Shown here: positions 1 through 64,000 of the stretch, in pieces
How positions within the stretch are numbered: the stretch's first letter is position 1
Layout of the letters: each line of letters starts with the position of its first letter
NCBI RefSeq assembly: GCF_029027405.1
Contig: NZ_CP093396.1
Span: 2,305,497 to 2,369,496 of the forward strand
Length of the DNA stretch: 64,000 bases
From: Sulfurimonas sp.
GTDB lineage: Bacteria > Campylobacterota > Campylobacteria > Campylobacterales > Sulfurimonadaceae
Direction: 5' to 3'
Notes under the pieces: model-generated
Database searches by the model: none
Told to the model about the DNA's origin: nothing
The model's input: the letters and a program-made list of their open reading frames with translations, nothing else
Program-made: the position numbers and the translations under genes

Positions 1-1
1 T

Positions 2-2224
2 AGTATAAGTACTATTCTTTCTATACTCATAATATTTATTGTTATCTTTTTTATAATAAAATCACCTAAAAATGAAGTTCAATACAATTCCATGGACTTT
101 ATTGAAGAAAAGCTAGATGAGAATACACAGGTCCATGTAGAACCTAGTAAACTTGAGCATATGATAGCAAAAGCCAACTACTTATACTCAACAGGTTCAA
201 AAGATGAAGCTCTATTTTTATATGAAAAAATTGCACAATATTCTGAAGCAATTTCTGTTTACAACTTAGGAGTGGCTCAACTAAAAGATGGAGACTATGA
301 GATAGCACTCAAAACATTTAAAAAAGCAATTTTAAATGATGAAAAAAGATGTGTTAGTGCAATAAATGCTGCTGTTTGTTCTTTACATTTAGGCTATGAG
401 AAAAGCTTTAGATATTATATAGACCTTGCACATGCCTACTTAGCAAAAGAAAAAAATTCACCCTTATATTCTTATTATTATACTCTTATTAGCTACTACA
501 ACCAAAACTATTACGAAGCGCTAAGTGCATTAGAGGATCCAACAAGTGAGGAATATCCAACTACTCAAAAACATTTAAAAGCTAAAATAAATGCTCTTTA
601 TTCAAATAATTATAAAGCCGTTGAAGCGATGGAAAAAGATTTTGATACAGATGATTCTTTTAATATCGCTCTTTTATATGCGAAAATTGGAGATATTACA
701 CTTGCTCAAAAATATTTAAAAGAGTCTCTTATTAAAAATATAGAACCTGTTAGATCAGCTATTGCTCAAGCTTTTATTAACTTAAAAGCAGGTCAAGTAA
801 CAACGGCAAGTAAGCAACTTAAGAATGTAACAGATATGTTCCCAGAGAAAGTTTATGAGCCATATCCAATAAAAGTAAAATTAAAAGATTCTCTATTTGA
901 CCCACTAAAAGCACAGGTTCGGTACAGAGAAAAAATTGTTAACTCTCAACTTTTTAACTATCAAAAAATATTTTATTATGCTCCTTATAAAATATTTAAT
1001 GCAGATAAAACTATTAGTTTCATTCAAAAAGGTAATGCAAATATTTATATTAACAATACTTCATCTGCTAAACAATATTTAAGAAGAAGTGCTTCGTCTT
1101 CAAATGTAAATAAAGGTATTGTTATCGCGATAAAGAATGCTCTTGCCTTTAAACTTAGAGATGCAAACAATGAGCTACAAAGATTAGTTAAAATTCAACC
1201 AAAACATTCAATACTTCAATATAATCTTGCATTAACTTATGCTCAAATGGGAGATATAAATAAAGCTAATAAGCACTTTATACTCTCTTTTCATTTAGAC
1301 TCAAAAAATTACTTGTCTGGTATTTTTGCTATTATGACAAGCCAGCTTATAAATAAAAATGCAACAAATTTAACAGTTATTCTAAAAGATTCAATCCTAT
1401 TAGAAAAAGATAGTGAGCAGATATATATGTACAAAACACTTTTAAATATCAGTGATAATAACATTTTATCAAGTGCTGATTGGCTCGATAAAGATTATAA
1501 GCAAAAACCGCTATATTTAGCACTAGACACCATAATAGCTTTGGAATTGGGAAATAATAAACTAGCAAAAAAAGCTTCTCATAAACTAACTCTATTACTG
1601 CCAAATGAAATCCTTTCACATATAATGTACATTGATGCACATTTTAGAGACTTCAAACCTAAAATTTATGCAAAAAAAGTATTAAACTATTTAAAATTAC
1701 AAAAATTATCTTTTGATGATTTGTATTATGGACCATATATTACTAGATATTTATATATTCAACAAAATCTTATTATTGGTAGATTATACTTTTTGAGACA
1801 GCAACTTAAAGATGTACTTGAGAGTACAGATTCAAATACACACGAGATAGCAAGTTCTCTTGCATTAGCTTCTCTTTACGATAAAGCTTTTGAAGAATCA
1901 TATACACTATATAATCACTTGATAGATAATTTAAAAGTAAGGGATGCGTACACAATTTTTTTAGGAGCAGTAGCATCTACTGCAGCTTTACATCATGCAA
2001 ATGCTATAGTTCTTTTAAAATTAGCAAAAATGAAAGACAACAACTTTCTTGAAAGTAGATACGCTCTTGGTTTGCTCTACTTAGAAGTAAAAAATAATAA
2101 AGGAGCTGTTATACAGTTCGCTAGAGTTGGAGACAATGGTTTTAATTCTAGTTATTTTGATTTTCAAATAGACTTAGAGGAGTTACTATTTGAAAAAGAA
2201 CAAAAAGAGAAAAGTAAAAACTAA
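2..2224 (+). CDS. Membrane-anchored TPR protein (5' end outside window)
   Basis: The frame is open from base 2, well upstream of the first ATG at 92. The residues before that ATG form a hydrophobic stretch rich in Ile, Phe and Val (bases 8-58) followed by a Lys, so the real protein probably starts outside the window with a single membrane anchor. The remaining 710 residues are a long alpha-helical repeat region. TPR-like pairs are visible near residues 30-100 and 360-400 (counted from the ATG), with typical Ala/Gly/Tyr spacing and phrases such as YNLALTYAQMGD. No catalytic motif is seen. Proteins of this kind usually act as scaffolds; the partner is unknown. The gene converges on pssA with four bases between the stops. 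Confidence 0.75.
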   Translation, partial: SISTILSILIIFIVIFFIIKSPKNEVQYNSMDFIEEKLDENTQVHVEPSKLEHMIAKANYLYSTGSKDEALFLYEKIAQYSEAISVYNLGVAQLKDGDYEIALKTFKKAILNDEKRCVSAINAAVCSLHLGYEKSFRYYIDLAHAYLAKEKNSPLYSYYYTLISYYNQNYYEALSALEDPTSEEYPTTQKHLKAKINALYSNNYKAVEAMEKDFDTDDSFNIALLYAKIGDITLAQKYLKESLIKNIEPVRSAIAQAFINLKAGQVTTASKQLKNVTDMFPEKVYEPYPIKVKLKDSLFDPLKAQVRYREKIVNSQLFNYQKIFYYAPYKIFNADKTISFIQKGNANIYINNTSSAKQYLRRSASSSNVNKGIVIAIKNALAFKLRDANNELQRLVKIQPKHSILQYNLALTYAQMGDINKANKHFILSFHLDSKNYLSGIFAIMTSQLINKNATNLTVILKDSILLEKDSEQIYMYKTLLNISDNNILSSADWLDKDYKQKPLYLALDTIIALELGNNKLAKKASHKLTLLLPNEILSHIMYIDAHFRDFKPKIYAKKVLNYLKLQKLSFDDLYYGPYITRYLYIQQNLIIGRLYFLRQQLKDVLESTDSNTHEIASSLALASLYDKAFEESYTLYNHLIDNLKVRDAYTIFLGAVASTAALHHANAIVLLKLAKMKDNNFLESRYALGLLYLEVKNNKGAVIQFARVGDNGFNSSYFDFQIDLEELLFEKEQKEKSKN

Positions 2225-2228
2225 AAGC

Positions 2229-2948
2229 CTATTTCTTTACAAGTGTTTTTGGCATCAGTATTACAGTTCTTGCAATTCCATACAAGATATATATAACTGC
2301 CAATAAAGTAAAACCTTCAATAGGGTACATAAAAACAAGTAGTAGAGCAGAAAGTATAAAAACAAAAGATTTCATAGCGTGTTTAGGCGATAAATCTATC
2401 TTTTTAAAGCTAGGATATCGAATATTACTAACCATTAAAATTGACACTAAAATTGATAATAACATAATAACAATTCCATAATCAACATTAAGGTCATATT
2501 TATGAAATAACAGAACAAGCAAAGAGACAAAAACAGCTGCAGTAGGTATAGGAACACCAATAAACACACTAGGTTCACTACTAACAGTCATCACATTAAA
2601 CCTAGCAAGTCTTATAGCACCAAAAATGACAAATAGTGCAGATGCAACCACGCCAAATCTACCAAATTCATGACCAACAAATAAGTACATTAAAAGTGCT
2701 GGAGCAACACCAAAAGCTACCATGTCTGCCAAAGAATCAAACTCTACTCCAAACTTTGAACAAGTATTTGTGAGTCTTGCAACTCTTCCATCTATACCAT
2801 CTAAGATTAATGAAAGCATTATTAACCAAGAAGCTTTGTCATACTCACCGTTAACTGCACTAATGATGCTAAATACACCCGAAAAAATTGAAGCTGCTGT
2901 GAAAATATTTGGCAGTATGTATATTAAATTAGCTTGTTTGGTCTTCAT
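2229..2948 (-). CDS. pssA: CDP-diacylglycerol--serine O-phosphatidyltransferase
   Basis: PssA joins CDP-diacylglycerol and L-serine to make phosphatidylserine, the precursor of phosphatidylethanolamine, at the inner membrane. The CDP-alcohol phosphotransferase signature (DG..AR, then G...D...D) lies at residues 50-75, beginning DGIDGRVAR. Several hydrophobic helices follow, and the 239-residue length is normal for the Campylobacterota and Bacillus-type enzyme. Its start overlaps the end of ftsH by 20 bp, so it is probably the last gene of the operon that begins near 8.9 kb and is translationally coupled to ftsH. Confidence 0.93.
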   Translation of the reverse strand: MKTKQANLIYILPNIFTAASIFSGVFSIISAVNGEYDKASWLIMLSLILDGIDGRVARLTNTCSKFGVEFDSLADMVAFGVAPALLMYLFVGHEFGRFGVVASALFVIFGAIRLARFNVMTVSSEPSVFIGVPIPTAAVFVSLLVLLFHKYDLNVDYGIVIMLLSILVSILMVSNIRYPSFKKIDLSPKHAMKSFVFILSALLLVFMYPIEGFTLLAVIYILYGIARTVILMPKTLVKK

Positions 2949-4902
2949 CTTTTACATCTTTTTTTACCATTTTGGCATCTTCTTTTAACTCTTCTTTTAT
3001 CTCATTAACTGATTCAATAACCTTAGATTTTAGATTGTTCTCTTTTTCAAAATTGACTATAATTTCTCTTACTTCATCGCCTGTAATATTTTCTTTTTCA
3101 TATAAAAGTTCAACCATATTTTCAATGGCACCTTTATACTCTTCTAATCGCTTTATTACGCTACCGTAATGTTCCTCTAATGATGATTTAATGAAGTTAT
3201 CCATCTCCTCAGCCATTTTATCACTATATTCACGAGTAGCTTGTTGACCACCACCTATAAAAGATTGTCTACTTTTTTCTAAAACCATCAGACCAGCTAC
3301 ATCTGTCATTCCATATGTTTGTACCATTGATTTAATAATATCTGTAGAACGCTCCAAATCATTTCCAGCACCAGTAGAAATCTCACCTATAAAAACTTCT
3401 TCGGCAGCTCTACCACCAAGTAAAACATCTACTTCTGCCCACATTTCAAAGCGTTGCATCATAAATCTATCTTCTTCTGGTTTGTTTAGAGTATAACCTA
3501 AAGCAGCAAGACCACGAGGCACTATAGAAACTTTAGAAACTTTTTTTGCTCCATCTGTAGTTTCAGCTAACAGGGCATGTCCACTCTCGTGATAAGCAAC
3601 AATTTTTTTCTCTTTTGGATTTATACGACGAGATTTTTTAGCAAGTCCTGCTATTGCTCTCTCAACTGATTCAAATAAATCACTCTGCTTAACAGTTTTT
3701 TGACTTTTTCTACCAGCAAGTAATGCTGCTTCATTTATTATATTTGCTAAGTCTGCACCTGCAAGTCCTGCTGTAAGTCGAGCTATTTCATCTATCTCTA
3801 CATCATCATCCATTTTTACGCTTTTCATGTGTACTTTTAAGATTTTAACACGACCTTCAAAATCTGGCTTATCCACTAATACTTGTCTATCAAAACGCCC
3901 TGGTCTTAAAAGTGCTGCATCTAGCACCTCTGGTCTATTTGTAGCAGCTAATATAATTACCGGTGTATCAGTACCAAAACCATCCATCTCTGCTAATAGT
4001 TGGTTTAAAGTTTGTTCTCTTTCATCATTCCCACCCATCATGCCACCAGCAGCACGACTTTTACCAATTGCATCTATTTCATCTATAAAAATTATACTTG
4101 GTGCATCTTTTTTTGCTTGCTCAAATAGGTCACGAACACGAGCCGCACCAACACCAACAAACATTTCTATAAAACTAGAACCGTTTACCGAGAAAAATGG
4201 AACATCTGCTTCACCCGCAACAGCTTTAGCTAAAAGTGTCTTACCAGTACCTGGAGAACCAACAAGTAAAACACCCTTTGGAATTTTAGCACCAATTTCA
4301 ACATAACGAGCAGGATACTTTAAAAAATCAACAATTTCTTGAACTTCTTCTTTTGCTTCTTCAACACCTGCAACATCATCAAATTTTGTATCCGGTTTTT
4401 CTGAGTTAATCATTTTTTTAGAATTACCCATACCTAGAATTCCGCCACCCATGCTTTTTTGCATGCGTCCAGCGAAGAACATCCAAATACCTATAATAAG
4501 TAAAAATGGAAATAACCAACCAAACATTTCTGTAAACCAATTTGTTTCACTAAAACCAGAGTAATCAATACCTTTGCTATCTAGTAATGAAACAAGATTT
4601 ACATCACCTGGTATCAGTCTAGTTGTATAAATCATCCCATCTGCAGATTTTGCTTTTATGTAGCTTTGCCCTATTTCTACTTTTGATAAACTCTTAGACT
4701 CTATTAAGCCTTTAAATTCTGAGTAGCTAACTTGTTTTGATCTGCTCGTTGAAGTGCCATTATTCGCATTAAATGCTGAGCCATCACCGACTAGTCCCTT
4801 GAACAACATAATTATTACAATTGAAAAAATTGCAAAAGTTATTAGTGGGTTTTTATTAAAAAAATTATTATTTTTATCATCATTTGAATTTTGTTTTGAC
4901 AT
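2929..4902 (-). CDS. ftsH: ATP-dependent zinc metalloprotease FtsH
   Basis: FtsH is a hexameric, membrane-bound AAA+ protease that degrades misfolded membrane proteins and short-lived regulators. Two membrane segments (about residues 19-38 and 128-145) flank a periplasmic domain. Walker A GSPGTGKT is at 215-222, Walker B IIFIDEID at 270-277, the second region of homology (ATNRPEVLDAALLRPGRFDR) at about 320-339, and the zinc site HESGH at 438-442. I chose the ATG at 4902 (657 residues): it has an AAAGAGA ribosome site, matches the family N-terminus and leaves 14 bp after prmA. The ATG at 4947 would add 15 basic residues and overlap prmA. Confidence 0.96.
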   Translation of the reverse strand: MSKQNSNDDKNNNFFNKNPLITFAIFSIVIIMLFKGLVGDGSAFNANNGTSTSRSKQVSYSEFKGLIESKSLSKVEIGQSYIKAKSADGMIYTTRLIPGDVNLVSLLDSKGIDYSGFSETNWFTEMFGWLFPFLLIIGIWMFFAGRMQKSMGGGILGMGNSKKMINSEKPDTKFDDVAGVEEAKEEVQEIVDFLKYPARYVEIGAKIPKGVLLVGSPGTGKTLLAKAVAGEADVPFFSVNGSSFIEMFVGVGAARVRDLFEQAKKDAPSIIFIDEIDAIGKSRAAGGMMGGNDEREQTLNQLLAEMDGFGTDTPVIILAATNRPEVLDAALLRPGRFDRQVLVDKPDFEGRVKILKVHMKSVKMDDDVEIDEIARLTAGLAGADLANIINEAALLAGRKSQKTVKQSDLFESVERAIAGLAKKSRRINPKEKKIVAYHESGHALLAETTDGAKKVSKVSIVPRGLAALGYTLNKPEEDRFMMQRFEMWAEVDVLLGGRAAEEVFIGEISTGAGNDLERSTDIIKSMVQTYGMTDVAGLMVLEKSRQSFIGGGQQATREYSDKMAEEMDNFIKSSLEEHYGSVIKRLEEYKGAIENMVELLYEKENITGDEVREIIVNFEKENNLKSKVIESVNEIKEELKEDAKMVKKDVKDEDQTS

Positions 4903-4916
4903 TTTTATCTCTTTTT

Positions 4917-5744
4917 TTATTTTCTTTTTAAAATAAGTGTTATCCACTCATCTTCTATTATTTTTTCTATTATTTCACAATCTTTGTAAAAATTCAAGAC
5001 TTTCTCTTCATACTTGTCTAAAATACCTGATATTATTAAAATGCCATCTTTTTTTAAAGCATTTTTTAAATCTTTGGCAATGAAAGTAAGGACATCTGCA
5101 ACTATATTTGCGACAACGACATCATACTTTAAAGAACTTAATGAACATGAACCTTCCCAAATATTTGCAAATTCTAAATTATTTAACTTTGCATTTTTTA
5201 TACTATTTTCTACAGATATAATATCAGTGTCACATGCATCTACGATAGCTTGAAGTTTCATTGCTCCTATACCAAGAATTCCACTTCCACAGCCAACATC
5301 TAAAAGTGATTGACCTACACTAACATACTTAGATATTGCTCTAAGCACACTAGCAGTCGTTGGATGATGTCCTGTCCCAAAAGCTAAAGCTGGATCTATC
5401 TCGATATTTATAAGTTCTGGATTTGATTCATTCCAAGTTGGATGAATATAAAATTTACCTATACATAGGGGCGTAATACTTTTTTGATAAAGCTCAACCC
5501 AATCACTATTTTTAAGCTTCTGGTGATGACACTCTAGCTCTATGCTTTTACCTAATGCTTTTCCAAGTGCCTCGCAAAATTGTTCTAATCCCCAAGCAAT
5601 GGTTTCAAGTTCTTCTTCGCTTCTCACAATGAAACCTGACTGGATTTCTTCAAAACCTACAGGGATTGTATCGGCTAAAAAATCTGCGAACAACTCCTTG
5701 TGAGATGAAATTTCAACTACTAACTCGTAGTAGTACTCCTGCAT
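4917..5744 (-). CDS. prmA: Ribosomal protein L11 methyltransferase
   Basis: PrmA is a cytoplasmic SAM-dependent enzyme that trimethylates ribosomal protein L11. The C-terminal Rossmann domain shows the family stretch FGTGHHPTT (122-130) and the SAM-binding loop LDVGCGSG (148-154), followed by VANIVADV in the catalytic region. At 275 residues it is a little shorter than the E. coli enzyme, as is usual in Campylobacterota, where the N-terminal substrate-binding domain is less conserved. Its ATG shares bases with the cheY stop (TAATG), which indicates translational coupling. Confidence 0.93.
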   Translation of the reverse strand: MQEYYYELVVEISSHKELFADFLADTIPVGFEEIQSGFIVRSEEELETIAWGLEQFCEALGKALGKSIELECHHQKLKNSDWVELYQKSITPLCIGKFYIHPTWNESNPELINIEIDPALAFGTGHHPTTASVLRAISKYVSVGQSLLDVGCGSGILGIGAMKLQAIVDACDTDIISVENSIKNAKLNNLEFANIWEGSCSLSSLKYDVVVANIVADVLTFIAKDLKNALKKDGILIISGILDKYEEKVLNFYKDCEIIEKIIEDEWITLILKRK

Positions 5745-6118
5745 TACTGGGCGATACCCATAACTGCACCAAGTTTTTCTTTTAATACTTGAGGCGTAAA
5801 TGGTTTAACTATATAATTGTTTACCCCTGCTTTTAGTGCCGTAATTACTTCAGACTTACCACCTTCTGTTGTTACCATTATGATTGGTGTATCAAGAAAC
5901 CTTTCATCAGCACGAACTTTTTTAACAAGTTCTAGTCCGTTCATCTCAGGCATGTTCCAATCAGTAATTAGCATATCTATATCAGGATTTGCATCCATTT
6001 TAGCCCAACCTTCAAGACCATCAGCGCCCTCTAGTATATCTTTGTAACCTAAACGAGCTAAAGTATTTTTTATAATACGTCGCATTGTAGAGCTATCATC
6101 AACAACAAGTAATTTCAA
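5744..6118 (-). CDS. cheY: Chemotaxis response regulator CheY
   Basis: This is a 124-residue single receiver domain. The acid pocket is D7-D8, the phosphoacceptor is D53 (ITDWNMPEMNG), the switch threonine is T83 and the conserved lysine is K105 (VKPF), so all the residues needed for a working CheY are present. When phosphorylated by CheA it binds the flagellar switch and changes rotation. The start is a TTG, supported by an AAGGA ribosome site seven bases upstream. Cotranscription with hisHA, prmA, ftsH and pssA is an operon of convenience seen in related genomes rather than a functional grouping. Confidence 0.95.
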   Translation of the reverse strand: MKLLVVDDSSTMRRIIKNTLARLGYKDILEGADGLEGWAKMDANPDIDMLITDWNMPEMNGLELVKKVRADERFLDTPIIMVTTEGGKSEVITALKAGVNNYIVKPFTPQVLKEKLGAVMGIAQ

Positions 6119-6188
6119 TTGAAATCCTTTTTAAATTTATTTGTAAAATTTATACTCTAATAATAGCAAAATTTTTATTATTTTTCAA

Positions 6189-6899
6189 TTAATTCAATAG
6201 TTTAAACATCTTTTGTAAATCTAATCTACCTTCATAATAGGCTTTGCCAATTATAACACCATCAACTTCATTCGTAGCTATCAAAGCCTCTATATCAGAC
6301 TCATCTTTCACCCCACCACTTGCTATTGTACTTATTCCACTTACTCGTGCTATATCTAAAGTAAACTCTACATTTACACCAGCTAAAGTTCCATCTTTAC
6401 TCACATCGGTACATATTATAGCTTCAACACCAGCAGAGGCATACTCTTTAGCTAGGTCTATTGCTTTCATAGTGCTCACATCTGCCCAACCTTCTACTGC
6501 TACAAAACCATCTATGGCATCTATTCCTACTGCGATAGGATATTTACTAGCCATCTCTTTTACAAATTCTGGATTTGTTACAGCGATAGAACCTAAAACA
6601 ATTCTATCTATTCCTATCTCAAGCATTTTTTTAATAGTTTTTTCATCCCGAATTCCACCACCAAGTTCCAACTTAACATTACAGTTTTGTCTAATTTTTA
6701 TTATCTCCTTTAGGTTTCTTGGCTCACCTGCAAACGCTCCATTTAAATCAACTAAATGAACCCATTCTGCACCCATTTGTTCAAATTTTTGCACTAAAGA
6801 CCAAGGCTTATCTGAGTAAATTTTTGCACTATCCATTAAACCTTTTGTAAGGCGAACCGCTTTTCCATCTTTTAAATCTATTGCTGGGTAAAGTGTCAT
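6189..6899 (-). CDS. hisA: HisA isomerase of histidine biosynthesis
   Basis: HisA converts ProFAR to PRFAR (an Amadori rearrangement), the fourth step of histidine synthesis. The 236-residue (beta/alpha)8 barrel has the catalytic aspartates D8 (PAIDLKDG) and D127 (VGIDAIDG), plus the phosphate-binding loops LELGGGIRD and IASGGV. It lies three bases after hisH, whose product works in the next step, so the two are coregulated. A gap of about 70 bp separates it from cheY. Confidence 0.95.
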
Positions 6900-6902
6900 T
6901 TT

Positions 6903-7514
6903 TTATAATCCTATAAAGTTTTTTAATATCTGAAGTCCATTTTCATGGCTTTTTTCTGGGTGAGGTTGAATTCCAAATATATTGTCATGAGCAACGCACG
7001 ATGTAAACTCATAACCATAATTTGTTCTGCCTACAATATCTTCTTTATTTATACAATTCACATGGTATGTATGCACAAAATAAAGATAATGTTCTTCATC
7101 TAAGTTTTCAAAGAGTGGATGATTTTCAGTAAACATTCTGTTCCAACCCATGTGAGGTACTTTTAGTTTTTCTTCAAATTTAGATGTATCAAAAGCTTTG
7201 ACATCACCTCTTATAAGACCTAAACCATCATGTTTTCCGAACTCTTCACTTGAGTCAAACAGAAGTTGCATCCCAAGACAGATACCAAGCATATATTTTC
7301 CACTATTAGCATACTCTTTTATAGCATCAATCATATTCCTTTGTCTTAAATGCTCCATAGCATCGCCATATGCACCAACACCAGGGAGAATTAATTTATC
7401 ATAATCTTTAAACTTACTTGGGTCATTTTCAACAACCGTTTTTTCACCTAACAAAGTAAATGCATTTTGTACACTTGCTAAATTTCCCATGTTATAATCA
7501 ACTATTGCTATCAA
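6903..7514 (-). CDS. hisH: Imidazole glycerol phosphate synthase, glutamine amidotransferase subunit
   Basis: HisH releases ammonia from glutamine and passes it to HisF, which cyclises PRFAR into IGP and AICAR. The class I amidotransferase triad is complete: C79 in GICLGMQ, with H185 and E187 in IQPHPEKS. The length of 203 residues is typical. Its 5' end overlaps the preceding membrane-protein gene by 17 bp. hisF is not in this window. Confidence 0.95.
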   Translation of the reverse strand: MIAIVDYNMGNLASVQNAFTLLGEKTVVENDPSKFKDYDKLILPGVGAYGDAMEHLRQRNMIDAIKEYANSGKYMLGICLGMQLLFDSSEEFGKHDGLGLIRGDVKAFDTSKFEEKLKVPHMGWNRMFTENHPLFENLDEEHYLYFVHTYHVNCINKEDIVGRTNYGYEFTSCVAHDNIFGIQPHPEKSHENGLQILKNFIGL

Positions 7515-8415
7515 TACTGTTTCTCACCTTCGTAAATTTAATATATACCGCTAAACTGACTAATAGAAGAGCAACCCCACCAATAATGTATGTTGCATAT
7601 ATGAGTTTTTCTGGATCTGTAATAGCAAACTTAAACACTAACATCAAAGCTTCAATAGAAAGAGCAATGATTATGGAACCCAAAAACTTAACCATTGTTT
7701 TATGCGGTCCTGAAATATTTTGTTCTTTATGTCTTCCTAAAATCTCTTCTTCTATAAGTGTCTTTGCTAAATCAAAGATGGCAAGAGAGAGAGTTAAAAG
7801 AATAGTAGCTTTAAACATATCATCTATTATAAGATCACTTCCTGCAATTTCCTCTATAAAAAAACTTTTTATACCATGAAAAAAAAGAAAAATTGCAACC
7901 GCTACTAATGCAAAGGCAAACATAGCATAAGAAAATTTAAAAAACTGAGAAAATAAAATATCTGATTTATTTAAACGAGCAATTTTAAGCACTTCTGCTA
8001 GTGGCATGTCTAAACATGCAACATATTTAATATTACCTTTTTCATCAAAAATTGGTTGAGAAGCTGTTACTGTGAGCTCTTGAGTAATGAGAGATGGATA
8101 TGGGTCTGTAATGCTACATCGACCCTCTCTAACTGCTCGATAATAATAGGCCCTATCCGCTCTGATTTTACCTGCATCATCATCAACTTGTCTATTTGCA
8201 GTGTAAGTTGGTGTTATCTGAACACCTTTATAATCAAGCAGATATACACCTTCACAGTTTTCTAAATCTGCTTTTATCTTTAGTATACGCGGCACTATCA
8301 TCTCTAAAGAAAGAGATGGAAGTCTATTTGGAATATTTTTAGAAAAAAGATAACAAAAGTAAGCTCTCGCCTTTGTTCTTCCTTGTGAAAAATCTTGAAT
8401 ATCTGATGCAACCAT
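7498..8415 (-). CDS. Membrane protein with N-terminal PDC/cache-like sensor domain
   Basis: The 305-residue protein has a region of about 100 residues (roughly 40-145) resembling a PDC/cache ligand-binding fold, including the phrases GVYLLDYKG and ITDPYPSLITQELTVTASQPIFDEKGN that are characteristic of cache domains. Four predicted membrane helices follow at about 161-183, 200-220, 243-263 and 272-294. There is no kinase, HAMP or methyl-accepting domain, so how a signal would be passed on is not evident. It sits between a coiled-coil protein gene and hisH with tiny gaps or overlaps. The specific ligand and function are unknown. Confidence 0.75.
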   Translation of the reverse strand: MVASDIQDFSQGRTKARAYFCYLFSKNIPNRLPSLSLEMIVPRILKIKADLENCEGVYLLDYKGVQITPTYTANRQVDDDAGKIRADRAYYYRAVREGRCSITDPYPSLITQELTVTASQPIFDEKGNIKYVACLDMPLAEVLKIARLNKSDILFSQFFKFSYAMFAFALVAVAIFLFFHGIKSFFIEEIAGSDLIIDDMFKATILLTLSLAIFDLAKTLIEEEILGRHKEQNISGPHKTMVKFLGSIIIALSIEALMLVFKFAITDPEKLIYATYIIGGVALLLVSLAVYIKFTKVRNSIDSNS

Positions 8416-8419
8416 TTAT

Positions 8420-8899
8420 TTAGTTAAATCCTTCCTTATTTGTTTGTATATCTACGACTTCTGGACGGTGTGTTATACTCGGACCAAATATTTTTTTTAT
8501 TATTGATTTAAAACCTTTTTCATTTTCTTCATATTCACGCTCTGCTTCTTGAAGTGATACTTCCCATGCTGAAGAAAATCCCGGCGCTTTTAACATCATT
8601 TTTCTTAATGCTCCATCATAAATATTTAAAAGTCTAAGCTCTGCACGACCTGGTTTTTGACCTAAGGTTTTTACTGAAATTCTTAAATTTTCATTTTCTT
8701 TTTTAAACTTTTCTAAATCTTTTTCTAAGTTTTTATTTCCCAAATCTGTTATTTTCATCTGTCTATTTAAATGTTCTTTATATTCTTGAAGTTCTTTTTT
8801 ATGAGATCTAATTTCAAATCTGGATTTTATATAACTCATAAAATAACCAATAACAAAACTTGCAAGTATTAATAGTATCCCTAAAGTACTCAATTCCAT
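8420..8899 (-). CDS. Single-pass membrane protein with coiled coil, function unknown
   Basis: This 159-residue protein has one N-terminal hydrophobic helix (residues 5-24) and then a highly charged, Lys/Glu-rich region at 30-75 likely to form a coiled coil. I do not recognise a named domain. It is the first gene of the operon, with a strong AAGGAG ribosome site eight bases upstream of the ATG and a TATAAT upstream, and is followed four bases later by the cache-like membrane protein, which suggests the two membrane proteins work together. Confidence 0.7.
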   Translation of the reverse strand: MELSTLGILLILASFVIGYFMSYIKSRFEIRSHKKELQEYKEHLNRQMKITDLGNKNLEKDLEKFKKENENLRISVKTLGQKPGRAELRLLNIYDGALRKMMLKAPGFSSAWEVSLQEAEREYEENEKGFKSIIKKIFGPSITHRPEVVDIQTNKEGFN

Positions 8900-8923
8900 A
8901 AAATTCTCCTTTTGATAAATACG

Positions 8924-8929
8924 ATTATA
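8924..8929 (-). promoter_or_regulatory. Predicted -10 element of the hisHA-cheY-prmA-ftsH-pssA operon
   Basis: A perfect TATAAT on the minus strand lies about 25 bases upstream of the first ATG (8899), leaving room for the AAGGAG ribosome site. No convincing -35 box is seen, which is normal for Campylobacterota sigma-70 promoters. The rest of the gap up to 9131 is AT-rich and I see no gene in it. Confidence 0.5.
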
Positions 8930-9131
8930 CCTCTTATAATCATATTATTTTATTTAATTTAGCTTATTTTATTGTTTTTTCTCTTTATTTGTCTTAAAAT
9001 ATAATTTAAAGTAAAAAAATAGGCTAAAAATATTCTGTATTTAGATTTTATAGTTTTAATTAGATAATTTTTGGTGTTTGTCTTAGCCTAAGTGGAGTTT
9101 AGTTCTTCTTGTAATGTAGTCTAAATTACTT

Positions 9132-9665
9132 TTAATCTACTTTTAATGTCACTCTGATTTGTTTTGGCATATAATATTTAAACTGCTTAGGACTTATAAA
9201 AAAATCTATTTCACCCTGTTTATCTTCTAATTCACTCCACTCCTGGATATCAAATTTTATTGCCACTATTGCTAAAGAAGGCATTTTGGCAATATGCTCG
9301 CCACTAAGCATAAAAACAAGTTCACTTAACTGTGGATTATGCCCAACTATAAACATCTCTGAATGTTCATCATCTTGAGCTATTATTATCTCTTTTATCA
9401 ATTCGGGAGGAGATAAATACAACTCTTGTAAAAAATATTTTGGTCCTGAAAAATTTATTTTCTCAGCTAAAATATTACTTGTTTCTTGAGCTCGTAGTGC
9501 ACAACTAGAAAGAATCACATCCGGATTAACACCTCTCAAGGTGAGGTAAGAACCCATAGTATTGATATGCTTAAGACCTTTTTTTGTAATGTCTCTCTCC
9601 ATATCACTTTCACCAGGAACACTCCAGTCAGACTTTGCATGTTTTATTAAATATAAAGTTTTCAT
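9132..9665 (-). CDS. SixA-like histidine phosphatase
   Basis: This is a 177-residue member of the histidine phosphatase (phosphoglycerate-mutase-like) superfamily. The N-terminal motif is LIKHAKSDW, with H9 as the predicted phosphoacceptor in the RHG-variant form KHA found in SixA-type proteins. The second active-site histidine is in FIVGHNPQLSEL. SixA removes phosphate from HPt domains of phosphorelays in E. coli. Here the gene is the last of a cluster with a hybrid histidine kinase and PAS protein, which fits a role in damping a phosphorelay, though that is inference from context. Confidence 0.8.
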   Translation of the reverse strand: MKTLYLIKHAKSDWSVPGESDMERDITKKGLKHINTMGSYLTLRGVNPDVILSSCALRAQETSNILAEKINFSGPKYFLQELYLSPPELIKEIIIAQDDEHSEMFIVGHNPQLSELVFMLSGEHIAKMPSLAIVAIKFDIQEWSELEDKQGEIDFFISPKQFKYYMPKQIRVTLKVD

Positions 9666-9689
9666 TCTATTCCTGATTTTTTAATATTT

Positions 9690-10079
9690 CTATATATTAG
9701 ATAACTCTTCAGCCATACTTTTTGATGATTTATCAATAATCATTTTAGCTAAAGCGATATTTCCATCATCTCTAAAAATACAAAAAATATTTATTTTAGA
9801 ATAATCATCTTTTCCATGTTCCCCTGCACTTTTCATTAAAAAAACATGCCCATCTTGTGTTTTTGCTTCAATAGAAGAAGCTTCACTAAAACCTACATCT
9901 AAAGATGATTCACTAATCATACGAAAAGAGTCATTGAAGATTGCAGAAGAGTAACCTATATCAGTCCCAGTACTATCATTTTCTATATATAGAGTTTCCC
10001 CTGAGTAATTTAAAACAGCTGAACCTAGGTAACCATGTACACTACGAAGCTTTTCCATTTTTTTTGCAAAGTCTATCAT
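9690..10079 (-). CDS. Small protein, possibly roadblock/LC7-like
   Basis: The protein has 129 residues and no signal peptide or membrane helix. The arrangement of a short helix (residues 1-14), a strand-turn-strand (GYLGSAVLNYSGETLYIEN), a helix and further strands (DGHVFLMKSAG, KINIFCIFRDDGNIALAKMII) resembles the roadblock/LC7 (MglB-like) fold, which in bacteria often regulates small GTPases or two-component proteins. This is a pattern-level resemblance only; no diagnostic motif exists. It lies between the PAS protein and the SixA-like phosphatase and is probably in the same transcript. Confidence 0.6.
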   Translation of the reverse strand: MIDFAKKMEKLRSVHGYLGSAVLNYSGETLYIENDSTGTDIGYSSAIFNDSFRMISESSLDVGFSEASSIEAKTQDGHVFLMKSAGEHGKDDYSKINIFCIFRDDGNIALAKMIIDKSSKSMAEELSNI

Positions 10080-10094
10080 TCATATTTCCTTTTA

Positions 10095-10616
10095 TTATTT
10101 ATTTATTTCAATCATTAGATTATTAAAAGAGTCACAATCAGTCACTCCCTTTTCAGCTAAAAAAGTATTTAACATATTTTCTGATGATTCAACTCCATCA
10201 CTCTGCTGAATCGCTAGAAGATCTGCATACAAAGAGCTTATTGTCTTTTTTGCGGAATCTGTAATACATTTACGAGTTGACAGGTAGTTTCTAAATGAAC
10301 CATCAGGATTTTTTGCCACTCTTACTGTAGCAAGCACCCAATAAAAACTTCCATTTTTGCATAAATTTTTAACATATGCCACTACATCTCTACCCTCTTT
10401 TAGGTTGTCCCATAGGTATTTAAAAATAACTTTAGGCATGTCTGGATGGCGTAGCATTGAATGTGGCTCTTCTATTAATTTACCTTGTGAATAACCTGAT
10501 ATTTTTATAAATATAGGATTTACATAAGTTATATTTCCCTCAGCATCTGACTTAGAAACGATAAGATCAGCACTTCCGACGATATTCTCTACACTAGTTG
10601 GTTCTGGTTTTGACAT
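10095..10616 (-). CDS. PAS-domain protein (Aer-type PAS, no output domain)
   Basis: This 173-residue protein has one PAS domain at about 15-125. The stretch GNITYVNPIFIKISGY followed by LRHPDMPK and then FYWVLATV is characteristic of the Aer/FAD-type PAS domains common in Campylobacterota chemoreceptors. After the PAS domain there is only a short helical tail, so it probably acts by binding another protein, most likely the hybrid kinase encoded just upstream (start of this gene 29 bases after that gene's stop). FAD binding is plausible but not provable from sequence alone. Confidence 0.8.
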   Translation of the reverse strand: MSKPEPTSVENIVGSADLIVSKSDAEGNITYVNPIFIKISGYSQGKLIEEPHSMLRHPDMPKVIFKYLWDNLKEGRDVVAYVKNLCKNGSFYWVLATVRVAKNPDGSFRNYLSTRKCITDSAKKTISSLYADLLAIQQSDGVESSENMLNTFLAEKGVTDCDSFNNLMIEINK

Positions 10617-10645
10617 TTTGTTCTCCTTTAATTTTAATAAATTAT

Positions 10646-12599
10646 CTAACTTGATTTATACAAGGCTTCTCTTATATCTTCTTTTTTAAATGGTTTAGTT
10701 GCAAACGCATCAAAAAGTTTTGTATCTTCTTCATCTTTTAATATATCTCCAGAAATTGAAACTGCATATATTGGTTTTATTTGTTTTTCATTCTCATACT
10801 GACGAAATTTTTTTATAACCTCAAGTCCACTCATACTAGGCATTTGATTATCTAAGTATACTAAAGAAAACCCATTTTCGCTCTTTTGAGCATTAATTAA
10901 CAAATTTAATGCCTCTTCGCCATCTCCTGTAACACTAGTCTTACAAAACTCACCATCAAGCAAAGTCTTAATTAATGAAACATTAATTTTATCATCATCA
11001 ACAATAAGCACTTTTGGTGCTTCTTTTATATTTATAAACGCATAAAGTTCATTTACGCAAGAGGTATACTGCGACATGATTTCACAGCTATGATAAAAAT
11101 CATCTTTAGTACTTGAAAATAGTGACTCCTCTACTATCAAGCACTTAATATTATTAGCTACTGCATCTGTAACAACAGAAGCATTTGTTTTATTTTGAAA
11201 TATGATTAAGTGAGTTATATCATCTTTATAGTCAGAAGGAGATGCCACAGCCATTATTTGTTTTTTATCTAAACCAATTCTAGTAAGATGTCTTGCTATA
11301 TTATTTGCACTAAGCTTATTCGATGTATCCATTAAAATAGCAATTTTTATATCTTTATTGCTTATCAATTTAAACGAGGCTGTATCATCAACACTCTCTA
11401 CTGGTATATTAAAAGAAAAATCACTACCTTTATCTATCTCACTCTCTAACCTAAAAAATCCACCTAGATCTTTTACATAACTAGAAGATATGGCTAAACC
11501 AAGACCTGTTCCCCCCATAGTTTAAAACTGTTGTGTCTTCAGCTTGCTTAAACGCTTCAAATATCTCTTTTTGTTTCTTTTTAGCGATACCTATCCCTGT
11601 ATCTTTAATAGAGATACTCAGTTGTTTCTCTTTTTTCTTGTACTTCACGCTAAATTCCACAGAGTTACCAGTAATAGTAAACTTATATGCATTGTTAATG
11701 AGGTTCATTATGACGCGTTTTAGTTTTATGGGTTCTGTAATTATTTCTTTTGGCATCTGAGGATCAATGAAAACATTATAATCAAGTTTTTTAGAGTACA
11801 TATTTGATGAAAACATTTCAGCAACACCAGAAAAAAATATAATTGAATCAACCTCTTCTTTTATAGACTCTTTCCTTTCCTTATGAGATGAAATTCTATC
11901 AAGCATAGAGCTTGTCAAGTCATTTATAAAGCTTGTGCTCTCTTTTGCATTTAAAAGATATTGCTTAAGTCGTGGGTCCTCAATCTGTTCTTCTAAAAGA
12001 TCTAAAAAACCAAAAAGAGTATTTGCAGGTGTTCTTATATCATGAATAGTGTTAGCCATAAAAGCCAAAGTCTCATCAAAATTCTCTACATCTTCTTCCG
12101 ACCCTTGTATCTTTGCATTAGGATGCATTTTGCAAATGGTATTAATAATATATGGCGATATAGCTTTTAATAATTCTAAATTATCTTCAGTGAAAATTTT
12201 TATCTTTTTTACTGAAGTATAGGCAGTAACCATACCTATTAATTTATCATTATTTATCAGAGGAAATATGATTTTTGACTTTATTTTAATTTCATCAGGA
12301 TTATCAATTGATGCTACATAATTTTTTTCACTTGTAAGATAGTTATATATTCCTGGTTCTTTTGTCATAAAACACTTATACAATACACCGTGTTTTTTAT
12401 TTATATAAAGTTCTTTAACACCGGAGTCTCTTTCTCTTAATAGCTGTGCATTCTTTTCATCATAAAACCATATGGAAGAAAATTCAGAGTCCATTAATGT
12501 AACCACTAGATTTTCAATAATTGCATTTATTTCTACATTATTACTAGCTATATCTATCTTTTTCGTAGCTTCAGATAACTGATTTTCAAGAACACTCAT
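10646..12599 (-). pseudogene. Hybrid sensor histidine kinase (GAF-HisKA-HATPase-REC) split by a frameshift at a G6 tract
   Basis: The 5' part (12599-11481) encodes a GAF-like domain (about 20-150), a HisKA helix with H186 in HDIRTP, the N box around N303 and the G1 box DTGIGIA; after YGG it shifts frame and ends. The 3' part (11518-10646) begins GGTGLGLA, the expected G2 box, then a degenerate receiver (about 55-160) and a full receiver with D174, D175 and phosphoacceptor D223. The run of six C on the plus strand at 11511-11516 (G6 in the gene) is where the frames part: five G would give the expected YGGTGLGLA. Either the gene is a pseudogene, it is phase-variable, or the base is a sequencing error. 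The layout is that of a BarA-type cytoplasmic hybrid kinase without an HPt. Confidence 0.85.
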
Positions 12600-12647
12600 A
12601 GTTGAATAGTCTCATTATTATGAGAAAATTTTTCTAGGATATCACTT

Positions 12648-12653
12648 ATTATA
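12648..12653 (-). promoter_or_regulatory. Predicted -10 element of the hybrid kinase cluster
   Basis: TATAAT on the minus strand about 50 bases before the kinase ATG at 12599. A small inverted repeat (CTCAT, TATT, ATGAG; 12611-12624) lies between it and the start codon. No -35 box is obvious. Weak evidence in AT-rich DNA. Confidence 0.35.
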
Positions 12654-12727
12654 TGTATATTCATATTTTTAATTACTCCCCAGGATGTAGTTGTCAGTTT
12701 CTTTTTGAACTCTTTTTTTCATTTAAT

Positions 12728-12814
12728 TTAAATATTTATTATATCATATAGAACAACATACTGCCTAACAATATGCTTTAGTTCTTGAGCTGGTTTATAT
12801 ATCTTAAATTTCAT
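12728..12814 (-). pseudogene. Possible remnant of an AraC-family regulator N-terminus
   Basis: A 28-codon reading frame starting at ATG 12814 encodes MKFKIYKPAQELKHIVRQYV and a short tail before a stop. The spacing of Pro, Glu-Leu, Ile and the following aromatic resembles the start of AraC-type regulators (P...L..Y/I+..YV). No downstream HTH is present. The rest of the 430-base gap from 12600 to 13029 is AT-rich with many stops in all frames, and I see nothing else in it except predicted promoters at both ends. Confidence 0.3.
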
Positions 12815-13016
12815 TATTTTACATGACGTGCTTTCTTGTTGTAATTATAGCGTTATTTATATTTTTATCTATTAGTTATAAAACTTATTTACCTTACCGT
12901 TTATATCCGCACTTAGCATAGATGTCAAACAAAATAGATTTAAAGTACATCAATCAATATAACTTAAACTTCAAAAAATTTATATATATGGTTTAAATTA
13001 GTTTGTCTTATTATGT

Positions 13017-13022
13017 TATAAT
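13017..13022 (+). promoter_or_regulatory. Predicted -10 element placing the start site at the ATG (leaderless mRNA)
   Basis: A perfect TATAAT ends eight bases before the ATG at 13030. With the usual 6-7 base spacing the transcript would begin at or next to the A of the start codon. No Shine-Dalgarno sequence is present before this ATG, which agrees with a leaderless mRNA. Confidence 0.4.
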
Positions 13023-13029
13023 TTATATA

Positions 13030-14868
13030 ATGATTCACTTATACAACAACACTATATCATCACAACAAATCAAAAAAGTTACTAGCTCATTAAAAGATTG
13101 TAGGACAATTAATATAAATAAATGCATGGGAGTTGAAGATGACTCTGTATATTTTGTAGAAATTGAAAAAATTGAAAAAACTCTTTTACTCAACATCAAA
13201 GAACTTCTCAAACATAAAAAGAAAAGCTTAATCTACTTTTTTATCAAGGATACTAATAGCTTAATGCTTTTTCAGTTAGCATCTTTACTTGAAGTTAAAA
13301 ATATATTTACACCAAAAAATATTGCTTCACAAATATTAGTTAGTATTCAAAAAGATATAAAAGCACATCAAAGTATACAGCAAGAACATGAAATTGTTCA
13401 AACTATTATGCATGATTGTAATTTTATGATTTTTAATAATAAAAAACTTATTTTTGCTTCTTCCAAAATATATAATGATTTTAACTGTGTAGACTTAAAA
13501 GATGTTAACTCAAAAATTTGTTCACAATTTGACTTAGAAGCTCTACTAAAAAAAGATATTACTATTCAAAATATTTTTACTTTTGGAGTTAATCAAAAGA
13601 TGTATAATGTAAAAAGCAGTACTTCAACTTTAAGTAAAAAAATATTTATCTATATAGAAAGTGTAGCTCAAGATACTTCTAACAAAATGATAGATATTGA
13701 CTTTATAAAAAATCGAATCTTCTTCATTGAAACTTTAAAAGAAAAAGTTTTAGAGGTTAGCATCTCAGGTGTTAAGCTTGGTATTATAACTATTCATGTT
13801 GAAAATATTTCAAACTTAAAAAAAGATTGGAGTGAGTATGAGATAGAGATGGCTGTTCGGGACCTTCTCCTTCAAGTAGAATTGGAAAAAGAACCTCATA
13901 CTATTTTAGCTCAATACGATAACGGGATTTATGTAACTATATTTGAAAATTTAGATTTTGAAGCACTAAAACAAAAAGCCTCAAAAATACAATCACATAT
14001 AACAGAGTACACATATAAACAAAATATAAAACCACTTATTTGCTTGTATGCTTTTGATATTGCTAACTTAGAATTAAACAAAATATTACAAATTATTTCT
14101 GATATCTCAAAAGAAGAACTTTCACATAAAGATATAAAGACACAAAATATTCATAGAGTAATAAGTATAGATGAAACTATGGATGATAAAAAAATAATTG
14201 ATATGCTTTTACAAACTACTTTTACAAATAAAACTACCATTAAATTAATGAATATTTACAAAGGATTATGCATAAATACTTCTTCTGTGATTGTGAAAAA
14301 AGTTAATCAAGAAATTTATGTCAAATACGAGCACCTACAAGGTACAGTTATGCATCTTGAAAAAGAAACTATCCTGCAATCATCAAATTTTCCAAAAGAA
14401 ATAATCGCAGATGTAAAATATGTAGATTCTAAAAAGAGTATAGCTCAACTCAAAAATTTTAAATTTGTTCAAGGAAGTGCGAACTCTAGAGAATACTCTC
14501 GTGTTACATGTGCACTTAGAACGCCCATATCTATTACTCACGATAATGGTACTTTAAACGGAGAGATTTTAGATATATCTCTGAACTCTATAGCTATCAA
14601 AACAAGATTCAAAAAAAATATACACTCTTTAAAGATTAGTAAAATTATTTTAAACTTTACTCTTCCTATTAAAAATACAGAATTTGGTTCTATGCAACTA
14701 TCATTAAAAGCGAAAGTAGTTTTTATTCTCTGTGATGATGAATTTTGTAAAATTGTCGTAAACCTATACGAAGACCTATCAAGTGAAGCTTTTTTAATGG
14801 AATATGTCTATGCAAGACAAAAAGAGATAATATTTGAGTTGAAAAAACATACAGCTATGCTAAAATAG
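13030..14868 (+). CDS. PilZ-domain protein with degenerate GGDEF-like region
   Basis: The C-terminal part carries a PilZ domain: the RxxxR switch motif REYSR at about residue 487 and DISLNS at about 513 (the D/NxSxxG motif with Ser at the last position). PilZ domains bind cyclic di-GMP. The centre (about 235-340) resembles a GGDEF fold, but at the signature position the sequence is YDNGIY, so it cannot be an active diguanylate cyclase. The N-terminal 200 residues are unrecognised. I chose ATG 13030 (612 residues) rather than TTG 13003 because a TATAAT lies between them. The gene is five bases upstream of waaC, so it may tune envelope or LPS functions in response to cyclic di-GMP; that is inference. 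Confidence 0.75.
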   Translation: MIHLYNNTISSQQIKKVTSSLKDCRTININKCMGVEDDSVYFVEIEKIEKTLLLNIKELLKHKKKSLIYFFIKDTNSLMLFQLASLLEVKNIFTPKNIASQILVSIQKDIKAHQSIQQEHEIVQTIMHDCNFMIFNNKKLIFASSKIYNDFNCVDLKDVNSKICSQFDLEALLKKDITIQNIFTFGVNQKMYNVKSSTSTLSKKIFIYIESVAQDTSNKMIDIDFIKNRIFFIETLKEKVLEVSISGVKLGIITIHVENISNLKKDWSEYEIEMAVRDLLLQVELEKEPHTILAQYDNGIYVTIFENLDFEALKQKASKIQSHITEYTYKQNIKPLICLYAFDIANLELNKILQIISDISKEELSHKDIKTQNIHRVISIDETMDDKKIIDMLLQTTFTNKTTIKLMNIYKGLCINTSSVIVKKVNQEIYVKYEHLQGTVMHLEKETILQSSNFPKEIIADVKYVDSKKSIAQLKNFKFVQGSANSREYSRVTCALRTPISITHDNGTLNGEILDISLNSIAIKTRFKKNIHSLKISKIILNFTLPIKNTEFGSMQLSLKAKVVFILCDDEFCKIVVNLYEDLSSEAFLMEYVYARQKEIIFELKKHTAMLK

Positions 14869-14873
14869 CAACA

Positions 14874-15875
14874 ATGAAAAAGTATAAAAAAATAGCGATT
14901 GTTCGCTTATCTGCACTTGGTGACATAATAAACAGTGCTGTTGTTTTACAATTTATACATAAAAAATTCCCAGACTCATATATAGAGTGGGTGACAGAAG
15001 AAGCTTTTGCACCTCTACTTAAAGAGCATCATCTTATCTCAAAAACTCATACGATTAATCTAAAAAAGATAAAAAAAGATAAAAACTTTTCACTTTTGAA
15101 AAAAAACATATCTTATCTTCGCTCTTTAGGAGAGTTTGATATTGTTATAGATATGCAAGGACTTTTAAAATCTGCCATAGTTTCAAGATTCATTAGTAAA
15201 AATACTCATGGTTTTGATAAAGAGTCCTCAAGAGAAGGTCTTAGTTCTCTGTTTTACAAAACAACTTCTAAAATTGCATACGAAGAAAACATCATAAAAA
15301 GAAACTGTTTTTTAACCTCAGATGCCTTAGGCTTTAAGCTTGATGATGAGATGATTTTAAATAAAGAAGCAATATTTAAAGTAGCAAAATCAAATTTTAT
15401 AGATGTACAAAAAACAAATATTGTTTTTATTATTGGTGCATCTTGGGAATCAAAAAAATATCCTAAAGAAAAAATCATTGAACTTTGTAATGAGTTAAAA
15501 GAAAGTGCTATCATAGTTTGGGGAAATGAAAACGAAAAAAAAGATGCTGAGTTTATATGTAATCATTCATCTTACGCAACATTGGCTCCAAAATTATCAT
15601 TGATAGAACTTTTATCCTTGATATCAAGCGTTAATCTTGTCATAGGAAATGATACAGGTCCAACTCACATGGCATGGGCACAAAATATTGCATCCATTAC
15701 TCTTTTTGGTCCCACAACTACTAGAATGATTTATGAAACACAAATAAATATTGGGATAAAATCAAATTCCAAAGTTGATATTTTAAAAATAAACAAAAAT
15801 GATTTTTCTATTAAAAGCATAGAAGTTGAAAAAATTGTTAAACGAGCTAAGGAGTTACTAAACTATGGGATTTAA
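14874..15875 (+). CDS. waaC: Lipopolysaccharide heptosyltransferase I
   Basis: WaaC adds the first heptose to Kdo of the lipid A-Kdo core at the inner face of the cytoplasmic membrane. The 333-residue GT9-family protein shows the expected N-terminus (IAIVRLSALGDIINSAVVL), DIVIDMQGLLKS, and the nucleotide-sugar-binding C-terminal motif VIGNDTGPTHMAWA. It overlaps htrB by 11 bp. This waaC-htrB arrangement starts the LPS core locus in Campylobacter and relatives. Confidence 0.9.
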   Translation: MKKYKKIAIVRLSALGDIINSAVVLQFIHKKFPDSYIEWVTEEAFAPLLKEHHLISKTHTINLKKIKKDKNFSLLKKNISYLRSLGEFDIVIDMQGLLKSAIVSRFISKNTHGFDKESSREGLSSLFYKTTSKIAYEENIIKRNCFLTSDALGFKLDDEMILNKEAIFKVAKSNFIDVQKTNIVFIIGASWESKKYPKEKIIELCNELKESAIIVWGNENEKKDAEFICNHSSYATLAPKLSLIELLSLISSVNLVIGNDTGPTHMAWAQNIASITLFGPTTTRMIYETQINIGIKSNSKVDILKINKNDFSIKSIEVEKIVKRAKELLNYGI

Positions 15876-16749
15876 AATTTTTTTACTATTAGAGAAATTT
15901 TTAATGATTTTACCGAAGAATTGGAGAAAAGGTTTTTTTACTTTTCTAGGATTTGTAGCTTACAAAGCATCTGCTAGATATAGAAAGGTCGCATATCAAA
16001 ATCTTGATTTTGCATTTGATAACAAAAAAAGTGAAAAAGAAAAAGATGAGATAACTAAATATGCTTTTAAAAATTTAATATATAACTTTCTTCATGCTAT
16101 GGAACTTCGACACATGAGTAAAGAAGATTTAAAAAAGAAAATCACTATACAAAATATTGGAGCAGTTGACAAAGTTCACAAAGAAGGACGAGCCGTTATC
16201 TATGTAACAACTCACTATAGTTCTTGGGAACTTGGAGGGGCTAGCATCGGAGCTTTTATAGAACCTCTAATTGCAGTTTATAAAAAAATGAAAAATCAAG
16301 AATATCAAGAGTGGTTGCTAGATGCTAGAGATTCTTTTGGTAATATATCAATGGAGAAAACAAATGTTGTTAAACCTCTTGTTAGAAACTTAAAAAAAGG
16401 GGTGGCTTGTGGTCTTTTAATAGATACAAACATAAACCCTAAAGAGGGTTTAATGGTAGAATTTATGGGAAAAAGCATTCGTCAAACTTCAACACCAGCT
16501 TATCTTGCAAGAAAATTTGATGCTGCTATTATTCCTGTAACCATAAGAACTGATGATGAGCAAAATTATACACTAATGCTTTTTGATGAAATACCTGTAG
16601 AAAAAACAGATGATATTCAAGTAGATATCCAAAAGGCTACACAACTTCAAGCTGATTGGTTAACAAATCTTATAAGTAATGAGCCAAAATTTTGGTTTTG
16701 GTTACATCGCAGATGGAAAAATGATCATCCAGAAATATATGAGAAATAG
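15865..16749 (+). CDS. htrB: Lipid A biosynthesis late acyltransferase
   Basis: This 294-residue LpxL/HtrB-type enzyme transfers a secondary acyl chain to Kdo-lipid A (called waaM or htrB in Campylobacter). The catalytic HX4E motif is HYSSWE at about residues 118-123, and the C-terminus has the family phrase EPKFWFWLHRRWK. A hydrophobic N-terminus anchors it to the membrane. The gene overlaps waaC by 11 bp, so the two are cotranscribed and coupled. Confidence 0.9.
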   Translation: MGFKIFLLLEKFLMILPKNWRKGFFTFLGFVAYKASARYRKVAYQNLDFAFDNKKSEKEKDEITKYAFKNLIYNFLHAMELRHMSKEDLKKKITIQNIGAVDKVHKEGRAVIYVTTHYSSWELGGASIGAFIEPLIAVYKKMKNQEYQEWLLDARDSFGNISMEKTNVVKPLVRNLKKGVACGLLIDTNINPKEGLMVEFMGKSIRQTSTPAYLARKFDAAIIPVTIRTDDEQNYTLMLFDEIPVEKTDDIQVDIQKATQLQADWLTNLISNEPKFWFWLHRRWKNDHPEIYEK

Positions 16750-16760
16750 ATAGTTTAACT

Positions 16761-17816
16761 CTATATTTCAAAATTATTATTTTCACACTCATGAGTTCTA
16801 GCCTCAAAAAGTTTTAAAATAGTCAAGAAAAATGCTGTAATTGCAGGTCCTAAAATCATGCCCCAAAAACCAAATGTTGCAAGTCCAGCGATAATAGCGA
16901 AGAAAATAATAATTTCATTTATTTTTGCATCATCTTCCTTTAGAAGTCTTTGATTAATACCTTTAATTATTAGAGGTTTTATAAAAGTATCTGCAATTAT
17001 AGATATAACCACGATTGAGTAAGAAGCGATAAAAATCGCATTGCCATTGTTACCAACTGCAAACTCATAAATCATAAATGGTAACCACATCATAATACCG
17101 CCAATAACGGGAACAAGAGATGCAAAACCATACATAATTCCAAATAAAAGACCGTTGTAGCCTAGAAAAGATATAGCCACACCAAATAAAATTCCTTCAA
17201 ACATCGCTGTTGCAATGATTGAGTAAAAAACAACACTCATTACAGATGCCAACTCTTTAGATAATAAGGTGGTTTCTTCTATAGACATATGGACAACACG
17301 TTTTAAAAATTTTACTATATTTTCACCATTATATTGAGCAAAAAAGTAAAAGATTATAATTAAAAAAGCATTCTTTAAAAAACCTGCACTAAAAGAACCT
17401 ATTGTACCAGTTATTGAAAGAACATTTGTTGTGAAATTATTAATATCCATATCTTTTAAAGCATCTAGAGCATAAGGTTTTAAAAATAGTAAATACTCAG
17501 GAGGCGTTTCTATAAAAACCCTTACATAATCTTCCATTTTTAGATAAGTTTGCGTTTCAAGGGAGTTAAGGTGTAAAGTCAAAGTTGCTAAAAAATAACC
17601 CAAAGGAGCAAAAAATAAAACGGCTAACAATAAACTTGAAGCAAGTGCAGAAAAAAGTTTATTTTTAAAAATAGTCTCAAAATATGTTTGAATATTTGCC
17701 GTAGAAATTGCTAAAAGAGCAGCTATAGTAATAGCCAAAATAAAAGGAGCATAGAGTAAATACATCCAATAAAGCGAAGTGGCAAAAAGGATAGTTACAA
17801 AAAATTGTGGTTTCAT
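16761..17816 (-). CDS. AI-2E family transporter (PerM-like membrane protein)
   Basis: The 351-residue protein has about eight hydrophobic helices and the family features (GYNGLLFGIMYGFASLVPVIGG and FWGMILGPAITAFF). Members are putative exporters; E. coli TqsA affects AI-2 movement and others are Na+/H+ antiporters, so the substrate cannot be assigned. The ATG at 17816 is preceded by an AAGGAG ribosome site eight bases upstream, which favours it over the in-frame ATG at 17888. It is transcribed towards htrB and follows ruvB. Confidence 0.85.
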   Translation of the reverse strand: MKPQFFVTILFATSLYWMYLLYAPFILAITIAALLAISTANIQTYFETIFKNKLFSALASSLLLAVLFFAPLGYFLATLTLHLNSLETQTYLKMEDYVRVFIETPPEYLLFLKPYALDALKDMDINNFTTNVLSITGTIGSFSAGFLKNAFLIIIFYFFAQYNGENIVKFLKRVVHMSIEETTLLSKELASVMSVVFYSIIATAMFEGILFGVAISFLGYNGLLFGIMYGFASLVPVIGGIMMWLPFMIYEFAVGNNGNAIFIASYSIVVISIIADTFIKPLIIKGINQRLLKEDDAKINEIIIFFAIIAGLATFGFWGMILGPAITAFFLTILKLFEARTHECENNNFEI

Positions 17817-17912
17817 TATTTTATCTCCTTTTCCAAGGAAGTATATTCCTTGAAAAATTCCTATCACTAAAGCTATGTCTATCGACAAGAGATGATTTTA
17901 AAATTAAAATTT

Positions 17913-18926
17913 TCAAATTAAGCTTCCTTGTAAGGTTGGAAATGGTTTATCTAAAATTTTATAAGTATTTTTTGTAGCCTTTCGCCCCTTTGCTGTTCGC
18001 TCTAGGTAACCGTTTGCTATCAAATAAGGTTCAAGTACATCTTCAACAGTGCCTTCATCTTCACTAAGAGCTGCTGCTATTGTGCTTAAACCCATTGCTT
18101 TTCCATCTGCTGATATTAAAAGATTTAAAAGTCTGATATCCATTTCATCAAAACCATGAGAGTTAATACCAAGTTCATCAAGAGCATATTTTGTTCGAGA
18201 ATGATTAATATCTAACTCTTTAGCAACCTCAGCAAAATCTCTAACTCTACGCAAAAGACGAAGAGCAATACGAGGAGTACCACGACTTCTTTTCGCTATT
18301 TCAACAGATGCTTCATGGATTATTTCTCTCTCTAACTTTATTGAAGCCTGTACTATTATTTTTGATAACTCGTCAGAACTATAAAACTGCATCCTAAAAC
18401 TCATGCCAAATCTATCTCTTAGTGGATTAGAAAGCATTCCTGCTCTTGTTGTCGCTCCAATAAGCGTAAAACGAGGTAGGTCTATTTTAACAGTTTGAGC
18501 CGCTGGTCCACTACCGATAATAATATCTATGCGAAAATCTTCCATAGAAGAGTATAAAATCTCTTCAACAGCAGGTGAAAGACGATGAATTTCATCTATA
18601 AAAAGTATATCACCCTCTTCCAAGTTTGTTAGTATAGCAGCTAAATCTCCACTTTTTTCAATCATTGGAGCAGCTGTAACTTTTATATTTGCATTCATTT
18701 CATTTGCAATAATAAGCGCTAAAGTAGTTTTTCCAAGTCCAGGAGGTCCATAAAAAAGGACATGGTCTAGTGCTTCGTCTCTTAGTTTACTTGCTTCTAT
18801 AAAAACACCAAGATTTTTTTTAATCTGCTCTTGACCTATGTATTGGTTCCAAGCATCTGGTCTTAAAGTAGTCTCAGCACTCTCTTCCTCTGCACTAAAG
18901 GTTTCTATTTCTACTAATCTATCCAT
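17913..18926 (-). CDS. ruvB: Holliday junction branch migration helicase RuvB
   Basis: RuvB is the AAA+ motor that, with RuvA, drives branch migration of Holliday junctions. The 337-residue protein contains Walker [10 protein letters not shown] (60-68), Walker B FIDEIH (109-114), the sensor IGATTRAG and the C-terminal winged helix (TAKGRKAT). Its ATG overlaps the panB stop (TAATG), so translation is coupled. ruvA and ruvC are not in this window. Confidence 0.97.
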
Positions 18927-19717
18927 TAATAAGTATGTTCAACTTTTGGAAATTTTTTATTTTTAACTTCTGTTGAGTAATTTTCTACGGCTTCTCTAAC
19001 TAAAGATGCACCATCTAAATATTTTTTTACAAACTTTGGAGTAAACTCTTCAAAAAGTCCAAGCATATCTGAAAAGACTAAAACTTGTCCATCTACATCA
19101 ACACCAGCACCGATTCCAATAACAGGGATGCTTACACTAAGGGCAACTTCTTTTGCCACTTGGGCTTTAACACCTTCTATAACCATACAAAATGCACCTG
19201 CCGCTTCAACTGCTTTTGCATCTTTAATTAACTCAATTTTTTCTTCTTCTGTTTTACCTTTAACTTTGTAACCACCTTCACTTCTTACAGATTGAGGTAA
19301 AAGTCCGATATGCCCACAAACAGCGATGCCATTATCTACTAAATATTTTATTGTAGTAGCTCTATCTTGTCCACCTTCTATCTTTACACAGTCAGCATCT
19401 GTTTCTTGAAAAATACGCATAGAATTTTTTAGCGCGTCCTCTTTATTTGTGTAAGTTCCAAAAGGCATATCACATATCACAAAACTATTTTTAGCACCAT
19501 TACAAACTGATTTAGTATGGTAAATCATCTGCTCCATTGTTGCACTAAGAGTATCTTTTCTTCCAGCAAAACTCATATTTAAGCTATCACCTACTAAAAT
19601 CATGTCTGCACTAGATTCAAAAAGCTTTGCAAAAAGAGCATCATAAGCTGTTATCATCACTAAAGGTCTAACACCTTTACATTTTTGTATTGAATTTATA
19701 GTCATTTTTTTATTCAT
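18926..19717 (-). CDS. panB: 3-methyl-2-oxobutanoate hydroxymethyltransferase
   Basis: PanB makes ketopantoate from alpha-ketoisovalerate and methylene-tetrahydrofolate, the first committed step of pantothenate and CoA synthesis. The 263-residue barrel has the metal-binding VGDSLNM (residues 42-48) and the catalytic Glu in VIEGV, plus the family phrase IPVIGIGAG. There are two nearby starts (19717 and 19705); neither has a strong ribosome site, and I keep the longer. Confidence 0.94.
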
Positions 19718-19741
19718 ACAAGTATTTTAACTAAAAATTGC

Positions 19742-19747
19742 TATAAT
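19742..19747 (+). promoter_or_regulatory. Extended -10 promoter for the HPt protein and trpA
   Basis: TGCTATAAT (extended -10) lies 26 bases upstream of the ATG at 19773, with the ribosome site GGAG between them. It also faces away from panB, so it marks a divergent intergenic region. Confidence 0.5.
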
Positions 19748-19772
19748 TTTAACAATATTGGAGAATTATTTA

Positions 19773-20174
19773 ATGGGTATAAGAACTATTTTAGATGCTA
19801 ATTTTGATTTTGAAATTGTTGATGAATTTTTCGATCATTATTCTATGATGATTGAAAGTATGGAAGTAATGATATTAGACCTCAATAAGCCGACTGAATA
19901 TTCAAGAAGTATTGAAGAGCTTTTTCGTGTTTTTCATAATATAAAATCAGCTTCAGGCTATCTAAAAATGATACCTATTGCGAAACTAGCAGCCTTTGTA
20001 GAAGATGCTTTAGAAGAGCTTAGAACAACAGATGCTTTAGCAAATGATGACATTATCACTTGGCTACTTGAAATAAGCGATATGTTTGCTCAATGGCAAG
20101 ATGATTTAAAACTTGATAACGATTTAACTCATATAAAATATTCTTTATTAAAGATACCAGAACTAACAAAATAA
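19773..20174 (+). CDS. Stand-alone HPt phosphotransfer protein
   Basis: This 133-residue, all-helical protein has the HPt signature FHNIKSASGYL (residues about 47-57): the histidine is the predicted phosphoacceptor, followed by the K and small residues usual in HPt domains. It would pass phosphate between a hybrid kinase receiver and a final regulator. I chose ATG 19773 because GGAG lies about 10 bases upstream; TTG 19758 would add five residues. It is 16 bases upstream of trpA and probably cotranscribed. It is the only free HPt in the window and could serve the hybrid kinase at 10.6-12.6 kb, which is inference. Confidence 0.75.
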   Translation: MGIRTILDANFDFEIVDEFFDHYSMMIESMEVMILDLNKPTEYSRSIEELFRVFHNIKSASGYLKMIPIAKLAAFVEDALEELRTTDALANDDIITWLLEISDMFAQWQDDLKLDNDLTHIKYSLLKIPELTK

Positions 20175-20190
20175 CTTAAAAAGAAAAAAC

Positions 20191-20928
20191 TTGAAAAAAC
20201 TTGTAGCATATATAACTTCTGCTTACCCAGAAAAATCATTTAGCATAGACTTGGCTTTAGCACTTGGAGACAATGGCGTGGATACACTTGAACTTGGTGT
20301 TCCTTTCTCTGACCCTGTGGCAGATGGTCCACTTATAGAAAAAGCAAACCACAAAGCATTAGAACTTGGTTTTAAGTTTAAACATTTACTTGAAATTTCA
20401 GAAGTAGTAGCACCAAAAGTTGATACTCTTTGGATGGGATATTTTAACAGTTTTTATCAACAAGATATGGATAAACTTATTCCTCTTGCATCTAGACTTG
20501 GAGTAAATGGTCTCATAATTCCAGACTTACCACATGAAGAGGCACTCGCATACTCTAACTTATTTAAAAATAACAATATGAGTAACATTAGTTTTGTTGC
20601 TCCAACAGATAGTGAGCGCAGAATAAAAGAAGTTGTCAGTGACGCTCAAAAGTTCATTTATATGGTGGCATACACTGGTATAACTGGTTCAGGAAAAGCT
20701 GAAGATTTACAAGCATTTTTAAGCTCTATAAAAAAATATTCTAACACTCCTATTTATGTTGGCTTTGGTGTAAATGAAAAAACAGCAAAAGCAAAGGTAG
20801 CGGGAGCAGATGGAGTAATAGTTGGAAGTGCTTTTATAGATATTCTTTTAAAAAATTCTTTTAGTTACTCACAAAAAATCGTTAAATGTTGTGAATTATC
20901 TAAAATCATAAAAAGTGAGATTAATTAA
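20191..20928 (+). CDS. trpA: Tryptophan synthase alpha chain
   Basis: TrpA cleaves indole-3-glycerol phosphate to indole and glyceraldehyde 3-phosphate; indole is channelled to TrpB. The signature LELGVPFSDPVADGP carries the catalytic E34 and D45. The length of 245 residues is normal. The start is TTG (MKKLVAYITS fits the family N-terminus and no closer ATG exists). trpB is not in the window, so the trp genes are dispersed here. Confidence 0.93.
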   Translation: MKKLVAYITSAYPEKSFSIDLALALGDNGVDTLELGVPFSDPVADGPLIEKANHKALELGFKFKHLLEISEVVAPKVDTLWMGYFNSFYQQDMDKLIPLASRLGVNGLIIPDLPHEEALAYSNLFKNNNMSNISFVAPTDSERRIKEVVSDAQKFIYMVAYTGITGSGKAEDLQAFLSSIKKYSNTPIYVGFGVNEKTAKAKVAGADGVIVGSAFIDILLKNSFSYSQKIVKCCELSKIIKSEIN

Positions 20929-20942
20929 AATCTTACTTTTTT
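20911..20942. terminator. Bidirectional intrinsic terminator between trpA and the convergent membrane protein gene
   Basis: A 12-bp stem (AAAAGTGAGATT with AATCTTACTTTT, one G-U pair) closes a six-base loop and is followed by a T run. It overlaps the trpA stop and the 3' end of the convergent gene, so it can end both transcripts. Confidence 0.65.
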
Positions 20943-22723
20943 GATTGCTCATAGGGAGATTTTAGCATCTGTGCTTCTTTTTTAAGATTGCTTAAAATTC
21001 CACTTAACCACTGGGCATAAGAATCTTTCATTAAGTTTTTCAATGTATTTTTTTGAGCATCTATCATCTTTTTTACACTAAGTTGAAAATCATCTTCGTT
21101 AAATGCTTGATCAACTTCTGTCATTGCTGCATCTACACCAACCCAAGTAACAGTTCCAGTGATAACTCCACAGACTAAAGCCCAAGGACCACTAGGAGAG
21201 CAGATGGTTAATCCACTAATGCTACCGCCTAAAAATGTTGTAGCTTTTGCAGCTCCTTTTGCTCCAAATTTTATAAGCATCTTAGACATTATACTTTTTG
21301 TGATTGCACCACTTATAAGTAGAGTACCTGTCGCACTTAAACCTTTTTTTGCTATATCTCTTGAAGATGCTTCAAAAATATTATTTAGATCTAGTTTAAG
21401 AGAATTCAATTCTGCTTTATGTTTTAGTTTTAAACTCTCTAAATCTTTATTTAGATTATTTTTAAAACTATTCATAGAGGCATTTATATTTTCATCTATA
21501 ACCTTAGAAGCTTTTTTTAGCTTTGAAGAAAATGAATTTTGTTCAAACAAATAATGCTTTATTTTAGATGTAATTTCATCATTTAACATATTTTCATTAC
21601 ATCTTTTTAACTTCATCCCATTTGGCAAGTATGAGTTGTAAAAAGGTGCTAAATAACTATTTTTATATCCACAATATAAACTATAACCTTTTAAAACAAT
21701 TCTACTATACTCTCCCTTTACAGAATAATAATAAGCTGATAAGCTTGGTATAGATGTGTAAACATCCTCAAAAACTCTATCTACTTCTTTATCAATAACT
21801 TCATTTATGTTATCTACTAAAACTTGCTCATTCTTGTTTAGATGCATATTTATTTTTGCTTCTACTTCTATATACATCTCTTTAACTTTGTTAATGTAGT
21901 GCTTTTCATAAAGATGATTTATACTCATGCTCATCACAAACAGAAAAAGTATAGTTACTATAAAACCGATAAGAAAGAAATTTTTATTTTTCTGTTTATC
22001 TTTTTTAATTACAGATGCAGGTATAGAAAAACTAAGTAATAGTTTTGAATAAGCCCAAACAAATAAACCTTGAGAAATAAAAAGATAAATAAGCCAAATA
22101 GCAATAGAAGATTTGTTTTCAAGCTCCTTTGTAGAGATGCTAATAAGTTTATACTCTATAAGTTCTTTATAGTGCAAAGATTGAGATAAGAAGTTAAGTA
22201 TTTGACAACTAAATTCTTTTGTTTCATAAGTTGGAGTTGTAAAAAACTGATAAATAACAAATACTATAAGAAGAAAAAGAGCATTTATCCAAGTACTCCA
22301 TCTTCTGGAAATACTATCTAAAAAATTTTCTTTTACTTTTAAGGAAAGAGTTTGTTTAACTCTAGCAAAGATAAACCAAACTACTAAAACATCTAAACCT
22401 AAAATCACTAACATAAAATCATCCATATATATGCTAACAACCAACAATACAACAGAAGAAAAAAATGCTATAAAAACTGATATGAAAAGTGTGAGCCATA
22501 CGCTCTTAACAATGCTAAATAAGGAAGTGTCATGATGAAAAATAGTATCAGCGATAACATATTTTTTTATAATATGCATCTCTAAAAGTGCTAATGTCAA
22601 AAGTGTACTAAAACCTAAAATATAAAAAATGAAAACTAAACACGAAGAAGATGGACTAACAACTGTCCAAAGATATAAAAATAAAAATATAAATAGACTT
22701 TTTATCATTGCAAAGTTTAGCAT
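20933..22723 (-). CDS. Large membrane protein of unknown function
   Basis: I do not recognise this 596-residue protein. About six hydrophobic helices lie in the first 280 residues (for example near 8-30, 65-90, 92-115, 148-165, 210-235 and 255-275). A long charged helical region with likely coiled coils follows (about 290-470), then a glycine-rich hydrophobic segment (about 485-535, GAKGAAKATTFLGG and GPWALVCGVITGTVTWVGVDAA) and a charged helical tail. Paired cysteines (LYCGY, LKRCNE) lie in a part that could be periplasmic. The gene stands alone, convergent with trpA and divergent from the helicase gene. The shape hints at a membrane-remodelling or channel-like protein, but no function can be claimed. 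Confidence 0.7.
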   Translation of the reverse strand: MLNFAMIKSLFIFLFLYLWTVVSPSSSCLVFIFYILGFSTLLTLALLEMHIIKKYVIADTIFHHDTSLFSIVKSVWLTLFISVFIAFFSSVVLLVVSIYMDDFMLVILGLDVLVVWFIFARVKQTLSLKVKENFLDSISRRWSTWINALFLLIVFVIYQFFTTPTYETKEFSCQILNFLSQSLHYKELIEYKLISISTKELENKSSIAIWLIYLFISQGLFVWAYSKLLLSFSIPASVIKKDKQKNKNFFLIGFIVTILFLFVMSMSINHLYEKHYINKVKEMYIEVEAKINMHLNKNEQVLVDNINEVIDKEVDRVFEDVYTSIPSLSAYYYSVKGEYSRIVLKGYSLYCGYKNSYLAPFYNSYLPNGMKLKRCNENMLNDEITSKIKHYLFEQNSFSSKLKKASKVIDENINASMNSFKNNLNKDLESLKLKHKAELNSLKLDLNNIFEASSRDIAKKGLSATGTLLISGAITKSIMSKMLIKFGAKGAAKATTFLGGSISGLTICSPSGPWALVCGVITGTVTWVGVDAAMTEVDQAFNEDDFQLSVKKMIDAQKNTLKNLMKDSYAQWLSGILSNLKKEAQMLKSPYEQSKK

Positions 22724-22775
22724 AAATGACTACAAATTATGCTAGTATCCGAATTATATTTAAATTAGGATTTTT

Positions 22776-24056
22776 ATGTCATTTACTTCACTTGGGCTAT
22801 CAGCTCCACTACTTAAAGCTATTAAAGAACAAGGCTATGATAAACCAACACCAATTCAAGCTCAGTCAATACCAATTATTTTAAAAAGACAAGACATTTT
22901 AGCAGGTGCGCAAACTGGAACAGGTAAAACAGCTGGTTTTACTCTTCCTATGTTGGAGTTACTAAATCGTGCAAAACCTTCAAGAGATAAAAAAGCTCAT
23001 CATGTTAAAGTGCTTATTTTAACTCCTACAAGAGAGTTAGCATCTCAAGTAGAAGAAAGCGTAAGAATTTATGGAAAACATCTTCCTTTTAAATCAACAG
23101 TAATATTTGGTGGTGTGAAAATAAATCCTCAAATTACTGCACTTCGTCGTGGAGTAGAAATAGTTGTTGCAACTCCTGGGCGTTTGCTTGATCATATATC
23201 TCAAAAAACTATTAACCTATCAAAAGTTGATTTTTTAATCCTTGATGAAGCAGACAGAATGTTAGACATGGGTTTTGTAAATGATATAAAAAAAGTCATA
23301 GCAGTTTTACCAAAAGAGCGACAAACTCTTCTTTTTTCTGCAACTTATTCAGATGAGATAAAAAAACTTTCTCAAAAATTCTTACGCTCCCCTGCACTTA
23401 TAGAAGTAGCAAGAAGAAATACTTCAAGCGAAACAGTAAAACAAGCAGTTTATCCAGTAGATAAAGAACGCAAGCGTGAACTTTTAACGCATCTTATAAA
23501 CAAAGGAAAATGGACACAAGTCTTAGTTTTTACTAGAACTAAACACGGTGCGAATCGTTTAAGTGGGCAGTTAGAAAAAGATTCAATTAGCTCAGTTGCA
23601 ATTCATGGAAACAAAAGCCAAAATGCAAGAACAAAAGCTCTAGCAGACTTTAAAGCTGGCAAAATTAGAGTTCTTGTGGCAACAGATATAGCAGCAAGAG
23701 GAATAGATATAGACCAGCTTCCGCATGTTGTAAACTATGAACTCCCAAATGTAAGTGAAGACTATGTACATCGCATAGGACGAACTGGTCGTGCTGGTCA
23801 TGAAGGTGAAGCGGTTTCACTTGTTTGTGTAGATGAAAATGAATTTTTAGAAAATATAGAAAAACTTATAAATAAAGACATTCCAAAAATCTGGGAAAAA
23901 GGTTTTAAGCCAGACCCTTCCATAAAAGCAGAACCTATTAACATGGGTGGAAATCGTGGAGCAAGAAATAAACCTCGCGGTGGAAATGGCGGAAATAGAA
24001 ACGGCGGAAGAAACTCTAACTCTTCACGAAACTCAAATCGTTCAAGAAGTAGATAA
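22776..24056 (+). CDS. DEAD-box ATP-dependent RNA helicase (RhlE-like)
   Basis: The 426-residue protein has all helicase motifs in order: the Q motif ([10 protein letters not shown]), motif I AQTGTGKT, Ia PTRELASQ, motif II DEAD, motif [28 protein letters not shown] and [12 protein letters not shown]. The C-terminal tail of about 40 residues is Gly/Asn/Arg-rich ([13 protein letters not shown]), typical of RhlE-type helicases, and binds RNA without sequence preference. It acts in ribosome assembly or RNA turnover. An AGGA ribosome site precedes the ATG. Confidence 0.93.
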
Positions 24057-24059
24057 ATC

Positions 24060-24162
24060 TTTCCGACTCATAGAATTTAGCTATATATCCTTGACCCTTA
24101 ACGGCTCTGCCTTTTACAACTACACCGTTTTGTTTTAAATGCGAGTAAAGGGTTCCATCATA
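24060..24162 (-). pseudogene. Possible remnant of an M23 peptidase C-terminus
   Basis: One minus-strand frame between the HlyD stop and the helicase gene reads YDGTLYSHLKQNGVVVKGRA followed by VKGQGYIAK. This has the spacing of the M23/LytM core (YSHL, then K.G..VK.GQ.IA). It has no start codon, lacks the catalytic upstream part and runs into the helicase 3' end. It may be a gene fragment left by rearrangement, or chance. Confidence 0.3.
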
Positions 24163-24168
24163 TTATCC

Positions 24169-25482
24169 TCATCGTACACTCATCCCCTCATCCAAATACT
24201 TTATCAAAGGATAAATGAAGAACTCAATAACACGCCGTTTTCCAACTTTGAGTTCTGCTGTTACACTCATTCCTGAATTTAAATATACTTTTTCGCCCTT
24301 AACTACAAGAAATTCTTTTTTTGGTTCTAAGTAAATTTCATATACTGGTCCTAGTTTTTCATCATCTATAGAATCATCTGAGACATGGCTAACTATGGCA
24401 GGAATAAGCCCATACTTTTGAAAGTTAAATGTATCCACCTTAATAGCGGCATCCATTCCTTTTTTTATAAACCCTATATCTTGATTAAGTACAGTTGCTT
24501 TAATCACTAAGGGGACATTACTTGGAACAATATAAATTAATTTTTCTGCTGGTGTAACTACACCACCAATAGTATGAACCATAAGTTTAGAAACATAACC
24601 ATCAACAGGAGAAGTAATTCTTTGTTTTGCTTTTCTAAACTCTATTGAGTCTATTTCAACTTTAAGTAGGGTAGCCTCTTTGCGTTTTTGAGTAAGTTCT
24701 TCAAGTAGTTTGTTTTGGTAATCTTGAGTTATTAAAATTTTCTGTTCAGTCAATCCATTTAGTTTTTCATTAAGTTGAATAACATCATGGTCTTTCATTC
24801 TAACCTGTTTTTCGTATTCTATAACTTCTTTATGTATATCGTCATATTCACTTCTTGCAATAATATCTATCACTTCTTGTAAGCGTGCTTCTTGATTTTT
24901 AACATTTTCTAAATGCTGCATTAAACGACTTTTATCAGTATATACTGATTCTATTTGTTGCTGTATTTGTAAAATCTGTTTTTCAATCAACAAATGTTGT
25001 TGTTCATATCCTAGTTTACTTGTCTTATAAATAAGTACTTGAGTTGCAAGAACAGCTGAATCTTTACACATTAAAGGAGGAATAAATATTTTATTCTCAA
25101 TAAGAGCCATTAATCGTGTTGTCTCTATTTCTAATAACTCTAGATTTTTTTCTTTAGACTTTAAATTTGTCTCAGCTACTGATGGGTCTATTTCAACTAA
25201 AACCTGTCCTTTATGAACTAACTCTCCCTCCTTTACCAAAAGCTTACTTATCACACCTGTTTCTATTGGCTGAAGTACTTTAATCTCGCCAAGAGGAATT
25301 ATTTTTCCTCTAGCACTTACAACAACATCTATCTTGGCTAAAAAGAGCCATAAACTACTTAAAACCATAAAAACTATAATAGTCCAAAGCAATGTACGAC
25401 CTAGTGGATTTAGTGGACGATCTTCTATCTCAACAAGTAATGGTTTAAACTCATGTTTATCTTTAGTGTGAAAAAGTCCCAT
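24169..25482 (-). CDS. Type I secretion periplasmic adaptor (HlyD family)
   Basis: The 437-residue membrane-fusion protein has one N-terminal membrane helix (about 28-48), a lipoyl-type half motif (VVVSARGKIIPLGEIKVLQP, then GVISKLLVKEGELVHKGQVLVEIDP), a long coiled-coil region (about 105-265) and a second half motif (ITSPVDGYVSKLMVHTIGGVV). It would link an inner-membrane ABC exporter to a TolC-like channel. It appears complete and lies two bases after the truncated exporter gene, so the locus is a T1SS operon missing TolC in this window. Because the exporter is damaged, this gene may now be without function. Confidence 0.88.
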   Translation of the reverse strand: MGLFHTKDKHEFKPLLVEIEDRPLNPLGRTLLWTIIVFMVLSSLWLFLAKIDVVVSARGKIIPLGEIKVLQPIETGVISKLLVKEGELVHKGQVLVEIDPSVAETNLKSKEKNLELLEIETTRLMALIENKIFIPPLMCKDSAVLATQVLIYKTSKLGYEQQHLLIEKQILQIQQQIESVYTDKSRLMQHLENVKNQEARLQEVIDIIARSEYDDIHKEVIEYEKQVRMKDHDVIQLNEKLNGLTEQKILITQDYQNKLLEELTQKRKEATLLKVEIDSIEFRKAKQRITSPVDGYVSKLMVHTIGGVVTPAEKLIYIVPSNVPLVIKATVLNQDIGFIKKGMDAAIKVDTFNFQKYGLIPAIVSHVSDDSIDDEKLGPVYEIYLEPKKEFLVVKGEKVYLNSGMSVTAELKVGKRRVIEFFIYPLIKYLDEGMSVR

Positions 25483-25484
25483 AT

Positions 25485-27035
25485 CTAATCCTGTTGTGTA
25501 TAGAGCTTATGATAATAGCCCTTAAGATTTAGTAGTTCAAAGTGAGAACCCTGCTCAACTATCGTACCTTTGTCCATTACTACAATAACATCACAATCTT
25601 TTACAGTAGTAAGCCTATGTGCAACTATAAACATCGTTCTTCCATCTTTAATAGTGTTCATATTGTTTTGAATAATCTTTTCTGACTCATAATCAAGTGC
25701 TGAAGTTGCTTCATCAAATATCAAGATGCGAGGGTTAATAATAAGCGCTCTAGCAATAGAGACTCGTTGTCTCTGTCCACCTGAGAGGGAAGAACCTCTT
25801 TCCCCTACTTGAGTATCATAACCCTCTGGTAGTTCTGAAATAAACTCATGCGCTCCAGCCATATTAGCTACAGCTATTATCTGTTCCATTGGTGCATCTG
25901 GACGAGAAAGAGATATATTATCTTTGATAGTTCCACTAAAGAGGAAATTCTCTTGTAGCACTACCCCAATATTATTACGCAACCATTTAGGGTTCATATG
26001 TCTAATATCAACATTGTCTATATAGATAGTTCCGCTGTTTGGAATATATAGTCTTTGAATAAGTTTTGTAATAGTACTCTTACCACTACCACTTCTACCA
26101 ACTAAACCAACACTCATGCCTTCTTTAAATTCAGCACTAACACCATTAATTACATTTGGCATCTCTGGAGAATATGAAAATCCAATATTATCAAATCTAA
26201 CACTACCTTTAATATGAGGGAGAGTAATAGCTTTATCATTTTTTTGTTCTGTTGGAGTGTTAAGAATATCACCTATTCTATCAACTGAAAGTAATGTTTG
26301 TTGAAACTCATTCCAAAGATTTACTAAACGAAGGACAGGTCCACTAAACTGGTTAGCGAACATTTGAAAAGCTATTAGCTGTCCAACACTTAGTTTACCT
26401 TCAAGAACTAAGGATACACCAACATATAACATAGAGATGGTCATTAGTTTTTGTAGCATCCCTGAAAGTCCACCTAAGATATTAGACAGATTACTTAGAT
26501 GGAAACTTGAGTTTACATACTTAGCTAAGTAGTCTTCCCATTTTCTCTGCATCGAACCTTCAAGTGCTAAAGACTTAACTGTTTGCACACCAGTAACGGA
26601 CTCAACTAAATAAGCATTTGATTGAGCACCCATCTGAAACTTCTCTTCAAGACGCTTTCGAAGTTGTGGTGTAATAAAAAAGTAAATCAGTCCTATAACT
26701 GTTACAAAAGATACAACCAACATAGTTAACTTCACACTGTAAAGCAGCATTACCGCCACAAACACACCAGAAAACATTACATCTAAAATTACACTAATTG
26801 ATTTATTTGCTATAAATTCTCTGATGGTATCTAACTCACGAACTCGAGCAATTATGTTTCCAACTTTTCGTTTTTCAAAGTAAGCGATTGGAAGAGCTAA
26901 AAGATGATGAAATAGTTTAGCACCAAGTTTAGCATCTATCTTTGATGTTGTGTGTACAAACATATAATTTCGGATAAGGTTAATAATAAAATCAAATATA
27001 GCAACTGCTACAAAAGCGATAGCAAGTACATTATA
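25485..27035 (-). pseudogene. Type I secretion ABC exporter (HlyB-like), 5' end lost at an IS element
   Basis: From the first ATG (26963) there are 492 residues, and the frame stays open back to 27035, where IS sequence begins and supplies a stop. The retained part starts inside the membrane domain (VLAIAFVAVAIFDFIINLIR, then YMFVHTTSKIDAKLGAKLFHHLLALP) and includes Walker A GRSGSGKST, the signature LSGGQRQR, Walker B ILIFDEATSALD and the H loop AHRLTT. About 200 residues expected in HlyB-type exporters (the C39-like domain and first membrane helices) are missing. Translation from 26963 could still make an ABC half-transporter with too few helices, so activity is doubtful. Confidence 0.85.
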
Positions 27036-28363
27036 CTACCCCAAGAAAATCAAACAACTATTTCTAAAGTTTAATTCTTAAAAGAGTAAAATTAAACAAT
27101 AAAAATAGAAGGTAATCTTATGAGTCGAAAAAGAACAACATATACAGCAGAATTCAAGACAAAGTTAGTTTTAGAAGTTTTAAAAGAAGATAAGACACTA
27201 AATGAAATAGCAAGTGTAAATAATATCACACCAAAAAACTTACAAAATTGGAAGAAGATATTTTTGGAAAATGCAGAAGTTGCGATGGAACCTGCAAAAG
27301 TAATTAAAGAGTACAAAGAAGAGAATGTAAGATTACAAGCTAAACTTGATGAATATGCAAAGGTTGTAGGTCAACTAACAGTAGAGAAGGACTGGGCGGT
27401 GGGAAAGTTAAGCAGCTTGGACTCTAGCTATAAAAAGGAGTTGATTGATAGAGATGAAAATAAGGCATTATCAGTTGTAAAACAATGTAATCTTATTAAC
27501 TATAACAGAAGTAATTTGTTCTATGCACCAATGGTAAATCTTGCTAAAAATGTAATTAAAAAACATATAGAAAAAGTATTTGAAGAGATACCAAGCTATG
27601 GCTATATGAAAGTGTATCATCAACTACTAGAGGATGGTTTTCGTGTCAGTCCCAACACAGTGCTGGCATACCGTAGAGAGTTAGGATTACAGGCTGTTTT
27701 AGCTGTAAGACCACTAAATACAAGCTGGGCGGACAAGCAACATCATAAATACTCTTACAAAATAAGAGGATTAGATATCGTAAGAGCAAACCAAGTATGG
27801 TCAACAGATATAACCTATATTAAAATTAAAGGTGGTATGGTCTATATGGCTGCCATAATTGATTGGTATTCTAAAGCAATATTATCTTGGCGAATATCCA
27901 ACACAATGGATACAGATTTAGTCATGGGTGTACTAGATGAAGCACTCGCACTCTATGGTAAGCCTGAGATATTTAATACTGATCAAGGGTCACAATATAC
28001 AAGCTGTATCCACACTCAAACATTAAAAGATAATGACATAATTATCTCTATGGATGGCAAAGGTAGAGCAACAGATAATATTTGTATTGAGAGGTTCTGG
28101 AGAAGTGCTAAAGTTGAAAAAATATACCTCAATGAATATGAGAGAGTATCAGTTCTCAAAAGTGATGTTAAGGATTATATAGAATTTTATAATCACAGAA
28201 GATTTCATGAGACATTGAAATATAAAAAACCTATGAATGTTTATTATGATAGTTTAAAAATCAATGATGAGAATTACACTAAATCTAGTGAAAATGTAGC
28301 ATAGGGTAACAGGTATTTAGGGAATTAGATTTTTGAAAAAGTTGTCTTGACATATTGGGGTAG
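27036..28363 (+). mobile_element. IS3-family insertion sequence, copy 1 (about 1.33 kb)
   Basis: The termini are inverted repeats beginning CTACCCCAA at 27036 and ending TTGGGGTAG at 28363; the shared inner part includes TCAA and ACAACT. Both outer flanks read TATA (27032-27035 and 28364-28367), which could be a 4-bp target duplication. One transposase gene fills the element. The left flank is an ABC exporter fragment and the right flank an RTX gene fragment, so the DNA between these two genes has been lost. Confidence 0.8.
27120..28304 (+). CDS. IS3-family transposase (single ORF)
   Basis: This is a 394-residue transposase. The N-terminus (residues 1-50) is a helix-turn-helix of the OrfA type, followed by a leucine-rich coiled coil (65-100). 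The rve catalytic core carries the DDE residues in WSTDITYI, NTDQGSQYT and ICIERFW. Most IS3 elements encode OrfA and OrfB in two frames joined by programmed frameshifting; here both parts lie in one frame. It appears intact and possibly active. Confidence 0.9.
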   Translation: MSRKRTTYTAEFKTKLVLEVLKEDKTLNEIASVNNITPKNLQNWKKIFLENAEVAMEPAKVIKEYKEENVRLQAKLDEYAKVVGQLTVEKDWAVGKLSSLDSSYKKELIDRDENKALSVVKQCNLINYNRSNLFYAPMVNLAKNVIKKHIEKVFEEIPSYGYMKVYHQLLEDGFRVSPNTVLAYRRELGLQAVLAVRPLNTSWADKQHHKYSYKIRGLDIVRANQVWSTDITYIKIKGGMVYMAAIIDWYSKAILSWRISNTMDTDLVMGVLDEALALYGKPEIFNTDQGSQYTSCIHTQTLKDNDIIISMDGKGRATDNICIERFWRSAKVEKIYLNEYERVSVLKSDVKDYIEFYNHRRFHETLKYKKPMNVYYDSLKINDENYTKSSENVA

Positions 28364-29743
28364 TATAGTCTTTATCTAAAGTATTATCTATACCTATTGT
28401 AAACTCTAATGCTCCACCTTCAGTTGCTGTTGCATCTCCTACATATATCTCTACATCTTTTTTAGTTGAGTCATCACTTCCATCATCAAAGTTCATACCC
28501 ATACCATCACTGTTAAAGTTGAAGTTTTCAATAGTGATATATTCATGTGTAGCTTTTTCAGTTACTATCATATTTGAACCATCTAAAGCATAAAGAAAGT
28601 TAGCATCTTCATAGAGAGTATCACTACCTTCTACTTTAGTTTTTTTACCGCTTATAGATTTATCGTTAAACATTATGAGACCGTTTGAGTCTGCATCGTT
28701 TATGACATCTTTATCACTGACATGGTAAGTATCAAAGCCTGTTCCACCTAGAAGATAATCATGTGTTTTTTCACCATATAAGTTATCAGCATCTGAACCT
28801 GCCAATACATCATCACCTGCTTGACCTAAAAGAGTATCTGAACCACTACCGCCAAAGAGTGCATCATTATTCTCACCTCCTAGAAGTGTGTCATTACCGC
28901 TATTTCCATAAAGTATGTCATCTCCTGAACCACCCAGTAGAGTATCTATGTCTGCTCCGCCTGAGAGTGTGTCGTTTCCATTGCCCCCGTCTAGGTAGTC
29001 GTTGCCACCTGCTCCTAAAAGTGTGTCATGATCCTCTTCACCGTATAAAAAGTCGTTGTCTGCTCCTCCGTTTATGGTATCGTTGCCTGTTCCTCCGTAG
29101 ATAACATCATTTCCGCCGTTACCATGTATGGTGTCATTTCCTCTTTCTCCGAAGATTAGGTCGTTTTTGGCTGTGCCCTGGAGGGTGTCATTTATATTTG
29201 CTTTACCGATACCTGATTTATATTCATCATTGACACTATTAACTCCAACAATCACTTCACCCTTTATAATAATACCTTCACCAAAATTATCAATAAGATA
29301 GTTTTTTGCATTTTCTATTTGAAGACCTATTTTATTTGTCCCATTATAGGCTGATGATTCTCCCTCTTCTTCTGCAATTTTTGCTTGATGAATCCTTGCC
29401 ATTCTTATGATATCTTTAGAATTTTTTTCGTTAGATGTTGTATCATACAAGTTAAAAATATTTGATTCTTGTACTACTCTGTAATAATTTCCAGGTAATT
29501 CATCTCCATTTGAATAGTATCTTATTTGAAACCATGCTTCTGCACGATTCCCATCTTTTATAGCAGCTAATAAACTAGGTGCTCCTGCTGTTCCTAATCT
29601 ATAGAGTTGAGACATAACAGCTGCTCTTTCTTTAGAATTTGGTAAAATAGATTTAGATATAGCTTTCTCTTCTTTATTATCTAATCTATATGACAATAAA
29701 TCTTCAGCTTTTGTTTCAGTTTTTAGAGTTATTAAAGCGTATA
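28364..29743 (-). pseudogene. RTX protein fragment: lysozyme-like C-half, RTX repeats, start of Calx-beta (3' end lost)
   Basis: The fragment lies between the two IS elements. Its first part (ITLKTETKAEDLL, LPNSKERAAVMSQL, AIKDGNRAEAWFQIRY) resembles the C-terminal half of T4-type lysozymes. Then about 14 glycine/aspartate nonapeptides (GGxGxDxLx; DNA about 28770-29190) form a Ca-binding RTX block, followed by a region starting GDATATEGGALEFTIG that looks like a Calx-beta domain. The reading frame then enters IS copy 1 and ends at 28317, so the C-terminal secretion signal is gone. The frame is open upstream of its first possible start into IS copy 2. Neither piece can make the original exported protein. 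Confidence 0.8.
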
Positions 29744-31087
29744 ATGCCCCTAAAAATCAAGACAACTTTCCTAAAGATTTAATTTCATAAGCAACTGTTA
29801 CCTTACCCTACATTTTTTAGATATTCAAGATAAACATTCATCGGTTTTCTATAATCTAAACTTGAGTGAAATCTCTTAAAGTTGTATTTATAGATATAAG
29901 CTTTAACTCCTTCTTTTAAATTTCTAATAGTTTGATAATCATTTATGTAAATATTACCATGTTTAAGGGTTCTAAAAAATCTCTCAATTACTATATTGTG
30001 AATACTTCTAGCTTTCCCATTCATTGATATTTGAATATTATATCTTTTAAGTATCTGAGTATGCTCATTGCTTGTATATTGACTTCCTTGATCACTATTA
30101 AATATCTTAGGCTTAGGATACTTTGCAAGTGCCTTTTCTAGCACATCGGTTGCAAGTGTTGCATCCATAGAATTAGTACCACAAGGGCATGATAATATTT
30201 TATAGGAGAGTATAGCTTTAGAATGCCAGTCTATAACTGCTGCCAGATACATAAAACCTCCGTTAATACGAATATAGGTAATGTCACCACTCCATACTTC
30301 GTTTGGAGTAGGCACATAGACAGTATTTTTCTTACCAACTCTAGTCCAATACTTCTTGAGGAGGTACTCATATATTTTATGTTCTTTATTTTTAATACTT
30401 GTTAGTTTCTTTTTAGTTGGGTATATTGCTTGTATGCCAAGTATTGCCATATATTTCAAGACTCTATTTCTGCCAATGGCATAGCCATCTTCTTTGAGTT
30501 GCTCGTAGATAAACCTATAACCATACTCTGAGTTCTCTGTAGCTATCTCATCAATTTTATGAAGTAGTTTGATGTTTTTTTGACTCATTGGTACTGGTTG
30601 ATAGTAATAGTGGCTTCTACTAATACCAAATATCTCACATTGCTCTGAAATTGATAATTTTTTATGCTTGGACTCGATCAAAGCTTTTTTATTACATAAG
30701 TCCAAGCTCTTTAGCTTTTTTTCAACGAAACCTGCTCTTACAGTTGCTTTTCCTAGTGCCTTAGCTAAGCCATCATTCTCAGTTTTTAACTCTTCTATTT
30801 CATCTCTATAAGCTTTCGTCGCTCCACCCAAGTCAAATGCTAAAGATGCATTTTCTAAAAATTGAGTCTTCCATTTTCCTAATGATTGAGAAGTGATTTT
30901 ATACTTAGTTGCTAACTGACTTATTGTCATATCTTCTTTTAACATTTCTAAGACTATTTTAGTCTTCTGTTTTGCCGTATAAGTTTGCCCTTGTTTTCTA
31001 CTCATAATTTATCTCCATAATTCTTACTTATTTTAGCTTTTTTGAAAATAAATCCTACTGAATTGGTGTCTTAGATTTTAGGGGCAT
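29744..31087 (-). mobile_element. IS3-family insertion sequence, copy 2 (about 1.34 kb), a different member
   Basis: The inverted termini start ATGCCCCTAAAA at 29744 and end AGGGGCAT at 31087; the inner part TCAAGACAACTT matches that of IS copy 1, so the two elements are related but distinct. Flanking TATA occurs on both sides (29740-29743 and 31088-31091), suggesting a 4-bp target duplication or a TATA preference. It splits the RTX gene into N- and C-terminal pieces. Confidence 0.8.
29803..31005 (-). CDS. IS3-family transposase (single ORF), copy 2
   Basis: The 400-residue protein has an OrfA-type helix-turn-helix (about 10-50), a coiled coil (65-100) and an rve core with DDE residues in WSGDITYI, NSDQGSQYT and VIERFFR. 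It shares architecture but not close sequence with the transposase at 27.1-28.3 kb, and contains a short extra loop with two cysteines (SCPCGTNS). It looks intact. Like its relative it is a single fused ORF with no frameshift. Confidence 0.9.
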   Translation of the reverse strand: MSRKQGQTYTAKQKTKIVLEMLKEDMTISQLATKYKITSQSLGKWKTQFLENASLAFDLGGATKAYRDEIEELKTENDGLAKALGKATVRAGFVEKKLKSLDLCNKKALIESKHKKLSISEQCEIFGISRSHYYYQPVPMSQKNIKLLHKIDEIATENSEYGYRFIYEQLKEDGYAIGRNRVLKYMAILGIQAIYPTKKKLTSIKNKEHKIYEYLLKKYWTRVGKKNTVYVPTPNEVWSGDITYIRINGGFMYLAAVIDWHSKAILSYKILSCPCGTNSMDATLATDVLEKALAKYPKPKIFNSDQGSQYTSNEHTQILKRYNIQISMNGKARSIHNIVIERFFRTLKHGNIYINDYQTIRNLKEGVKAYIYKYNFKRFHSSLDYRKPMNVYLEYLKNVG

Positions 31088-31355
31088 TATAATCTACAGT
31101 TTTTGTAGTGTCACCATCTTTTCTAATTACAAATTTCTTTAATGTACTTTTTATACTCTCTACATTTTGAAAAAGGTCATAGCCGTAGCCCATTGCCATA
31201 GAATCATCTCCATCATCATGGGCATCTAACTTTTTTAGGTTAGTATCATTTCTACTTTTATATAATTTATCATTTTCACTAGGTTTTATCAAATTATTTC
31301 TATCTTTCTTATAAGAACCATTTGTATAGTTTGTATGTGTAGTTAAGAGTGCCAT
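31088..31355 (-). pseudogene. N-terminal fragment of the lysozyme-like RTX protein
   Basis: This is the 5' end of the gene whose remainder lies beyond IS copy 2. About 89 original residues include LDAHDDGDDSMAMGYGYDL, which aligns with the D/T active-site loop of T4-type lysozymes (YKDTEGYYTIGIGH in T4). The position equivalent to the catalytic Glu appears to be Asn and the Thr is Ala, so canonical activity is uncertain. Translation reads a few residues into the IS and stops at 31071. The ATG overlaps the stop of the preceding gene (TAATG). No Sec signal is present, as expected for a type I secretion substrate. Confidence 0.7.
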
Positions 31356-32182
31356 TAGTTATCCTTTGTGCTGTGTTTTTTATTTGTGAAGATTTTTATT
31401 AAGTAACAAGTGTCTGTTGGTTTGTTTGTTGCATCATATTTACTAATTGACACAAAGTTTTGGTAGTTTATATCACTCCATAGTATTCTGTAGTAATCAT
31501 ATGCCCCAGATATTCCAATCGAAGAAACTTTTTGACCTCTTTTGCTACTCTCATCATAATCTTTTTGACCAAAAGTGCTAAAAAAAGTTGAGATGTAATA
31601 AGTGTTATCTATTTTAAATGGTCGAAGTGTGGTAGTGTTACCAGTTGACATATATACAGTATCTGTGTGCTTTGAACCAAAAAGAGATGACACTTGTTTT
31701 GGTAGTTCTTTATAATAGTGTTCGCTACCAATATCAACTGTACCTTTTGAAATATCAAATTTAAAAAATTCATTAGTTTCTTTTGGCAAATAAAGAATTT
31801 CATTGTATCCAGCATCACCACTTCGTGTCGATTTTAAGAGTTCTTCTCTAAATGCAACTAACTCATCTTTACCATCATTATTTATGTCAAATATTGCATT
31901 CTTACATCCTGTCGATCTTGAACAATAGTCTTTATAAGGTTTATTTTTACCCGTACCCGTAAGATAGAAGATAAACTCTTTATCCCACTTAATAACATTA
32001 AACTCTTTATGAGTTTGAAGTTTAAGTTCTTTATACTCTTTTAAATCATCATTTAAAATCTTACTTACTCTGTGACATACCTTATCATCTTTACTCATTA
32101 TCAACAAGTATCTATCTGCTTGTAAAAGTGTTGATACTACTATTAATCCTAATATCATTTTCTTAATTGTATTTCTTTTCAT
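31355..32182 (-). CDS. Exported protein of unknown function, coupled to the RTX gene
   Basis: This 275-residue protein has a Sec signal peptide (KKMILGLIVVSTLLQA, cleavage about residue 22). The mature part contains DINNDGKDEL, a possible Ca-binding loop, and four cysteines that could form disulfides (VCHRV, DYCSRSTGC, TCYL). No known domain is recognised. It sits directly between a 71-residue gene (TAAATG junction) and the lysozyme-like RTX gene (TAATG overlap). A periplasmic protein made with a putative peptidoglycan-targeting toxin would fit an immunity role; that is inference from position only. Confidence 0.7.
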   Translation of the reverse strand: MKRNTIKKMILGLIVVSTLLQADRYLLIMSKDDKVCHRVSKILNDDLKEYKELKLQTHKEFNVIKWDKEFIFYLTGTGKNKPYKDYCSRSTGCKNAIFDINNDGKDELVAFREELLKSTRSGDAGYNEILYLPKETNEFFKFDISKGTVDIGSEHYYKELPKQVSSLFGSKHTDTVYMSTGNTTTLRPFKIDNTYYISTFFSTFGQKDYDESSKRGQKVSSIGISGAYDYYRILWSDINYQNFVSISKYDATNKPTDTCYLIKIFTNKKHSTKDN

Positions 32183-32398
32183 TTATGCTACCTCTATTTT
32201 ATTTATATTAAATTTCAAATTATTTACTAAATCATCTTTACCTGCTAAGATTGTAGAGTTTGAAGAGTTTACTTCTATAATTTCATCTGTATCATTGCCA
32301 ACTATCAGCGTGTCATCTAGTTGGTCTTTCTTTCTTGTGATTGTATAAGTTGCTTGTTCCTCAGCAACCAGTATTACTGTTTTTATAATCTTTTTCAT
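32183..32398 (-). CDS. Small protein at the head of the RTX operon
   Basis: The 71-residue frame has a good ribosome site (AGAGGT) before the ATG and ends at the start of the next gene (TAAATG). It is acidic in the middle (DQLDDTLIVGNDTDEIIEVNSS) and may form beta strands; the N-terminus (MKKIIKTVILVAEEQ) is too polar to be a clear signal peptide. Spacing such as TLIVGNDTDEI and TILAGKDDLV resembles degenerate RTX nonapeptides. The function is unknown. Confidence 0.55.
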   Translation of the reverse strand: MKKIIKTVILVAEEQATYTITRKKDQLDDTLIVGNDTDEIIEVNSSNSTILAGKDDLVNNLKFNINKIEVA

Positions 32399-32510
32399 TT
32401 GTATTACCTCTTTTTATATCTATATTAAAATTTAAACTACTAAGTATTTTTAAATATTTATTTATATTATCTTTTTTAATCTTTTAAGTAATTGATTTCT
32501 TATAAAAAGA

Positions 32511-32537
32511 GACACATTGTATAAAAATGTGTCTTTT
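32511..32537. terminator. Hairpin with T runs on both sides, probable bidirectional terminator
   Basis: GACACATT and AATGTGTC pair around a seven-base loop, with AAAAGA before and TTTT after. On either strand the stem is followed by a T-rich stretch. It lies downstream of the gene at 32.8-33.1 kb (minus strand) and upstream of the RTX operon. Confidence 0.5.
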
Positions 32538-32565
32538 AGTGTCTTTATGTAGTTTTGTTGGTTTT

Positions 32566-32706
32566 TTAAGTATTCCAAGCGGAGCTAACTATATTCATAA
32601 GGTCGGTATTATTCTGAATATCGTTGTTTGTAAGGTAGTTTCCATCTGAGAGTTCTATAAGTTCTATTTGGTTTTTTGTGCTGTATTGTTTGTTTACTTT
32701 TATGAC
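32566..32706 (-). pseudogene. Decayed C-terminus of an RTX/haemolysin-type Ca-binding protein
   Basis: A 46-codon open frame without a start reads KNQIELIELSDGNYLTNNDI, then QNNTDLMNIVSSAWNT and stop. This matches the conserved C-terminal region of haemolysin-type Ca-binding proteins (IELIxLxDGxYLTxxDIN ... NNxxLMxLVxxSW), apparently with an internal deletion of about 20-25 residues. The rest of the gap 32399-32776 holds the hairpin described separately and nothing else I can recognise. Confidence 0.6.
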
Positions 32707-32776
32707 TTAATCTTATATGTGCTTTGGTGAATTTTTATAGAGATTTCGCTGTGAAATTAGTCGTATCGAGCAACAT

Positions 32777-33109
32777 CTAAAATCTAAATGTGCTCTTTTT
32801 TCCTGCTTGTTCAATTTGAATAGATGATTTAAGAATATATAAGTAAACACCATTTTTTTTGTACAGAATCTTTTGATAAATATCTTTTGAGTTTAAAGAG
32901 TCATATCCAATAGCCTCAACATCATCTCTTTTACTAACTATTACACAGTCATTTGAAATAGCATACATATTAAGGTTAATATAATTGTCTGCTGTATTAA
33001 GTGGTGCCTTTTGTAATTGTAAAACAGTAGGACATGCTAATGTTTTTTTCTTTATTTTATCTGCATAGGAGATGCTAAAGAGAAGTAAAACAGCTATGAT
33101 TAATCTCAC
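32777..33109 (-). CDS. Small exported protein, unknown function
   Basis: The 110-residue protein starts with a clear signal peptide (MRLIIAVLLLFSISYA, cleavage after residue 16). The mature 94 residues have two cysteines (LACPT, NDCVIV) that may pair. No domain is recognised. It begins three bases after the outer-membrane barrel gene and is probably cotranscribed with it from the promoter at 33740. Confidence 0.65.
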   Translation of the reverse strand: MRLIIAVLLLFSISYADKIKKKTLACPTVLQLQKAPLNTADNYINLNMYAISNDCVIVSKRDDVEAIGYDSLNSKDIYQKILYKKNGVYLYILKSSIQIEQAGKKSTFRF

Positions 33110-33112
33110 TAA

Positions 33113-33715
33113 TTAATCCATTTGATATTTAAAAATTATACTTGTATAACCAGTTACAATATGATCTAAATTATAAGTTGCACCAGCATCTGTTTTTGAA
33201 GTATTTAAACGCATAAATCTAGCACCTATTTCCCAGTCAACTTGTTTACCTAAGTGAACATTAAAACCTACATCTCCACCTAAATAAGTATCATCTATTG
33301 TTACAGTATTGTTATGTCCATTTTTTGTATCAACAAATTTCATATCTGCTTTACCAAAGTTTACACCCAAATACATGTTTGCAAAGTTGGAAAAATTAAA
33401 TAGATATTGCAGTTCAACTCCATAAGTTCTTGCATACTCAAACTCACCTGCGTCATACATTCTTGCTGATAGAAAAAATCTATAGTTATTTGACTCTGCA
33501 CCAATTTTCAATCCACCACCCTTTAATGATACCTTTTCTCTTACTGTAGCATCGCCTATTTTAACACGCTCATAGTCAAAATTACTATATGTACCCTCAA
33601 GACCTATTAATGAATTTGTATTAAATCTATATTTTGAATTATCAGCAGGTGCTGCACTTAATGATGAAGCTACCAATATCGTTGCTACTGCTAATTTACT
33701 TAATGTTTTTGCCAT
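33113..33715 (-). CDS. Outer-membrane beta-barrel protein
   Basis: The 200-residue protein has a signal peptide (cleavage near SSLSAAPA, residues 18-24). Alternating hydrophobic strands (LIGLEGTYSNFDYERV, YRFFLSARMYDAGEFEYA, GVELQYLFNF, ANMYLGVNFGKADM, YLGGDVGFNVHLG, WEIGARFMRLN, YTSIIFKYQMD) fit a small eight-stranded barrel of the OmpA/OmpX/OmpW type; the exact family is unclear. The ribosome site AAGGGA and a TATAAT lie upstream. Confidence 0.75.
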   Translation of the reverse strand: MAKTLSKLAVATILVASSLSAAPADNSKYRFNTNSLIGLEGTYSNFDYERVKIGDATVREKVSLKGGGLKIGAESNNYRFFLSARMYDAGEFEYARTYGVELQYLFNFSNFANMYLGVNFGKADMKFVDTKNGHNNTVTIDDTYLGGDVGFNVHLGKQVDWEIGARFMRLNTSKTDAGATYNLDHIVTGYTSIIFKYQMD

Positions 33716-33739
33716 TTTATTCCCTTTTTATTTGAACCT

Positions 33740-33745
33740 ATTATA
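33740..33745 (-). promoter_or_regulatory. Predicted -10 element for the outer-membrane protein gene
   Basis: A perfect TATAAT on the minus strand lies 24 bases upstream of the ATG at 33715, with the AAGGGA ribosome site between. It sits in the 53-base gap after the flavoprotein gene. Confidence 0.5.
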
Positions 33746-33768
33746 CCTTGTCACTTTTAAGGCTTACT

Positions 33769-34920
33769 TTAAAGTACAGAGTTTATCTCTCTTGCACAAA
33801 TAACCCCACTGCTAAATGCCCACTGAAAGTTATACCCACCTAATTCTCCTGTTACATCGACAACTTCACCAATAAAGTGTAAATTTTTTATACTTTTGGA
33901 TTCTAAAGAGTGATTATGTAACTCTTTTGCACAAACCCCTCCTCTACTTACTTCTGCTTTAGTAAAACCAAAGTTACCAGCAGGAGCAAACTCATAGTTA
34001 TGTATATCTAAGAGTTTCTCGACTTCTTTGCTACTAAGCTTTTTACACTCTTTGTCTTGGACATCAATCGCCTTTAATATTGCTATAGAAAGTCTTTTTG
34101 GTAAAGGAATAGCAGAACTTACTAGTTTTTTACTATTTCTTATCAAATCTTTTATCTTGTTTTTAGGTAAAAAATTAATTGCCATTTTTGCCTTTTTCCA
34201 GTACAAAGACGCACTCAAAACAGCAGGACCACTTATACCTCTGTGTGCAAAAAGTAAATCTTCTTTTAAAGTTTTTTCATCTACTTTTATATGTACGAAA
34301 CAACTAAGTCCACTAAGTTCTTTCATCCAAAACTGATCTTTTTGAAGTGTCATTCCAACTAAAGCAGGAGTAAATTCTTTCACACTGATGTCAAAGTTTT
34401 TTGCTATTTTTAAACCAATATCACTTGCACCAAGAGTTTGAAAGCTTTTTCCACCTGTTGCAACTATCACTTTTTTAGCTTTTAAAATTTTTCTATCAGT
34501 TACAATTTCAAATATTTTATTTACTTTTTTAACTTCACTTACTTTTGTATTTAAAATTAGCTCATGCTTATTACTCAGTTTTTTAAGGATGTTAATTATT
34601 TCATCTGAAGAATTTTTACAAAAATAATAACGATTTTTTCGTATCACAGGAAAGAGGCTGTTGATTTTTAAAAATTCTAATAAATTTTCTTTTGAATATT
34701 CACTTAAAATATTTGAAATAAATTCTTCATCACCATCGAAATTATTTGAACTTACACTTGTGCTTGTGATGTTACATTTACCACCGCCAGATATTTTTAA
34801 TTTTTGAGCAACTTTTGAATTAATATCTATAATAGATACATTTAACTTTTCACTTAGATGCGAAGCACACATCAAACCACTTGCTCCAGCACCTAAAATA
34901 ATAACATCATATATTTTCAT
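33769..34920 (-). CDS. BaiN/HI0933-type FAD-dependent oxidoreductase
   Basis: The 383-residue flavoprotein starts with the dinucleotide-binding motif DVIILGAGASGLMCA and has the family markers KISGGGKCNIT, VIVATGGKS and the C-terminal GYNFQWAFSSGVICA. Members of this group (HI0933, YhiN, BaiN) reduce substrates with NADH and FAD, but the physiological reaction is unknown for most. I chose the ATG at 34920; the upstream in-frame ATG at 35070 would add 50 residues unlike the family and run over the rimO promoter and start. Confidence 0.88.
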   Translation of the reverse strand: MKIYDVIILGAGASGLMCASHLSEKLNVSIIDINSKVAQKLKISGGGKCNITSTSVSSNNFDGDEEFISNILSEYSKENLLEFLKINSLFPVIRKNRYYFCKNSSDEIINILKKLSNKHELILNTKVSEVKKVNKIFEIVTDRKILKAKKVIVATGGKSFQTLGASDIGLKIAKNFDISVKEFTPALVGMTLQKDQFWMKELSGLSCFVHIKVDEKTLKEDLLFAHRGISGPAVLSASLYWKKAKMAINFLPKNKIKDLIRNSKKLVSSAIPLPKRLSIAILKAIDVQDKECKKLSSKEVEKLLDIHNYEFAPAGNFGFTKAEVSRGGVCAKELHNHSLESKSIKNLHFIGEVVDVTGELGGYNFQWAFSSGVICAREINSVL

Positions 34921-34923
34921 AAC

Positions 34924-34942
34924 GACATTATAGTATAATGTC
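34924..34942. promoter_or_regulatory. 19-base perfect palindrome carrying back-to-back -10 boxes
   Basis: GACATTATAGTATAATGTC reads the same on both strands apart from the central base. Each half contains TATAAT, one facing rimO (start 34966) and one facing the flavoprotein gene (start 34920). On the flavoprotein side the -10 is only about six bases from the ATG. The site could be a shared operator, or two overlapping promoters that cannot fire together. Confidence 0.5.
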
Positions 34943-34965
34943 AAAAAAATATATAAGTGGTAAAA

Positions 34966-36279
34966 ATGGCAAATAAACTTCACATAGTTTCTCTTGGATG
35001 TACTAAAAATCTTGTTGATACAGAAGTAATGATGGGAAAACTTCAAAACTTTGAACTTACAGATGCCCAAGATGAAGCAGATGTTATTATTGTAAATACT
35101 TGTGGATTTATAGATGCGGCAAAAGAAGAGTCTATAAATACTGTTCTTTCTTTACACGATACTAGAAAAGAAGACTCAGTTTTAGTCATGGCTGGATGTC
35201 TTAGTGAAAGATATAAAGAAGACTTGGCAAACCAGATGCCAGAGGTTGATATATTTACAGGAGTGGGTGATTACGACCGTATCGATGAACTTCTTCAGGA
35301 GAAAAAAAGTCGTTTTTCTGATAAAGTATTTTTAATAGATGGAAGTGAGCGTGTAGTAACAGGCTCATCTTATCATGCATATATAAAACTTTCAGAAGGC
35401 TGTAATCAAGCTTGTAGTTTTTGTGCTATTCCATCTTTTAAAGGTAAACTAAACTCTCGTAATTTAGACTCTATAGCTAAAGAAATTGAAGGTTTGGTAA
35501 AAAAAGGTTACTATGATTTTTCTTTTGTTTCACAAGATAGTTCTTCATATCTTCGTGATCAAAATATTAAAGATGGACTAAGCCTTCTTATACAAAGGGT
35601 AGAGCTTATAGATGAAGTCAAAAGTGCAAGAATTTTATATCTTTATCCTTCTACAACTACAATCTTACTTCTTAAAAACATAGCAAAAAGTAAAATATTT
35701 CATAACTATTTTGATATGCCTATTCAACATATTAATGATGAAATGCTTAGTATGATGAAAAGAGGTTTTGGCAAAGATAAAACTACTCAACTTTTAGACT
35801 TTATGAGAAGTCTTCCCAACTCTTTTGTTCGTACAAGTTTTATAGTAGGACATCCAAATGAAACAGAAGAAATGTTTGAAGAGATGTGTGAATTTGCATC
35901 TTCATTTGGCTTCGACCGTATTAATGTTTTTTCATACTCTGATGAAGAAACTACTCCTGCTTTTGATATGAGTAAAAAGATATCTAATGAGCTTATAGCA
36001 TCTCGCGCTCAAAAACTTGGTGATATTGCATCTGAGGCTACAAAGAAATCACTTCAAAATGAAATTGGTAGAAAAATCGAACTTATTATTAATGGTGAGA
36101 GCGACGAGCATGAATATCTGCTAAGTGCAAGAGAGAGCATCTGGGCACCTGAAATTGATGGTGAAATTTATGTAAACGATAGAGTAAAAGATGAAGATTT
36201 AGAGTTTGGAAAAATATATAAAGCAAAAGTCACAGAGCTTGTCGGAGATATCTTAACCGCAACAGTAGATAATGCTTGA
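34966..36279 (+). CDS. rimO: Ribosomal protein S12 methylthiotransferase
   Basis: RimO is a radical-SAM enzyme that adds a methylthio group to an aspartate of ribosomal protein S12. The N-terminal MTTase domain holds cysteines in SLGCTKN, VNTCGF and MAGCLSERY for one iron-sulfur cluster; the radical-SAM motif is GCNQACSFCAIP. A TRAM domain ends the 437 residues. SLGCTKNLVDTE is diagnostic of RimO against MiaB. I chose ATG 34966; GTG 34957 would add three residues. It overlaps tilS by eight bases. Confidence 0.95.
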   Translation: MANKLHIVSLGCTKNLVDTEVMMGKLQNFELTDAQDEADVIIVNTCGFIDAAKEESINTVLSLHDTRKEDSVLVMAGCLSERYKEDLANQMPEVDIFTGVGDYDRIDELLQEKKSRFSDKVFLIDGSERVVTGSSYHAYIKLSEGCNQACSFCAIPSFKGKLNSRNLDSIAKEIEGLVKKGYYDFSFVSQDSSSYLRDQNIKDGLSLLIQRVELIDEVKSARILYLYPSTTTILLLKNIAKSKIFHNYFDMPIQHINDEMLSMMKRGFGKDKTTQLLDFMRSLPNSFVRTSFIVGHPNETEEMFEEMCEFASSFGFDRINVFSYSDEETTPAFDMSKKISNELIASRAQKLGDIASEATKKSLQNEIGRKIELIINGESDEHEYLLSARESIWAPEIDGEIYVNDRVKDEDLEFGKIYKAKVTELVGDILTATVDNA

Positions 36280-37264
36280 AATTTCATCACTAAAAACACT
36301 TGAAAATAAAAAAAATCTCCTAGCTTTCTCAGCAGGAGTAGATTCAACCGCTCTATTTTTTTTACTATTAAATGACTCTATTAAATTTGATATAGCTATT
36401 GTAAATTACGGACAAAGAAATCAAGCAGTTGAAGAAGTAGCTTATGCAAAAGAGTTAGCATCTACATATAACTTGAAATGTCATACTTTTATAGCCAAAA
36501 AAATTGATAAAAATTTTGAATCAACTGCAAGAAATATAAGATATAATTTTTTTGAAGAGCTAATTACTACATATAATTATGATAATCTTTTAACAGCCCA
36601 CCATCTAGGAGATAGATTTGAGTGGATGCTAATGCAGTTTTGCAAAGGTGCGGGATGTGCAGAACTAGCAGGAATGAGAGAAAAAGAACAAAGAGAATTT
36701 TACACACTTATTCGCCCTCTTTTAAGGCTTGACAAGCAAGAACTATATTCTTATTTAAAAGCAAATAATATCAAATATTTTGAAGATAACAGTAACCTTG
36801 ATGAAGATATAACAAGAAACTCTTTTAGACACAATCATGCTTCTCCTCTTTTAGATAAATACTTGGATGGCATTAAAAAAAGTTTTGCTTATTTAGATGA
36901 AGATAAAGCTATGCTGACTCCTGAAGTTATTATAAAAAATATTGATGAATTTTCATATTTTGCAAAACAAAAAACTAAAAGAGCTGATATTTTTACGATA
37001 GACAAACTTTTAAAGTCCAAAAAATATATGTTGAGTTTTAAAGAAAGAGAGCTTCTAAAAAATAAAAATACTCTAATAGTTGGAAGAAAGTTTATTGTAA
37101 ATATAAATGAATACTTTATTTTTATAGTTCCATACTTAGACGCAAATTTAAAGATGAATCATAAGTTTAAAGAGGAGTGTAGAGTTTTAAAAATCGAACC
37201 AAAACTTCGCCCTTTTCTTTATGCTAATGAAATAGTATTTGAAAAAGTAAAAGAGTTATTCTAG
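36272..37264 (+). CDS. tilS: tRNA(Ile)-lysidine synthase
   Basis: TilS attaches lysine to C34 of the CAU-anticodon tRNA, changing its charging and decoding to isoleucine/AUA. The PP-loop motif appears as FSAGVDST (residues 19-26), with Ala in place of the usual first Gly. The catalytic-domain phrases TAHHLGDRFEW and EDNSNLDEDITRNSFRH are typical. At 330 residues it lacks a large C-terminal extension, as in Helicobacter and Campylobacter. It overlaps the opposing PilO-like gene by nine bases. Confidence 0.92.
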   Translation: MLEISSLKTLENKKNLLAFSAGVDSTALFFLLLNDSIKFDIAIVNYGQRNQAVEEVAYAKELASTYNLKCHTFIAKKIDKNFESTARNIRYNFFEELITTYNYDNLLTAHHLGDRFEWMLMQFCKGAGCAELAGMREKEQREFYTLIRPLLRLDKQELYSYLKANNIKYFEDNSNLDEDITRNSFRHNHASPLLDKYLDGIKKSFAYLDEDKAMLTPEVIIKNIDEFSYFAKQKTKRADIFTIDKLLKSKKYMLSFKERELLKNKNTLIVGRKFIVNINEYFIFIVPYLDANLKMNHKFKEECRVLKIEPKLRPFLYANEIVFEKVKELF

Positions 37265-37804
37265 CTCTGGCATAGATTTTGATATTTTTTGAGTATTGTA
37301 AACCTTCATAGTAAAAGATGATCGTATCATTTTAGTTTCTCTTTTAAAATTTATAGGAAAGTTTATCCCAATTATCCAATCACCTTTATTTACAGCATCT
37401 AAGAACTCATAAAAACTTTGTGGTGAATCTACAAAAGATGTTGTATTTACTTCATAAACAGTAAACTCATCTTCATCTTGCACTTTTTTTTGCTTTGACA
37501 ATTCTAAAGATGTAAAATATGTAGAATGTTGTTTTTGAAATTTCAAAGGACTAAAATATGTATCAAATGCTGTTATCGTATGAGAATTGTCTGATTGAAG
37601 TTGTTTTAACTTTTGTAAAACAACATCATTAAAATTTTCATATTTCCTTAACTCTAGTTTTAATTTGTTCAGTTTGCCTCTTTGTAGCCTATACTCTTTT
37701 CCCTCTGGGATTAAAACAAGAAATGAAAAAAGAAGAACAAATATTAGTAAACATACACTAAAGACTAATAGATATATACTTTGTCTTGAAATATTACTCT
37801 TCAT
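37256..37804 (-). CDS. PilO-like membrane protein
   Basis: The 182-residue protein has one N-terminal membrane helix (about 10-34), a coiled-coil stretch (40-70) and a C-terminal alpha/beta part with phrases like SPQSFYEFLDAVNKGDWIIGI. This is the layout of PilO in type IV pilus and type II secretion alignment complexes, though sequence identity is low. It overlaps the previous gene by 11 bp. I chose ATG 37804 over 37837, since upstream residues would lie wholly within the preceding gene. Together with its two upstream neighbours it forms a PilM-N-O-like set, perhaps for DNA uptake (Cts-like) or secretion. Confidence 0.55.
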   Translation of the reverse strand: MKSNISRQSIYLLVFSVCLLIFVLLFSFLVLIPEGKEYRLQRGKLNKLKLELRKYENFNDVVLQKLKQLQSDNSHTITAFDTYFSPLKFQKQHSTYFTSLELSKQKKVQDEDEFTVYEVNTTSFVDSPQSFYEFLDAVNKGDWIIGINFPINFKRETKMIRSSFTMKVYNTQKISKSMPELE

Positions 37805-38333
37805 TGTCAAAGCCTTTTTCATCATTTTCTTCATCATCTATGTAGTTCGTAGATACAAATCTGAACCAACCATTTTTCATAGGATAGAAGTTACTATATG
37901 TTCTGCTAAAAATAGAGCGAAGTGGTGCTTGAAGCATAAAGTTGTATATATCTTTATTTGGGGTCACACCGTAAAGAATGAGTCCATTTCTGAGTAAAGA
38001 AGCTTGTGAAAGTGTAATTCTTTGTGGTACTAAATCAAATAAGTTTGCAATAGAATCTTTTAAAACTGTATTTTTTGTGTTGATTCTTTCACAAAGTAAA
38101 ACTTCTTTTTCAATAAAAGTAATTTGAGCTTGCATATCTGTAATATTTTGTTTTACTTCAATTTGCGAAGTAGATACTTCTTGTAAGTTCTGAGTAAATC
38201 TATAATCTTTAAATAGCAAAAATAGATATGTCAAAAAAAGCATGAAAATTGTTATACTAAAAAAACTAAAAAGCAGTTGCATTTCTGATGATAAAAATCT
38301 TTTTTTTCTAGGGCTTATATAGCTATATTTCAT
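37794..38333 (-). CDS. PilN-like membrane protein
   Basis: A 179-residue protein with a single membrane helix (about 20-43), a coiled coil (50-90) and a small C-terminal domain (PQRITLSQASLLRNGLILYGVTPNKDIYNFMLQAP) as in the PilN/GspL fimbrial assembly family. An acidic tail ends the protein. Its start overlaps the PilM-like gene by 11 bp. Assignment rests on size, topology, the ITLSQ...G..L.G motif and position between PilM- and PilO-like genes. Confidence 0.6.
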   Translation of the reverse strand: MKYSYISPRKKRFLSSEMQLLFSFFSITIFMLFLTYLFLLFKDYRFTQNLQEVSTSQIEVKQNITDMQAQITFIEKEVLLCERINTKNTVLKDSIANLFDLVPQRITLSQASLLRNGLILYGVTPNKDIYNFMLQAPLRSIFSRTYSNFYPMKNGWFRFVSTNYIDDEENDEKGFDNEE

Positions 38334-39339
38334 TTAGCTCTGCCTTTGTTAGTTGGACTAGTTCAGAGCACAAGTCTAAATGTCTAACAAAAACATTCAA
38401 AAACATCTCTTCTTCTAAGTATCGTTTTAAATCACCACTAACACCAATAGCATCTGCAATATATATATCTTGCACAAACTCACTTTTATATTTTTCATCT
38501 TTATAAAAACGATTTATCGAGCTTTGTATAAGGGAATATCTTTGATAATCTTCATTGAAGCCTGTCGCTTCTTCTTCAATAGTTGCAGTAACTTCTTCTT
38601 CTATCTCTTCTTCTATTTCTTCTTCAGCAAATTCATCAATTTCACCAATACTATCTAAATCTTCAATATCTCCAAAATCATCTGTTAATTCTACATCATC
38701 ATGCACATCTATCTCTTCTAAATTTATAGATGTATCTAGTTCTAAATCAACTTCATCATTTTGATTTTCCATCATGAGTACATCACTCTCATTATTATGT
38801 TCCATATTGATATGATGTGAATAAAGTAACTCTGAATTATTAAAAACTGCTAGACTTAAGTAATTATCTTCTACTAATAAAAATATTGCTAAACTTGAGT
38901 CTATTTTATCTTTAAAAAAGTTTGCTAATAAGACAAAAGGAGAAAAAATAAAATCAATTCCAATCTCCGGATAAGACCTTTCAAGTCTATTTAAATCTAC
39001 TTTAGAACTATAATATGCCCAGTTTTTTTTATAACACATATGTTTTGAAAATTCTAAGTCAAAAAATTTCGACATATCTCTGGAAATACATGTAGGTAAA
39101 GCCCCTTGTGATTCTGAAGTGTCCAATACCGAGATATAATAAAAAGGGGATTCTGAAGTAAAAGAGTTTATAAACTCTTTCATTTTAGCATTTATAGTCG
39201 TTGTTTTAAAAGTTTGTGATTCACTTACAACTAAGCCTTCAGTTGAACACTCTTGAACATATACAATAGTTTGAGAGCGTTCGACAACAATATTGACATA
39301 TACTTTATGATACAAAAGTTCAAAAAGCTTACTTAACAC
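38323..39339 (-). CDS. PilM-like protein with a long acidic insert
   Basis: The 338-residue protein has no membrane helix. Parts before and after the middle (FIFSPFVLLANFF, SLAIFLLVEDNYLSLAVFNNSELLYSHHI; later IQSSINRFYKD, VQDIYIADAIGVSGDLKRYLEEEMFLNV) resemble the actin-like fold of PilM/GspL cytoplasmic proteins. Residues about 190-265 are an insert of almost only Asp, Glu, Ser and Ile, encoded by GAA/GAT-rich repeats. In type IV pilus systems PilM binds the N-terminus of PilN. The exact system (competence, secretion) cannot be told from this window. Confidence 0.55.
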   Translation of the reverse strand: MLSKLFELLYHKVYVNIVVERSQTIVYVQECSTEGLVVSESQTFKTTTINAKMKEFINSFTSESPFYYISVLDTSESQGALPTCISRDMSKFFDLEFSKHMCYKKNWAYYSSKVDLNRLERSYPEIGIDFIFSPFVLLANFFKDKIDSSLAIFLLVEDNYLSLAVFNNSELLYSHHINMEHNNESDVLMMENQNDEVDLELDTSINLEEIDVHDDVELTDDFGDIEDLDSIGEIDEFAEEEIEEEIEEEVTATIEEEATGFNEDYQRYSLIQSSINRFYKDEKYKSEFVQDIYIADAIGVSGDLKRYLEEEMFLNVFVRHLDLCSELVQLTKAELNEI

Positions 39340-40172
39340 TATTCATCTCCACAAAGTGGATGTGCTTTGTTATAATTTTGTTGTTTCAATGCACTACCTA
39401 ATTTTGTATATATTTGTGTCGTTGCCATAGTTGAATGACCAAGCAATTCACTTACATCTGCAATAGGAGCACCTGCATTTAAAAGTGCTGTTGCATAAGA
39501 ATGTCGTAATTGATGCGGAGTAACTTTTAACCCAACTTTTTTAAAAACTTTATTAACTGTATATCTTAGACTGTTTTCGCTTAATCTTTCATCATTTAAC
39601 TCAAAAAGAAATATTTTGGGATAATTATTTGAGAAATATTCATCTATCAACTCTTTAGTTGAGTGCAAAAGTGGTATATCTCTATGTTTATTTCCCTTTC
39701 CTAAAACTCTAACCCACGCATCTGATATATCTTCAACTTTCAAAGATGACAGTTCAGAAATTCTCAAACCTAAAGTGTAAAGCATTGTAACTATGAGTTT
39801 TTCTTTTAAGTGTGCAACTTCTAAGGCTTGAACAATATATTTATGAGAGATTGGCTTGGGTAATGTTGAAGCAACTTTTACGCTTTCATCAGATAAAAGT
39901 ATGACATTCATTTTATTATCATTAAGAAAAGAGGCAAAACTTCTAATAGCACTAAGCTTTTTACTTATTGTTTTTGCATTGAGATTAGATATTTTAATTC
40001 TATATGGCATTAAATTTACAGTTATTATTTTAGCATCTACGCTTATTTCAGCGATACTCATTGCTTCTTTTAAAGACTCATCATAACTTTTGATTGTTAA
40101 ATCAGAATAGCCTCTAAAATTTTCTAAAAAATTTAAAAAATCAACTCTTTTTTTATCTAGTAACTTTTTCAA
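39339..40172 (-). CDS. Tyrosine recombinase of the Xer family
   Basis: The C-terminal catalytic domain has all residues of the family: R137 (GLRISEL), K159 (GKGNKHR), H220 and R223 (HQLRHSYA), H246 (LGHSTMATTQ) and nucleophile Y255. The N-terminal SAM-like core-binding domain is present. Such proteins resolve chromosome dimers at dif or integrate elements. The chain is shorter than the XerH of Helicobacter and Campylobacter. I favour TTG 40172 (277 residues): the ATG at 40214 lacks a ribosome site and lies deeper in the preceding gene. Its place in the miaB operon suggests a housekeeping XerC/D-like role rather than an integrase. Confidence 0.85.
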   Translation of the reverse strand: MKKLLDKKRVDFLNFLENFRGYSDLTIKSYDESLKEAMSIAEISVDAKIITVNLMPYRIKISNLNAKTISKKLSAIRSFASFLNDNKMNVILLSDESVKVASTLPKPISHKYIVQALEVAHLKEKLIVTMLYTLGLRISELSSLKVEDISDAWVRVLGKGNKHRDIPLLHSTKELIDEYFSNNYPKIFLFELNDERLSENSLRYTVNKVFKKVGLKVTPHQLRHSYATALLNAGAPIADVSELLGHSTMATTQIYTKLGSALKQQNYNKAHPLCGDE

Positions 40173-40608
40173 GAAGTTTCTCAAAACTATCGTAATATTT
40201 TGCAGCGTCATCAACTAAATCACTATCAGTAATAACACTTGGTGCTAGTTTTATATATGAGTCAATCATAATATTACAGATTGTTCGTATCTTTGCTTTA
40301 TCAGCATCTGAAATAACATCATGCTTAGCAATTTCATTTATACTATACATATATTTTTTCGCATCATTATTATATGTAACATATTTTAAAGAAGTTATAG
40401 ACTGAGCCATAACAGTAGATGCCATCCTATTATAAACATCCATACTAAAAGCTTCTTTTGCTAAAACTAAAGCTTCTTTATAATCGCCAGTTTCAAAATA
40501 ATACTTTGCTTTTAAAGACTTTTCATAAGATGGGTTTATCAAAAAATACGCACCCATTGCAAAAAGTATAAAAAATGCTACACTTGGAATCAATATTTTA
40601 GACTTCAT
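40153..40608 (-). CDS. Small membrane-anchored TPR-like protein
   Basis: This 151-residue protein has an N-terminal membrane helix (residues 6-24) and then helical pairs; AKYYFETGDYKEALVLAKEAFSMD is TPR-like. It is predicted to face the periplasm. It overlaps its neighbours at both ends (11 bp with the acyltransferase gene and about 20 bp with the recombinase gene). Its function is unknown. Confidence 0.65.
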   Translation of the reverse strand: MKSKILIPSVAFFILFAMGAYFLINPSYEKSLKAKYYFETGDYKEALVLAKEAFSMDVYNRMASTVMAQSITSLKYVTYNNDAKKYMYSINEIAKHDVISDADKAKIRTICNIMIDSYIKLAPSVITDSDLVDDAAKYYDSFEKLLEKVTR

Positions 40609-41221
40609 ACTTCTCCAATTCTTTTTTTATTAAAGCTTTAGCTTCTTCTAGTTTCATCCCATCAACATCTACGGGCGAAGATGCATAATAATTTAACATA
40701 CCAAAAGGTTTTGGTATAAGAAATTTATCCCAACTATTTAACTGCCAAAACTTTGTTGCCACTATTTTAACTAAAACTACTTTTGTTTTAGTTTTTTGTG
40801 CCATGACAATTATACCATCTGCCACTTCATGTCTTGGTCCTTTTGGACCATCTGGTGTTATTCCTATATCAAAACCATTTTTTAAACTCTTCATAGCTTG
40901 AATTAGAACTCTTGTAGCATTTCTATTTGAAGACCCTGCAATAGTATCAAGCCCAAAATATTTTACAGTTTTTGAAATCAATTTTCCATCAAAATGAGGA
41001 GAAATTAAAACTTTTGCATGAGGTTTTTTTCTACAATAAAGATATACATATGGCAACATCAAAAGTTCCCCATGCCAACAGGCGAAAATAATTGGCTCAT
41101 TACCTATGGTTTTTGGAACATGAAATACTTTTTTGTTAGTTAAATAAATAAGTCTGATAAGCAAAGAGGCTATAAATGGAAGGATAAGAAGTGCCAAAGC
41201 ACGACTTATATTTTTAAGCAA
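40598..41221 (-). CDS. DUF374 lysophospholipid acyltransferase-like protein
   Basis: The 207-residue protein starts with a membrane helix and contains the acyltransferase-like stretch [15 protein letters not shown] and the DUF374 phrase [29 protein letters not shown]. The family is linked to lipid A or phospholipid acylation; the substrate is not established. It overlaps miaB by eight bases. The same miaB-DUF374 neighbourhood is found in other Campylobacterota. Confidence 0.8.
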
Positions 41222-42512
41222 CGATTTCTCCTGTTAAAATTGTTCTTCCAATAGAAGTTATCTTAACATCTCGAAACTCTCCTAAAAGTTCATCTGAACC
41301 TTTTACTTTTATGACAATATTGTCATCACTTCTACCACTTACAAAATAATCTTGTATCAGGTCTTGGAAATAAACACGATAAGTTTTACCTAAAGATGTA
41401 GCATTTATTTCATCTAAAATATCGGTATGTATATTTTGTAATTTTGTAAGTCTTGCAGATGCAATATCTGCATCTACTGTATTTGTAAAATGCTCTGCTT
41501 CAGTTTGGGGTCTAGCAGAATACTTAAAAGAAAAGATTTGGTTAAATCTAACTTGATTCATAACATCTAAAGTATCTTCAAAATCTTCATCACTCTCCCC
41601 TGGGAAAGCTACTATAATATCAGTAGATATACTAACCTCTGGACACTCTGAGCGAAGTTTTTTTACACGATTTAAAAACCACTCTTTAGAGTAACCTCTT
41701 TTCATATCTTTTAAAACCTTTGTACTTCCGCTTTGAAGAGGCATGTGCATTGATTTACAAATTTTAGGGTTAGATGCGAACTCCTCAATAAACTCATCAT
41801 CCATGTGAAAAGGGTGTGGAGATGTAAAGCGAATTCTTTGTAAATTTTGGATTTCACTAAGCTCTTGAAGAAGTTTTGTAAAGTTTGATTTTTCATGTCC
41901 ACCAGAAAAACGGCGACCATAATTGTTAACATTTTGTCCCAAAAGAAAAATCTCTTTAGCACCGTTATTTACAGCTCTTCTTGATTCATCAATGATTAAA
42001 TTCATAGGAATAGAGATCTCATCGCCACGAGTTTTTGGAACGATACAATAAGTGCAAGACTTATCACAGCCCATAGAAATATTTATAAAAGCTTTATATG
42101 GAGATGTTCTAAAATCATCAAAAGCAAACTCACTTTCATCATAATTTATATCTATTTCAACAGCTTTATCTTTATGTAAAACTTCACTGATTTTAGAAAC
42201 ATTTCTAGCACCTAAAACAAAGTTTACATAAGGTGCTCTTTTGATTATTTCTTCACCTAAATGTGACGCAGTACAACCACAAACACCTATTTTAGCATCT
42301 GCTTTTTTCTTTTTGTTAAATATCCCTAACTCTGAAAAAAGTTTAGAAACAGGTTTCTCTCTAACTGAGCAGGTATTTATCAAAATAAGGTCAGCTTCTT
42401 TAAAGTCGCTTGTAGTTTCATAGCCATCTTTTTCTCGTAACTGAGCAATCATATGCTCACTATCTCGAGAGTTCATAGCACAACCTAAAGTTTCAACAAA
42501 GAGTTTTTTCAC
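41214..42512 (-). CDS. miaB: tRNA-2-methylthio-N6-dimethylallyladenosine synthase
   Basis: MiaB adds a methylthio group to i6A37 in tRNAs that read UNN codons. The MTTase domain has cysteines in [22 protein letters not shown] and VCGCTASH; the radical-SAM motif is [12 protein letters not shown], and a TRAM domain is at the end. GCAMNxxDSE is diagnostic of MiaB. The 432 residues are typical. It follows the HP0268-like gene by 12 bases and overlaps the DUF374 gene. Confidence 0.95.
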
Positions 42513-42524
42513 TATTTAATATTC

Positions 42525-42770
42525 CTAGTTAATGATATGAACTTGGTACATATATTCATTATCAGATAGACCAAATTTAACTTCATTCATATAAAAACTT
42601 TTACCTTTTTCTTCAAAATGATCTTGAAGTGAAAGTAAATCTTTATGAGAGTTTTCTCTATCAAAATAAAAAATCTTACTCCCGTCTTTTTCAACACTAG
42701 CTTCGATTTTTTCTAACTCAGCCTTTTTTGGTTTTGCATCAATATCTGTTCTTGCGAATTTTAAATCCAT
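42525..42770 (-). CDS. HP0268-family protein (small nuclease family)
   Basis: The 81-residue protein matches the Helicobacter HP0268 pattern: IFYFDRENSHKDLLSLQDHFEEKGKS is close to the IFYF...NAHKDML...FKEKG region, and the end YQVHII matches LYELHII. HP0268 has been reported to have nicking DNase and purine-specific RNase activity, so a nucleic-acid role is possible. I chose ATG 42770, with an AAGGA ribosome site; the GTG at 42851 would translate a hairpin-forming leader and is unlikely. It heads the miaB operon. Confidence 0.82.
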   Translation of the reverse strand: MDLKFARTDIDAKPKKAELEKIEASVEKDGSKIFYFDRENSHKDLLSLQDHFEEKGKSFYMNEVKFGLSDNEYMYQVHIIN

Positions 42771-42797
42771 TTTTATTTTCCTTAATTTTATTGCATA

Positions 42798-42924
42798 AAA
42801 TGAAGGGAACCCTTCATTTATTTGTAACGATGACGGAAGTAATTCCGCCACCTACGCTAACACTTGGTTTTCTTCGGCAGAAAGCCCATAGCACTAGTGC
42901 TTTAACTTTTATTGTTTATAATTT
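42798..42924 (-). ncRNA. Candidate structured RNA or attenuated leader upstream of the HP0268-like gene
   Basis: On the minus strand, downstream of a TATAAT (about 42931-42936), three hairpins follow in order: GGCTTTCT with AGAAAACC (one mismatch; about 42867-42888), GGCGGAA with TTCCGTC around TTAC (about 42831-42848), and a 10-bp stem AAATGAAGGG/CCCTTCATTT (42798-42819) followed by TTTTAT, as in an intrinsic terminator. The region is richer in G+C than its surroundings. It could be a small RNA or a leader that controls read-through into the HP0268-miaB operon. I do not recognise a known family. Confidence 0.4.
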
Positions 42925-42973
42925 TTGCATTATATATAAAACCTACTAAAAGTCTGATTAAGACTAGTTTTGA

Positions 42974-42979
42974 TATAAT
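42974..42979 (+). promoter_or_regulatory. Extended -10 promoter for nusA
   Basis: TGATATAAT lies 69 bases upstream of the nusA ATG at 43049, which has an AAGGA ribosome site. A second TATAAT at 42917-42922 could also serve on this strand. Confidence 0.45.
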
Positions 42980-43048
42980 TTCATACTTCATAAGAAATCC
43001 CCCAAAAACCATTACATTTATTTTTTGTGAAATATAAGGAATTTAATC

Positions 43049-44182
43049 ATGGAAAAAATATTAGACATAGTAGATGCAATCGCACATGAGAAAGGTCTTC
43101 AACCTGAAAAAGTTATAGAGGCTTTAAAAACAGCATTTGTTCAAACTGCAAAAAGAGTTATCGATAGAAATTTTGCTTTTGTAGCTGAGATAAATGATGA
43201 AACAAAAAGTATAGAAATAATTCAAACAATTACAGTTATCGCAGACGATGATGAAAAATTATTAGATGAAGAAATAGCACCGGCATATATCTCAATCACA
43301 GATGCCAGAGAGTATGATGATCAAGTAGAACTTGAAGACCAATTGCAAGTCCCTCACTCACTTGAAGAATATGGAAGGACAGGTGCTTCTCAGCTTCATC
43401 GTGAAATCGAGTTTCATATACAAAGACTAGTAGAAGATGAACTATTTAACAAATATAAATCAAAAATAGGCACTTTAGTAACTGGTCGAGTTACAAGTGT
43501 TGACCCGCATAATGCAACATATATAGAAGTAGATGAAGTGCGTGCTGTTCTTCCTATGAAAAGCCGTATAAAAGGTGAAATTTTTGTAAAAGGTGATCAC
43601 TTAAAAGCTGTTGTTCGTCGTGTAAATATGGACAAAGAAAATGGTATTCAAATCGAGCTTTCTCGTACTAGTCCAAAGTTTTTAGAAGAGCTTTTAGCAC
43701 TTGAAGTTCCTGAAATTGCAGATGGCACAGTTATCGTAGAAAAATCAGCTCGTATCCCTGGAGAAAGAGCAAAAATCGCACTTCTTAGTACTCATCCCCA
43801 AGTAGATGCTGTCGGTGCTACAGTAGGTGTTAAGGGTGTTCGTATAAATGCTGTTAGCCAAGAGTTAATCGGTGAAAATATTGATTGTGTTGAGTTTACA
43901 AGTATTCAAGAACTTTTCATCTCAAGAGTAATGAGTCCTGCAATAATTTCTCATGTTGAACTTGTTAAAAATGAGGAAGGTGAAGCCCAAAAAGCAATTA
44001 TAACTTTGCCAGCTGACCAAAAATCAAAAGCAATCGGGAAAAGTGGTATAAATATTCGTTTAGCATCTATGCTAACAGGTTTAAACATTGAACTAGTTGA
44101 AAATGATCAAGTAACAAATGAAGACGGAGAACTACAAGAAGCTAAAGATGGTGTAGATGCATTAGAAGCATTATTTAATTAA
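43049..44182 (+). CDS. nusA: Transcription termination/antitermination factor NusA
   Basis: NusA binds RNA polymerase and nascent RNA and controls pausing, termination and antitermination. The 377-residue protein has the N-terminal polymerase-binding domain (1-125), an S1 domain (about 135-200, IGTLVTGRVTSVDPHNATYIEV) and two KH domains (including GVKGVRINAVSQELIGENIDCVE and AIGKSGINIRLASMLTG). It lacks the C-terminal acidic repeats of E. coli NusA, as is usual in this phylum. Confidence 0.95.
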   Translation: MEKILDIVDAIAHEKGLQPEKVIEALKTAFVQTAKRVIDRNFAFVAEINDETKSIEIIQTITVIADDDEKLLDEEIAPAYISITDAREYDDQVELEDQLQVPHSLEEYGRTGASQLHREIEFHIQRLVEDELFNKYKSKIGTLVTGRVTSVDPHNATYIEVDEVRAVLPMKSRIKGEIFVKGDHLKAVVRRVNMDKENGIQIELSRTSPKFLEELLALEVPEIADGTVIVEKSARIPGERAKIALLSTHPQVDAVGATVGVKGVRINAVSQELIGENIDCVEFTSIQELFISRVMSPAIISHVELVKNEEGEAQKAIITLPADQKSKAIGKSGINIRLASMLTGLNIELVENDQVTNEDGELQEAKDGVDALEALFN

Positions 44183-44199
44183 TACATATTTTAAGTTTT

Positions 44200-45159
44200 T
44201 CATCCTCTTTTCATATACGGATTTAACTTTAGTAAAATTAAATCCGCAATCATATTCCCCAAAAGCGTTAAAAACGATGTTATCATCAAAGTTCCCATTA
44301 TAATAGGATAATCACGACTTAAAGCGGACGTGAAAAAAAGTTGTCCCATCCCTTCAATACCAAAAATAGATTCTAAAATTACACTACCTCCAATAAGTCC
44401 TGGTAAAGACAATCCTAAAAGTGTAATAATTGGAGGTAATAGATTTGGAAGTATATAAAATTTTAGTAGCTTCTTTTGACTAAGACCACGAGAAAGAGCA
44501 AAATAGTAATAATCACTTTTTAAAATCTCTAAAGTCAGAGAACGAACATAAATTATCATACTTCCCAAACCTACAAATATCATAACTCCAATGGGAAGCA
44601 CTAGATGCCAAGCCATATCTGTATAGTATGCAAAGCCTGTTTTTTCTTCTATAGAGTGAAGTCCTGCTATTGGAAAAAGCTCTAAATTTAAAGATAAGAA
44701 GATTATAAAAAGTAAAGCTAAATAAAATGACGGCATAGAAAAAGAGATAAGAGAAATTTGACGGATAATATAATCTGCTTTCTTTTCATATTGCAAGGCT
44801 GCTTTTACTCCTAAATACAAAGATAGTGTAAAAACTGCAATAAGAGCAATTAAATTCATAGTTAGCGTTATTGGTAGTCGTTTTAATATTTCAGCACTTA
44901 CATCTTGCCCACTTACAAAAGAGATGCCAAAGTTAAGAGTAAGCATATTTTTCACCCAATCAACATACTGCATAAAAAGTGATTTATCTAAACCATAAAC
45001 TGCTTTTAACTGCTCTATAGCTTCTTTTGTCATGTTAGGATTAAGTTCTCCTGCTGCAAAAAAACTATTTGGTGCAGAGTGAATCGCTAAAAAAGATATG
45101 ATTGAGATGAGCAGTAACATAAAAAGTAAATAAAATAGTTTTTTGATTAGTTCTAACAT
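44200..45159 (-). CDS. ABC transporter permease of the peptide/nickel (OppB/DppB) family
   Basis: This 319-residue permease has about six membrane helices and the inner-membrane signature (EAA loop) in YYYFALSRGLSQKKLLKFYILPN. The C-terminal GGSVILESIFGIEGMGQLFFTSALSRDYP is characteristic of OppB/DppB/GsiC. Substrates may be oligopeptides or metal chelates; no binding protein or ATPase is nearby, so this cannot be narrowed. I chose ATG 45159 (MLELIKKLFY, the family start); the TATAAT right before it suggests transcription begins near this ATG. ATG 45201 would add 14 residues. Confidence 0.85.
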   Translation of the reverse strand: MLELIKKLFYLLFMLLLISIISFLAIHSAPNSFFAAGELNPNMTKEAIEQLKAVYGLDKSLFMQYVDWVKNMLTLNFGISFVSGQDVSAEILKRLPITLTMNLIALIAVFTLSLYLGVKAALQYEKKADYIIRQISLISFSMPSFYLALLFIIFLSLNLELFPIAGLHSIEEKTGFAYYTDMAWHLVLPIGVMIFVGLGSMIIYVRSLTLEILKSDYYYFALSRGLSQKKLLKFYILPNLLPPIITLLGLSLPGLIGGSVILESIFGIEGMGQLFFTSALSRDYPIIMGTLMITSFLTLLGNMIADLILLKLNPYMKRG

Positions 45160-45165
45160 AATGAA

Positions 45166-45171
45166 ATTATA
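45166..45171 (-). promoter_or_regulatory. Predicted -10 element of the OppB-like gene, near-leaderless
   Basis: TATAAT on the minus strand ends six bases before the ATG at 45159, which lacks a ribosome site. The arrangement matches that at 13017-13030. If the upstream ATG at 45201 is used, this would be coding sequence and the match chance. Confidence 0.3.
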
Positions 45172-45198
45172 TCTAAATGTAAATATATATTCATTTTC

Positions 45199-45226
45199 CA
45201 TTTTCCTAAAACAGGAAAGGAAAATG
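45199..45226. terminator. Nine-bp inverted repeat downstream of the porin gene
   Basis: CATTTTCCT and AGGAAAATG pair around a ten-base loop, 24 bases after the porin stop. It lacks a long T run, so it may be a weak terminator or an mRNA 3'-stabilising hairpin. Confidence 0.35.
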
Positions 45227-45249
45227 AATATTAAGAGAATTAAAGAATA

Positions 45250-46512
45250 TTAAAAATTATATGTTAAGTAAACTTGCACAGTGTTATATGCTTCACCTTT
45301 ATCTGTCGCTGATTTTTGATTGTCATTGTCAGATTTTATATATATATAATAAAGACCTGTATCAAGTGGACCAAAAGATTTTGCTACTTCAAAAGTTACT
45401 TCAACAAATGTTGCATCTGCACCACCAGAGTTAAAACCATCTTTAGTTATTGCTTGAGTATAGTAAAGACCTAAATCATATCCAGCTAATGGAGCAGTTA
45501 CAGTTACATTAAAAGCACTCGTATCATTTTGAGTGATTTTTCCATAGTACCACCATACTTCAGTATAAAGTTTAGACTGACTACCAGCTAAGTTGGCTCC
45601 AGCACCTTTAGAGTTTACACTATCTTTTCCAATTTGAGAATAAGAACCTTTCACAGTAACTACATCTTTTTTATCGTAACCTAACATAACTGCAAAAGCG
45701 TTGTTGTCAGATTTATTTGTATAATCATAATTCGTAGCAGTATACTGAACACCTGCTAAAATGCCTTTCATATTCAAGTCAGCTTGAAGCCAATATGATT
45801 GAAGTCCAGATATGTTTTGAGTTGCAGTTGCATTTGCATCTATGTTTGCACTATAGTACCAAGCTTGAACTTCAAGAGGTTCGTATGAATTATTTTGAAT
45901 ACCCACAGTGTAAGCACCCTTATAAAAACTTTGAAAAACATTGTTTCTAGCATCTGTACCATTATCACCATAACCACCGCCTAAAACAGCATTATTATTT
46001 GATTTACCAACAAAAGCAGCTACGATAGTAGTATCTGGAATATCTTGATTTATTAAAACAGCAGCCTCAAAAGTAGATGGAAGAACAGACCAAGTTTCAC
46101 TAAATACTAAAGGAGTATCTAGTTGCATACGACCAACTTTACCAGTTGTTTTTCCTGTTGTTCCAGCAAGCCAGGCTTCATTAAACCATGAATTTGACTG
46201 AAGGTTACCTGTAAATGTGCCACCAACTACATTGTTTTGTAAACCTAAAGTAGTGATTCCAGAAAGAGTTGCCCCTGCGCTTATACCTTTAGTTAAATCA
46301 GCAGTTACTCCAACACTAAGGGATGCTTCCCCTATAGAAGTTGACTGATCAAATAGACCTGTTCTTTCATTTTTAGTATATGAACTGTCATATGTATTGT
46401 CTTGTGTGCTATAAAAAAACTTAGTATCTCCGCTAACTTTTACATTTTCAATTGCGAATGCACTTGAACCTACTAGTAGCATTGCTACTAAACTTAATTT
46501 TGTAAATTTCAT
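45250..46512 (-). CDS. Outer-membrane porin of the Campylobacterota Opr type
   Basis: The 420-residue protein has a signal peptide (MKFTKLSLVAMLLVGSSAFA, cleavage after residue 20), many amphipathic strands and ends with an aromatic residue (VYLTYNF), the outer-membrane barrel assembly signal. The N-terminal strand IENVKVSGDTKFFYST and the repeating Gly/Tyr/aromatic pattern match the porins of Sulfurimonas and relatives. It would form a diffusion pore. The AAGGAG ribosome site and strong TATAAT suggest high expression. Confidence 0.85.
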   Translation of the reverse strand: MKFTKLSLVAMLLVGSSAFAIENVKVSGDTKFFYSTQDNTYDSSYTKNERTGLFDQSTSIGEASLSVGVTADLTKGISAGATLSGITTLGLQNNVVGGTFTGNLQSNSWFNEAWLAGTTGKTTGKVGRMQLDTPLVFSETWSVLPSTFEAAVLINQDIPDTTIVAAFVGKSNNNAVLGGGYGDNGTDARNNVFQSFYKGAYTVGIQNNSYEPLEVQAWYYSANIDANATATQNISGLQSYWLQADLNMKGILAGVQYTATNYDYTNKSDNNAFAVMLGYDKKDVVTVKGSYSQIGKDSVNSKGAGANLAGSQSKLYTEVWWYYGKITQNDTSAFNVTVTAPLAGYDLGLYYTQAITKDGFNSGGADATFVEVTFEVAKSFGPLDTGLYYIYIKSDNDNQKSATDKGEAYNTVQVYLTYNF

Positions 46513-46528
46513 AAATTCTCCTTGATGT

Positions 46529-46534
46529 ATTATA
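46529..46534 (-). promoter_or_regulatory. Predicted -10 element of the porin gene
   Basis: TATAAT on the minus strand 16 bases before the ATG at 46512, with AAGGAG between. The start site would lie about 10 bases upstream of the ATG, giving a short leader. Confidence 0.45.
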
Positions 46535-46666
46535 AAATTTTATCATAAAGAATTTTAAGCTAAGTAGAAATACTGTTTAATTTTTAATCACAACTTTTAT
46601 TATTTTGACTTTTAATGCTTGTAGTCAAAAAAAGAATCTATGCCTGTTATAGGGAAACAGTAGAAC

Positions 46667-47494
<828 letters not shown>

Positions 47495-48208
47495 TTATTC
47501 CTTATTTTCTATTTCTTGTGCTATTTCACACATCTTTGCAAAATCTTGCGCTATAAGTGAAGCTCCACCAACAAGTACACCATCAACATTTTCTATACTG
47601 AGGACTTCTTCAACATTTGCTACTTTTACACTGCCACCATAAAGAAGCGGTGCTTTACTTTTAGCTTTTAATGCTTGATGAACAGTTTGTATGTCATCTA
47701 ATGTTGGAGTTAATCCTGTGCCTATTGCCCAAACTGGTTCATAAGCTATAGTAAGATTTTCATACTCTGTATCTATACCTTCGTATTGTGCAGAAATATA
47801 TTTCATCATTATTTCATTTCCAGATTCTCGTATCTCTAAAGGCTCTCCCACACAATAAACTATCTTAAACCCCAACTCTTTATAAAAGTTAAATTTTGTT
47901 ACAAGTTCTTCTTGTGTTTCACCTAAAACATGTCGGCGTTCACTATGTCCGATAAGAATAGTTTTAATACCAAACTCATCTAATTGCTCTTGCCCTATTT
48001 CACCTGTAAAAGCTCCATTAAAAGTGGCGTAAGCATTTTGAGCACCAACAGTAACTAGTCCTTCATGCTCATCAAGAGAAGATGTCGCAGGAAATACTAA
48101 AACTTCTTGAGAAATATTTTTTTCTTTTAATATGCTTTCTAAAGCACCTAAATAGTTTAGTGTTTTTTTACGAGTTAGGTTTGTTTTAAAATTTGCTGCT
48201 ACTATCAT
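47495..48208 (-). CDS. tpiA: Triosephosphate isomerase
   Basis: TpiA interconverts dihydroxyacetone phosphate and glyceraldehyde 3-phosphate. The 237-residue barrel holds AANFKTN (catalytic Lys), GHSERR (catalytic His) and AYEPVWAIGTG (catalytic Glu and the mobile loop). It is three bases after pgk. Length is a little short, as in Campylobacter and Helicobacter. Confidence 0.96.
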   Translation of the reverse strand: MIVAANFKTNLTRKKTLNYLGALESILKEKNISQEVLVFPATSSLDEHEGLVTVGAQNAYATFNGAFTGEIGQEQLDEFGIKTILIGHSERRHVLGETQEELVTKFNFYKELGFKIVYCVGEPLEIRESGNEIMMKYISAQYEGIDTEYENLTIAYEPVWAIGTGLTPTLDDIQTVHQALKAKSKAPLLYGGSVKVANVEEVLSIENVDGVLVGGASLIAQDFAKMCEIAQEIENKE

Positions 48209-48211
48209 CTT

Positions 48212-49411
48212 TTAACCTTCTGAAATAATTAATGGTGCTACACCTGGTAAAATCTTACCCTCTAAAAGTTCTAAAGAGGCTCCACCACCGGTAGATATAA
48301 AACTTATCTCATCATCAACACCTATGCGTTGAACAAGGTCAGCGGTATCTCCACCACCAACAACTGTTGTAGCATAACTATCAGCTACAAAATGAGCTAT
48401 TTTTGATGAACCTCTTGCAAATTTATCCATTTCGTAAACGCCCATAGGTCCATTCCAAAGAACAGTTTGAACATCATTTAAACCTTCACGATAAAGTCTA
48501 ACTGTTGCAGGTCCAATATCTAAACCCATCCATCCCTTTGGAATTTCTTGTGCTGTAACTATTTTACTTACTGCATCTTCAGCAAACTTATCAGCGGCAA
48601 TAACATCAACAGGAAGATAAAATTTAACACCAAGTTTTTTAGCTTCTTCCATAACATGCCCAGCATCTTGGAGTAAATCATCTTCGACTAAAGAAGCTCC
48701 GATATCATAACCCATCTGCTTTAAGAATGTAAAAGCCATTCCTCCACCAATAAATATTTTATCAACTTTTGGAAGTAGATTTATAAGTGCCTCTAGTTTT
48801 CCTGAAACTTTACTTCCACCAACAATAGCAGCAAAAGGACGAACAGGATTGGAAATAAGTTTACCAAAAAATTCTATCTCTCGTTGAAGTAAAAAACCAG
48901 CAGCTTTATGTTCTTCATCAAAAAACTTTGTGATGCCTTCAACCGAAGAGTGAGCACGATGGCATACACCAAAAGCATCATTTATGTAAAAGTCTGCCAT
49001 AGATGCTAACTTTTTAGATAACTCTTCATCATTCTCAGTTTCACCCATCTCAAAACGAAGATTTTCTAAAAGAAGGACATCCCCTTTTTTAAGATTAGAC
49101 ACTTTTTCCATGGCATCTGAACCAACAACATCAGTAGCTATAACTACATCTCTTTTTAAAAGATGTTGTATTCTTCTAGCTACTGGAATAAGTGAATACT
49201 TTTCGACTACTTCACCTTTTGGACGACCAAGATGTGAAGCTAAAATAACTGAACAATTTTGATCAAGACAAAAATTAATAGTTGAAATTGCTGAACGAAT
49301 TCTTCTATCATCAGAGATATTTCCAAATTCATCCATTGGTACATTAAAATCACATCTGATGAAAACTTTTTTACCTTCTAAATCAAGTTTTTTTATATTA
49401 TATAGTTCCAT
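48212..49411 (-). CDS. pgk: Phosphoglycerate kinase
   Basis: Pgk transfers phosphate between 1,3-bisphosphoglycerate and ADP. The 399-residue two-domain protein has the signature [15 protein letters not shown] near the N-terminus, SHLGRPKG, and the C-terminal nucleotide-binding [11 protein letters not shown]. It lies four bases after gapA. With gapA and tpiA it supports lower glycolysis and gluconeogenesis, in an autotroph mainly carbon assimilation. Confidence 0.97.
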
Positions 49412-49415
49412 TTAA

Positions 49416-50417
49416 TTACTTAGTTATGTGAAGCGCCATGTCTATTAAACGCATTGAATAACCCCATTCATTATCATACCAAGCCATAACTTTAATCATA
49501 TCTCCACCGATAACTTGAGTTAAATCCTCCGCAACAATTGAGCTATAAGGTGAACCAACAAAGTCTTGAGAAACTCTCATTTCTTTATCCATAAGCAACA
49601 GACCTTTTAATTTTGTATCTGCCATTTGGTTAAACACAGCTGTAACTTCTTCTAGTGAAGTTTGTTTTTTTACTACAACATTTAAATCAACCATAGAAAC
49701 ATTTGGAGTTGGAACACGAACACTTTGCCCATGAAGTCTTCCTGTTAGTTGTGGCATAACTAAAGAAATTGCTTTTGCAGCACCAGTTGTAGTTGGAATC
49801 ATATTTAATGCTCCAGCTCTTGCTCTACGCTTATCTTTTGAATGTTTAACATCTAAAATATTTTGATCATTTGTATATGAGTGAATAGTTGTCATAAGAC
49901 CTTTTTCAATTCCAAAAGCATCATCTAAAACTTTCGCAACAGGAGCTAAACAGTTTGTTGTACAAGAAGCATTTGAAACTATTGCTTGCCCATCATACAG
50001 ACCTTCATTGACACCTAGAACAAATGTAGCTGTGTTTTTATCTTTTGCTGGAGCGGAAAATAAAACTTTAGAAACACCATTATCAATATGAACCTGAGCA
50101 GATTCTTGAGTTAAAAATACGCCTGTACACTCTAAAACTATATCTGCACCAGAATCTGCAAATTTTAATTTTTTAGGGTCACGATCATTAAAAATTTTAA
50201 TACTTTGCCCATCTATGCTTATATGATCAGCGTCTACATCTTCTATATTGCTAGCAAAAGTACCATGAACAGAATCATTTTTAAGTAGATATAAAAGCAT
50301 TTCTCTACTTGCCGTATCGTTTATTGCTACTATTTCAACATCATTTCTTGTTGCTGCTATGCGTGCTACACAACGACCAATTCTACCAAAACCGTTAATT
50401 GCTATCTTTAATGCCAT
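49416..50417 (-). CDS. gapA: Glyceraldehyde-3-phosphate dehydrogenase
   Basis: The 333-residue enzyme oxidises glyceraldehyde 3-phosphate to 1,3-bisphosphoglycerate, or the reverse. The NAD(P)-binding start INGFGRIGR and the catalytic cysteine motif SNASCTTNCLAP are present. It heads the gapA-pgk-tpiA-fabI operon, with an AGGAAAT ribosome site, and is divergent from nadD-rsfS. Confidence 0.97.
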   Translation of the reverse strand: MALKIAINGFGRIGRCVARIAATRNDVEIVAINDTASREMLLYLLKNDSVHGTFASNIEDVDADHISIDGQSIKIFNDRDPKKLKFADSGADIVLECTGVFLTQESAQVHIDNGVSKVLFSAPAKDKNTATFVLGVNEGLYDGQAIVSNASCTTNCLAPVAKVLDDAFGIEKGLMTTIHSYTNDQNILDVKHSKDKRRARAGALNMIPTTTGAAKAISLVMPQLTGRLHGQSVRVPTPNVSMVDLNVVVKKQTSLEEVTAVFNQMADTKLKGLLLMDKEMRVSQDFVGSPYSSIVAEDLTQVIGGDMIKVMAWYDNEWGYSMRLIDMALHITK

Positions 50418-50466
50418 TATATTTCCTATATATTAAAAAAATTGAATTATTTTATCCAAAATTAGC

Positions 50467-50472
50467 TATAAT
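50467..50472 (+). promoter_or_regulatory. Predicted -10 element of nadD-rsfS
   Basis: TATAAT on the plus strand 23 bases upstream of the ATG at 50496, with a GGAAAG ribosome site between. It lies in the 78-base divergent region shared with gapA. Confidence 0.5.
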
Positions 50473-50495
50473 TCGCTTTAAATTTTGGAAAGACT

Positions 50496-51308
50496 ATGAA
50501 AACAATCGCTCTTTTTGGAGGCTCTTTTGACCCTCCACACATTGGACATATTGCTATAATAAAAGCCTTAATCAATCTTAAAGAGATTGACAAGGTCATT
50601 GTTTTGCCTACTTTTTTGAGTCCTTTTAAAGAAAAATCTTTTCTAAAAGCCTCAAAAAGGTTTGAGTTATTAAAAGAAATTTTTAATAATGAAAAAAATG
50701 TAGAAATTTCAAATTATGAAGTAAACCAGAGACAAAAAAATCCATCTATAAAAAGTGTAAAACATTTTTTAAAAGAGTATAAAACAATTTACTTTGTCAT
50801 AGGTGCGGACAATCTCGCAACTCTTGACAAATGGGAAAAATATGAAGAACTTAAAACATTAGTCACTTTTATAGTTGCTTCAAGAGATAAAATTAAAATA
50901 CCCAAAGAGTATATGACTCTTAACATAGATGAAAACATTTCATCTACAAAATTAAGAAAAAAAAGGAATAACTTGAACAAAAGAATAGAACAAATCACAT
51001 CTTCACTAGATAAGAATAAAGCCGAAGGCATAGAAGTTTTTAATTTAAAAGATAAAAACTACTTTGTCGATTATGCAATAATTGCTTCTTCACTTGGTAC
51101 GAGACATACAGTAGCTTTACTTAACCACTTAAAAGATGATTTAAAACCAGCAGAGACTTTTAACAATGTTGATGAAAGTGGAGATTGGATAGTTATTGAT
51201 TTAGGAGATATTCTTATTCATATTATGACTCCAGAATATAGAGTTAAGTATGATATGGAAAGTTTTTTAAGTTCTCTTAGAGATGGCAAAGAGGGTGATG
51301 ACCTTTAG
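50496..51308 (+). CDS. Fused nicotinate-nucleotide adenylyltransferase (NadD) and ribosome silencing factor (RsfS)
   Basis: Residues 1 to about 158 form NadD: the nucleotidyltransferase motif [11 protein letters not shown] (8-18) and the C-terminal ISSTKLR (148-154); it adenylates nicotinate mononucleotide in NAD synthesis. Residues about 162-270 form RsfS/Iojap: [40 protein letters not shown]; it blocks subunit joining by binding L14. The two are one continuous frame here, while C. jejuni and most bacteria have adjacent separate genes. The short linker contains no internal stop. An internal start for a separate RsfS is not obvious. Confidence 0.92.
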
Positions 51309-52720
51309 TGTGAGTCATTAATATTTTGTAAAATATTTCTAAAGTCATAAATAGAATCAACATACTTTACAGGTTCACTTCCTCTTGCATATCCATATTT
51401 TAATGTTTTATAGTAACTTTTTTGCGAGAGAAGTGGTAAAGCCTTTTTTAAATCACTCCATACATTTTGATTTAAACCCATCTTTTTAGCTAATCTTTGA
51501 GCATCTTTAATGTGACCCATGCCTATATTATAAGCAGCAAGAGCAAATTTCAAACGGTCATCACCTTCAACTTCTTTTGGAGTGTTTTTAATCATTTGGT
51601 TTAGATGCCTCGTTCCACCATGTATACTTTGATCTGGGTCTAAACGATTTTTTACACCTAAAATTTTTGCTGTTTTTCGTGTTAGCATCATTAAACCTCT
51701 TACCCCTGTAAAACTTTTTGCTCTTGGATTCCAATAAGATTCTTGATACGATTGTGCTGCTAAAAGAGTCCATGGAATATTGTATTTTTCAGAATATTTT
51801 ACAAAATATTTTTTATATTTTGGTAACCTTGATTTTACTCTTTTGTAAAACATTTTAGTATTGTAGTAATTAAAAAACATAACATAACTATAATAATGGT
51901 CTTTTAATCGAGTTAATTTTCCACTTTGGTTAAAACTATTAAACCAAGAGTACATATCTGCTTCTAACTCTTTTGAACCTTTTGCCAAAACCCATGCTAA
52001 CTGTTCCCTTTCACTTATAATAAAAGCCAACGCTATTTTAGGAAAGTATCTCTGATTTAGTGCGTAAATATTTGAATCTGCAACAGTACAATCTATCTTA
52101 TGAGAAGCAACTTGCCCTAAGAGTTCTTCGGTTGATAATGTTGAGTCAAGTGTGGCATTTATATCATAGCCATCTTTTTGTAAGGCTCTAATCCTTTCAC
52201 TATAGCTAGTATCTGCTCCAACTGTGATGCTTAGTCCTGCAAGGTCTTCTATGTCTCGTGGAAACTTACCACTCCCCAACATCCCCCTATTACATATAAC
52301 TTGTTCTTGCACCTCAAAATATGAAGGTCCAAAATTAAATGTTTCTTGTCGTTTTTTTGTTTTAGTAAGAGATGCTGAAGTAATATGAATATGTTCTAGT
52401 TTACTTAACTCTATCGCATCTTTAATGGTGTTTGCTTTAGTGATACTCAATGCAACACCTAGATGCTTAGCATAAGAGTTTAGTAAATCATACTCAAAAC
52501 CTTGAACTCCATCTGAACCGATATAATATGTTGAAGGTGCATTAAGTAAAACTACATTTAATATTTTTGTTTTTTTGATTTTATCTAATATTGATGGTTT
52601 TTTTATTCTATTTCCAGGAGTGTAAGCTGAATGACTAAGCCAGCCAAAAGAAAAAAAAGAAAATGCAAGGAACATTACAAAAAGAATTTTAAAATTTATA
52701 TTTATATTTATATAATTCAT
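51305..52720 (-). CDS. mltF: Membrane-bound lytic murein transglycosylase F
   Basis: MltF cleaves peptidoglycan glycan strands with 1,6-anhydro product formation. The 471-residue protein has an N-terminal hydrophobic signal or anchor (8-28), a periplasmic solute-binding-like domain (about 50-270) and an SLT domain with catalytic E327 ([12 protein letters not shown]), followed by GVRGLMMLT and AAYNIGMGH. It overlaps the end of nadD-rsfS by four bases (convergent) and follows the ArsRS-type genes by ten bases. Confidence 0.92.
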
Positions 52721-52730
52721 ATCTATTAGT

Positions 52731-54026
52731 TTACAACTTAAAACTTAAATCTTTTGCAAAAATAAAACGATTTTGTCCATTTACATATTCATGTGCTAAT
52801 ACTTTACCATGTGCTTTTAAAATAGAATCAACAAGGTATAAGCCCAAACCAAAACTGTTTTTAGATGGATTGTTTTTTGTAAAAGGTTCTATATAATACT
52901 GTAATGGTTCAGATATACACTTTCCTTTACTTTCAAAACAAAGTTCATTATTTATACTTATTATTTTTACATGTGAATCTATTGAATATTTAAGACCATT
53001 ATCTATCATGTTTTTTATGGCAGTCGTGTAAAGTCTATAATTCACTAAAAGTTTGGCACTTTCATCTATTTCTATACTTATACCACTTTTATCTAACATA
53101 GCCATATCAATAGCTCCATCTACTATATCTACCAGCCTACACTCTTTAAAATCATCTTTATTAGCAATACTTGTAACTTCTTCAATAAGAGCAAATTCTG
53201 CAACAAGTGACTCTAATCTTCCAAAAATCGAACAGAACCTATCTCTTTCTTTTGTAGTTTTTAGCATCTGAGTAGCTATTGTACCTTTAGCAATTGGTGT
53301 TTTTAACTCATGCATAATATTTCTTAAAAAAAGTGTTCTTGATTCTAAAATAGTATTAATTTTTTCTCTAGTTGATTCAAGTTCATTCGATACAAGTGCT
53401 ATTTCATCACTTCCAGAAGTTTTAAAAGATATATCTAAGTCTCCATCTCCAAAGCGTGCAATCTTTCTTCTTAGTCTAATTAATGGTCTTAATCTTTGCA
53501 GTATTAATAAAAAAGAAATTGAAATTATAAGTACAATGGTTAAATATGTGTATGCTAAAGAAAAATAACTGTAAGGCTTTAATGCTTCATCTTCAATTAG
53601 TACAGAACCAATAGGAGATTTGATATAAAAATATATTTTTTTATGCCATTCAAGCATCGATATTCTAAAGTCTCGCACAATTTTTTGAGTATAAAGACCT
53701 TTTTTATTTAACATAACTGCTTCATCAACTCTTTGAAAATCTTTTTGTTTTAACACTTTTGCTCTTTTCAAAACTATCAGTTGTTGATGTTTTTCTTTTT
53801 TAACTATAAATTTGTAAACAGCTAAATTTGCTTCTAGCAAAATATTTGAAGTTTGTTTTTGCTGATGCTCACGATAAATTTGAGTAATTGTTTCATGTTT
53901 TGAGAAAATATTATCTATATACCTGTGTTTATTAAGTTTATAAAACTCCCAAAAAACTGCACTTACACTTACTATCGTTACAATATAAGCAAAAAGCACA
54001 GTTAAAAAAACAGCATGTTTTTTCAT
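52731..54026 (-). CDS. ArsS-type sensor histidine kinase
   Basis: This 431-residue kinase has two membrane helices (about 6-27 and 158-178) around a periplasmic domain of about 130 residues, a HAMP region, the phosphoacceptor H239 in [12 protein letters not shown] and a compact HATPase domain (N box [11 protein letters not shown]2 box [13 protein letters not shown]). The [15 protein letters not shown] stretch is typical of the Campylobacterota ArsS family, which senses acid in Helicobacter; the signal here is unknown. It overlaps its regulator gene (TAATG). Confidence 0.88.
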
Positions 54027-54688
54027 TATTTTAATAGTTTATACCCTACACCACGAACTGATTCTATAAGAGTTTTATCACCTAGTTTATTTCTAATTCT
54101 TCCAACCATAACATCTATGCTTTTGTTTGAAGAATCTTCATTAATAGCATTTACATTATGAATCAAATCTTCTCTTGAAACAACTAAACCTTGTTTTGAA
54201 ATCATGTATGCCAAAATTCCAAACTCTGCATTTGTTAAGTCTATATTTCTACTTTTATAAGTAATAATCATAGATGCCATATCTGCTTTAAAATCACTTT
54301 TTGACTCTTGCTTAGCTTCACTTTTTGCTTCATATCTTCTAAGAACTGAGTGAATTCTTGCTTCTAGTTCTCTTGGGTCATAAGGCTTTGGCATATAATC
54401 ATCAGCACCAAGTTCAAAGGCTTTAACTTTATCTGTCACATCACTTCTAGCTGAAGATATTATTATAGGAATATCTTGGCGTTCACGAATAGCTTCACAA
54501 ACCTCTAAACCATCCATCCCTGGGAGAGTTAAATCTAAAATTACTAAATCAAAATGTTTTAATTTTAATATACTTACTGCTTTAAAGGGGTCATCTTCTG
54601 TTACAACTTCAAACTCAAACTGCTCAAGATACTCTGTTAATATCTCCGCTAGTTCTAAGTCATCTTCAATCATTAATATTTTTATCAT
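54026..54688 (-). CDS. OmpR-family response regulator (ArsR-type)
   Basis: The 220-residue protein has a receiver domain with E8-D9-D10, phosphoacceptor D52 (VILDLTLPGMDG) and K in MPKPYDP, followed by an OmpR/PhoB winged-helix domain (NLTNAEFGILAYMISKQG, VGRIRNKLGDKTLIESVRGVGYKL). It forms a pair with the kinase it overlaps. It probably regulates envelope genes; mltF lies in the same operon. Confidence 0.9.
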   Translation of the reverse strand: MIKILMIEDDLELAEILTEYLEQFEFEVVTEDDPFKAVSILKLKHFDLVILDLTLPGMDGLEVCEAIRERQDIPIIISSARSDVTDKVKAFELGADDYMPKPYDPRELEARIHSVLRRYEAKSEAKQESKSDFKADMASMIITYKSRNIDLTNAEFGILAYMISKQGLVVSREDLIHNVNAINEDSSNKSIDVMVGRIRNKLGDKTLIESVRGVGYKLLK

Positions 54689-54795
54689 AATTATAGTCTA
54701 ACAAATATCACCTAATAAGAAGTTAATATCTTAACTTTCAAGTAAATCTAGAGTAATGGAGAAAGTAAATATCTGACCCTCTTTATTTCATACCA

Positions 54796-54826
54796 TTTAC
54801 ATGCAAGGAAAATCCTTACATGTAAA
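54796..54826. terminator. Strong imperfect hairpin after the 1967-residue protein gene
   Basis: TTTACATG-C-AAGGA pairs with TCCTT-A-CATGTAAA around AAA (13 pairs, one mismatch), nine bases after the stop. No long T run follows, so it may work with Rho or protect the mRNA 3' end. The gap 54689-54834 holds nothing else I recognise. Confidence 0.45.
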
Positions 54827-54834
54827 AGACTCTA

Positions 54835-57800
54835 TCATTTAATCGAAAATGAAACATCTATGATTTGTAAACCACTATTCTCATCTGCCACAAACGCTAC
54901 AGTTCCATCTTTTGAGAGGGTTACACCGATAGCATAACCAGGAGTATCGTAACTACCTAAGAGTGAAGGAGCAGTTGGGTTTGAAACATCTATGATTTGT
55001 AAACCACTACCATAATCTGCCACAAACGCTACAGTTCCATCTTTCGAGAGGGTTACACTTAGAGCAGCACCAGGAGTATCGTAACTACCTAAGAGTAAAG
55101 GAGAACTTGGGTTTGAAACATCTATGATTTGTAAACCACTATTATAATCTGTCACAAACGCTACAGTTCCATCTTTTGAGAGGCTTACCTCTCTAGCCAA
55201 ACCAGGAGTATCGTAACTACCTAAGAGTAAAGGAGAACTTGGGTTTGAAACATCTATGATTTGTAAACCACTATAGCTATCTCCCACAAAGGCTATAGTT
55301 CCATCTTTTGAGATGGTTACATCGTAAGCATAACCAGGAGTATTGTAACTACCTAAGAGTGAAGGAGACCTTGGGTTTGAAACATTTATGATTTGTAAAC
55401 CACTATAGCCATCTGCCACAAACGCTACAGTTCCATCTTTTGAGAGGGTTACGCCTCCAGCATGACCAGAAGTATTGTAACTACCTAAAAGTAAAGGAGA
55501 ACTTGGGTTTGAAACATCTATGATTTGTAAACCACTACCATAATCTGCCACAAACGCTACAGTTCCATCTTTTGAGAGGGTTACACTTAAAGCAGTATCC
55601 GGAGTATCGTAACTACCTAAGAGTGAAGGAGAACTTGGGTTTGAAACATCTATGATTTGTAAACCACTATTCCAATCTGCCACAAACGCTACAGTTCCAT
55701 CTTTTGAGAGGGTTACACCTCCAGCAACACCAGGAGTATTGTAACTACCAAGTAAAAAAGGTTTATTAAGTACTGGTTTTATAGATACACTAACACTTTC
55801 ACTACTTCCATAAGCATTTGTTGCAACAGCTTGTAAAGCATAGTTGCTTTTTGTTGAGTAATTTAATGCTTTGGCTACGCTAATAGTACCATTTAGATCT
55901 ACACTAAAGTCTTCATTGCCATCTCCACTTAAACTTATGGACTCTATATTTCCATCACTAGTTATGCTTAAAGTTCCAATTTGTCTACCTATTGGGCTAT
56001 TTTCTTTTACTCTTAAACTTATGGGTTTAATTGTTGGTGGTTCAGGTAGGTTATTTATATCTATGGTTACATTGTTACTTAAACTACTTCCATAAGCATT
56101 TTTAGCAACCACTTTTAGAGCATATTTTCTTTTAGTTTCATAATCAAGTACAGCTCCAGTGTTTAGTGTTATGACTCCTTCATTATTTACTTTAAAGTTA
56201 CTGTTTCCTTCTTCACTTAATATTACAGAAGTTACTTCATTGCCATTATCATTTATGTTAATAGTGTCTACCACTACACCTTCTATTGAATTTTCATCTA
56301 TATTTGTATGAAGTGCTTGAACTGTAGGTGGTGTTTCAGGAACATCTTCAATCTTAACAGTAAGATTTGCAATATTGCTTATGCCGTATCCATTGGTAGC
56401 GCTCATTGCTAAATTGTAAACTTTTTTAGTTTCATAATCTAACAGATTATCTCCAACTACTCTTAAAACTCCATTTTTATCAATTTTAAATATATTGCTA
56501 CCGTCTCCACTAATACTAAAACTCTCTATAGGATTTACACCAGAATCTTTAACATTTATTATGCCCAAAGAGATTCCACTTTTCGCATCTTCTTTAACCG
56601 ATATAGTATTATGAAATAAAACAGGCTCACCATCAGATATATTGATAAGATTAATTTTTACAATCACTTGATTACTTGTGTCATAGGCATTAGTAGCTTT
56701 TAGAGTTAATTCATATTTAGGTTTTGTTTCATAATCTAAAACTGCCCCTGAAGCGACTCTAATGTAACCTTTAGTGTCTATTTCAAAAGAACCTGCACTT
56801 GCTCCTCCTAACTCAAACGATATAATCCTACTTTTACCATGACTAGCTATGTTTACTATGCCAACTATTTCATTAAGTCCAGAGTTTTCCAATATGGACA
56901 TAGTTGTACTTCTTAGTACAGGGGCATCATCTATTATAGAGATATTTACAGATGCTGATGACCTTCTTTGTATAGTGTTTACTCCTGTAACTGTTAAAGC
57001 ATATGATGACTGACGACTATAAGTAAGACTTACCCCATCAGCTACATAGATATATCCAGAGTTACTGATGGTAAAATCACTTGCACCATCTCCAGATAAG
57101 CTAAATGATTTTATAGGATTCATGCCATAAGAGTATCCGACTTTACCAATAGCATTAGTGTAAGTTCCTTCCATAATACTTGTTGAAAAGTTTGAGATAC
57201 TAGGTACATCATCTATTATACTAATTCTAACTGTAGCTTCACTTCCACTTATGTAGTCGTTTGAAGCGATGACTTTAAACACAAATGTATTTCCAATTTT
57301 ATCTCTAAGTAGAGATGCATCCGATACTATCATATTCCCTGAATTATCAATACTAAAAGGAGTGCTTTGTTCTCCTTCAAGTTTAAAAGAATTTGGAGGA
57401 TTTAGATTATACCTATATCCTATCTTTCCTACACTCTTACCATTTGCAACACTAAAGTATAAAGAATTAGAGAAATTACTAACATGAATTCCTTCAGAAG
57501 GTGAAGCAGGTGGTTCAACAACCCTTATTGTTACTGCTACAGCACTACTTGTACCTGAGCTGTTTGTTGCTGTAGCTTGTAGGTAGTATGGTGCATTTTT
57601 TAAGCTAATCTTTGCAGCTTCTGCTATAGTAATCACTCCAATAGAAGATATATCAAAGTTTTCTGAGCCAATACCAGTTAAACCAAATGAAGTAATTGAA
57701 GAAAGTCCTTGATAATAACCAAGCTTACCAATAGAGGTTCCTGTTGGAGTGTTTTTATATATTTTACTAATTAATCCACTTAAAACAGGTAAATCATCAT

Positions 57801-60738
57801 AGATTTTAAAAGTAACTGATATAGGTGCACTATCTCCAATAGCATTTGTGGCAATAGCTTTTAAATAATAAGTACCATTTGATTTATCGATTGTGGCATT
57901 TGAAGCAACTGATATACTTCCCTTTAAACTTATGTCAAAGTTTTTTGCACCATTTCCTACTAACTTAACTTTGGTAATAGGACTACCTCTATTATCTATA
58001 CTAATACTTCCTCTTATTGTTCCTGCACTCATTTTTTCAATTACAAAAGTAGATACAGAACCTCCTAGTATTGGTGAACCATCAGCTGCTATCTCTATAT
58101 AAACCTGTACAGATTGGGTACTACCAAAAGCATTTTTCCCACTTACATGTAAATCATATATCTGTTTGTTTTCATAAACGAAACTTGCAAGAGAAGATAC
58201 TCTCATAGTTCCCTTACTATCTACTTCAAAGTTCTGCGCTCCAGTACCTGAGATAGTATACTCACTAATAGGACTTTCACTAGTACAATAGCTTTTAATC
58301 TGACCTACAATAGCCCCTGCTTTACTATCTTCTCTAATAGTTGCATTAAAACCTTCTATCATTGGTTTTGCAAAAAGATTGTATGCTTCTTCATATATTG
58401 GCTGTGCATTATGAATTTTACTTATTATAGGAGTAAAGTTACTATTGTAGTCTCTTATAACAGTATTTTTGTCTTTGTATGGCATCCAAAGAAGACCATC
58501 TATATGATTTACTTTTCCATCCATATTAAAGTCTTTTTTTATCAGACATTTAGAAGCTTCATCACTTCTTTGCATAACTGTGCTTGTATCAGAGTGCAAT
58601 CTGTCTTTAGATATTTGGTATGCAAGTTCAGTGATGATATTGACTTTTAGTCCTATATTTTTAAGCTCATACCCTGTTGCCAAAGCGTGAATAGTTCCTA
58701 GGTTTATAGTAGGTGTACTATCTACTACGGTATCATCATTAACATCTATGTCAGTTCCACCATCTACCTTTATGACATATACTTTATCATTATCTAATGT
58801 ATTTATTATATTTCTATCCCATGCGATTATACCTGCTGTATGAACAGTTGAGCCGTATGTTGTTTGTGACTGCCATATAGGATTGACTCCCGTATCACTA
58901 TCTGCATCAAAGTCAGTTGCTTTATATATGCTCACATCAGCCCCAGCCAATGCTCCCAAATCTGCTTTTGAGATGTGCCAAAGTATATAATAGATATAGT
59001 CTTTTACATTATTGAAATGAGGTATAGGTGGAGTCCAACTAGCACTATGCTCATTACCTCCATTGTAACTGCCATCACTTGAACCACCATTGCTACTACC
59101 TCCTACACTAGAGTTGTTTCCTCTGTTGTAGGAATTATAGATAACTGTTGCTTGTTGTTTAAATCTATCTGTTGGGACATATCTTATTTTATTTTCTTCT
59201 ACTACTATATCTGCTATATGTCCATTAGCCAAGGAGTCAATAACATTAAAGCTTACATTTCTTATCTCAGATCCACCTGGGGTTTTAATGCTTACAATAA
59301 TGTTTGGATATTCTCTTACTTCTTTTACTATATTTGCATCATTTTTATATGTTACATGTACAGGATATACTCCTGGAGTTAGACCTGTATCATCAACGGC
59401 AAAAAAGTGTTCTAAAGGTTGACAAGAGATATTTTTAATATCATGTGTTCCATTTGGTAAAGCTACGCTTAGATCCATATCTATAGTTTTATCATTCCAA
59501 GCTAGAGTTACTTCTATGTAACCATTTTTAGGTATTTTTGGGTTTCCTTCAAAGTTTGAATCTATAGTTTCTATGCTTGTATTGTTTTTATCTTTTAGTT
59601 CATAGCATATACCTTCAGTCAAAGGCTCAGCTATACTTTTTCCACCATAACTAGCTTTTACATAACTGTCTTGTACTTTATAGAGTTTTCCCTCTTCTTT
59701 AAATGGATATACTTTATCATCAATTTTTAAATTTACTGAGTCATATTCATGTTCAACTTCTCTTAATTTGTCTTCACATCCTGATATACCGCATTGTGAT
59801 TGTTTTTTGAATTTCCATTGGGACTTTGCTGTTTTATGACTATTTATTGCATTCGTTATAAAGCTATAAACTTTATCTCTTGTTATTGGTGTTGACATGT
59901 AGTATTTAAATTCATGATACTTTCTATATGAACTTTTTTCTTTCGCAATCCAATCAGCATCATTGCAATATGGAGTTTTTCCAACAGCTACTTCAGTTCC
60001 TACGCATGGCGATGTAGTTGTACTATCAACAGGAACATTAGGACCTGCATACCAAGTATAATAACGCATAGGATTATCCATAACCGTACCTGCACCATTT
60101 AAAATGGAAATAGGGTCATTATCGTAAGTTAAATAACTACTATTATTTATTTTTATATCAGATGGTGATGCTAGTCCTATAGTTACAAAGTAATTTTGTA
60201 TCCATTTATCTGTTTTTATATTAAATGTTTTATATGCTTTATTTGTAAAAAAGTTTCCTTGAGAGTGAGCTATAACTATAACTTTATGACCATTGTATAT
60301 ACTTTGTCTATATGCTTCTACTTGAGTATTAATATCATTTTGTTCTAGATGTTTAATAGTCTCTTCTGTTAACTTTAAGGCTCCTCCAATGATAGGACCT
60401 GTAGCACGAGAGATTGCTTCTGTAAAAGCATTCCAACCTACATTATAAATAGCGTTTTCATCTAAATATTGAAACCATGCCTCTGAATAGTCACTTATTG
60501 GTCCTCTTCCTGTGTTGAAGGCTAGGTCGTATTTGCCTACAAAATCTTCTATTTGTAAATCATTATCTATATAATTATCGTATACAACTTCACCTTGCAT
60601 ATAAGATTTTTCACGAGAAGTTGCACCAACTCCATTTGCAAAGTATATATCACTCTTATACTCATTAATTGGTTCATTAGTAGGTTCAGCAAACAAACTT
60701 AAAGTAAATAAAAGTATTAGTATTATAAGCTTTTTCAT
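54835..60738 (-). CDS. Giant exported lipase-like / cadherin-repeat / LVIVD-propeller protein
   Basis: The 1967-residue protein has a signal peptide (1-17). Residues about 28-300 form an alpha/beta-hydrolase-like domain: DIYFANGV near the start, nucleophile S159 in VIVIAHSQGN, a possible acid at D206/D208 and H275. Residues 307-455 are almost identical to the paralogue at 61.5-62.9 kb. A dockerin- or EF-hand-like loop DFNMDGKVNHID lies near 735. Nine cadherin-like repeats follow (about 790-1640; motifs LSGDG...F.I...G.I.V, then LDYET...Y.L.V.A.N.YG). The last 300 residues are seven LVIVD repeats of 44 residues, expected to form a seven-bladed propeller. The start overlaps the lipoprotein gene (ATGA). 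It is probably a secreted or surface enzyme or adhesin; the substrate is unknown. Confidence 0.85.
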   Translation of the reverse strand: MKKLIILILLFTLSLFAEPTNEPINEYKSDIYFANGVGATSREKSYMQGEVVYDNYIDNDLQIEDFVGKYDLAFNTGRGPISDYSEAWFQYLDENAIYNVGWNAFTEAISRATGPIIGGALKLTEETIKHLEQNDINTQVEAYRQSIYNGHKVIVIAHSQGNFFTNKAYKTFNIKTDKWIQNYFVTIGLASPSDIKINNSSYLTYDNDPISILNGAGTVMDNPMRYYTWYAGPNVPVDSTTTSPCVGTEVAVGKTPYCNDADWIAKEKSSYRKYHEFKYYMSTPITRDKVYSFITNAINSHKTAKSQWKFKKQSQCGISGCEDKLREVEHEYDSVNLKIDDKVYPFKEEGKLYKVQDSYVKASYGGKSIAEPLTEGICYELKDKNNTSIETIDSNFEGNPKIPKNGYIEVTLAWNDKTIDMDLSVALPNGTHDIKNISCQPLEHFFAVDDTGLTPGVYPVHVTYKNDANIVKEVREYPNIIVSIKTPGGSEIRNVSFNVIDSLANGHIADIVVEENKIRYVPTDRFKQQATVIYNSYNRGNNSSVGGSSNGGSSDGSYNGGNEHSASWTPPIPHFNNVKDYIYYILWHISKADLGALAGADVSIYKATDFDADSDTGVNPIWQSQTTYGSTVHTAGIIAWDRNIINTLDNDKVYVIKVDGGTDIDVNDDTVVDSTPTINLGTIHALATGYELKNIGLKVNIITELAYQISKDRLHSDTSTVMQRSDEASKCLIKKDFNMDGKVNHIDGLLWMPYKDKNTVIRDYNSNFTPIISKIHNAQPIYEEAYNLFAKPMIEGFNATIREDSKAGAIVGQIKSYCTSESPISEYTISGTGAQNFEVDSKGTMRVSSLASFVYENKQIYDLHVSGKNAFGSTQSVQVYIEIAADGSPILGGSVSTFVIEKMSAGTIRGSISIDNRGSPITKVKLVGNGAKNFDISLKGSISVASNATIDKSNGTYYLKAIATNAIGDSAPISVTFKIYDDLPVLSGLISKIYKNTPTGTSIGKLGYYQGLSSITSFGLTGIGSENFDISSIGVITIAEAAKISLKNAPYYLQATATNSSGTSSAVAVTIRVVEPPASPSEGIHVSNFSNSLYFSVANGKSVGKIGYRYNLNPPNSFKLEGEQSTPFSIDNSGNMIVSDASLLRDKIGNTFVFKVIASNDYISGSEATVRISIIDDVPSISNFSTSIMEGTYTNAIGKVGYSYGMNPIKSFSLSGDGASDFTISNSGYIYVADGVSLTYSRQSSYALTVTGVNTIQRRSSASVNISIIDDAPVLRSTTMSILENSGLNEIVGIVNIASHGKSRIISFELGGASAGSFEIDTKGYIRVASGAVLDYETKPKYELTLKATNAYDTSNQVIVKINLINISDGEPVLFHNTISVKEDAKSGISLGIINVKDSGVNPIESFSISGDGSNIFKIDKNGVLRVVGDNLLDYETKKVYNLAMSATNGYGISNIANLTVKIEDVPETPPTVQALHTNIDENSIEGVVVDTININDNGNEVTSVILSEEGNSNFKVNNEGVITLNTGAVLDYETKRKYALKVVAKNAYGSSLSNNVTIDINNLPEPPTIKPISLRVKENSPIGRQIGTLSITSDGNIESISLSGDGNEDFSVDLNGTISVAKALNYSTKSNYALQAVATNAYGSSESVSVSIKPVLNKPFLLGSYNTPGVAGGVTLSKDGTVAFVADWNSGLQIIDVSNPSSPSLLGSYDTPDTALSVTLSKDGTVAFVADYGSGLQIIDVSNPSSPLLLGSYNTSGHAGGVTLSKDGTVAFVADGYSGLQIINVSNPRSPSLLGSYNTPGYAYDVTISKDGTIAFVGDSYSGLQIIDVSNPSSPLLLGSYDTPGLAREVSLSKDGTVAFVTDYNSGLQIIDVSNPSSPLLLGSYDTPGAALSVTLSKDGTVAFVADYGSGLQIIDVSNPTAPSLLGSYDTPGYAIGVTLSKDGTVAFVADENSGLQIIDVSFSIK
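54847..55755. repeat. Seven tandem 132-bp repeats encoding LVIVD propeller blades
   Basis: The period is exactly 132 bp (for example GTAACTACCTAA at 54949 and 55081). Units are highly similar; differences cluster in the codons after GSY and before SGLQIIDVS. Each unit encodes LLGSY, then TLSKDGTVAFVAD and SGLQIIDVSNP. The last unit is slightly short. Such arrays can change copy number, but seven units match one closed propeller. Confidence 0.9.
59376..59823. repeat. 448-bp block shared with 61521-61968 (copy in the giant protein)
   Basis: By eye I count 19 differences in 448 aligned bases and no gaps (about 96% identity) to the second copy. It encodes residues 307-455 of the giant protein, starting at QWKFKKQSQCGIS. 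Similarity stops abruptly at both ends, where the two genes are otherwise strongly diverged. Confidence 0.9.
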
Positions 60739-61325
60739 TTGCCAAGCTCCAACATCTCTTGTACATTAAAATCACAATTTTCTTCTTTATAATCTCTTCG
60801 CAATGGTATTGAGTAGCTTCCCCCACTTGAGGCTTCATTAAATTCTATATATGCTCTTATTCTATCTTTAGTATTCATATAGGCATTTTCCATAAACTCA
60901 ACACCTTCAACTCTTGGCATTTCTATTTTTTTAATTCTCCGTAAATATCCTGAACATGAACTTTTATTCCACATTTCATCTTGTGTCTCTTGTGCTTTAG
61001 CACTAGCAGTAGGGTTCTCCAAATATTTAGGATAAGACTTAGCACTTTGCATCATATAAGCCTGTATAACAGGTTTCTTATACTTAAAGTAAATCTTCCT
61101 CTCCACATCATCCCTAACCCCATTGTTATTGCTATCAATCCCAAGCAGTGTAGAGTTGTTTAAAGTTTCATCTGGTTCAGGAGGAAGTTTATATCCGTTT
61201 ATAATTTCATTTGACTGGGGAGGAAGTTTATTTCCGTTTATAGTTTCATCTTCTGTTTCGTCCATACATCCAGTTATGAAAAGAACTAAAAACAGACCTA
61301 AAATTACTTTTTTTATACTACTCAT
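60735..61325 (-). CDS. Lipoprotein with Ca-binding-like DSNNNGVRDD segment
   Basis: This 196-residue lipoprotein has a signal peptide ending in the lipobox LFITGC, so it is predicted to be lipid-anchored. A short duplicated stretch (NGNKLPPQSNE, NGYKLPPEPDE) is followed by LLGIDSNNNGVRDDVERKIY, a thrombospondin type 3- or EF-hand-like Ca loop, then a helical domain with two cysteines (SSCSGYL, ENCDFN). The ATG at 61325 has an AAGGAAA ribosome site. Its stop overlaps the start of the giant hydrolase (ATGA). It is paralogous to the gene at 62.9-64 kb. It could be a chaperone, anchor or immunity partner of the hydrolase. Confidence 0.75.
   Translation of the reverse strand: MSSIKKVILGLFLVLFITGCMDETEDETINGNKLPPQSNEIINGYKLPPEPDETLNNSTLLGIDSNNNGVRDDVERKIYFKYKKPVIQAYMMQSAKSYPKYLENPTASAKAQETQDEMWNKSSCSGYLRRIKKIEMPRVEGVEFMENAYMNTKDRIRAYIEFNEASSGGSYSIPLRRDYKEENCDFNVQEMLELGK
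61098..61203. repeat. 106-bp block shared with 63238-63343
   Basis: Only three differences in 106 bases are seen. It encodes the LPPEPDETLNNSTLLGIDSN and NNGVRDDVER region in both lipoprotein-like genes; outside it the two genes are only distantly similar. Confidence 0.85.
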
Positions 61326-61473
61326 TATTATTTCCTTTTTTTGCAATAATTGATAATAGTATCTTTTCGTTTTATTTAGTGCATTAAGATATAAATGTTT
61401 ATTTTATATTATTAAAGGGTAACAAGTGGTAACACTCTACACTAGATATGTCAATGAGGTATTTCCAAACTTT

Positions 61474-62868
61474 TTAGATTTTTTCATCTTGAAGGCACCT
61501 ATTTTTTTTGGTAGTTCTAAGAGTTAGACCTGTATCGTTAAGTGCAAAAAAGTGTTCTAAAGGCTGACAAGAGATATTTTTAATATCATGTGTTCCATTT
61601 GGTAAAGCTACGCTTAGATCCATATCTATAGTTTTATCATTCCAAGCTAGAGTTACTTCTATGTAACCATTTTTAGGTATTTTTGGGTTTCCTTCAAAGT
61701 TTGAATCTATAGTTTCTATGGTTGTCTTATTTTTATCTTTGAGTTCATAGCATATACCTTCGTCCAAAGGTTCAGCTATACTTTTTCCACCATAACTAGC
61801 TTTTACATAACTGTCTTGTACTTTATAGAGTTTTCCCTCTTCTTTAAATGGATATACTTTATCATCAATTTTTAAATTTACTGAGTCATGTCTATGTTCA
61901 ACTTCTCTTAATTTGTTTTCACATTTTGATATACCGCATTGTGATTGTTTTTTGAATTTCCATTGGGAAGGTAATTTGTCAAGCATTGTCAATTTTTTCT
62001 CTATCTCTGCCATAATTTTATCTTTTGCAACATTAGTTTTTAAAGTTTCATTTGTTAATGTATTTAAAATAAAATTTTTACCATCATTTTTAAGTTCTTC
62101 ACCCATATAAAAAGTAAAAGCATGAACATTAGAGTCATATCTAAAATCAATATGAATCCAGCCATCAAATGTGCCTGTTGGGACTTGAAAATCATAAGTA
62201 TGCATTGGTGATTCAAACGGAGGAATTGTTGAATCTCCTAAAGGAACCCATTTCGTGATTCTTACAGGATTAGTTGTAAAATCATCATACAAACCAATAT
62301 GTCCCACAAGATCATTATGCCAAGATATACGAGGTGTTCCAGCTTTTATGAGTTCATGTCCTGGTGAAGCAATACTTATAGCCTCAAAATAATCCTGCAT
62401 CCAATCATCTATCTTCCTATAAGCTTCATAAGTAAATAAGTTACCTTGAGAATGAGCCACAACTAAGACCTTATGTCCATCTGCTATACTTTTATTATAA
62501 GCAGTTATTTGTATGTTTAAATCTCTTGTATGTGCATCTTGTAAAAATTCTGGTAAATAGTCATTTAGATCAAAAGATGTCTCTTTTTTAAGTTTTTGTA
62601 GTATAGTTTCATATACGTCAGCTATGAATCCATGAGTGGAGTTATAAGCTTTAGCTACTTTTCCAATACTTTTGTCCATTTCAATAGATTTACCATTATA
62701 AAATTCTATTTTAATTGATTTTTCTAACAATAATGCATTTGCTGTAGCATTTCCATCATCAGTTAATATTCCATTTGCAAAATAAACATCTGTTTTTCTT
62801 TCATCTATTTCAGCAAAACTACTTAAAGGGTAAGCTACGCATAAAAATATAATTAATAATAATTTCAT
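61474..62868 (-). CDS. Exported lipase-like alpha/beta hydrolase, C-terminally truncated paralogue
   Basis: The 464-residue protein has a signal peptide (1-19), TDVYFANGI near the start, nucleophile S140 in VLVVAHSQGN, a candidate acid at D186 (ISWHNDLVGHIG) and His at 249 (VHAFTFY). Residues about 302-450 match the giant protein at 95% level. After GLT the frame runs into unrelated sequence and stops within 15 residues, exactly at the edge of the 448-bp shared block, so a longer C-terminus (as in the giant protein) has probably been lost. It starts six bases after its lipoprotein-like partner. Activity is plausible because the hydrolase domain is whole; the substrate is unknown. Confidence 0.8.
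   Translation of the reverse strand: MKLLLIIFLCVAYPLSSFAEIDERKTDVYFANGILTDDGNATANALLLEKSIKIEFYNGKSIEMDKSIGKVAKAYNSTHGFIADVYETILQKLKKETSFDLNDYLPEFLQDAHTRDLNIQITAYNKSIADGHKVLVVAHSQGNLFTYEAYRKIDDWMQDYFEAISIASPGHELIKAGTPRISWHNDLVGHIGLYDDFTTNPVRITKWVPLGDSTIPPFESPMHTYDFQVPTGTFDGWIHIDFRYDSNVHAFTFYMGEELKNDGKNFILNTLTNETLKTNVAKDKIMAEIEKKLTMLDKLPSQWKFKKQSQCGISKCENKLREVEHRHDSVNLKIDDKVYPFKEEGKLYKVQDSYVKASYGGKSIAEPLDEGICYELKDKNKTTIETIDSNFEGNPKIPKNGYIEVTLAWNDKTIDMDLSVALPNGTHDIKNISCQPLEHFFALNDTGLTLRTTKKNRCLQDEKI
61521..61968. repeat. 448-bp block shared with 59376-59823 (copy in the truncated hydrolase)
   Basis: Direct repeat of the block in the giant gene, same strand, 2145 bp apart. Its lower edge coincides with the point where the truncated hydrolase loses homology. 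Confidence 0.9.
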
Positions 62869-62874
62869 TTTTAA

Positions 62875-64000
62875 CTACTTATCATATTTTGAAGTATTAA
62901 AATCACAAAATGATTTTCTTTCTTGTGCTTTAGGCAGAGGATAACTACCACCACTCAACAAAGTATCATATTCCCAATAAACTGCATTACGCTCTTTAGT
63001 ATTAAAATATTTACTTTTTACAGGTGCATCTATTCTTTCATCGACCAATAAAGGATCCCCAAACTCTTCTGAATCATTTTGGTAATACCAAGCACAATAT
63101 AAAGGGGCATTTACTACGGTTTCATGAATTTCAACAGCCCTCTCAGGAGTCTCTAAAACTTGTTTATAAGCCCTCCCAGCCTGCATAGCAATATCTATAT
63201 AAATAGGATGTTTATCTTTATAAGTTTTATATATCCACCTCTCCACATCATCCCTAACCCCATTGTTATTGCTATCAATTCCAAGCAGTGTAGAGTTGTT
63301 TAAAGTTTCATCTGGTTCAGGAGGAAGTATATAACCGTTTATATCTTTATATACTGTTATTCTTAGTTTATTTGATGTAGTGTTATCTATTTTAGCTTGA
63401 ATTGTTGTAGTTCCTTCTTTTAAAGTTTCTAGGGTAGTATTGTTTATAGTTACTATTGAGTTATCTTGTATAATCCATTGTATGTTTTTAGTTATATATT
63501 TTATGGTATCGTCTGAGTAAGCTGCTTGAATAATTAAAGCTGCTTGAGTGTTTTCTTTTAACTCTGTTTCTATTGTTTCTAAGCTTATGAATTTTATGAA
63601 TACAATATTATCATTTACACTAAAAGAGTAGTTTATACTTGTTGTTATTATGTCATTGTTTCCAAAGAAGAAATTATATAGTTTACATTTTTTTACATCA
63701 CGATTGAAGAAAGAACATATTTTCAAGATAAATTTTTGAAACCAATTGTTTAGTTTGATTGGTTTTGGGTTCTTTAGTTTTAAACTCTTTACATGTAAAG
63801 AGTATATTCCTGTTTTTAGGTTTTCATTTGGAGTGAAGAGTAAGGTGTTTTTATCTTTAATACTTAGTTTTCCTTTTAGGTTTTTATTACCTGTTGTTAG
63901 TTTTATTGTATTTTCATTTGTACTTGAAATAATTATTGGGTTATTAAATGTTATTTGTATTTGTACATCACTTTTTACATTAGTTGCATCTTTTTGAGGG
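62875..64000 (-). CDS. Ig-like surface protein with DSNNNGVRDD segment (5' end outside window)
   Basis: The frame is open from 62877 to the window end, beyond the apparent TTG start at 63726. From the window edge it encodes a Big_5/SbsA-like Ig domain (PQKDATNVKSDVQIQITF, then TLLFTPNENLKTGIYSLHVKS), then a Big_2-like stretch (about 63590-63365, ALIIQAAYSDDTIKYITKN, NTTLETLKEGTTTIQAKID), and a C-terminal part (LLGIDSNNNGVRDDVERWIY, cysteines in LYCAWY and SFCDFN) paralogous to the lipoprotein at 60.7-61.3 kb. It is followed after six bases by the truncated hydrolase, so it forms the partner of that enzyme. The N-terminus and any signal are not visible. Confidence 0.75.
   Translation of the reverse strand, partial: PQKDATNVKSDVQIQITFNNPIIISSTNENTIKLTTGNKNLKGKLSIKDKNTLLFTPNENLKTGIYSLHVKSLKLKNPKPIKLNNWFQKFILKICSFFNRDVKKCKLYNFFFGNNDIITTSINYSFSVNDNIVFIKFISLETIETELKENTQAALIIQAAYSDDTIKYITKNIQWIIQDNSIVTINNTTLETLKEGTTTIQAKIDNTTSNKLRITVYKDINGYILPPEPDETLNNSTLLGIDSNNNGVRDDVERWIYKTYKDKHPIYIDIAMQAGRAYKQVLETPERAVEIHETVVNAPLYCAWYYQNDSEEFGDPLLVDERIDAPVKSKYFNTKERNAVYWEYDTLLSGGSYPLPKAQERKSFCDFNTSKYDK
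63238..63343. repeat. 106-bp block shared with 61098-61203
   Basis: Second copy of the block encoding the DSNNNGVRDDVER segment; 103 of 106 bases agree by eye. The spacing to the 448-bp block differs little between the two modules, consistent with an ancient tandem duplication later homogenised in parts. Confidence 0.85.

Follow-up and report, generated by a model that had tools for sequence, protein, structure and literature searches.

The HP0268-miaB locus and its leader

The window (the whole stretch of DNA analysed, 64,000 nucleotides of a Sulfurimonas genome) carries on its minus strand a gene of the HP0268 family (42525..42770; Pfam PF18618, E 2.5e-35), followed downstream by a miaB-like gene (41214..42512, minus strand; UPF0004 and Radical SAM domains), named from its domain make-up and from an earlier description made by a model from the letters alone, hereafter the sequence-only reading. 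The divergent gene on the plus strand is nusA (43049..44182; Pfam NusA_N and KH domains). Read towards HP0268, the minus strand presents in order the -10 region of the HP0268-miaB promoter (TATATAATGC..., 42914..42936, with the -10 at about 42930), some 10 nt, a structured element, the Shine-Dalgarno (SD) sequence, and the HP0268 start codon at 42770. In 28 of 30 Sulfurimonas loci the sequence in front of HP0268 contains the motif TAYAATSC, and the TATAAT already noticed there is thus real and conserved. Most of these boxes stand 31-60 nt from the start codon; in the window, where the insertion of the element has separated box and start codon, the distance is 164 nt. Judged from the sequences of these orthologous leaders, the HP0268-miaB promoter predates the insertion.

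The element, at 42779-42903 of the minus strand, is a structured unit that follows the promoter and precedes the ribosome-binding site of HP0268. Composed of two modules, A and B, it was delimited from landmarks and from the match of a covariance model, R1 (42778-42908, minus strand; 141.5 bits, E 4e-34), built from 30 rows that include the window copy; a second model, R2, whose rows exclude this copy, has its sole match in the window at 42827-42905 of the same strand (82 bits). The leader (42785-42935, minus strand) is predicted to fold at -39.3 kcal/mol, compared with -25.5 (sd 3.2) in 200 shuffled sequences (z -4.3, no shuffle as good), while the plus strand of the leader reaches a z of -2.6 only. 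The hairpins described in the sequence-only reading are therefore real, with the right coordinates and the right position in front of HP0268.

The reading had also proposed a search of Rfam, which left the window without a matching family: none of 4227 families matched at gathering score, and the best matches of a permissive scan had E values of 2.7 and above. No named family for the element was found in Rfam, in phage and plasmid collections, or in a literature covered mainly outside subscription journals and preprints; the portions available of PMC12306157, PMC3847290, PMC7755780, PMC13209400 and PMC10969869 do not describe it. As developed below, the element is very probably one copy of a dispersed, non-autonomous and modular repeat family of free-living Campylobacterota, that is, an apparently undescribed group of small folding repeats scattered across genomes of Campylobacter relatives that metabolise sulfur.

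A covarying fold with a pseudoknot-like core

Module A (42827..42903, minus strand), supported by the R2 match and by covariation, comprises a hairpin H1, a pseudoknotted hairpin H2, a mini-hairpin H2b, UAG, a hairpin H3 and CGU. Its structure was evaluated on 47 aligned copies, five members of other families (L028, L030, L047-L049) having been excluded beforehand; 17 of the 47 were then dropped as truncated, carrying inserts or consisting of a single module, leaving 30 complete insert-free copies (alignment A1). Standard pairs occupy 96.3% of the A1 cells compared with 80.5% after shuffling, compensatory double changes are found at 20 of 26 pairs, pseudoknot included, and the covariation score is 0.543 compared with 0.223 (sd 0.013) in shuffled alignments; none of 500 shuffles reached the observed score (slid controls gave 0.06-0.11). 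The structure thus withstands the conservation and covariation check by which the sequence-only reading could have been refuted.

The support extends to each helix. H1 (AAAGCACTAGTGCTAT, 42888..42903, minus strand), a near-perfect palindrome, shows double-sided changes in five of its six pairs, and H3 (42829..42852, minus strand) in seven of ten. H2 (42869..42886, minus strand) is a five-pair stem closing a GCCGA loop (UUUCU-GCCGA-AGAAA), paired in 98.7% of cells across the 30 copies, and the three nucleotides directly 5' of the stem (GGC) pair with the first three of the loop (GCC). This three-pair contact covaries as well as the stems: its outer pair, 24-34, is G-C in 21 copies and A-U in nine, with no exception among the 30. 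As no linker separates them on either side, contact and stem could either coexist in a tight pseudoknot or be mutually exclusive. In the mini-hairpin H2b (GU-GUUA-GC, 42856..42863, minus strand), pair 48-53 is UA in 15 copies, CG in 13, UG in one and another combination in one.

A broader alignment of 72 module-A copies from several genera (A2, omitting three pattern copies with inserts) gave a covariation score of 0.460 compared with 0.218. Mini-hairpin and contact are 100% paired there, in a set of which 57 of the 72 rows were retrieved by a search pattern that already specified much of H2 and of the mini-hairpin, which makes A1 the source of the unbiased figure; H1 and H3 are paired in 60% and 78.5% of cells, low values that we attribute, judging by eye, to the placement of different genera in different registers by MAFFT. 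The same pairs emerged from a mutual-information scan of 84 distinct rows, which also hints at an extra contact, 38-46, based on two copies only.

Variation among copies also takes larger forms. A second hairpin unit of about 20 nt (GGTRCCCCTTGAGGGTA-like) is inserted at differing loops in L037, L025, L036, L032, L039, L057, L085, L087 and L170, a repeat within the repeat. A variant 5' half (CTTTAGTGCCATAGCGGCTAGCGTAG-like) is joined to the same H3 half in L185, L195, L025, L027 and L019, as if modules had been exchanged.

Module B and the HP0268 start site

Module B (42779..42819, minus strand), defined from the alignment, from covariation and from folding, consists of two competing hairpins and ends with the SD sequence. 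H4 (AAATGAAGGG-TT-CCCTTCATTT, 42798..42819, minus strand; -9.1 kcal/mol) pairs a CCUU with an upstream GAAGG, and H5 (42780..42806, minus strand; -6.2 kcal/mol) pairs that CCUU with AAGG, the core of the SD, and encloses an AU-rich stem, so that each hairpin excludes the other. H5 is paired in 98.5% of cells and has double-sided changes in four of its 11 pairs over the 30 copies. As a conserved helix in a single register, H4 found no covariation support; by eye, it is re-formed with another upstream stretch in several copies.

The H4 stem had been read as an intrinsic terminator, ending a small RNA or an attenuator. A -10 box upstream and the GC-richer hairpin are what speak for a stand-alone transcript ending at H4, a reading that nevertheless appears extremely improbable: only TTTTATG comes after H4, no terminator was found by a scan of 42500-43100, the hairpin stands 14 nt upstream of the HP0268 SD, and in other copies the corresponding segment is located within operons.

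In the window copy, H4 is stronger than H5, and the HP0268 start site is accordingly predicted to be open by default unless H4 is disturbed: its SD is 91% unpaired in the model at 37 C, within a spread of 0.07-0.98 among copies, and remains open throughout 5-55 C. An RNA thermometer was considered and rejected: in 29 copies of the 30 in A1, mean SD openness is 0.41 at 5 C and no more than 0.72 at 55 C, a widely scattered rise with no sharp step. The element is probably transcribed within the HP0268 mRNA leader, where module B would constitute a two-state start site, with H4 leaving the SD open and H5 masking it through CCUU:AAGG pairing, and HP0268 would be translated by default, H4 being the stronger arm in this copy.

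Copies in the genome of origin

The 2.83 Mb genome to which the window belongs (one contig) contains 22 R1 matches at E values up to 10, of which 12 have an E of about 0.001 or better, corresponding to some 12 copies; the other ten are weak matches or antisense echoes of module B. Nine of the twelve were given an ORF test, and in each the start codon of a gene in the same direction follows after 1-8 nt. The genes that follow them encode HP0268, a HypB-type GTPase, an iron-sulfur assembly domain protein, IlvC, a DUF520 protein, a DegT-type aminotransferase, an Era-like GTPase with a KH domain, a small ORF and a transketolase-like protein (the Pfam scan took in seven of the nine, leaving out the last two). 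Before hypB and era, the element begins 4-15 nt after the end of an ORF on its own strand, and is thus located inside operons.

This diversity is at odds with a leader acting as attenuator or riboswitch for a tRNA-modification operon, as the sequence-only reading had envisaged, since the same element precedes hypB, ilvC, DUF520/yajQ, era, tkt and other genes, and most orthologous HP0268 leaders are devoid of it. The multicopy distribution favours instead the dispersed hairpin repeat that the reading had placed at the end of its options, and the blast comparison it suggested, with the own genome and with relatives, returned multiple copies with compensatory changes. The reading is in this sense partly supported: the structured element it noticed is real, and the correct option closes its list.

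The remaining three of the twelve were read by eye, and include partial copies. L213, a module A devoid of H3, precedes a gene that we take to be secG, and L215, made of H3 and module B, a gene that is presumably ilvD. L216 seems to lie in antisense where a ribosomal-protein gene ends.

Distribution and orientation across Campylobacterota

A blast-type comparison with 60 genomes gave, for 28 of the 36 further genomes of the same genus, a best match with an E below 1e-5, and for the remaining eight none below that value; the strongest match outside the own genome (91% over 121 bases) is found in front of another gene. Among 249 genomes of the class with a completeness of 90% or more, 37 match at E 0.001, distributed over 10 of 55 genera and all belonging to the order of the window; 18 candidates per genome were scored, and the per-genome counts are hence at least those obtained. 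At E 0.01, two Sulfurospirillum strains hold 31 (S. diekertiae JPD-1) and 41 matches (S. cavolei UCH003), the latter species including head-to-tail arrays with a period of 92. A scan of species genomes for the exact core retrieved at least 120 stretches. Among the matches listed, 80 titled rows are assigned to Sulfurimonas or Sulfurimonadaceae (30), Sulfuricurvum (15), Sulfurospirillum or its family (15), Sulfurovum (1), other Campylobacterales or Epsilonproteobacteria (16), and one bin labelled 'Proteobacteria bacterium' (3). Many copies at unrelated sites are what a small interspersed repeat displays. A module-B match accompanies 34 of 121 exact-core copies, and in 31 of these an ORF starts within 2-22 nt; by eye, the other three are a copy before a short ribosomal-protein ORF (L132), a copy before another module B (L141) and a false module B (L136). 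Nearly all module-B copies are thus in sense and before a start codon. The family would be restricted to one phylum, its fold is unusually well supported for a bacterial interspersed repeat, and its copies stand where translation of housekeeping genes begins.

The alternative that has most to be weighed is a cis-acting regulator, a riboswitch-like or protein-binding leader recruited to many genes, with module A as the sensor and module B as the expression platform. Conserved core nucleotides and the pseudoknot agree with it, as do the competition of module B for the SD and the orientation of the pattern-found copies. Of 121 such copies, 10 near a locus end and four inside an ORF call were set aside, and the remaining 107, classified against genes called by a simple ORF script rather than a trained gene finder, are sense to both neighbours in 62 cases, antisense to both in 22 (two-sided P 1.5e-5), divergent in 12 and convergent in 11.

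Against a regulator, the downstream genes share no common theme, the element is missing from most orthologous leaders, and module A also occurs unaccompanied by module B, in antisense, next to tRNA genes and within 23S rRNA. The sense bias is also lost in Sulfurospirillum, whose titled rows divide into 5 and 5, and whose two complete genomes (31 copies minus one at an edge) give nine sense/sense, seven antisense, three convergent and 11 divergent cases among 30, one of the divergent copies (L256) lying inside an ORF call. Taken together, a recruited regulator seems unlikely. The Sulfurospirillum antisense copies fit the model no worse than the sense ones (mean 81.7 bits for the seven, 78.0 for the nine sense copies), which argues that the fold is kept mainly for the element itself, its use in mRNA being secondary; the fold would then have been selected chiefly for the spread of the element, and insertions would persist where the coding sequence and the SD are spared. 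In genomes of this group, structured leaders deserve to be checked for dispersal before being called riboswitches.

Insertion at orthologous sites

The same positions are occupied in some species and empty in others, as is the case for a small interspersed repeat. Among 30 orthologous HP0268 leaders, four have an R1 match in the direction of HP0268, two of them full and two variant: the window copy (L175), L190 with two copies, and L185 and L195 with the variant 5' half and weaker matches. L180 retains a degenerate module B in its HP0268 leader (by eye), and in the remaining loci a short leader runs directly into the SD. Similarly, three of 30 ilvC leaders are occupied, with an insertion point immediately before AAGGAAA. 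As most HP0268 and ilvC leaders are without the element, it was gained by insertion, just before the SD. The empty leaders are too diverged to give a near-identical filled/empty pair.

The nearest relatives of the window copy precede other genes. Vertical retention is apparent before ilvC and hypB, and lends some support to a regulator: identity is 78-88% among the ilvC copies of four genomes and 88% between two hypB copies, for an all-pair mean of 73%. These sites look inherited, so that not every copy is recent, and may represent retained, perhaps useful insertions.

The divergent gap between nusA and HP0268 has been occupied on both sides, in different species: in genome G015 (L182 1210-1356, minus strand), the element faces nusA, not HP0268.

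Presumed mobility and relation to known repeats

The repeat is called mobile here in a comparative sense, as its distribution suggests. Terminal inverted repeats are at chance level, the longest terminal match averaging 4.2 compared with 3.9 in shuffled sequences for modules A and B together, and 3.7 compared with 3.5 for module A, and the family was therefore not filed as a strict MITE. No mobilising gene was found in the genomes and loci searched (a Y1_Tnp search and the regions between inverted copies). A composite transposon was rejected: at two sites of one Sulfurospirillum genome, inverted copies 0.8-1.4 kb apart enclose genes that look, by eye, like ordinary metabolic ones. Integron attC sites were set aside too, no match to their core sites being seen by eye. 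A distant blastn search of plasmid and phage collections gave no match; the core pattern was found in one stretch among viral contigs.

REP sequences carry GTAG 5' of their hairpin, and GTAG also stands directly 5' of H3 in the consensus of the element. This feature, together with three Y1_Tnp genes in the own genome, is what could suggest repeats of the REP type, mobilised by a RAYT (Y1) transposase, a hypothesis that we regard as very unlikely. A fuzzy motif search of the three own Y1 loci recovered no match to the core or to module B, the own 172-aa Y1 gene is flanked, by eye, by a different repeat, and four of ten distinct genomes that bear the element have no Y1_Tnp match (G015, G017, G032 and G259, G017 being only 68% complete; the 12 genome entries searched reduce to ten, two being duplicated with identical coordinates). 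The repeat around the 172-aa gene is GGAAGTGAGGCTTTAGCCTCGC-like (L173, about 260-290, 1250-1320 and 1790-1830), and is probably the REP family of that gene. The element resembles REP sequences in being dispersed and palindromic with GTAG 5' of a hairpin, and differs from them in being larger and built differently, with three hairpins and a pseudoknot. A count table in work on REP sequences and RAYT transposases includes Sulfurimonas gotlandica and gives no description of the element (PMC12306157).

BOX elements of Streptococcus pneumoniae are modular intergenic repeats that fold when transcribed, are thought to be parasitic, can be co-transcribed with their neighbours and affect them (PMC3049150). 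The present element is likewise small, modular, interspersed, intergenic and folding, in a comparison made by description rather than by sequence or modules; BOX elements, which belong to a different phylum, have terminal inverted repeats and target duplications that are not seen here, whereas the present element has a pseudoknot-like core and a module B ending at the SD (PMC3049150). ERIC and other bacterial MITEs share with it a small size, an intergenic location, the lack of a gene of their own and tens of copies, in contrast with its chance-level terminal inverted repeats and the absence of a parent transposase from the searches made (PMC10969869). The best reading is that of a repeat family that behaves like BOX or ERIC, yet fails the terminal-repeat test.

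Copies in 23S rRNA and near tRNA genes

Module A has also reached an rRNA gene. In one Sulfurimonas genome (G012), two inverted module-A copies (L046, 2081-2159 on the plus strand and 2004-2083 on the minus strand) lie within the 23S gene (Rfam match 829-3893), and this pair is predicted to fold as one long stem (-83.8 kcal/mol). It likely constitutes a 23S intervening sequence built from the repeat, at a site that we take to be helix 45. The likeness to known 23S rRNA intervening sequences lies in this inverted pair, and the difference in the fact that the element is elsewhere seen outside rRNA.

A bolder and rather doubtful interpretation would be a mobile RNA-shaped element, whose pseudoknotted core spreads by a route other than a DNA transposon into mRNA leaders, tRNA surroundings and the 23S gene, and which would act as a portable translation switch, its CCUU arm pairing with the host Shine-Dalgarno sequence at the landing site. 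Viewed as a dispersed, non-autonomous repeat, the family offers tests of how small repeats spread with no visible transposase, how a repeat becomes an mRNA leader, and how an rRNA gene gains an intervening sequence.

Module-A copies near tRNA genes (confirmed with Rfam) were observed in several genomes, at L163, L165, L169, L127 and L136.
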